From positions 1 to 22,961 of the IMG/VR virus record IMGVR_UViG_3300044695_001537: DNA of 22,961 bases; one strand, written 5' to 3'. A program made the position numbers and the translations under genes. Below are positions 1 through 22,961 of this stretch, piece after piece. Source of the DNA: a virus. Each line of letters opens with the position of its first letter. The first letter of the stretch is position 1. Under the pieces are notes generated by a model. It was not told the DNA's origin and did not search any database. It was given only the letters and a program-made list of their open reading frames with translations.

Positions 1-29
1 GTAGATCGTGACTGCTATTTAGAAAAAAT

Positions 30-81
30 GGGTGTACGGGGGTGGGTGTGGGGTGTGTGGGGTGGGTTAGGGCTTGTTGGG
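30..81 (+). other. G-run tract with G-quadruplex potential
   Basis: The plus strand has eight runs of three to five G within 52 bases (30-32, 38-42, 44-46, 50-53, 59-62, 64-66, 70-72, 79-81), joined by short T/GT linkers of one to six bases. This meets the usual pattern for an intramolecular G-quadruplex several times over. It is on the non-template strand of the HNH side, so a transcript reading through from the HNH gene would be C/A-rich here. I see no gene in 1..125. Its position just downstream of HNH suggests the genome-end/terminase region, which is inference. Confidence 0.7.
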
Positions 82-87
82 TGTTTT

Positions 88-116
88 ACACGCTCTAATG
101 GCTTCCTAATGCGTGT
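88..116. repeat. Inverted repeat with embedded direct repeat, downstream of HNH
   Basis: ACACGC at 88-93 is the reverse complement of GCGTGT at 111-116, with a 17-base spacer. Within and across it the hexamer CTAATG occurs twice in direct orientation (95-100 and 106-111). No T-run follows on the transcribed side, so a simple intrinsic terminator is not supported. It could be a protein-binding site such as a terminase or cos-type recognition element, but nothing in the sequence proves this. Confidence 0.4.
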
Positions 117-125
117 GGCAGGGCT

Positions 126-440
126 TTAGTTGGGGTTGATGGGCTTGTTTTGGCGTCTGGAGTTACATGAGCGGTGTGCTGCGGCTAGAGGTGAGTTCGG
201 GTCTGCTGGTATGAGGTGGTCTGCTGTCCATGGGTCTGATGTTCCTCGGCTTCCTTCGCCGCATATCCAACAGTTGGTTGCTGTCTCTCTAACTATCTTT
301 GCCCTTCGCTTGTATGTGCCTGCGTAGTGCGGGCGTGCGGGCTTCGGGTGTAGTCGGTTGTAAACGGTTTCGCATTGTTTGCATCGTGACCCGTTAGTGG
401 TTAGGTCACGACAGTTGAGGCAGGGTTGGCTGATAGGCAT
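126..440 (-). CDS. HNH endonuclease
   Basis: Small HNH nuclease with zinc ligands. From the longer possible start at 461 the residues are C14xxC17 and C27xxC30 (N-terminal zinc knuckle), C64xxC67, then the HNH core with D81-H82, H96, C99 and N100. This gives the beta-beta-alpha-metal nuclease arrangement. I prefer the ATG at 440 because it overlaps the stop of the upstream methyltransferase as TAATG, with GAGAAG as a nearby ribosome site. The ATG at 461 has GGAG ten bases upstream and remains possible. In siphoviruses such HNH proteins commonly sit beside the terminase and assist packaging cleavage. That role is inferred from position at the downstream end of the early region, since the terminase itself is outside the window. 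Confidence 0.85.
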   Translation of the reverse strand: MPISQPCLNCRDLTTNGSRCKQCETVYNRLHPKPARPHYAGTYKRRAKIVRETATNCWICGEGSRGTSDPWTADHLIPADPNSPLAAAHRSCNSRRQNKPINPN

Positions 441-1090
441 TAGTGCTTCTCGATTATCCATCCTGCGAACTCTCCGAACCTGAAGAATGGTTCAGCGCTC
501 TTTGGTAGTTCGGTTTCCTTTAATGGTCTTTGTATTCCTGCAAGTGATAGTTCCTTAGCGATGATTTGCTCAGGGCTTACACCTGTGGCTACCTTTCCTG
601 CGAGGGTGAGCCTGCGGTTGATAGTTCCTATGTAGTTGGCTTTGGTTTCTATCTTGTCCACGATTATTATTGCCCCACCCTTACGGCATTTGTCCATCAG
701 ACTTTCAATAAGAGTCTGGCGTTGTTCGATAGTTAGGAACATTAGAACAAGGAATATGGTTGCTACATCAAAGGGTTTGTAGTCGTAGGTAACACAGTCT
801 GCGATCTCTAAGACTCCTTGAGCCTCGAAGTGTTCTGCCATCTCTGCGGCGCTCTCAATCGAGATCAGGCTCACCCTGCGTGCGGTTAGCGATTCGTCTA
901 TGAGTTTGCCTATGTTCCCTGTCGAAGCGCCTATGTCATACATCAGCCCGTTCTCTGGGAGGTAATGCCTAACGGTATGCGCTACTGCGCCTGAAACTAA
1001 GTCGTACCACGGGAGAGATTCCCGCACATGGTTGTCAAAGGCTTTAGCAACTCCCTTGTTCTTAAATGTCCAGTCAGTCGGGATTTCCAT
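440..1090 (-). CDS. CmoA-like SAM-dependent enzyme (candidate carboxy-SAM synthase)
   Basis: A 216-aa class I Rossmann SAM enzyme. Motif I is YDIGASTGNIG (residues 51-61). The middle segment, FLTIEQRQ followed by KGGAIIIVDK, and the C-terminal FFRFGEFAGWII closely resemble the layout of E. coli CmoA (YDLGCS, FLEPSERQ, PGGALVLSEK, WFQCFNFGSLVALK as I recall them). Tyr29 falls where CmoA has the SAM-binding Tyr39. I could not align CmoA Arg199, the residue that holds the carboxylate, with confidence; a Glu or a nearby QRP Arg falls there. CmoA makes carboxy-SAM from SAM and prephenate for tRNA wobble modification, and no CmoB partner is present here. A strong AGGAAGG site precedes the ATG. The start overlaps the end of the C5 methyltransferase gene by 17 bases, which suggests coupled expression. 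It could instead be a generic methyltransferase. Confidence 0.7.
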   Translation of the reverse strand: MEIPTDWTFKNKGVAKAFDNHVRESLPWYDLVSGAVAHTVRHYLPENGLMYDIGASTGNIGKLIDESLTARRVSLISIESAAEMAEHFEAQGVLEIADCVTYDYKPFDVATIFLVLMFLTIEQRQTLIESLMDKCRKGGAIIIVDKIETKANYIGTINRRLTLAGKVATGVSPEQIIAKELSLAGIQRPLKETELPKSAEPFFRFGEFAGWIIEKH

Positions 1091-2132
1091 TGAAGATTCC
1101 TTCCTGTATTGATTCGGCTATTGCTTTCATCATAAGAGGCGGTACTGCTCTGCCTATGCGTTCATATCTTTGTTCGTAAGTTCCGGTGAGAGCGAAGTCT
1201 GCAGGGAAGCCTGAGAGCAGTCGCAGTTCTTGCAGGTTGAACTTCCTCGGATAGTCGGGGTGTGTGATCGAAGCGCTGCCGACATTCCCGCCTCCAGCAG
1301 TAAGCGTTGGTACAGGGCGATTCTTAAACGGTCTGACGAGTTGGAAGTATTTATCTGATGATTGCCCGTTATGAAGTTTGAGCCATTCGTTATAGATCGC
1401 ATACTTCTCAAACGATAAGTCTTTGCCTGTCTCCTCATCTATAAAAGATGGGTTGCTTCCGATTACTTCAGAGAGGTTGTAACGGTAGGCAAAAGGTTTC
1501 GGGAATACGGGAGGCATATTCAAATCGTTCCTAACGCCAACAAAGATAACTCTCTGCCTTGCCTGCGGTACACCAAGATATGAAGCGTCAAGAACTCTCG
1601 CCTCTACCTGATAGCCGCATCTCTTAAGTCTCTGAAGGATTAGTTTGAAATATCCTTTCGCAGAGCCGATCACTAAGCCTTTAACATTCTCTGCAACAAA
1701 GACTTTCGGTTGCACATCAGAGAGAACTCTTGCGAACTCTAAGAACAGGTCATCTGATCTTTGTTCCGTGTCAGAGTAACTATTGACCTGACCCCAACCC
1801 TTTTCTCTTTTGCCTGCCGTAGAGAACGAAGCGCACGGTGGTGAACCTTCCATTACATCGATCTGGTCTGTTCCTGCTAATTCGAAAACATCTTTGGCGG
1901 TAACATCACGAATGTCTCTTGTGTCAATCGGCGTTCCTTTATGGTTCAACCGATAAGTGTTCTGCGCTTCCTCTACGAACTCTGATGCGCTGACGATTTT
2001 GTAGCCAGCCATTTCGAAACCTAAACACGAACCGCCGCAACCCGAAAAGAATGACGCAACATTTAATCCGTTTGTGCCTTTAATCTTTTCAATGTTCTTA
2101 ATTGTCGGTATCTGATATTCAGGTTTGCTCAT
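1074..2132 (-). CDS. DNA (cytosine-C5) methyltransferase with variant motif X
   Basis: A 352-aa C5 methyltransferase with the family motifs in order: motif I FFSGCGG (28-34), motif IV GSPPCASFS with catalytic Cys100, motif VI ENV with Glu148, motif VIII QARQR (190-194), motif IX around the Leu-Ser-Gly-Phe-Pro block, and motif X near the C terminus. Motif X reads IGRAVPP, so Arg328 (codon AGA, 1149-1151) replaces the almost invariant Asn of GN[AS]V. The catalytic residues are intact, so it should be active. The target-recognition region is short and its specificity cannot be read. I chose the ATG at 2132, six bases past the ParB stop. An in-frame GTG at 2171 would add 13 unlikely residues. No clear ribosome site precedes 2132, so translation may be coupled to the ParB gene. 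Phage C5 methyltransferases usually protect against host restriction. Confidence 0.93.
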   Translation of the reverse strand: MSKPEYQIPTIKNIEKIKGTNGLNVASFFSGCGGSCLGFEMAGYKIVSASEFVEEAQNTYRLNHKGTPIDTRDIRDVTAKDVFELAGTDQIDVMEGSPPCASFSTAGKREKGWGQVNSYSDTEQRSDDLFLEFARVLSDVQPKVFVAENVKGLVIGSAKGYFKLILQRLKRCGYQVEARVLDASYLGVPQARQRVIFVGVRNDLNMPPVFPKPFAYRYNLSEVIGSNPSFIDEETGKDLSFEKYAIYNEWLKLHNGQSSDKYFQLVRPFKNRPVPTLTAGGGNVGSASITHPDYPRKFNLQELRLLSGFPADFALTGTYEQRYERIGRAVPPLMMKAIAESIQEGIFNGNPD

Positions 2133-2137
2133 AGGGA

Positions 2138-2644
2138 TTAACTTTGTTTGCCACTCCACTCGTAGCCGCACTTAGGGCATTTATGCTCTGTGCTTATTCC
2201 CTCGTCAAACTTTGGGAAATCCTCGATCAGAGGCGTGTCGTTGTCGTTGATTAGTTGATCGAGATAGTCACCATCGAACAAAGTTCCCTCTAGTGACTTA
2301 TCTGTTTCAGCGAGTTCACGCAACAGTTCCTCCAGTTGATCGTTGTCATATGTCGCTAGATCACTTGCTTTGTTATCTGCAAGAAGGATTCGCAGCGCCT
2401 CGTCATCGGAACAGATAAACGGGGTTGCCGCAATTTGGGCCCAACCAAGAGACTTTGCCGCCTTCCAAGTGTGGTTGCCTGCGATGATTAGGTTTGTTCC
2501 CTTCTGGAACACAATCGGGCGATACTGTCCGTGTGCTTTAAGGCTTTCACAGATTGCGCCTACATCACCTTGGCGAACATTTCGTGGGTGCGGGATTAGC
2601 GAATTGATCTCTACTGCGAGGTGTTCGAGTTCTGGGTTGATCAT
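2138..2644 (-). CDS. ParB-like nuclease domain protein
   Basis: A 168-aa protein with a ParB/Sulfiredoxin-type N-terminal domain. Residues about 15-75 contain the HPRN segment, the SLKAHGQYRPI stretch and the motif GNHTWKAAKSLG, which matches the GxHR-xxAAxxLG box of ParB nuclease domains with His conserved. The middle is acidic and helical. The C-terminal tail has one CPKCGYEW zinc half-knuckle. A good AAAGGA ribosome site precedes the ATG. In many phages ParB-like domains are fused or adjacent to DNA methyltransferases, and here the C5 methyltransferase follows within six bases. Its job may be DNA modification or nicking rather than partition, because no ParA is present. It lacks the central HTH DNA-binding domain of true plasmid ParB. 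Confidence 0.85.
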   Translation of the reverse strand: MINPELEHLAVEINSLIPHPRNVRQGDVGAICESLKAHGQYRPIVFQKGTNLIIAGNHTWKAAKSLGWAQIAATPFICSDDEALRILLADNKASDLATYDNDQLEELLRELAETDKSLEGTLFDGDYLDQLINDNDTPLIEDFPKFDEGISTEHKCPKCGYEWSGKQS

Positions 2645-2808
2645 GCTGTTTCCTTTATCGTGTATTCAGAATGGCTCATTGTGATTAGTTTTCCGTTCGG
2701 CTGTATCGCAACCCATGTTGGGGCGTCAGGGTCACAACCACACCCAGAGACATAGATTGCGTCACGAGACACAAGCACATCGCACTTATGACATAGCAGT
2801 TGAATCAC
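2641..2808 (-). CDS. Small zinc-knuckle protein (55 aa), hypothetical
   Basis: This is an open frame of 55 codons reading MIQLLCHKCDVLVSR at its start, with C6xxC9 and C23xC25 as likely zinc ligands, followed by a WVAIQPNG beta-hairpin. The GTG start overlaps the upstream stop as TAGTG. Its TGA overlaps the ParB ATG as ATGA. Those two junctions and the cysteine pairs are the main evidence that it is real. I do not recognise the family. It probably binds zinc as a small beta-rich domain, and it lies in the operon leading into the DNA-modification genes. Confidence 0.75.
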   Translation of the reverse strand: MIQLLCHKCDVLVSRDAIYVSGCGCDPDAPTWVAIQPNGKLITMSHSEYTIKETA

Positions 2809-3023
2809 TAAAGTTCTTGACCTTGCGACATAGCAACCTGAACACGCTCGATCATCGAGCGCAACTGCTTGATTTCGCTTTCTTGTTTATTCAACAAAAT
2901 CGTTTGTGTTTCGCAAGTTGTTTTCCAAATGTCACGCTCATCACGCACACGATCTAACGCAACCTGCATTTCGTCTGTTCGACCCTGCCAATGTTGTAGT
3001 TCGGCTTTCATGTCCTCGCTCAT
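2808..3023 (-). CDS. Small coiled-coil protein (71 aa), hypothetical
   Basis: A 71-aa, highly charged protein that is almost entirely predicted helix, with heptad-like spacing of hydrophobic residues (ELQHWQGRTDEM, then IKQLRSMIERVQ). A strong AAGGAGA ribosome site lies nine bases before the ATG. That ATG overlaps the TGA of the preceding 44-aa gene as ATGA. Its stop overlaps the next gene as TAGTG. No catalytic motif is visible. Its role is unknown; small coiled coils of this kind in phages may be oligomeric adaptors or scaffold-like factors. Confidence 0.7.
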   Translation of the reverse strand: MSEDMKAELQHWQGRTDEMQVALDRVRDERDIWKTTCETQTILLNKQESEIKQLRSMIERVQVAMSQGQEL

Positions 3024-3154
3024 TTTTTCTTTCTCCTTCGTTCCAACTCTGCTTCTAATGCTTCCACAGTGGAAACAAGTCTGTCCACTTCCATCTGCCC
3101 CACGCTGATCTTTCGCAAGAAGTAGATGGCGCTTTCAATATCTTTGATTGTCAT
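3020..3154 (-). CDS. Small helical protein (44 aa), hypothetical
   Basis: A 44-codon frame starting MTIKDIESAIYFLRK and ending in a basic RRRKKK tail. It has heptad-like hydrophobics (LRKISVGQMEVDRLVSTVEAL), so it is probably a short coiled coil. A near-perfect GAGGAG ribosome site sits four bases before the ATG, and the TGA overlaps the next gene's ATG as ATGA. It is the first gene after the structured RNA element at 3177..3252, whose T-run ends 17 bases upstream of the start. Function is unknown; similarity in character to the next gene suggests the two could interact, which is inference. Confidence 0.72.
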   Translation of the reverse strand: MTIKDIESAIYFLRKISVGQMEVDRLVSTVEALEAELERRRKKK

Positions 3155-3176
3155 AGTCTCCTCATATCACAAAAAA

Positions 3177-3252
3177 TCCCCTGCGCTACTTTCGAAGTAG
3201 TTGCCTGCTCAAGGGAGTGAGAATATAGGCAAGTGGCGAGCCACCGCAGGGA
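3177..3252 (-). ncRNA. Four-way-junction RNA element followed by a U-run (terminator-like or leader)
   Basis: Read on the minus strand, the 73 bases 3251..3179 fold into a closed cloverleaf with no unpaired junction bases. P1 is CCCTGCG/CGCAGGG (3245-3251 with 3179-3185). P2 is GTGG-CTCG-CCAC (3233-3244). P3 is TTGCC/GGCAA (3228-3232 with 3201-3205) with an inner CTCA/TGAG stem. P4 is CTACTT-CGA-AAGTAG (3186-3200), whose loop region contains TTCGAAA, like a tRNA T-loop. Six Ts follow (3176-3171). It is tRNA-sized but lacks a D-loop GG and a seven-base anticodon loop, so I do not call it a tRNA. It could end the upstream operon or act as a leader for 3020..3154. A 25-codon frame also runs through it. 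Confidence 0.6.
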
Positions 3253-3265
3253 AGTTTCAGCATAC

Positions 3266-3451
3266 CTAGCGGGGTGAACTTCCTCCTCTACGCCTGTGGT
3301 TTGCTAGGTCATAATTTGTTTTGGTAATCCGGAATTGGCGCTCTTGTTCCTTTTGCCTTCCAGAGATTTTGCCGAAATAGAAACCGCAGAGGAACAGATA
3401 AAGCGAGCCGAACAAGATCAGTGCGGCCTGAAGGTCAGTTACATCGGTCAT
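3266..3451 (-). CDS. Small single-TM membrane protein, hypothetical
   Basis: A 61-aa protein beginning MTDVTDLQAALILF, with one hydrophobic helix of about 20 residues (ALILFGSLYLFLCGFYFG) and a strongly basic cytoplasmic tail (RQKEQERQF, HRRRGG). I chose the ATG at 3451 because it overlaps the upstream TGA as ATGA and has GCAGGTACAGGG before it. A frame from 3475 would add eight residues without better support. The topology is N-out/C-in by the positive-inside rule. The role is unknown; single-TM early proteins of phages can alter the host envelope or exclude other phages, but no specific family is recognised. Confidence 0.7.
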   Translation of the reverse strand: MTDVTDLQAALILFGSLYLFLCGFYFGKISGRQKEQERQFRITKTNYDLANHRRRGGSSPR

Positions 3452-3720
3452 CCCTGTACCTGCTCGATCTTGCACATATGAACTTGGGTTTCTCCTACCG
3501 AAAGCATCGACATCATGAAGGCTGAAGCGCCCGCTTTAATGTCCTCGCCTTCTGACGCCAGATGAAGCAAGTTATGGAGCCACTCCAAGGCGCTTCCTGT
3601 TTCGTCATCATCCCCGTAGGTGTCCATAGACACGATAAGCCGCACCTCGAATAGTTTGGTGTTTGGGGTAGTGATTATTTCGATGTGTTCGAAACTCTTG
3701 TTTTTGACTTCCTCGCTCAT
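3448..3720 (-). CDS. Hypothetical protein (90 aa)
   Basis: A 90-aa protein with an apparent alpha/beta order: an N-terminal strand segment (HIEIITTPN, LFEVRLIVSMDTY), an acidic loop DDDETG, a helix (ALEWLHNLLHLASEG), a second helix and a last strand. No catalytic or metal-binding motif is seen. The ATG overlaps the upstream TGA as ATGA, and a consensus GGAGG site lies seven bases upstream, so the start is firm. The next gene again begins in an ATGA overlap. Function is unknown. Confidence 0.75.
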   Translation of the reverse strand: MSEEVKNKSFEHIEIITTPNTKLFEVRLIVSMDTYGDDDETGSALEWLHNLLHLASEGEDIKAGASAFMMSMLSVGETQVHMCKIEQVQG

Positions 3721-4262
3721 TTAGTTACCTCCTGAAAGATTGGGCTGAGTATTGCTAGGGCTTCGTTTGCTTCCTTTTTCCACTTATCGGTTAGACCTTC
3801 GTCATCGCAGGTATGCTCCCACGCTCTGTCGGGAGTCGTTATCGAATCAAACTCTCCATAGAAGTTCTCTATGAACTGAATCAGATTCTCCGCTTCCTCG
3901 ATGCTAACCCGCAGGTGACTGGCGAGTTGCGGCAGATTCCTTTCCTGATACTTCGTAAAGCCCGCCCAATACCCTGCGTTGCTATAAGCGTGCATCGGCA
4001 CCCCGTCATCATCTGACAGGTGGATATCCACTAAAGGCTTCAGGTGCGGGAAGTGCCGCAGAACTTCCTCGTGAATACATCCGCCAGACTCCCAAACCTT
4101 TCTGCCGTTCTTGGCAAGTCTTTCGATATCGCCAGTGATACTGAAATATGGCTTGCTGTTTCCTTCAAGGTGGATTAACTGCGCCCGTACCGTGATGCGA
4201 TACTTCTGCCCTTCCTCGAAATAAACCTTCACCCATTCTTTGCCTGCGATTATTTTGCTCAT
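3717..4262 (-). CDS. Conserved phage hypothetical protein (181 aa)
   Basis: A 181-aa protein of mixed structure. The N-terminal part (about 10-60) looks like a beta-rich module. The centre carries the block GGCIHEEVLRHFPHLKPL followed by DIHLSDDDGVPMHAY, a pattern I have seen in uncharacterised proteins of many phages. The C-terminal half is helical and acidic. The conserved Cys, His and Asp residues in that block could form a metal or active site, but I cannot name a reaction. It starts in an ATGA overlap with the upstream gene and ends in another, so it is embedded in a tightly coupled early operon. Confidence 0.8.
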   Translation of the reverse strand: MSKIIAGKEWVKVYFEEGQKYRITVRAQLIHLEGNSKPYFSITGDIERLAKNGRKVWESGGCIHEEVLRHFPHLKPLVDIHLSDDDGVPMHAYSNAGYWAGFTKYQERNLPQLASHLRVSIEEAENLIQFIENFYGEFDSITTPDRAWEHTCDDEGLTDKWKKEANEALAILSPIFQEVTK

Positions 4263-4465
4263 AGTGCAAACGCTCCATCTTTGTCTTTTCCGAACCAGAC
4301 ACCACCACCGTTGCCTTCGTAATCCCGTGATGGGTAAAGTTTCATTCCATTAGAAAGAACCATCACGAGAACTTCGTTCCTGTGATCAGTCCACCCTTCC
4401 TCTTTCATCTCTGCTTCCGTCATAGGGCGTAATTCCTTGACGGTTGTTCCAATAACTGTTTTCAT
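4259..4465 (-). CDS. Small conserved phage hypothetical protein (68 aa)
   Basis: A 68-aa protein with the pattern ELRPMTEAEMKEEGW, then a beta-rich part with LSNGMKLYPSRDYEGNGGG. The LYPSxDxEGNG motif recurs in small phage proteins, but no function is established to my knowledge. A strong AAGGGAG site precedes the ATG, which overlaps the upstream TGA as ATGA, and its own stop overlaps the next ATG. It is probably a small cytosolic beta-sheet protein and could be a host-takeover factor; that is a guess from its place in the early operon. Confidence 0.75.
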   Translation of the reverse strand: MKTVIGTTVKELRPMTEAEMKEEGWTDHRNEVLVMVLSNGMKLYPSRDYEGNGGGVWFGKDKDGAFAL

Positions 4466-4632
4466 TTTGTTTCTCCCTTCGATTGTTCCACGATTCGATC
4501 TAACTCTTTTGCGGCGAACTTTGCCGCATCAGTTTCGTTCATCCCGATTGCTAGAGCGAATGACTCTGCTGTATCCCAAAGCCTCCGCATCATTATTAGT
4601 ATTTCTGCTATTTCTTTATTTGTCTTAGTCAT
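4462..4632 (-). CDS. Small helical protein (56 aa), hypothetical
   Basis: The protein starts MTKTNKEIAEILIMMRRLWD and is almost entirely helical, with NETDAAKFAAKELDRIVEQ near the end. I place the start at the ATG at 4632, which has AGGGAG seven bases upstream. A longer frame from 4689 lacks such a site and would overlap the 44-aa gene at 4625..4759 much more. It overlaps that gene by eight bases. The family is not recognised. The amphipathic helices suggest a small dimeric or adaptor protein. Confidence 0.7.
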   Translation of the reverse strand: MTKTNKEIAEILIMMRRLWDTAESFALAIGMNETDAAKFAAKELDRIVEQSKGETK

Positions 4633-4759
4633 TTGATTCTCCCTGAGTCTGATCTGTTTCTGTTTCCCACTTTTCCATCTCTTTAACAATCTCTAACAAC
4701 AACTCCATTACGAGGTTGATGCGACAATGCAAATATGCTTTTTCATCGTGCGTAGCCAT
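4625..4759 (-). CDS. Small helical protein (44 aa), hypothetical
   Basis: A 44-codon frame starting MATHDEKAYLHCRINLVMEL, followed by LLEIVKEMEKW and a polar acidic tail. An excellent AGGAGG ribosome site lies six bases upstream of the ATG. The frame fills the space between 4769..5089 and 4462..4632 and overlaps the latter by eight bases. It is predicted to be a single amphipathic helix pair. No family is recognised. Confidence 0.7.
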   Translation of the reverse strand: MATHDEKAYLHCRINLVMELLLEIVKEMEKWETETDQTQGESND

Positions 4760-4768
4760 TAGTGCCTC

Positions 4769-5089
4769 CTAGAATGACCAAAACTCTGGTCTGTAACCGT
4801 GCTTTGCCTCGAAGGCATCTAGTAATGCGTTCTCCATCGCTTGTGCTTCTGCTAGTTCCTCGTCAGTTGTGGTAATCGTTCCACGAAGAATCAGATCAGC
4901 ACGCTTTTCGGTTAGTTCACCATCTCGGACTAGGCACTGGTGCGCTGGATGAATGGTCTTGATATGCCGACCAGATTCACCATAGATTGCTGCACCCTCG
5001 TCATAGGTGAGGTACCACTTGCCTGACTTTGATTCCCGCCAAACCAAATCGTTTCTGCCGCACCTCTTACAAGTAACCCTCTTTGACAT
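4769..5089 (-). CDS. Zinc-ribbon-like hypothetical protein (106 aa)
   Basis: A 106-aa protein with an N-terminal CKRCG knuckle (C7xxC10), a beta segment with VWRESKSGKWYL, and HPAHQC near residue 48 that could complete a zinc site. The C-terminal half is an acidic helix rich in Glu and Ala, ending HGYRPEFWSF. It is the first gene after the promoter/leader cassette at 5090..5196. Its ATG lies three bases after a hairpin that holds the GGGAGG ribosome site, so its translation is likely structure-controlled. It may bind nucleic acid or a protein partner, but no specific function can be assigned. Confidence 0.78.
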   Translation of the reverse strand: MSKRVTCKRCGRNDLVWRESKSGKWYLTYDEGAAIYGESGRHIKTIHPAHQCLVRDGELTEKRADLILRGTITTTDEELAEAQAMENALLDAFEAKHGYRPEFWSF

Positions 5090-5196
5090 TTAGACCCTCC
5101 CTTGAGTCGTTCCTTCTCGGAGTATCTCCCCGATGCGTCAAATCTAGGATGCCGAAAGGCGGATTGCCACAACCTTTTTTAAGCCTTTATAGGCAG
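5090..5196 (-). promoter_or_regulatory. Promoter/leader cassette, copy A
   Basis: Read on the minus strand it contains, in order: ACCTGC, an A-tract, TTGTGGCAATC (5173-5163), GCATCCTAGATTTG with a TAnnnT-type -10 at 5146-5141, a stem-loop TCGGGG/CTCCGA (5133-5117) with one G-U pair, and a second hairpin GACTCAAGGGAGGGTC (5108-5093) that encloses the Shine-Dalgarno, then TAA and the ATG at 5089. The TTGTGG to -10 distance is 20 bases, long for a housekeeping promoter. The same elements occur at 11916..12021 before another operon, and that conservation in non-coding DNA is the main evidence. Confidence 0.65.
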
Positions 5197-5221
5197 GTGT
5201 TCCCCGTTAGAAGCCTAGAAA

Positions 5222-5749
5222 CTAGCAACCCCGCCAAGCAGTCCAGCCGCACCCGCCGAGGCTCTGGTTGTAATCGAAAATTGCTTTGGCGGCAACGATG
5301 TTTAACTCAGGATTGAATAAGTGTTTTGGTTTGATGTTCCTATTCAAAACTGTTTGTAAAAAGCCCTCAGGATATGCGGTTGTTTCCGAGATCCAAAACA
5401 AGTTGATCTGGAACAAACCCAAAGAACCTTTCACCCCGTTAATCGTTGTTGGGTCATCAGGATTATGGGCCTGAGCCAAACAGCGTGACTCACGAAACAT
5501 TATTGAATCCGCTTTTTTCAAATCAGCGCCTTCGAAACCAACAGCGTTTAACTCTGCGAAATACTCTTTGCATTTCACCCATTCCGGAATTGGAAGCGCC
5601 GCATCACGAACAAGCCGATCAGCGACATAGGCAACCTTCCTTTGCGAAACCTCTTGATCTGAACCAGACTTCGCATAAGCGACACCTCCAAGAAAAGCAG
5701 ATATTGCAAACACTGACGCTAAAACTTTTTTCATAAACCTTCGAATCAC
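5222..5749 (-). CDS. Exported lytic transglycosylase (SLT/lysozyme fold)
   Basis: A 175-aa protein with a signal peptide: basic MIRRFMKK, hydrophobic VLASVFAISAFLGGV, and an AYA site for cleavage after Ala26. The mature part has the lytic transglycosylase pattern. The catalytic Glu87 is in FRESRC, followed by GSLGLFQIN (about 108-116), a FNPELNIVAAKAIFDYN helix and a final GWTAWRGC. Cysteines at 60, 90 and the C terminus could form disulfides outside the cell. I chose the GTG at 5749, because GAGGAGG lies five bases upstream; the ATG at 5734 is too far from it. It would cut peptidoglycan glycan strands. It lies in the early region between two leader regions, not with the endolysin, so a role other than final lysis is possible. 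Confidence 0.9.
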   Translation of the reverse strand: MIRRFMKKVLASVFAISAFLGGVAYAKSGSDQEVSQRKVAYVADRLVRDAALPIPEWVKCKEYFAELNAVGFEGADLKKADSIMFRESRCLAQAHNPDDPTTINGVKGSLGLFQINLFWISETTAYPEGFLQTVLNRNIKPKHLFNPELNIVAAKAIFDYNQSLGGCGWTAWRGC

Positions 5750-6094
5750 TTTCGCCTCCTCTAACTTTGGGTATGGATATAGAACTAAAGTTTGTTTTTG
5801 TTTAATGCTTTGCTCTCCTTTGAGAGTCTCGGCGCAACATCTGCGCTGGTAGTTCGCCTTGATGCGGCGTGTGTCTTAAGGATACCACTGTTCAAGTTGA
5901 TATATATATTTGTTTGTTACCCGTACAGAGACAGAGATTTAATTGCCCCCGTTGGTTTGCCTCACACCAACTCCCTATTTCTTTTTATTACGCAGCGCCT
6001 CATCTAATACATAGATGATCTACCCACGCTTTCCGTGTGTTACCAGACACCGTGCGAAGGGTGCAGGTCGTGGAACTAGCCGATTGTCTTTTGC
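5750..6094 (-). promoter_or_regulatory. Long structured non-coding leader upstream of the transglycosylase
   Basis: I find no convincing gene in these 345 bases. On the minus strand there are several short hairpins: GTTGGT/ACCAAC (5966-5971 with 5951-5956), CGCC/GGCG (5855-5858 with 5866-5869), GCGCA/TGCGC (5842-5846 with 5832-5836), CTCTC/GAGAG (5822-5826 with 5813-5817) and AACTTT/AAAGTT near 5764-5795. A wider CCACG/CGTGG pairing (6069-6073 with 6024-6028) encloses about 40 bases. An AT-rich TATATATA stretch (5900-5909) could be part of a promoter. A 28-codon frame (5802..5888) lacks a ribosome site. The last two hairpins in tandem resemble the two-hairpin plan of the leader cassettes without clear sequence identity. 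Confidence 0.45.
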
Positions 6095-6523
6095 TTAATA
6101 GTTAGAACTTGGTGGCACCCAATCCTCGCCTCGACAATTCGGACAAGGCTTGACTACCGAATAAATATGATCTCTGTAAATAGTTGTAAATGGTTCGCTG
6201 ATTCTTTTCCCATTCTCATAGCGCTCACCGGAATCCCAGAGGCTACCGAAACAAATATTGCAATCCTTCGAGTCGAGCGTTGTTGTTTTGTTTCCTTTAC
6301 TGCGCACGAGGTTGAAAATCTTTTTTGTTTCCTTAAGCGATGCAGGGAACTTTTCGCAATTGTCTTTTATCCAGTCAGTCACAAGCCGTGCTTCCTCTAC
6401 AGTTGCGTCAAGCAGGAAGTCATCTTTTGTCCAAGCGTTCTTGACCGTGTTGCGCCCTATCTGCGTAGTCGGGAACAGGCCGCAAATGCGGTCAATCATC
6501 CCTTCGATCTGCGCTGGTGTCAT
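6095..6523 (-). CDS. Helicase-loader-like protein with C-terminal zinc ribbon (tentative)
   Basis: A 142-aa protein in two parts. Residues about 1-75 (MTPAQIEGMIDRICGLFP, then TVKNAWTKDDFLLDATVEEA and a FPASLKETKKIF helix) resemble the helical plan of phage helicase-loader/inhibitor proteins of the G39P type: an acidic helix, FP, a W-containing helix, and a Px2 xEI-like ending. Residues about 85-135 carry CNIC and CPNC, a four-Cys zinc ribbon like those in replication loaders. The start overlaps the upstream stop as ATGA. No helicase or primase is in the window, so the role in replication initiation is inferred. It is the last gene before the 345-base leader. Confidence 0.5.
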   Translation of the reverse strand: MTPAQIEGMIDRICGLFPTTQIGRNTVKNAWTKDDFLLDATVEEARLVTDWIKDNCEKFPASLKETKKIFNLVRSKGNKTTTLDSKDCNICFGSLWDSGERYENGKRISEPFTTIYRDHIYSVVKPCPNCRGEDWVPPSSNY

Positions 6524-6951
6524 AATTCCTCCTCAAGAATCTCCCTGAATATAACTCTGTGAATCGGGATTTCCACAAACCATTCTGAAGTTGTATAAAT
6601 TGTGTCCTTGCTTACAAGTTTGCCTGCCATAAAATCGTTGTGACCAAGAAGTAGCAGGCGTGTTCTTTCGTGGTTAAGCGTTACGAAAAAGGTTTTGTAG
6701 TCAGGCAAAACAAACTTTCGTTTCCTCGCAGAGTAATGAATTGTTTGATAAGGGAAATCGAAACCTCGCCAGTTGTGTTTGACCTCTACCTCAAACGCAT
6801 AATCCGTTCCCTTATATCTGCCGAGCAGATCAATCCCGTACTCATCAGGATTAACAAACGCAACGACATTCCTTGATCGAAGCCACTTAATGACTAGGTG
6901 TTTTGCGGAATCATCTGCATCGTAGAGAGTCTGGTCAAAAGGCTTACTCAT
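6520..6951 (-). CDS. PD-(D/E)xK nuclease-like protein
   Basis: A 143-aa protein with the core of the PD-(D/E)xK superfamily: a helix (SAKHLVIKWLRSRN), a strand with NPDEYGIDLLG (Asp41), then YAFEVEVKHNW giving Glu56-x-Lys58 as the catalytic pair, and a following amphipathic part. The small size suits a single-domain nuclease such as a Holliday-junction resolvase-like or restriction-like enzyme. The ATG lies in an eight-base overlap with the upstream gene, and the stop forms an ATGA junction downstream. Together with the exonuclease/annealing pair upstream it fits a recombination and replication module. The exact substrate cannot be read from the sequence. Confidence 0.75.
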   Translation of the reverse strand: MSKPFDQTLYDADDSAKHLVIKWLRSRNVVAFVNPDEYGIDLLGRYKGTDYAFEVEVKHNWRGFDFPYQTIHYSARKRKFVLPDYKTFFVTLNHERTRLLLLGHNDFMAGKLVSKDTIYTTSEWFVEIPIHRVIFREILEEEL

Positions 6952-7438
6952 CGGTGCCTTCGTAAAATGCCTTCATAGCAGGCATAACGAGTTCCTCCCA
7001 CGCAGAGAGCCGCATCATTACTAAACCCTCCTTGCCCCAGTCATCGGGCATTAGAACAGCCCTCGCAGGCTTCCTACGGGAACCAAAATCGGCTTCGTTG
7101 GACTTCACCTGTGCTTCGATACGCACCCAAGCGTTCACCGCAGGCTGAATCTGCTTCCCCGCTTTCACTTCGTTGGCAAACAAAGCATCGTTCCAGCGTT
7201 CCTCATTCCCGTCACCGAACTTATGCGAAGGTGCAACACCCAAACGCTTTCGAGCAGTCCGTTGTTTGTTCAGACCCTTTTTCCGTGAACGCTTCCCTCG
7301 TGCCGCAGGGTCATTACAACCCTTGATGCGGCGCTTCCCGTCACGACCTGCAACACCAAGCGTTCCGAACTTCGGACAGCCCTCAATATTGCACTTCTCT
7401 TGATTCCCTTGACACTCACCTTTGCGTTCATCAGTCAC
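6944..7438 (-). CDS. Cys-rich, basic protein with ExK nuclease-like motif (conserved actinophage type)
   Basis: A 164-aa protein. The N-terminus has C9, C16, C21 and C41 as likely zinc ligands. A very basic stretch follows (ARGKRSRKKG, RTARKRLG). The C-terminal domain contains FANEVKAGKQIQP with Glu90-x-Lys92, a Gln/Glu-rich helix (EAQVKSNEADFG), ARAVLMPDDWG and LSAWEELV. That pattern looks like a PD-(D/E)xK nuclease core and I have seen it in other actinobacteriophage proteins of undefined name. The start is a GTG that overlaps the 33-aa upstream gene by eight bases, with only a weak GGA site. It may be a Holliday-junction or flap nuclease; this is inference. Confidence 0.65.
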   Translation of the reverse strand: MTDERKGECQGNQEKCNIEGCPKFGTLGVAGRDGKRRIKGCNDPAARGKRSRKKGLNKQRTARKRLGVAPSHKFGDGNEERWNDALFANEVKAGKQIQPAVNAWVRIEAQVKSNEADFGSRRKPARAVLMPDDWGKEGLVMMRLSAWEELVMPAMKAFYEGTDE

Positions 7439-7532
7439 GCTCGTCCATCCACTTCACAAAGTTGGCGTAAGCAATAACCGAAAGAACGCCAGAGAGCCAA
7501 GCCGATAAAGCACCAACGAATAAATAGAACAT
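7431..7532 (-). CDS. 33-aa single-TM microprotein
   Basis: A 33-codon frame starting MFYLFVGALSAWLSGVLSVI, i.e. one transmembrane helix, then NFVKWMDERD as a short polar tail. The ATG overlaps the upstream stop as TGATG. GGAG lies eight bases upstream. The TGA runs eight bases into the next gene. The precise junctions and the clean hydrophobic segment argue that it is translated. Small single-span proteins like this may target host membrane complexes. No family is recognised. Confidence 0.68.
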   Translation of the reverse strand: MFYLFVGALSAWLSGVLSVIAYANFVKWMDERD

Positions 7533-7768
7533 CAGATGCTCTCCAGACTGAACCAGTCATTCCAAATCGCTGAAGGGTGAAGCCCTAAACGAATTGCATA
7601 TTTGTCCGCATACCACTGGTTGATATGGATATTTTTGTGCTTCCACTTATACACGGTATGGAAATCTGCACCTACCGCTTCCGCAATCGCTGAAATGCTC
7701 GTTGTATCCGAAAACATTTTTAGCAACTCCTCTGCCGGAAATTGCTTCGACTTTAAAACCCTACTCAT
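7532..7768 (-). CDS. Helix-turn-helix DNA-binding protein
   Basis: A 78-aa protein with an HTH in its centre: SISAIAEAVGADFHTVYKWK is the turn and recognition helix. It is followed by INQWYADKYAIRLGLHPSAIWNDWF, the typical end of small phage Cro/excisionase-like HTH proteins in actinobacteria. Three ATG codons follow one another; I take the third (7768), because AAGAGG sits six bases upstream. A GTG at 7786 would add six residues. It lies just after WhiB, so the two may form a regulatory pair. It could be a transcriptional switch of the early operon or an excisionase, and no integrase is in the window. Confidence 0.75.
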   Translation of the reverse strand: MSRVLKSKQFPAEELLKMFSDTTSISAIAEAVGADFHTVYKWKHKNIHINQWYADKYAIRLGLHPSAIWNDWFSLESI

Positions 7769-7821
7769 CATCATCCTCTTGTTCACAAATAGTTTCGTTC
7801 AATATTTTTTTCAATGTGCAT

Positions 7822-8085
7822 TTACAGCGCATCTTTGATTCCTTTTTTGATTTGGTCACGCAAGACTCGGCGCTCCATAGGATTCATCCCGCCGAATACA
7901 CCCCACCTGTCATCATCCTCTTGCAAGTTCATAGCAAGTTTCAAGCATTGTTTTTTAACCGTGCAACGCTTGCAAATGCTTTTCGCTTGATCGAAGCGAG
8001 TTTCAGATGGGGTGTTCGCTGGAAAGAAAATCGTTGTTGGATAGTCCAAACAAAGCGCATCCTCTCTCCAGTGGTCACGCTTCAT
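7822..8085 (-). CDS. whiB: WhiB-family transcription regulator
   Basis: An 87-aa WhiB-like protein. Four cysteines (C12, C38, C41, C47) in the C-Xn-C-X2-C-X5-C order bind a [4Fe-4S] cluster. The DRWGVFGG turn (60-66) matches the family G[VI]WGG motif but with Phe in place of Trp. A basic C-terminal helix (RRVLRDQIKKG) is the DNA-binding part. WhiB proteins act with the principal sigma factor of actinobacteria, and a phage WhiB is known to interfere with host septation control. This one probably redirects host transcription. It overlaps the upstream 54-aa gene by 11 bases and has only a weak ribosome site, so it may depend on coupling. Confidence 0.95.
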   Translation of the reverse strand: MKRDHWREDALCLDYPTTIFFPANTPSETRFDQAKSICKRCTVKKQCLKLAMNLQEDDDRWGVFGGMNPMERRVLRDQIKKGIKDAL

Positions 8086-8239
8086 AGGTTTCTTTCATCA
8101 TCAAGTCATATGCGGCTACAGCCCTGCGTAACTGATCGAGTGACAATCGATCTGTTCCGTCAAGCGCAACAACTGTCCTAGCGTGGTGGAGAATATCCAG
8201 CAACGCATAGGCTTGATTTATACCGACAGGGATGTTCAC
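8075..8239 (-). CDS. Small helical protein (54 aa), hypothetical
   Basis: A 54-codon frame starting MNIPVGINQAYALLDILHHA and continuing DGTDRLSLDQLRRAVAAYD. Its GTG overlaps the stop of the annealing protein as GTGA, with GGAG five bases upstream. The TGA runs 11 bases into the WhiB gene. It is predicted to be two or three amphipathic helices. Its place between the recombination genes and WhiB does not reveal a function, and no family is recognised. Confidence 0.72.
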   Translation of the reverse strand: MNIPVGINQAYALLDILHHARTVVALDGTDRLSLDQLRRAVAAYDLMMKETYEA

Positions 8240-9000
8240 TTTGACTCCATCAACTGCTTGATAAGCGCTGACGCTTCCTTGCTGGTCAGTTCGGTAATAG
8301 CCGACTTCTTAAACACGGTTGCAAGAGTTCCCGCAAGATCAAATTTCTTTTCCTTCGCAAGTTTCTCAATCAACCCTTTTTGCTTGGCGCTTAACAATCC
8401 AGCGACAGGGCGAAGTGGTTGGATATTTGTAACCTCAGTTGCCCCAAAGATTTCCTTTATCTCGTCAAACGAAGGCATATTGTCATCGATGAATTCCTTT
8501 ACAACCTTTGGCGAAGGAACACCCTTTGCAGGATGGTTCGAAACATAAGGCTCTGCGGCTTCTGCTCTTTGGGCCTGAACTCTAGGCAGGCTCGTAACAG
8601 TTGTTTGATCAGACCAATCCTGCTTAGACCAGAGACTCAATGAGATTCCAAAGCGCATCGCAGCGTTACGAAGGAAGTCACCGATCAGTTCCTTGTCGAG
8701 ATCAGGCTTGTTTGCTTTAGCGGTACCAACTCCCAAAAGAGTTTTGCCAAGCAGAGTCAGGCTCGCCCACATCGTTGCGGTGTCGTTCATAACCGTGATT
8801 GCTGGTCTGCCGTTATCCCAAGCGACAGGTTGCCAGTTCCAACTTGGGTCAATCTCGATCAGGATTTTGGTTATGTCAGCGTGGCTCACATATGCAAGGT
8901 TGATTCCGTTACGGGGAATTGTTCCCACAATCTTTGGGTCTGGCGTTGCGTACTCATCGAGTACCGCCCGCAAGAGTTTCGTGTTTAGTTCTTGTTCCAT
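8236..9000 (-). CDS. Rad52-like single-strand annealing protein (Sak/ERF type)
   Basis: A 254-aa protein. The N-terminal two-thirds have the pattern of phage Rad52-superfamily annealing proteins: KIVGTIPRNGINLAYVSHAD, then a DPSWNW block, strands with TATMWASLTLLG, and a KELIGDFLRNAAMRFGISLSLW helix. A proline- and charge-rich linker follows, then a helical C-terminal part (SAKQKGLIEKLAKEKK) that may contact a partner such as SSB. The ATG at 9000 has AGGAG ten bases upstream; the 12-residue extension from 9036 has none and is rejected. With the YqaJ exonuclease upstream it forms a two-component recombination system that makes and pairs single strands. Confidence 0.82.
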   Translation of the reverse strand: MEQELNTKLLRAVLDEYATPDPKIVGTIPRNGINLAYVSHADITKILIEIDPSWNWQPVAWDNGRPAITVMNDTATMWASLTLLGKTLLGVGTAKANKPDLDKELIGDFLRNAAMRFGISLSLWSKQDWSDQTTVTSLPRVQAQRAEAAEPYVSNHPAKGVPSPKVVKEFIDDNMPSFDEIKEIFGATEVTNIQPLRPVAGLLSAKQKGLIEKLAKEKKFDLAGTLATVFKKSAITELTSKEASALIKQLMESK

Positions 9001-9023
9001 TTTCTCTTTCTCCTTGTTGTTGT

Positions 9024-9167
9024 TTAGTATTTCCATGGTTTGTTTTCAAAACAGGTTTGACAAACTAGACCGTTGTTTGGCGTTGGGGTTAGAAAAGCCC
9101 CATCATCATCAACTGGTGCGCCGCAATACTCGCACTCATCTATGTCAGCCAATCTGTCTTTGCTCAT
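9024..9167 (-). CDS. Zinc-finger microprotein between exonuclease and annealing protein (47 aa)
   Basis: A 47-codon frame starting MSKDRLADIDECEYCGAPVD. It has CEYC (C12, C15) and CQTC (C36, C39), i.e. a four-Cys zinc ribbon with about 20 residues between the pairs. The ATG overlaps the exonuclease stop as ATGA, and it ends 23 bases before the annealing protein. It has no ribosome site of its own, which suggests coupled translation. It could be an accessory factor of the recombination pair or a separate DNA-binding protein; only its position supports that. Confidence 0.75.
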   Translation of the reverse strand: MSKDRLADIDECEYCGAPVDDDGAFLTPTPNNGLVCQTCFENKPWKY

Positions 9168-10117
9168 TTTGCTTTTGCTTTTACGATTCGCATTACACGG
9201 AATGGAGCGCCCTGCTTCTGATATTCCTCTACCAGTTCAGGGTGTTCGGCTTTAAGCCGCACCGTGTCCAACGAGGCTCTACCCGCTTGAGACTTCCACG
9301 AAAGAACCTGCTGACCATCAATCGTGCCAAACTCGTTCTGTAAAAGCATCTGCGCCAAAGCATCCTTCGCTTTTTTCTCCAACTCCTCACCCTGCTTCGA
9401 AAGCATCCGTGCTTCCTCCAACTGGTTAATCCAATCCCAAGCATCGGAGGGTAATTCAATGCTCGTGGGTTCGGCTTTCCAGATTCGGGCTATGTCATCA
9501 GCGAAAAAGTTTTGCAACTCCGCTTCATCGAGTTCAGAGAGATCACCGGAATCAACGATGTTGCCAAAGAACTCCGCTTCAATCGAGAGCGCTTCAATCG
9601 CCGCAGGATTGTCGGGAAGTTCAACAACTGAAAGGTTCATCTGGCGATCAAGAACGGAGAACCAGACAGGCACTTGAAGTACCGCCTGTTGCGCCCATCC
9701 TTGCCATAACCATTCAGCAGGGAGATCATCAGAACTGCTCACCGAGTATTTCGTTGTTGTCTTTGCTTCAACAACTACATTCGGGGAGTTCTCGTCATCT
9801 ACTCCGTCAAGGCTGATTGACAAACGCCCGTCACGATAAACGACATTCGGTGTAATGATTTCGGTGCCGAGAACCCGTGAAGCGTTTACGAGAAGCGGAG
9901 ACTCCAGCAGGTTGCCTCGCTCGAATACCGCATTGGTTGGTTTTACAACTGGCTCTGAAAGTTTGTCCGCTAAAAGCGCTGACCTGTTCGAGTATGGGCT
10001 TGCGTTCATTAGGGCTGGAATATCGGAAGCCCCAAACACGCACTGCCCGTTCTCATCCTTCCATCGTGTTAGTAGCCACTCTTGGCTTCCGTGTATTGGT
10101 TTTGGTATCAGTTTCAT
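9164..10117 (-). CDS. YqaJ/lambda-exonuclease-type recombinase nuclease
   Basis: A 317-aa YqaJ-type exonuclease. The family motifs are in order: HGSQEWLLTR (9-18), GASDIPALM with SPYSNRSALLADKL (29-53), FERGNLLESPLL (65-76) with Glu72, the catalytic Asp104 in SLDGV, Glu117-x-Lys119 in VVVEAKTTT, and WLWQGWAQQAVLQ. The C-terminal part (about 215-317) is a helical and beta extension rich in Glu/Lys. It degrades one strand of duplex DNA 5' to 3' and loads the annealing protein at 8236..9000. An AAGGA site immediately precedes the ATG. Its stop overlaps the zinc microprotein gene as ATGA. Confidence 0.92.
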   Translation of the reverse strand: MKLIPKPIHGSQEWLLTRWKDENGQCVFGASDIPALMNASPYSNRSALLADKLSEPVVKPTNAVFERGNLLESPLLVNASRVLGTEIITPNVVYRDGRLSISLDGVDDENSPNVVVEAKTTTKYSVSSSDDLPAEWLWQGWAQQAVLQVPVWFSVLDRQMNLSVVELPDNPAAIEALSIEAEFFGNIVDSGDLSELDEAELQNFFADDIARIWKAEPTSIELPSDAWDWINQLEEARMLSKQGEELEKKAKDALAQMLLQNEFGTIDGQQVLSWKSQAGRASLDTVRLKAEHPELVEEYQKQGAPFRVMRIVKAKAK

Positions 10118-10172
10118 TCCTTCTCTCTTTCGTTAGTTGTTTCGTTGATTGTTACTTAGGGGTGTTACAGGG

Positions 10173-10538
10173 TTAGAGCGCCTTGTCTGCTTTGCGATCT
10201 GCGGCGGCATCCCTGATCTCCCAAGTGCCGTTCTTGATCTTGCGGAAAGTATCCGTGTGACCTTCTAACCATCTCCTGATCGCTGGTCCACTTAGCCCTG
10301 TGAGTTCCTTCATCTTTTTAGTCGTGATTTCCTCAAACACATTCTCTGCGGCGTAGTCCAGCAGGGCATCGTATTTGTCGCTCACCTTGAAAGATTCGGG
10401 AGACTGCTTCGCACCTTCGAGAAGGCTTCGCAAAGTTTCCTTATCAACCTGCTCTCTGACCGACTGGGTAACATTCGCCACCCAAGCAGGCCTGCCGTAT
10501 TCCTCGATGGCTTCCTTCACTATCTGTACTGCGTTCAT
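10173..10538 (-). CDS. Hypothetical protein with C-terminal HTH-like segment (121 aa)
   Basis: A 121-aa mostly helical protein. The N-terminal half has MNAVQIVKEAIEEYGRPAW and an amphipathic helix (KETLRSLLEGAKQS). The C-terminal half, TTKKMKELTGLSGPAIRRW followed by KIKNGTWEIRD, looks like a helix-turn-helix or winged-helix motif with a beta wing. It could bind DNA. A GGAGAAAAGAA ribosome site precedes the ATG, which overlaps the upstream TGA as ATGA. It lies directly upstream of the exonuclease, with a 55-base gap in which I see no gene. It may regulate that module or serve in replication; no family is recognised. Confidence 0.72.
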   Translation of the reverse strand: MNAVQIVKEAIEEYGRPAWVANVTQSVREQVDKETLRSLLEGAKQSPESFKVSDKYDALLDYAAENVFEEITTKKMKELTGLSGPAIRRWLEGHTDTFRKIKNGTWEIRDAAADRKADKAL

Positions 10539-10720
10539 TTCTTTTCTCCTTCGTTGATTATTTTGATTTGTATGACATTGTTATATCCGTATGCGCTGAA
10601 CGGAAATCGTTGAGCCTTCTGAACTGCGGCTCGAAGGTTCGGTGCCTCATAGGTCACGGTGTCCTTAAACAACTGACCGAACTTTGTTGAGGTGTGTACC
10701 TGCATCGTGTAGGCGCTCAC
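10535..10720 (-). CDS. Small hypothetical protein (61 aa)
   Basis: A 61-aa protein starting MSAYTMQVHTSTKFGQLFKD, with a strand-helix-strand order: TVTYEAPNLRAAVQKAQRFPF is the strand-helix part, and NVIQIKIINEG the last strand. The GTG at 10720 overlaps the upstream stop as GTGA and has AGAGG upstream. A longer frame from 10831 would run through the zinc protein gene and is rejected. Its size, MSA start and strand/helix order resemble the small genes at 10938..11141, 11138..11407 and 11407..11592, so it may be a diverged member of a duplicated set. Confidence 0.7.
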   Translation of the reverse strand: MSAYTMQVHTSTKFGQLFKDTVTYEAPNLRAAVQKAQRFPFSAYGYNNVIQIKIINEGEKK

Positions 10721-10941
10721 TGTGCCTCTATTCCGAACAGCCCGTTGTGGACTTCCGTTATGACCTTGTTTGAAAGTTTCGCATTGTGCCCTGAAGTCCA
10801 GCCGCAGGTGCAGGTGATGTGGGTTTCCCAAGCCGAGTGCTTATATGGGTGAGTTGTATATGCGCCGATGTTTTCGGTAACAGTTTTTGTAATCGTGTGA
10901 CCTTCGCAGATCACCCAACTCGTTGTCTTAGTTTGAATCAT
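10717..10941 (-). CDS. Small CTCGW zinc-finger-like protein (74 aa)
   Basis: A 74-aa protein starting MIQTKTTSWVICEGHTITKT. It has one CTCGW box near residue 45 and several His residues (HTI, HSAWETH, GHNAK) that could complete a zinc site. Such CxCGW...GH patterns are frequent in small actinophage proteins. The ATG overlaps the upstream TGA as ATGA, and the stop overlaps the next gene's GTG as GTGA. It is probably a small beta-rich zinc domain. Function is unknown. Confidence 0.75.
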   Translation of the reverse strand: MIQTKTTSWVICEGHTITKTVTENIGAYTTHPYKHSAWETHITCTCGWTSGHNAKLSNKVITEVHNGLFGIEAQ

Positions 10942-11141
10942 AAGTTTTCCTGTAAATCTTTTGCGTACCAGATCGCATCGCTTCGAGTTCCTCCGATGAA
11001 GAACACTTCTGAAGGCTCGTAACTATCCAGACCATCAATGACCTTTGCAACCCACCAGCAGTTGCGGCTGTCGTTCCTGATTGCGAAATCTGTTCCAACG
11101 ACTTGATAGACACCTGCGCTTAGTTTCTTTGTAGCGCTCAT
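10938..11141 (-). CDS. Small hypothetical protein (67 aa)
   Basis: A 67-aa protein starting MSATKKLSAGVYQVVGTDFA, with WWVAKVIDGL and a last helix SDAIWYAKDLQENL. The start at 11141 overlaps the upstream TGA as ATGA; the frame can be extended to 11267 only through the upstream gene, which I reject. It is predicted to be a few strands and a C-terminal helix, with aromatic residues on one face. It fits a set of four small MSA/MSE-starting proteins in this operon. Role unknown. Confidence 0.7.
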   Translation of the reverse strand: MSATKKLSAGVYQVVGTDFAIRNDSRNCWWVAKVIDGLDSYEPSEVFFIGGTRSDAIWYAKDLQENL

Positions 11142-11407
11142 GACTTGACCAGCGTTTGTGTTCTCTCGACAATGGACAACTCGAAGCGCCAACCAAATCC
11201 TTCGTTCATAACATCCCGAACAAATGATGCGGCATCCTCGTAAGTTTTGAAGCCACGGGCTTCCCACGAGTAGCGAGTTCGAACAATTCGCTCTGCCTGA
11301 CGCTTGCCAGCCTTTGTGAACCCTCCCTTGTAATGCTTGCGGAGATACACGAGGTGTTTGTCTGTAGGTGAAATTGTAAGAATGACAAAATCTTTTTCGG
11401 CGCTCAT
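11138..11407 (-). CDS. Small alpha/beta hypothetical protein (89 aa)
   Basis: An 89-aa protein starting MSAEKDFVILTISPTDKHLV. It has a basic helix (TKAGKRQAERIVRTR), then the segment FKTYEDAASFVRDVMNEGFG and a last strand WRFELSIVE. The Phe-x-Thr-Tyr-x-x-Ala-x-x-Phe helix followed by a strand is mirrored in the neighbour 11407..11592 (FSDFVAAKIMCDELN, then FRFEVVTLE). That suggests an old tandem duplication. The ATG overlaps the upstream stop as TAATG, and its stop forms ATGA with the next gene. Function unknown. Confidence 0.72.
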   Translation of the reverse strand: MSAEKDFVILTISPTDKHLVYLRKHYKGGFTKAGKRQAERIVRTRYSWEARGFKTYEDAASFVRDVMNEGFGWRFELSIVERTQTLVKS

Positions 11408-11592
11408 TACTTCACCTCCAGTGTGACAACTTCGAAGCGGAACGCTGGATTTGTTTCTGCGGCTCTTGCGTTCAACTCATCGCACATTATTTTTGCGGCA
11501 ACGAAGTCGCTGAACTTGAACACCTTGACTGTTTTCGAACCAGTCTGATTGTGCTTCCTAATCAGGTGATGCTTGAACTTTGCTTCACTCAT
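11407..11592 (-). CDS. Small alpha/beta hypothetical protein (61 aa)
   Basis: A 61-aa protein starting MSEAKFKHHLIRKHNQTGSK, with a strand (TVKVFKF), a helix (DFVAAKIMCDELNARAA) and a C-terminal strand (FRFEVVTLEV). The true start is the ATG at 11592, in a TAATG overlap with the upstream stop and with GGAAGG nine bases before it; the extension to 11739 lies inside the upstream gene. It resembles 11138..11407 in its second half. Role unknown; the ferredoxin-like order of elements is only a guess. Confidence 0.7.
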   Translation of the reverse strand: MSEAKFKHHLIRKHNQTGSKTVKVFKFSDFVAAKIMCDELNARAAETNPAFRFEVVTLEVK

Positions 11593-11915
11593 TAGTTCAT
11601 TCCTTCCAATTTTGTTTTGTATGCGCTTGGGATTCGCTTTGCGCATGAAGCGCCAATCGGGAAGTAGCCCTGTGAGCCTTCGATAATTTTGATAGCAACT
11701 GGTAGCAATTCGCAACTCGTGGACATATGGACATACCATGCGGTTGGAAGTGACTTGTCACTAATTGTTTGCCCGCAAAGGTGGCAAGGCTCAATACCGT
11801 GTGTTGCACGATTGTGCTTCCTTGCATTCTTTTCTTTTTGCTCTAATGAAACTATGTCCCATTCAGAAATCGTGATCACTTCGATCTCGATTCCTCCTAC
11901 AACTCTTGCTTCCAT
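11592..11915 (-). CDS. Zinc-binding hypothetical protein, first gene of early operon (107 aa)
   Basis: A 107-aa protein with CHLCG (C44, C47) and a second part WYVHMSTSCELLPV, then SQGYFPIGASCAKRIP. The order CxxCG, W-V-H, a Cys, and sQGxFPIGxxCAK is a recurrent zinc-binding pattern in small phage proteins. It starts at an ATG three bases after the hairpin that contains its ribosome site (see 11916..12021), exactly as the gene at 4769..5089 does. It should be among the first proteins made from this promoter. Function is unknown; the zinc site suggests nucleic-acid or protein binding. Confidence 0.78.
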   Translation of the reverse strand: MEARVVGGIEIEVITISEWDIVSLEQKEKNARKHNRATHGIEPCHLCGQTISDKSLPTAWYVHMSTSCELLPVAIKIIEGSQGYFPIGASCAKRIPSAYKTKLEGMN

Positions 11916-12021
11916 CTTGACCCTCCCTTGAGTCTTTCGGGGTACTTCCCCGATAGAGCAAGTCTAAGATGCGGCGCTGCCCGATTGCCACAATCTTTTT
12001 TAGGCGTGAATAGCAGGTTTC
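11916..12021 (-). promoter_or_regulatory. Promoter/leader cassette, copy B
   Basis: On the minus strand: ACCTGC, CCTAAAAAAGATTGTGGCAATC-type block (TTGTGG at 11993-11988), GCATCTTAGACTTG with a TAnnnT -10 candidate at 11966-11961, the stem-loop TCGGGG-AAGTA-CCCCGA (11953-11937), and GACTCAAGGGAGGGTC (11934-11919) holding the Shine-Dalgarno, then AAG and the ATG at 11915. Compared with copy A at 5090..5196, the GC pair in the first hairpin replaces a G-U pair, which supports the stem as RNA. The TTGTGG/-10 spacing is 21 bases here against 20 in copy A, so the exact promoter hexamers are uncertain. Confidence 0.65.
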
Positions 12022-12124
12022 GGGGTGGGGAGCATCCCTGCGAACTGAAAGCCCCAAGGAAATCGCCCGCAGGAATACTCAACCCGTGTCACGAGGCGGA
12101 GAAGGAGAACACCCCGCAACACGG
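12022..12124 (-). other. Intergenic inverted repeats after gene 12125..12388
   Basis: No gene is supported. Directly after the stop of the upstream gene, the minus strand folds as CCGTGT/ACACGG (12119-12124 with 12084-12089) enclosing GCGGGG/CTCCGC (12112-12117 with 12096-12101, one G-U). A second stem CCTGCG/CGCAGG (12068-12073 with 12037-12042) follows. This could slow or end transcription of the late/lysis operon before promoter B, but no U-run follows, so it is not a standard intrinsic terminator. Confidence 0.45.
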
Positions 12125-12388
12125 TCAGGCTAAATGTTCGACTGCATCCTGTCCACTACCAAGAACACGCATTGATTGAACCATAGCAACTGGAACGGAA
12201 AGCACACAATCATATTGCTCGTAACTATTCAACGATTGCGAAAGAACAATGTGATCAGGCTTTGTTTCTGGTAACAAAATCCCGCACGAAACAACTACAC
12301 AAGGGTTTGTGTCAATATCGCTTTTCTCAATCCAAGTATTTGTATCTGCGTGCGCATCGTGCCAAACAATCTCTATGAATGTTGCCAT
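12125..12388 (-). CDS. Conserved phage hypothetical protein (87 aa)
   Basis: An 87-aa protein starting MATFIEIVWHDAHADTNTWI. It has the order DIDTNPCVVVSCG, ILLPETKPDHIVLSQS and DCVLSVPVAMVQSM. The strands alternate with short loops, and the block LLPxTKPDHIVLxQS with VLxVPxxMV recurs in small proteins of many phages without known function. It follows the metallophosphoesterase gene after three bases, with AAGGTTGG upstream of the ATG. It is the last gene before the early promoter B, so it probably belongs to the late-side operon. Confidence 0.78.
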   Translation of the reverse strand: MATFIEIVWHDAHADTNTWIEKSDIDTNPCVVVSCGILLPETKPDHIVLSQSLNSYEQYDCVLSVPVAMVQSMRVLGSGQDAVEHLA

Positions 12389-12391
12389 AAC

Positions 12392-13453
12392 TCACCAACC
12401 TTCTTTTTTCCTATCCGCACAGAACACTGGCGCTTGAATAGTGATATTTCTTTCAGGTGTGACAATAGCCAACGCCTGCTGAGGCTGTTCGAAACCAAAG
12501 CCCATCAACAAGGCGTACTCATCAAAGCCTTTCATTGAACCATTCACGACCATTGAAGGTGTCGAAATGTATTGATGCCAGTGACCTAGCCAAAGAGTTT
12601 GAAACGACTTTCCTGTGACCATATAGCGCTGATGCTTCCTCGCACGCATCCGCATAATCGGCGGATAGATGCCACCGATGCCGCCACCGCCAGAAACTTG
12701 ATCGCCGTGTGTAATCAAATGACCGTGATTGTAAATCTCAATCAAAGCATCGGCTGATTCCGGAATGGTGAAGGTCACCCGTTTGTCTTTTGTGAAACTT
12801 CTTTCAACCATCTTGGCAAGTAGCCAGTCGAAGTTTGTTTTGACTCGTTGCTTCATTCGAGGTTTCCTTGTTGTGCGGCCGTGGTTACCGACTACCGAAA
12901 CCACATGACATTTTTTGAACTCTGTTGCGAGTAGTTCGACTGCCGCAGAAACTTGTTCAGCCCAGAAAAGGAGTGAGCCAATCATCGTGTCCTCGTTAGT
13001 CAGGGCAAGTTCCTCGTGGATATCGCCAGAGAAAATGTCACCACCGAGAATCACTACAACCCCGTCATAGGACACGCCTGAAAGGTAATGCCGTGAAAGT
13101 TTGATCACATTCTGTGTCCACCTCTCTAAACGCATCACCGCAATCTCACGGTTGTAAGCGTTTAAGCCTTCCATCTCCTCTGGATTAACAACCTCATCAA
13201 AGTGTGTATCGGAAAGCATCACAACTAATGTCGCTGCGTGCGTTTTAGGTTTCGCAGGCGCAAGCCAAATCGGAGGCTTTACGGAAAGCCCATCAACCTG
13301 ATCAACAACAGATAGCGCTTTCTCTAACTCATCGAGTTTCGTTTGAAGTCGAACATTCTGGTTGGCGTAAGTGTCACGCTGTTTCCTTAGCCGCAACAAT
13401 TCCCCGTTGCTCTCTACCTCTAACGCCTCATTGATTTGATCGCCTAAGCCCAT
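12392..13453 (-). CDS. Calcineurin-type metallophosphoesterase with N-terminal coiled coil
   Basis: A 353-aa protein. Residues about 10-50 are a coiled coil (LLRLRKQRDTY, VRLQTKLDELEKAL). The catalytic domain then has all metal ligands of the family: D82-T-H84, GGD139, GNH191, ITH249, and GHWH (290-293). Gly follows GNH where many members have Asp/Glu. It hydrolyses a phosphoester, most likely in nucleic acid, as in Mre11/SbcD-like enzymes. The start at 13453 overlaps the upstream stop as TGATG; the frame extends to 13507 only through that gene. It forms a unit with the small HTH protein upstream, which could give DNA targeting. The substrate is not known. Confidence 0.9.
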   Translation of the reverse strand: MGLGDQINEALEVESNGELLRLRKQRDTYANQNVRLQTKLDELEKALSVVDQVDGLSVKPPIWLAPAKPKTHAATLVVMLSDTHFDEVVNPEEMEGLNAYNREIAVMRLERWTQNVIKLSRHYLSGVSYDGVVVILGGDIFSGDIHEELALTNEDTMIGSLLFWAEQVSAAVELLATEFKKCHVVSVVGNHGRTTRKPRMKQRVKTNFDWLLAKMVERSFTKDKRVTFTIPESADALIEIYNHGHLITHGDQVSGGGGIGGIYPPIMRMRARKHQRYMVTGKSFQTLWLGHWHQYISTPSMVVNGSMKGFDEYALLMGFGFEQPQQALAIVTPERNITIQAPVFCADRKKEGW

Positions 13454-13683
13454 CAGATACCTTCCCTGTTTCGCCAACGAATGATCGCTGTGCGTGAAAT
13501 ATCGCAACCATTTTCCTTAAGTACCTGTGAGATGACTGACGCCGAGATTGTTGGGTTACGCAAAGCGCACACCAAGTCCTCTCTGTCCTCTCCTTGCATT
13601 GATTGAATCGCCAGATCAACGGTTGATTTGAACCCACCGCCATTAACTGGCGTTGCCTCTATCTGCTTGAGCAGTTTTCCCAT
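13453..13683 (-). CDS. Small helix-turn-helix protein (76 aa)
   Basis: A 76-aa protein starting MGKLLKQIEATPVNGG. It has a helix (STVDLAIQSMQGED) and a C-terminal HTH: LRNPTISASVISQVLKENG then ISRTAIIRWRNREG, with IRWR as the end of a recognition helix. The ATG at 13683 has AGAAGG five bases upstream; a GTG at 13689 is two codons further and less well placed. It overlaps the upstream membrane-protein gene by 41 bases and is joined to the metallophosphoesterase by TGATG, so the two are probably made together. It may bind DNA for the phosphoesterase. Confidence 0.78.
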   Translation of the reverse strand: MGKLLKQIEATPVNGGGFKSTVDLAIQSMQGEDREDLVCALRNPTISASVISQVLKENGCDISRTAIIRWRNREGI

Positions 13684-13906
13684 AGTCACCTTCTCTGTGA
13701 TCTTGAATATGTGCTTCTAACTTGTCATCCACTTTGTTGAGACCCTTGTAGATCATTCGCAGTTGCATCTGCACAACAGCATGATCTTCACGGTTCTCTC
13801 TTCTGGCTTCCTTGCTCTCCTTCTTAAATGATTGCATGAAACCAACAACAATGCCACCAAGTGTCGTAATACAGGCAACAACTATGGCAGCAGAACCCGT
13901 ATCCAC
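13643..13906 (-). CDS. One-TM protein of the lysis cassette (87 aa)
   Basis: An 87-aa protein with one N-terminal TM helix (AAIVVACITTLGGIVVGFM), then a long charged helix (KKESKEARRENRED, MQLRMIYKGLNKVDDKLEAHI). This N-TM plus coiled-coil form is frequent in actinophage lysis cassettes, as a second holin-like or antiholin-like protein or a spanin-like link. The GTG start directly follows the endolysin stop. Its 3' end overlaps the next gene by 41 bases. The exact role, pore, regulator or tether, cannot be read. Confidence 0.72.
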   Translation of the reverse strand: MDTGSAAIVVACITTLGGIVVGFMQSFKKESKEARRENREDHAVVQMQLRMIYKGLNKVDDKLEAHIQDHREGDYGKTAQADRGNAS

Positions 13907-14413
13907 TTATGCACCAACGATTACCTTCGCAGGCGGATTCTCCGTGAAAACAGCCTTAATCTGTTCAGATGACTTCTTGCCATCCACTTCAACATGAAAC
14001 CAATCCCCATTTGGTGCGCCATGAACAGTCTCCTTCGTGTACTTTTGCCAAGCCATATCACGGTCACACTTCGAGGCACGCCCGTGCGGTGCGGGGAAAT
14101 AATCAATAATCATTTCGATACCTAAAGCGTCAGCGTGCTTGACCAGATAATCCATAGCCTCCATAGCGTGCTTGCGGCCACCCTTAGCAACACCACGCTT
14201 ACCGTCACCCATATTGCGCCACGAAACATCTGCGGCACGACCAGTTGCGTGAACGCTTAACGATTCTTTGCCACGCATATTTCGAACGCCCCAACTGCCA
14301 TTATTCCAGAGCGCAGGACTGTAAGCCTTGAACAACTCTTTCATCAACGCTGTTAGTTGCGGATGCTCACCTGCGGCGGCACCATCCTTGTTTCCGGTGT
14401 ACGGGCGTTTCAT
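13907..14413 (-). CDS. Endolysin: M15-type D-Ala/L-Ala-D-Glu peptidase
   Basis: A 168-aa protein with the zinc ligands of M15/VanY-type peptidases. SVHATGRAADVSWR gives His55 and Asp62 (HxxxxxxD). GDWFHVEV near residue 139 gives the third His. A glycine-rich segment GSWGVRNMRG precedes the first motif, as in phage members. There is no signal peptide, so release needs a holin. It would cut a peptide bond of the cell-wall stem or cross-link. It lies between the holin-like gene (ATGA overlap) and the one-TM protein, a normal lysis cassette order. No separate cell-wall-binding domain is evident; the last 20 residues (FTENPPAKVIVGA) are short and unstructured. Confidence 0.88.
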   Translation of the reverse strand: MKRPYTGNKDGAAAGEHPQLTALMKELFKAYSPALWNNGSWGVRNMRGKESLSVHATGRAADVSWRNMGDGKRGVAKGGRKHAMEAMDYLVKHADALGIEMIIDYFPAPHGRASKCDRDMAWQKYTKETVHGAPNGDWFHVEVDGKKSSEQIKAVFTENPPAKVIVGA

Positions 14414-14670
14414 TTAGCAACCTTCTTGGCGGCAATCTTTTTAGGTGTAGCACCAAAAGCCGCATCGATCTCGTCAGCAGTAAGTTTCCCATCAACGCTT
14501 GCACGAGCCAAAGACTCGACAACCTTGAACACGGAGACTGCGCCAGCGAGTGCTGCAGCCTTCCAAATCTCTAACTCTGGCGCAATAACGCTCGCACCTG
14601 TAATCACACCCAACGCATTAGTAAGAAACAACGCAATAATTCTTCCTGCGACATCTTGAGCCTTTTTCAT
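14410..14670 (-). CDS. Holin-like two-TM protein (86 aa)
   Basis: An 86-aa protein with two hydrophobic helices, IIALFLTNALGVITGASVIA (about 11-30) and IWKAAALAGAVSVFKVVESL (about 35-54), a short loop with APELE, and a charged C terminus ending KKIAAKKVAK. This is the usual form of small actinophage holins. It is next to the endolysin, with which it shares an ATGA junction, and AAAGG lies upstream of the start. It should open the membrane for the endolysin. The 56-aa gene upstream is also two-TM, so which of them is the holin and which a regulator is open. Confidence 0.82.
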   Translation of the reverse strand: MKKAQDVAGRIIALFLTNALGVITGASVIAPELEIWKAAALAGAVSVFKVVESLARASVDGKLTADEIDAAFGATPKKIAAKKVAK

Positions 14671-14837
14671 TCTTGGTCACCTTTCCTTAACATGGTTGCC
14701 ACAAAGTGTACTAGTACGGTCAAACAGGTAATCCATAAAGCCTGCCGCAAAGTCGTTCCAGACAAAGTAAGCAATACCAAGCCCGTTCCAGCCCACACCC
14801 AAGCGTTCTCAATCAAGTATTCATGTATTTTTTTCAT
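14667..14837 (-). CDS. Two-TM small membrane protein, possible second holin/antiholin (56 aa)
   Basis: A 56-codon frame starting MKKIHEYLIENAWVWAGTGL. It has two hydrophobic spans (about 13-28, WVWAGTGLVLLTLSG, and 32-50, ALWITCLTVLVHFVATML) and a polar tail RKGDQE. The ATG overlaps the PA14-protein stop as ATGA, and the TGA overlaps the holin ATG as ATGA. These two exact junctions plus the hydrophobic profile make it convincing. It could be an antiholin, a second holin, or a partner of the surface protein encoded upstream. Confidence 0.78.
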   Translation of the reverse strand: MKKIHEYLIENAWVWAGTGLVLLTLSGTTLRQALWITCLTVLVHFVATMLRKGDQE

Positions 14838-16237
14838 GTACGCCTCGCAGGTGCAGGAGATGGTAAAGCAACAAGGATTGTAGTGCCTGCAATAATTGTG
14901 CGCCGCACCGCCACATTCACATTCGAACCCAACGGCACATAAGTACTGAATCCGTTATTGCCGAAAATGTTTAGCGTGTCCTCAAATGCTTCCTTAACTT
15001 CGTTAGGAACATCAGGATTGTTCATAGCGTCTGAGATAACGCTTGCCATTGACTCAGAGAGTTGCGCAGGTTCGATCTCCTCAAATAGTTCTTGGGCCTG
15101 CTCGCCAGTAATCACTGTAAGTACCTCAGCAGAGGCAACTAACTGTTCGGCTTGATCACTTGACAAATCGGCTTCAAGAATCTGCTCTACAACCGCTTGC
15201 ACTTCCTCTGGAGTCGAATCAGCCAAAGCCGAAAGCGCCTCAACAAACTCCTCCTGCGTTAAAGGCTCATCAGGCTCTATTAGAGGCAGGAAAGTAGCAG
15301 GGGGTGTCTCTACCGTGTTTATTGTTTCGGGTGCGTTAGGGAGGCTTAGAACAGGCGCTAAAGAGGTTTCTGGAGGTAGGTTCACGGTTATTACGGGCGC
15401 AACGGTTTCGGGAGGTGCGGCTTCCGTTACTGGCGGGGAAGGCTCGGTGACTGGCGGTAAAGCCTCGGTTGCGGGAGGCGCAGGTTCGATAGCGGGCGCA
15501 GGTGCGGCAGTAACCTGAACAGATGAAGTTGTTTCTGGGATTGTTGTTGTTGTTTGTGGTTGTTCCGTTGTGGTTGTTGCAACGGTTGATGGAGGAATAG
15601 ATGAACTTATTGTTGTGGTGCTTGCTGGCATCTCCGTTGTCGTGGTACTTGGTTCTGTGGTTGTCGTTTCAAGCGTGGAAGTCGTTGAAGGCGTCAAAGG
15701 CTCATTTGTAAAAAACTCAGGCTGGACTATTTCCCAACCACGCCCGTCAATGTTCCACGCAAACATAAAGCAAGTGCCGCCACCGTTCTCATAGAACCAC
15801 GCATCAACGGCCTGAGTTCCCGCATCTATATCAATCAGCCCTGTCTCAGTTGCGCTGCATCCCTGATCCTGCCAAACACCAAACTCCTCTAAACCAATCT
15901 TGACTGTACCACCATCATCTGAGGCAACCCAAAACTCAATCGTGTCATGCTCAGGGATTTGTATGAAGCCTGTGTAATGCAGCATGAAGGAATCCCAACC
16001 GCAATCACCAAACAAGTTCTGTTCATAATCCCAAGTGGAATTGATAAACGGTTCAACACTGCTACCGCACAAGGGGTACGCAATATCTGATTTGGTTGGT
16101 GGTATCTGATCTATCTGATAACCACGAACCAACAGACCAACCTGTGACGCTTCAGCAGGCTGTGGTGCAAATAATGCGAACAGTGCGACAGGTAGAAAGA
16201 TCAGCCACTTGCTATGAGAGAAGTGCTGAAATCTCAT
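14834..16237 (-). CDS. Secreted PA14-domain protein with Thr/Pro stalk and C-terminal anchor-like end
   Basis: A 467-aa protein. Residues 1-30 are a signal peptide (basic-aromatic start, LIFLPVALFALFAP, AEA cleavage site). Residues about 35-180 look like a PA14-type sugar-binding domain, with FMLHYTGFIQIPEHDTIEFW and SDDGGTVKIG, and with several Cys. Residues about 183-325 are a low-complexity Thr/Ser/Pro/Glu stalk like a mucin. Residues about 330-445 are an acidic helical domain (LTQEEFVEALSALA, PEEVQAVVEQIL, EQAQELFEEI). The end has YVPLGSNVNVAVRRTIIAGTTILVAL followed by Pro-Arg residues, a weak membrane-anchor pattern. The start overlaps the upstream gene by 26 bases and has no clear ribosome site. 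A surface role in adsorption or exclusion is inferred. Confidence 0.8.
   Translation of the reverse strand: MRFQHFSHSKWLIFLPVALFALFAPQPAEASQVGLLVRGYQIDQIPPTKSDIAYPLCGSSVEPFINSTWDYEQNLFGDCGWDSFMLHYTGFIQIPEHDTIEFWVASDDGGTVKIGLEEFGVWQDQGCSATETGLIDIDAGTQAVDAWFYENGGGTCFMFAWNIDGRGWEIVQPEFFTNEPLTPSTTSTLETTTTEPSTTTTEMPASTTTISSSIPPSTVATTTTEQPQTTTTIPETTSSVQVTAAPAPAIEPAPPATEALPPVTEPSPPVTEAAPPETVAPVITVNLPPETSLAPVLSLPNAPETINTVETPPATFLPLIEPDEPLTQEEFVEALSALADSTPEEVQAVVEQILEADLSSDQAEQLVASAEVLTVITGEQAQELFEEIEPAQLSESMASVISDAMNNPDVPNEVKEAFEDTLNIFGNNGFSTYVPLGSNVNVAVRRTIIAGTTILVALPSPAPARRT
15320..15700 (-). repeat. Low-complexity Thr/Pro/Glu coding repeat
   Basis: This stretch encodes the stalk of the PA14 protein as imperfect short repeats, such as runs of ACA/ACC Thr codons and a PPVTE/PPATE unit repeated several times (PPATEALPPVTEPSPPVTE). 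The DNA on the plus strand is rich in GTTGTTGTGG-like units. Such a tract can change length by slippage. It has no separate function that I can see. Confidence 0.7.
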
Positions 16238-16436
16238 CAGCAGTCAAACCCAATGCTTCAAGTTTGGCTTCTGCTGACGCTTTCGCTTCAGCCTTCGCTG
16301 CTGCTACTGCTTCACGCTCTGCCTGCTCAACAGCCCATGCTGCAGCATCAACTTCACGCTGTGCTAATTCCTCATCCGTCAGTTCAACTTCTGTTGTGAT
16401 ACCTGTTGAACAATCCACGATTAGTTTTGTTGCCAT
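16212..16436 (-). CDS. Small coiled-coil tail-associated protein (74 aa)
   Basis: A 74-aa protein starting MATKLIVDCSTGITTEVELT. After a short strand part comes a long Ala/Glu/Lys helix (QREVDAAAWAVEQAE, AAAKAEAKASAEAKLEALG) and the ending LTADEISALL. This arrangement is common in small proteins encoded right after phage tail fibres, where they may be assembly factors or part of the fibre. AGGAAAATATA precedes the ATG. It overlaps the next gene by 26 bases. A chaperone role is inferred from position only. Confidence 0.75.
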   Translation of the reverse strand: MATKLIVDCSTGITTEVELTDEELAQREVDAAAWAVEQAEREAVAAAKAEAKASAEAKLEALGLTADEISALLS

Positions 16437-16445
16437 TATATTTTC

Positions 16446-17000
16446 CTAACTGTTTTTAATCCCATACAGGGATACTGATGAATACTGTGCAAAACTTCCA
16501 TACAACAATGCTAAAGCCAAAGATGTTATTGCTGCTGTGTTAGACCACAAGGCACTGTCCATCTCCACATAACTAACGGTTTGATTTTGTTCTTGAACAA
16601 AGTCATGAGAAAAAACCTTATTGTTTGAACCAGCATAATTTGGAATATAAAAACTCATTGAACTAAAAGTGCTTGCCGTTGAAAAAGAATTATTTACTCC
16701 TGAATCGCTTATACGACCCCAAGTGCCACCAGCATTTGTAGATGTAAGTGTTGTAAGTGAACCAGTACTTGCTGATGTACCGCTTGCATATAGCGACCTT
16801 GCCGTGTATCCAGATGTTGAACCATTGAATCTATAAACCAAAGGGTCATAGTTGCCTGTATTTGATGTGGTGCTTGTGCTGCGTAATGAACCGACAAGAA
16901 TCAAGTCGGTATAAGTTTGTGGGATTGAGCCAAACTCAATGCTGGCTGCACCACCAGAACCAACTGCCACCGACTGAATGAGTGTGTATGTGTTAGCCAT
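16446..17000 (-). CDS. Tail fibre/tip family protein, paralog 1
   Basis: A 184-aa protein of a beta-rich type. It shares with its two upstream neighbours the N-terminal pattern SIEFGSIPQTYTDLILVGSLR, a central RFNGSTSGYTARSLYASG block, a NYAGSNNKVFSH segment, ALWSNTAAITSLALAL and the end YSSVSLYGIKNS. These proteins are frequent next to tail genes in aquatic phages and are thought to be exposed virion parts. The start overlaps the preceding stop as TAATG. It is richer in Ser/Thr/Gly than the other two. A host-recognition or carbohydrate-binding role is inferred from location and composition. Confidence 0.72.
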   Translation of the reverse strand: MANTYTLIQSVAVGSGGAASIEFGSIPQTYTDLILVGSLRSTSTTSNTGNYDPLVYRFNGSTSGYTARSLYASGTSASTGSLTTLTSTNAGGTWGRISDSGVNNSFSTASTFSSMSFYIPNYAGSNNKVFSHDFVQEQNQTVSYVEMDSALWSNTAAITSLALALLYGSFAQYSSVSLYGIKNS

Positions 17001-17488
17001 TATTCAGCCTTAATACCGTAAAGAGTAAATGTTGTTCCAACAGAAAAAGTGTCTGCTGTAACGGTAAGAATAGTTATAGATGTAATTGCTTCAGGTGTTT
17101 TTCTCCACAAACCAGAAACAACACCAGTAGTAGTTGCCGTCATATTTGTTCGTGATAACCATGTTTTATTTGTTGTTGCATTGGCGTAGTTGAAAATAGA
17201 AACAATAATTGTGTACCTATTTGTTGGGTCACCAATACTTAAACGACCATATGTTTGTGATGATTGCCTATCAGTAAATACACTAGAACCATCACCACCA
17301 AGTCGTGTTTGCGAATAGTTGCTTGCCGTGTCACCATTAAACCTAATAGCAACATATTGGTTTGCGCTTTCAGTTCCATGTGACACTAAAACTAAATCTG
17401 TGTATGTTGCTGGAATGGAACTAAAAGTTACTGATGCGGTAGCAGTACCTAAAGTTTTTGCTTCTATCGGTTCGTATGTTGCTGTCAT
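17000..17488 (-). CDS. Tail fibre/tip family protein, paralog 2
   Basis: A 162-aa protein with the same plan as its neighbours: SVTFSSIPATYTDLVLVSHG, then RFNGDTASNYSQTRLGGDGS, IFNYANATTNKTWLSR, GLWRKTPEAITSITIL and TTFTLYGIKAE. The order of conserved blocks is identical to 16446..17000 and 17491..18069, so the three are tandem paralogs. GAGGAT lies seven bases upstream of the ATG. It shows the pattern best, with the clearest RFNGDxxxNYS and LYGIK motifs. It is probably an exposed, beta-sandwich virion protein; the ligand is unknown. Confidence 0.73.
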   Translation of the reverse strand: MTATYEPIEAKTLGTATASVTFSSIPATYTDLVLVSHGTESANQYVAIRFNGDTASNYSQTRLGGDGSSVFTDRQSSQTYGRLSIGDPTNRYTIIVSIFNYANATTNKTWLSRTNMTATTTGVVSGLWRKTPEAITSITILTVTADTFSVGTTFTLYGIKAE

Positions 17489-17490
17489 GG

Positions 17491-18069
17491 CTATCCTCTA
17501 ATCCCGTATAAAGCAAAAGACGAATACTGGCTAAAGTTTGCTGAAGTAGTAATAGTGATACTGCTTACAGCAGATGTGCTTCTCCAAGAATTAGACCACA
17601 AATAAACTGCGCCTTGACCATTTTGGTCGTAGCCAGTAAGAGTTCTAACTGTCTTGAACTTATTGGTATCTGCGTAATCTAAAATATCCACAACACCAAC
17701 AGCAAAAGTATTTGCAAGACTACTAGCACCAGCGTTGATTCCAGCCATAGCAGCCGTTGCATTTGCTGCACCATCAGTACCTGATGAAGCACCATCACCA
17801 TAGATTCTGTGATACGAATAGTTTGTTCCAGAGTCACCATTTAATCTCATGTTTGACTGTGCATCTTGTGTTCCTGTTGAACCACGAGCAAGACAACGCA
17901 ACTGCAAATGCTTAAACTTTTGAGAGATATCGCTAAAAGTAATTGTGGACTGTCCACCCGAACCAACAGTTGTTGTAGCAATAGATTCAAACGCACCAGA
18001 ATCCAAAACCAAACCGTTGCCAACCCAAGCACCAACCAAACTTGATGGGCGTGTGCGTTGCCCTCTCAT
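17491..18069 (-). CDS. Tail fibre/tip family protein, paralog 3 with N-terminal extension
   Basis: A 192-aa protein starting MRGQRTRPSSLVGAWVGNGL, i.e. with about 25 extra N-terminal residues compared with the other two copies. The rest follows the family: STITFSDISQKFKHLQLRCL, RLNGDSGTNYSYHRIYGDGA, ILDYADTNKFKTVRT, WRSTSAVSSITITT and SSFALYGIRG. The start overlaps the stop of the glycine-rich gene as ATGA, so it is coupled to it. The extra N-terminal segment may attach to the glycine-rich protein, which is a guess. A tail-tip or fibre role is inferred. Confidence 0.72.
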   Translation of the reverse strand: MRGQRTRPSSLVGAWVGNGLVLDSGAFESIATTTVGSGGQSTITFSDISQKFKHLQLRCLARGSTGTQDAQSNMRLNGDSGTNYSYHRIYGDGASSGTDGAANATAAMAGINAGASSLANTFAVGVVDILDYADTNKFKTVRTLTGYDQNGQGAVYLWSNSWRSTSAVSSITITTSANFSQYSSFALYGIRG

Positions 18070-18917
18070 GCGACCACCAAAGTTGAACTACCTGTAGCCG
18101 TGAAACTGTGGATTGTGTAACCACCAACATAAGTAACTGTTCCACCTGTTGCAACCATGTCGTTGTTTGATGGGTAACGGAGAACAACAATCCCTGAACT
18201 ACCAGAACCACCACTAACAGTACCGCCACCACCACCACCACCAGAACCGAAGTTTGGCGAAGATGCGTTTGAGCCAGCACCACTGCCACCATTGCCACCT
18301 GTAGCAGCACCAGCACCACCAGTAGTTCCAGCACCACCACCGCCACCGCCAGCGTAAGTGACAGATGAACCTGTTATAAGTGATGCTGTTCCTGCGCCAC
18401 CTGCACCACCAGTTCCACCACTTGCGTTAGCACCAACTGCACTTGAACCACCACCACCACCGCTTGCGATATTTGGGTATGTTCCAGATGCACCGCTTCC
18501 GTTACCACCAGCAAAACCCTGACCAGATGTGCCAGAACCACCAACAGAAGCGTTGCCGTTTGATGAACCACCACCACCACCCGAACCGCCTGTTGAACCG
18601 TTCAAACTTCCTAGACTTCCACCACCGCCACCACCAGTAGCAGTAACTGTAGAAAAAATAGAGTTTGCGCCGTTCACGCCTTTAACTCCAGAAACAGTTG
18701 AACCTGCACCACCAGAACCAACAGTAATTGTGTATGAAGTTCCAGTTGTTACAGGTAGCGCACCAACCAAAAATCCACCTGCACCGCCACCGCCACCAAG
18801 TTCTGAACCACCGCCACCACCACCAGCGACAATCAAATATTCAACAAGGAATTGTTTAGCAGTCCAATCAGAAACAGCCGAACCAACCCTGTTGCGTGTA
18901 TCCCAACGAAGCGTCAC
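18066..18917 (-). CDS. Glycine-rich tail adhesin
   Basis: A 283-aa protein. A short N-terminal part (MTLRWDTRNRVGSAVSDW) leads to EYLIVAGGGGGG, then about 180 residues of glycine-rich segments with Gly runs of five to seven, broken by short strands such as SYTITVGSGGAGS. The end has SGIVVLRYPS and GGYTIHSFTATGSSTLVV, the usual close of phage glycine-rich domains. In some phage adhesins similar Gly-rich motifs form packed polyglycine-II helices with loops that bind the host. The GTG at 18917 follows AGGCGG. Placed between tail and fibre genes, it probably serves in adsorption. Confidence 0.8.
   Translation of the reverse strand: MTLRWDTRNRVGSAVSDWTAKQFLVEYLIVAGGGGGGSELGGGGGAGGFLVGALPVTTGTSYTITVGSGGAGSTVSGVKGVNGANSIFSTVTATGGGGGGSLGSLNGSTGGSGGGGGSSNGNASVGGSGTSGQGFAGGNGSGASGTYPNIASGGGGGSSAVGANASGGTGGAGGAGTASLITGSSVTYAGGGGGGAGTTGGAGAATGGNGGSGAGSNASSPNFGSGGGGGGGTVSGGSGSSGIVVLRYPSNNDMVATGGTVTYVGGYTIHSFTATGSSTLVVA
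18180..18830 (-). repeat. Low-complexity glycine-codon tract
   Basis: The plus strand is full of CCACCACC, CCACCAGAACC and ACCACCACCACC units, which are Gly (GGT, GGC) codon runs on the minus strand. The repeats are imperfect. They create long false frames on the plus strand rich in Pro and His. Such a tract may recombine or slip, which would change loop length in the adhesin; no separate element is seen. Confidence 0.8.
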
Positions 18918-18927
18918 AAACTACCGC

Positions 18928-19290
18928 CTATGCGGTAATCGCATTGACATAGCCAGTGATCAACAAAACATCTGCCGTACCAGCGAACGCCTTAACAACA
19001 CGACTGTTTTGCAAAACCAAACCAGCAATCACAAGAACCAAACCAGCCTCAGCAGCAATAGTTAATTCAATGTTTCCGTCAGCAGCCGTAGCAGTTCCAT
19101 ACTCAATAGTGAGTTTGACTGCACTGGTTGAAGTGTTGTTTGCATAAATCCAAATCTCATCAAAAGTTCCAGCAGTCGTACCAGCAACAGCAGTATGAAC
19201 TGTAACGGCTGCAGCCGTGTTCGTGCCAGTCACCTTGATCGGAAGTCCATCAGTTGAACCTGAAAGTTTGTTTTTGGTAAATGTTGCCAC
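18928..19290 (-). CDS. Small tail-associated structural protein (120 aa)
   Basis: A 120-aa protein starting MATFTKNKLSGSTDGLPIKV, with alternating strands: AAAVTVHTAVAGT, DEIWIYANN, KLTIEYGTAT, and LVLVIAGLVLQNSRVVKAF near the end. It closes with GYVNAITA. This type, with MATFTKxKLSGSTDGxPIKV and a beta-sandwich plan, recurs in phage tail regions and may be a small adaptor or fibre base. The GTG start has AAGGAG five bases upstream. The role is inferred from position among tail genes. Confidence 0.75.
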   Translation of the reverse strand: MATFTKNKLSGSTDGLPIKVTGTNTAAAVTVHTAVAGTTAGTFDEIWIYANNTSTSAVKLTIEYGTATAADGNIELTIAAEAGLVLVIAGLVLQNSRVVKAFAGTADVLLITGYVNAITA

Positions 19291-19299
19291 GCTTACTCC

Positions 19300-19566
19300 T
19301 TAACTGAAAACTTGCACTTGTAGAATATCAGCACCACCACCAACACCAACCCACGCACTACCATCCCAAACAGAAATAGCGTTGGTGTCCATCAAATAAC
19401 TAACCATTCCCTCAGCAAGTGTTATCTCACCAGCACCACCAAAGGCTGCTGTACGGGCTGCTGCATCAGCAAAGCGCATAACGCTCTGATCCATTAGGTA
19501 AGTATTGACTTGTGCAGCAGTGAGAACATCACCACTTACAAAGAGTTTTGCGCCTGCGCCTGCCAT
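19300..19566 (-). CDS. Small tail protein (88 aa)
   Basis: An 88-aa protein with AGAKLFVSGDVLTAAQVNTYLMDQSVMRF cut by short loops, then DAAARTAAFG and WDGSAWVGVGGG. The G-D-V-L-T-A-A-Q-V-N-x-Y-L-M-D-Q-x-V-M segment is a frequent start of phage tail-fibre-like proteins, and the WDGSxW part is common in fibre heads. This short form may be a single domain of a longer ancestor. A strong TAGGAGG site lies five bases before the ATG. A structural role in the tail tip is inferred. Confidence 0.75.
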   Translation of the reverse strand: MAGAGAKLFVSGDVLTAAQVNTYLMDQSVMRFADAAARTAAFGGAGEITLAEGMVSYLMDTNAISVWDGSAWVGVGGGADILQVQVFS

Positions 19567-19587
19567 AGTGCCTCCTAGTGTAACACT

Positions 19588-20865
19588 CTATGCGAGTGCG
19601 TTCGTGGTTGAGAGCGTACCAAATACTGCATCATCAAGTATCAGGGCATACACCAGATCAGCCACAGCAAGACCGTATTCCACTTTGTGATCTGACGGGC
19701 TGATGGTATGACGGATTGATTCAATGCTGTAGTTCTTGGTCACTGTTGCTGGTGTACCTGTTGGATATGAGCGTGTGATGCTCACAATGTCTGACACTTC
19801 CAGCCCTGTCAAAGTTTGCTGGTTTCCCGTACTCAACGGATTGTAAATAGTCTGCAGTTTGTCAAATCTATATTCAGGTTCTTTATAGTTTTCCAATAAA
19901 TCCTGCGCCAAAGTTAATGCTGCAGCATTGTCCACCAACAGCAACCCTGACAGGTTCAAAGTAGAAACACCATAGTTCGCTTGTGAAGTCACATCATTAG
20001 CAACCTGCTCTGTTCCACCCTCAATAGAACATACCACCTTGTTATACAAGAACTCTTGCCCGTACATAACAGACAGGCTGGTGTAAGGAATGTTTGAACC
20101 AGCATCAGAGAAATATGCTGAAGGTGAAACGAACGAGGCTGTGATGCGATCCGTAAATGTCAGATCACCGTTTGCAGCAACAAAGAAAAACCCTTGTTCA
20201 GATGTTGCAACAGACTGCAGATAGGTAAGCACATTCGTATTTGAACCAATCGCAAATGTTGCACCGCCACCCAACACTGCTGTTCCAGCATCAATGTTTC
20301 TTGTTGCAGGATAGTTCACTTCAGGCAAATCAAGAATTGATGTCAGCCGTGTACCCGACAGTTCCTCTGTTGGAGTAATCGCATCCTCAGTGAAAGTGTT
20401 TGCCAACAACACAAAGTCATCTGATGCCGTGATAGTCACATAACTATTCTCACTAGTTGCATTGGGTCTGTTCGGCTCATAGGAAACATCAATATCTGTG
20501 ATACGCCCTGTGAACAGTTTTACCCCATCAGAAATGATGGTTACTTTTCGGCGTGGGGTAACACCAGATTTACCTGTTGTGCTGTTCCAGTAAGGTGAAT
20601 CCTCGTTGATTGGGTCAAACCTTCTATCACGGTTCAACAAACGCACGCTGCAAGTACCAGCGTTAAAGTTCTGCAACTGGTCAGAACGACCACGACTAAT
20701 ACTTATCTCTTGACAATATTGTGAAACATCATCACCAACAAGAGTGCCACCAAGATAGTCGCTATCCAAAACACCTTCAGCAGCAGAGTCCAATGTAAAA
20801 ACATTGACCTCAAAACCAAGTTCCATGAGAACAACAATGTTCTCTCCCCATGCCATTGTTGTCAT
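19588..20865 (-). CDS. Minor tail protein (hub/baseplate-like)
   Basis: A 425-aa protein. Its N-terminal part has a beta-rich plan with ISISRGRSDQLQNFNAGTC and VRLLNRDRRFDPINEDSPYW, the DRRFDPxN block typical of siphovirus minor tail proteins after the tape measure gene. The middle has GRITDIDVSYEP and SYVTITASDDFVLLANTF. The C-terminal part has a hub-like fold pattern with GLEVSDIVSITRSYPTG and SIESIRHTISPSDH. It should form part of the tail tip that closes the tube and holds the fibres. It begins just after the tape measure stop; an AAGG site lies ten bases upstream. Nothing is missing at either end. Confidence 0.85.
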   Translation of the reverse strand: MTTMAWGENIVVLMELGFEVNVFTLDSAAEGVLDSDYLGGTLVGDDVSQYCQEISISRGRSDQLQNFNAGTCSVRLLNRDRRFDPINEDSPYWNSTTGKSGVTPRRKVTIISDGVKLFTGRITDIDVSYEPNRPNATSENSYVTITASDDFVLLANTFTEDAITPTEELSGTRLTSILDLPEVNYPATRNIDAGTAVLGGGATFAIGSNTNVLTYLQSVATSEQGFFFVAANGDLTFTDRITASFVSPSAYFSDAGSNIPYTSLSVMYGQEFLYNKVVCSIEGGTEQVANDVTSQANYGVSTLNLSGLLLVDNAAALTLAQDLLENYKEPEYRFDKLQTIYNPLSTGNQQTLTGLEVSDIVSITRSYPTGTPATVTKNYSIESIRHTISPSDHKVEYGLAVADLVYALILDDAVFGTLSTTNALA

Positions 20866-20867
20866 AG

Positions 20868-22961
20868 TCAGGAAACCTTAAGTGGTAGCGCACCGTTTCT
20901 ACGCTGATAACGGGTGAGTACATCAACTATCTCATCACCAAGTTTCGCAGGATCAGTACCCATACCAGCATTGATTGTCACATTGACAGTCATCCCAGAT
21001 TGCAAACGGTCTAAAGGAATAATTGCCTCTGCGCCCGCTTCACCAGCAAGCAGTTGTGTTGGCTTCGTAATAATTCCACCCTGAGCCATAGCCAGACCTT
21101 TTGCCTTGTATTCGGCATAAAGTTTCGGGAAATCCTTTTTGGCTTGTGTAACAGGCGTACTTGATTTCAGCGCACGAGAGTTCGGATGAAGTCCACGCAC
21201 CGCTTCCATAAACGAACCAAACAAACCGCCAGTTGCTACAGGAGGCGGAGTCACGCCAACCTTTGTTTCTGCCGCAGTAGCATCCTCGCCCTTTACACCA
21301 ACTCGTGCCGCTTGTGCTTTTTCCTCTGCCTCACGCAAACGATCAGTTGCTTCAGTTTGGCGTTCAATCGCTTCCGTCACCGCATCAGTAGCATCAACCT
21401 GCGCTTTCTTAGCGTCATTAAGTTTGTCGAGCGCCTCGGTGTATGCATCGCTTCCTTCCTTCGCACCGTTGATCGCCTCATCCAATAATGTTTCGGCTTC
21501 AGCAAGCGCATCAGTTGCCTCAATCTGTGAATCCGTTGCACTCTTTACAGACAACTTTGCTTCAGCCAAAGAAATCTCTGCCTCACGAATCGCCTGTGCA
21601 GAGGATTCAGGGTCAAGGCGAACTGCAGCCAATTCTTGTTCAGCCCTAGTGACAGCAAACACCGAACTCTCAACATCATAACCAGAACTCTCAACAGCAC
21701 GCTGCGCTTTATTCAAAGCAAGTTGGCGATCCTTTGCCTGTTTGCTATTCGCACCATAACCAGCCACTACCTGATTGAAATACGCCTGCGCATTAGTAAG
21801 TTTTAGTGTTGCATCAGCAAGACTTGTTCGAGACTTCAACAAAGACTTATCTGCATCACGAGCAGACTTCTGGGCCGAACTCATACCCTTCAAAGCGTCA
21901 ATATATTTTTCTAGTTTTTCTTTAGCAGTTTCAGTCGCTTTGCCTGCGCCACCTGTAGCACTAGCAAAACCACCAAGCGTGTCTTTTCCTTTCAATAACT
22001 CCAAACGCAGAGCAGATGCACCAGTTTCTTGATCTCTAAAAAACTTTCTATTGGTGTCATATGTCTTTAGTTGCTTTTTAGTTAAACCCTCAAATGCGGC
22101 ATTGACTCTATTGATTCCACCTGCTGCCGCATCAGCGCCTTCCTCAGTTTTTTTGAATCCTGTGAATAGTTTTCCTAACCATCCGAAAGCATCTGCGATT
22201 GCGTCACGCACAGCCTTAAACTTGATGATGATAATTGCGATCACAGCAATCAATGCGACAATTCCCGCAACAACCAGACCAATAGGGTTAGCGATCATTG
22301 CGGCGTTTAACGCCCAGACTCCAACAGTTGTTCCTAAGAATCCTGCTTTGGCTAAAGCGTTGAGAACATTCAACACAGCAATAGTGGCGTTGTATGCAAT
22401 TACAGCAGTTCGCAAAGTAACAAATGCGCCAACCAGTACGAGCATCGTGTTTCCAAATGCGCCGAAACCACCAATGGCATTAATTATCTGACCACCTAAA
22501 TATCTGAACGCCGCACCAAGCCCTTCCTCGCCAAGAATGTCTGCGAACTCTTGGAACACCGGAATTACCTTGTCATTCAAAAATGACATTAACGCCGAGA
22601 AAATAGGAATCAGCGCAGTACCAATTTTGCTTTTAATGTCCTCGACTTGTGCGCCAAACGACTTCATCTTGAACGCAACACCATCGCTGGTTCTCGCAAC
22701 ATCTCCCTGCTGGATTGAGGTTTGTTCGAGAATCAGTGCGTATGCGGCCTGAGTTTTAATCGCCTGCGGCAAAGTTCCTTTAGTGTTCGAGATAAGCCCC
22801 ATCTCAAGCGCTTTGTTCTTTAGTGCCGCCTCATTAAGCGCAACACCGAATCGCTTTAGTGGTTCGGTTTCTCCAGATAGACCAGAACGCAAAGCAAGCA
22901 GGGCATCATCGATAGGCACATTGTTAAAGGAAGCCATATCTGCGGCAAGTTCGACAAGCCT
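20868..22961 (-). CDS. Tape measure protein (5' end beyond window)
   Basis: At least 698 aa; the frame runs open through the window edge, so the true start lies outside (the ATG at 22937 is internal). The N-terminal part seen has ASFNNVPIDDALLALRSGLS and TEPLKRFGVALN, a block common in actinophage tape measures. Hydrophobic helices follow (about 145-245, counted from 22937), with VVAGIVALIAVIAIIIIKF the strongest. Residues about 335-550 are long coiled coils with repeated LxDAxxxLxxA units. The end has QGGIITKPTQLLAGEAGAEA and IIPLDRL, the family's C-terminal signature. It sets tail length and may help DNA pass the membrane. Confidence 0.93.
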   Translation of the reverse strand, partial: RLVELAADMASFNNVPIDDALLALRSGLSGETEPLKRFGVALNEAALKNKALEMGLISNTKGTLPQAIKTQAAYALILEQTSIQQGDVARTSDGVAFKMKSFGAQVEDIKSKIGTALIPIFSALMSFLNDKVIPVFQEFADILGEEGLGAAFRYLGGQIINAIGGFGAFGNTMLVLVGAFVTLRTAVIAYNATIAVLNVLNALAKAGFLGTTVGVWALNAAMIANPIGLVVAGIVALIAVIAIIIIKFKAVRDAIADAFGWLGKLFTGFKKTEEGADAAAGGINRVNAAFEGLTKKQLKTYDTNRKFFRDQETGASALRLELLKGKDTLGGFASATGGAGKATETAKEKLEKYIDALKGMSSAQKSARDADKSLLKSRTSLADATLKLTNAQAYFNQVVAGYGANSKQAKDRQLALNKAQRAVESSGYDVESSVFAVTRAEQELAAVRLDPESSAQAIREAEISLAEAKLSVKSATDSQIEATDALAEAETLLDEAINGAKEGSDAYTEALDKLNDAKKAQVDATDAVTEAIERQTEATDRLREAEEKAQAARVGVKGEDATAAETKVGVTPPPVATGGLFGSFMEAVRGLHPNSRALKSSTPVTQAKKDFPKLYAEYKAKGLAMAQGGIITKPTQLLAGEAGAEAIIPLDRLQSGMTVNVTINAGMGTDPAKLGDEIVDVLTRYQRRNGALPLKVS

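Follow-up and report, generated by a model that had tools for sequence, protein, structure and literature searches.

What is the tRNA-sized four-way junction that lies between a 69-aa ORF and a 44-aa ORF of this virus, and what might it do? The window (the whole stretch of DNA analysed, a viral record of 22,961 bases) carries a WhiB-like gene and a ParB-like gene akin to actinophage ones, and the phage host is for that reason probably an actinobacterium. A previous sequence-only reading of the locus had left the strand of the RNA unstated. The junction is formed by minus strand 3251-3179, the strand that codes all neighbouring genes and, further downstream, the genes for the ParB-like protein and for a C5 DNA methyltransferase (Table 1). 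Folding of this strand confirmed that the junction has zero unpaired bases and that six U residues follow it. The helix lengths given earlier held for P1 (7 bp), P2 (4 bp) and P4 (6 bp), but the arm described as 5+4 bp, P3, folded as 6+4 bp.

Table 1. Positions of the junction RNA, its parts, its surroundings and its predicted targets in the window.
Feature	Positions	Strand	Basis
-10-like promoter box TATGCT, 7 nt before P1	3259..3264	-	
Conserved four-way-junction RNA (P1, P2, P3, P4)	3179..3251	-	Fold, covariation in relatives, covariance-model match
P1 5' strand, acceptor-stem-like; CCCUGCG/CGCAGGG, 7 bp, partner 3179-3185	3245..3251	-	
P2 hairpin GUGG-CUCG-CCAC, D-arm position	3233..3244	-	
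P3 arm, anticodon-arm position; two stacked helices UUGCCU/AGGCAA + CUCA/UGAG, 6+4 bp	3201..3232	-	Covariation in relatives
Pairing segment CUCCCUUGAG, P3 apical hairpin, loop CUCCCU	3208..3217	-	Perfect complement of CUCAAGGGAG at two window RBSs
P4 hairpin CUACUU-CGA-AAGUAG, 6 bp, T-loop-like UUCGAAA	3186..3200	-	Covarying P4 with UGNAA loop in relatives
P1 3' strand	3179..3185	-	Pairs with 3251-3245
U6 run 3' of P1; possible terminator, window group only	3171..3176	-	Not conserved in most relatives
44-aa gene directly downstream; predicted helical hairpin (helices 3-15, 20-43), basic C-terminus	3020..3154	-	AlphaFold2 mean pLDDT 95.7
Target site 1: RBS hairpin GACUC-AAGGGA-GGGUC before 106-aa gene	5093..5108	-	Predicted fold
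Predicted target: 106-aa protein with CxxC pairs	4769..5089	-	Orthologues bear phage-specific RBS motif
Target site 2: RBS hairpin GACUC-AAGGGA-GGGUC before 107-aa gene	11919..11934	-	Reads same as site 1
Predicted target: 107-aa protein	11592..11915	-	Orthologues bear phage-specific RBS motif

Fold energy alone was moderately unusual (z -2.7 to -3.1; 1/200 shuffles equally good), and the junction RNA was accepted as real because homology, not fold energy, decides. Relatives were collected from IMG/VR by neighbouring-gene searches and then by DNA patterns, and were divided into groups W (the window, L002 and L003), A, B, C, D, E and F, with L064 and L072 as singles. An alignment of 13 relatives from groups A, C and D, which held no window-group sequences, supported 22 base pairs, with 90.8% of cells paired and a covariation of 0.451 compared with 0.160 after shuffling (0/500) and with a maximum of 0.142 when the register was slid. 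A covariance model trained on these 13 relatives, to which groups W, B, E and F did not contribute, matched the syntenic place in group B (E 1e-10 to 1e-12) and in group E (E 0.009 to 0.06), and matched the window with 16.9 bits (E 9e-5 in a 501-base search). Each source gave one match, all matches were syntenic, and none lay elsewhere in the list. Across 57 covariance matches, 93.5% of cells were paired and 19 of the 22 pairs had changed on both sides, so that the compensatory changes proposed earlier as a check are present; in P1, both sides had changed in 6 of 7 pairs among the relatives. By this comparative evidence the structure is a genuine conserved minus-strand RNA, and the earlier claim of an unclassified RNA of tRNA size stands.

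A coding origin of this conservation was rejected. The 25-codon frame that runs through the RNA in the window (PCGGSPLAYILTPLSRQLLRK, then a stop) is not conserved in relatives, so that the refuting condition named in the sequence-only reading, conservation due to this frame, did not occur. Because each reading frame has stops or shifts in some relatives and the length varies from 72 to 86 nt, the RNA is not a coding feature.

In about 60 IMG/VR contigs, a related RNA lies immediately 5' of the same 44-aa gene. The leaders all have in common a C-rich loop in P3 and, ahead of P1, a TANNNT box. The 34 pattern matches in viral contigs all had the same setting where downstream sequence was present. 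Five pattern matches in bacterial genomes were chance-like, with no other gene context found; a DNA search of 50,697 cultured phage records gave no match, and in cultured phages the 44-aa protein gave only weak matches. Six distant leaders (L055, L056, L059, L063, L066 and L089) have the same junction, a UUCCUUCCC loop and a 7-nt T-like P4 loop (UGCAAUU, UGAAAGU); an RBS set matching the UUCCUUCCC loop was not found for them.

The TANNNT box ended 6-10 nt before P1 in 25/25 leaders examined, drawn from diverged groups, and this fixed spacing suggests that transcription probably starts at the P1 edge. The 44-aa gene lies downstream of the RNA in every relative whose contig extends far enough. 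A PDB fold search with the model of its product gave unspecific helical matches only. The gene occurs also without the RNA: in L017, L028, L046, L057, L060, L062 and L068, relatives of it have a TANNNT box (TATGCT or TAGGCT) shortly upstream, and the four-way RNA and the RBS hairpins are both missing. Since the box is kept in such loci, the promoter seems to be older than the RNA.

The clue to a possible function, missed in the sequence-only reading, is that the P3 loop is complementary to RBSs of other genes that the phage itself carries. The segment CUCCCUUGAG (3217-3208) is the perfect 10-nt complement of CUCAAGGGAG at minus 5106-5097 and 11932-11923, two sites that the start codons of the 106-aa and 107-aa genes, respectively, closely follow. 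The coding strand of the window has no other exact match of CUCAAGGGAG. Among 46 window RBSs, these two gave runs of 10 nt and the next best a run of 7 nt; with shuffled loops the second-best run was at least 10 in 24/20,000. Because each target site sits in a hairpin, a loop-loop contact between CUCCCUU and AAGGGAG followed by extension would be geometrically natural.

The 106-aa and 107-aa genes also have a second repeat in common, approximately 70 nt further upstream (window 5162-5192 and 11983-12013; minus strand CTAT..A.GC.TAAAAAAG.TTGTGGCAATC), and in both a hairpin like GGGGAAGUACCCC lies between this repeat and the RBS hairpin. The repeat and the hairpin are probably a common promoter and 5' UTR. 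At window 5800-5830, a one-mismatch copy, CTCAAAGGAG (minus 5824-5815), was present within a hairpin, CUCUC-AAAG-GAGAG; it lies some 65 nt upstream of the gene at 5222-5749 and not at the SD of that gene.

Between phages, the loop and the RBS motif were found to differ together. In the loci of the window group, 6/6 sense matches of CUCAAGGGAG lay at an RBS; its three antisense matches are as many as the leader loops, to which CUCAAGGGAG is complementary. The loop of groups A, B and E, CCUCUUGAG, matches UCAAGAGGAG, which had 77/77 sense matches at an RBS and no antisense match; this complement is imperfect, with 8-9 bp and then a bulged A. The group C loop CCCUCCUCGG matches CCCUGAGGAGGG, and 20/20 sense matches of the group C motif CCCUGAGGAGG lay at an RBS. 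For L045/L037, the loop CCUCCUCUUGGUA matches UACCAAGAGGAGG over 13 nt, and there were two antisense motif matches, the leader loop itself being a perfect complement; among the loci, antisense matches were confined to W and L045/L037. The loops of L064 (CCUCCUCAGA) and L072 (CCUCCUCAGG) match UCUGAGGAGG and CCUGAGGAGG, respectively. In the remaining three motif classes, the sense matches at an RBS were 2/2, 1/1 and 2/2. When whole records were searched with exact 11-mers, the A/B/E motif gave 23 matches in 8/8 A/B/E records; there were 7 matches in one C and one D33 record, and 7 in three window-group records. Each 11-mer was absent from the other records and from the non-coding strand, an almost clean separation by group.

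The same divergence was seen between orthologous genes. The RBS motif of the 106-aa gene is CUCAAGGGAGG in W, CUCAAGAGGAGG in A and CUCUGAGGAGGG in L064, the last in an orthologue with 84% protein identity to that of the window and yet a different motif. The motifs of the 107-aa gene differ between the window, A and C, and those of the METLK gene between B, C and A. Pairing of each loop with its own RBSs was better than that of swapped loops (P=0.00025, 14 classes; 2 of 5040 loop permutations, 7 classes), P-values that ignore kinship within groups and are therefore optimistic, and that depend on loop and motif definitions set after inspection of the data. RNA-negative phages had one motif match in 155 kb. 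RBS hairpins exceeded flank-shuffled controls in W, A, B, C, E and L072, and no such excess was found in phages without the RNA; in A, B and E, the hairpin stem around AAGAGGA covaries (0.325 vs 0.179, 0/500).

In four small subgroups the loop/RBS match was poor or the site was not found. Subgroup D33 (L033/L036) has only 8 nt of pairing with its CCCUGAGGAGGG sites, and the L052 loop has an A-C mismatch to its sites. The contig sequence searched for L043, L041 and L171 had none of the listed RBS motifs, and the loops of group F (L055-type) had no matching RBS set. Overall, the predicted complementarity is to separately located mRNAs and is concentrated at the RBS, as in trans-acting base-pairing small RNAs, and loop-RBS pairing is, as a prediction, well supported.

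The most probable reading, to which we give a probability of roughly 0.7, is that a trans-acting, tRNA-shaped phage RNA pairs through its loop with RBS hairpins and in this way represses a group of phage genes. The RNA would be transcribed from a promoter of its own, at the start of an operon that runs from the 44-aa gene to the ParB-like and DNA methyltransferase genes. Its tRNA-shaped core, in which P1 and P4 adjoin and the small P2 possibly touches the P4 loop, would present P3 with the C-rich loop. That loop would pair in trans, loop to loop, with the SD-bearing hairpins of several further genes in the phage's own genome; an initial contact of 6-7 bp would grow to about 8-13 bp. The RBS would thereby be hidden from the ribosome, and translation of the target genes would fall once the operon is on. 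Expression, release as a separate RNA and timing are parts of the model that we infer, as is repression rather than activation, for which the position of the pairing and the precedents of RNAIII (PMC2837412) and B11 (PMC10470900) are the grounds. Two points count against trans action: any SD pairs to some degree with C-rich loops, and a purely trans-acting RNA would have no need to lie beside the 44-aa gene in every case. The Rop protein helps RNA I/II of ColE1. A more elaborate version can be put forward only tentatively, in which the RNA would kiss the RBS hairpins of a whole gene set and shut it off with help from the 44-aa protein, as from Rop, and in which divergence of this loop/RBS address code would insulate the circuits of co-infecting phages; the Rop-like helper role is speculation.

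The linkage to the 44-aa gene raises the alternative of a cis leader, a riboswitch or 44-aa autoregulation, in which the C-rich loop would fold onto the SD of the 44-aa gene and control that gene only. In addition to the constant position of the RNA just upstream of this gene, the loops show slightly stronger pairing with their own SD region than with SD regions taken from other groups (P=0.018), and in L064, L041 and L059 the loop is a good match to its own SD. However, the 44-aa SD is not preferred among the RBSs of the same phage (mean rank fraction 0.60), the strong sites belong to other genes, and the 44-aa gene exists also where the RNA does not. It was because own-SD pairing was not preferred that whole loci were scanned, which led to the trans targets. 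Control of its own gene is not favoured as the sole role of the RNA and as such appears unlikely; an additional cis role is possible.

The shape of the RNA suggests another alternative. Adjoining acceptor and T stems and a T-like loop are features of tRNAs and of the tRNA-like modules of bacterial Y RNAs (YrlA). In most relatives the 7-bp P1 adjoins a 5-bp P4 with a UGNAA loop in this manner, so that the T-arm impression recorded earlier was well founded, and a candidate contact between the P2 and P4 loops was paired in 96% of tested cells in a combined test, with one clear double change (group B vs the rest). A tRNA mimic would be recognised by RNase P, by RNase Z or by some other protein that binds tRNA, and the leader would be cut or the protein titrated. 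In contrast to tRNA and YrlA, the phage RNA has a tiny P2, a 2-bp hairpin G[CU]AA..[AG]C in most relatives, and no CCA, and nothing in it matched a tRNA or YrlA model in Rfam. Some tRNA-like motifs are lost in groups W and E; group E is missing the P2 and T-loop motifs and has nevertheless kept the C-rich loop and the promoter box. As mimicry would also leave the RBS complementarity unexplained, it is improbable as the whole account, and it may exist in addition to trans pairing. The decoy, processing-site and sensor ideas raised previously gained no specific support.

That the RNA is not itself a tRNA, as had been judged from the sequence, was borne out. ARAGORN found 0 tRNAs in the window and 10 relatives. 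The Rfam tRNA model (RF00005) did not match, and the 4-bp D stem, the 7-nt anticodon loop and the CCA end are lacking, the C-rich P3 loop being of other length. The Rfam scan that had been proposed as a check matched the RNA to no family, even at E<=5-10 for short stretches. C4 antisense RNA was rejected, its Rfam model being unmatched, and so was 6C/B11 RNA, whose 6C model was unmatched in the window and which has two hairpins rather than one C-rich loop. The only Rfam match was a type II hammerhead ribozyme (RF02276, 48.7 bits; gathering score 37) at L025:3098-3162. It ends immediately 5' of an RBS hairpin, GAUUC-AAGAGGA-GGAUC, that belongs to the gene starting at 3180, an orthologue of the 181-aa gene of the window.

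A promoter-proximal RNA could instead act on RNA polymerase, by antitermination like the put RNA of HK022, or as an attenuator of the operon. The predicted transcription start at P1 of the operon and the U-run of a minority of members are consistent with this. Only the window group and, less strictly, L052, L019-L021/L053/L071 and L041 retain the U-run, which is missing from most of groups A-D; an intrinsic terminator, suggested earlier, was accordingly rejected as a common role. Without a conserved terminator, and with the C-rich loop and the matching RBS sites unexplained, this alternative is highly improbable. A DNA-level element with no RNA role, either protein-binding inverted repeats or the cruciform once considered, is scarcely credible, as the stems are inverted repeats in DNA but always face the same way with respect to the gene and the promoter box, use G-U pairs, and have a loop that differs together with distant RBSs.

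The preferred reading, trans pairing at RBS hairpins, resembles several known systems. In Staphylococcus aureus, C-rich loops of RNAIII pair with the SD/RBS of several mRNAs (PMC2837412). The likeness extends to C-rich hairpin loops, several targets, RBS pairing and loop-loop contacts, with repression by the phage RNA as a prediction. RNAIII is a 514-nt host RNA that regulates virulence genes, whereas the phage RNA is approximately 73 nt, is tRNA-shaped, has predicted targets among phage genes, and has a loop that differs between phages together with the RBS motif. In the C4 antirepressor RNA of phages P1 and P7, complementary segments, likely in loops, block translation around the RBS (PMC12197685). 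C4, like the RNA described here, is a phage RNA with complementary segments around an RBS, but it was described for ant mRNA, whereas several separate genes with a common RBS hairpin are involved here. The mycobacterial 6C/B11 small RNA acts through C-rich loops on G-rich 5' UTRs (PMC10470900), and is similar in this and in its occurrence in actinobacteria; B11 was described with two C-rich loops and host targets, and the junction and tRNA-like core differ.

The mechanism, a C-rich-loop antisense RNA, is thus already known in kind. A search of the open-licence literature found no described phage RNA of such kind, and the RNA family and the multi-target phage circuit with its diverging loop/RBS code appear to be new. 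Known phage small RNAs have mostly single targets or host genes; the genomes compared here suggest a phage RNA with its own target set, marked by an RBS hairpin that varies in step with the loop. If this is true, a new RNA family exists in abundant uncultured phages, and the natural compensatory changes in RNA and target predict which swaps would restore regulation. The early mRNAs of T4 are controlled by the proteins RegA and RegB. There, as proposed here, an early phage gene set is shut off at the RBS, but the agents are proteins, whereas the proposed agent here is an RNA, which would make it the RNA equivalent of those protein switches.
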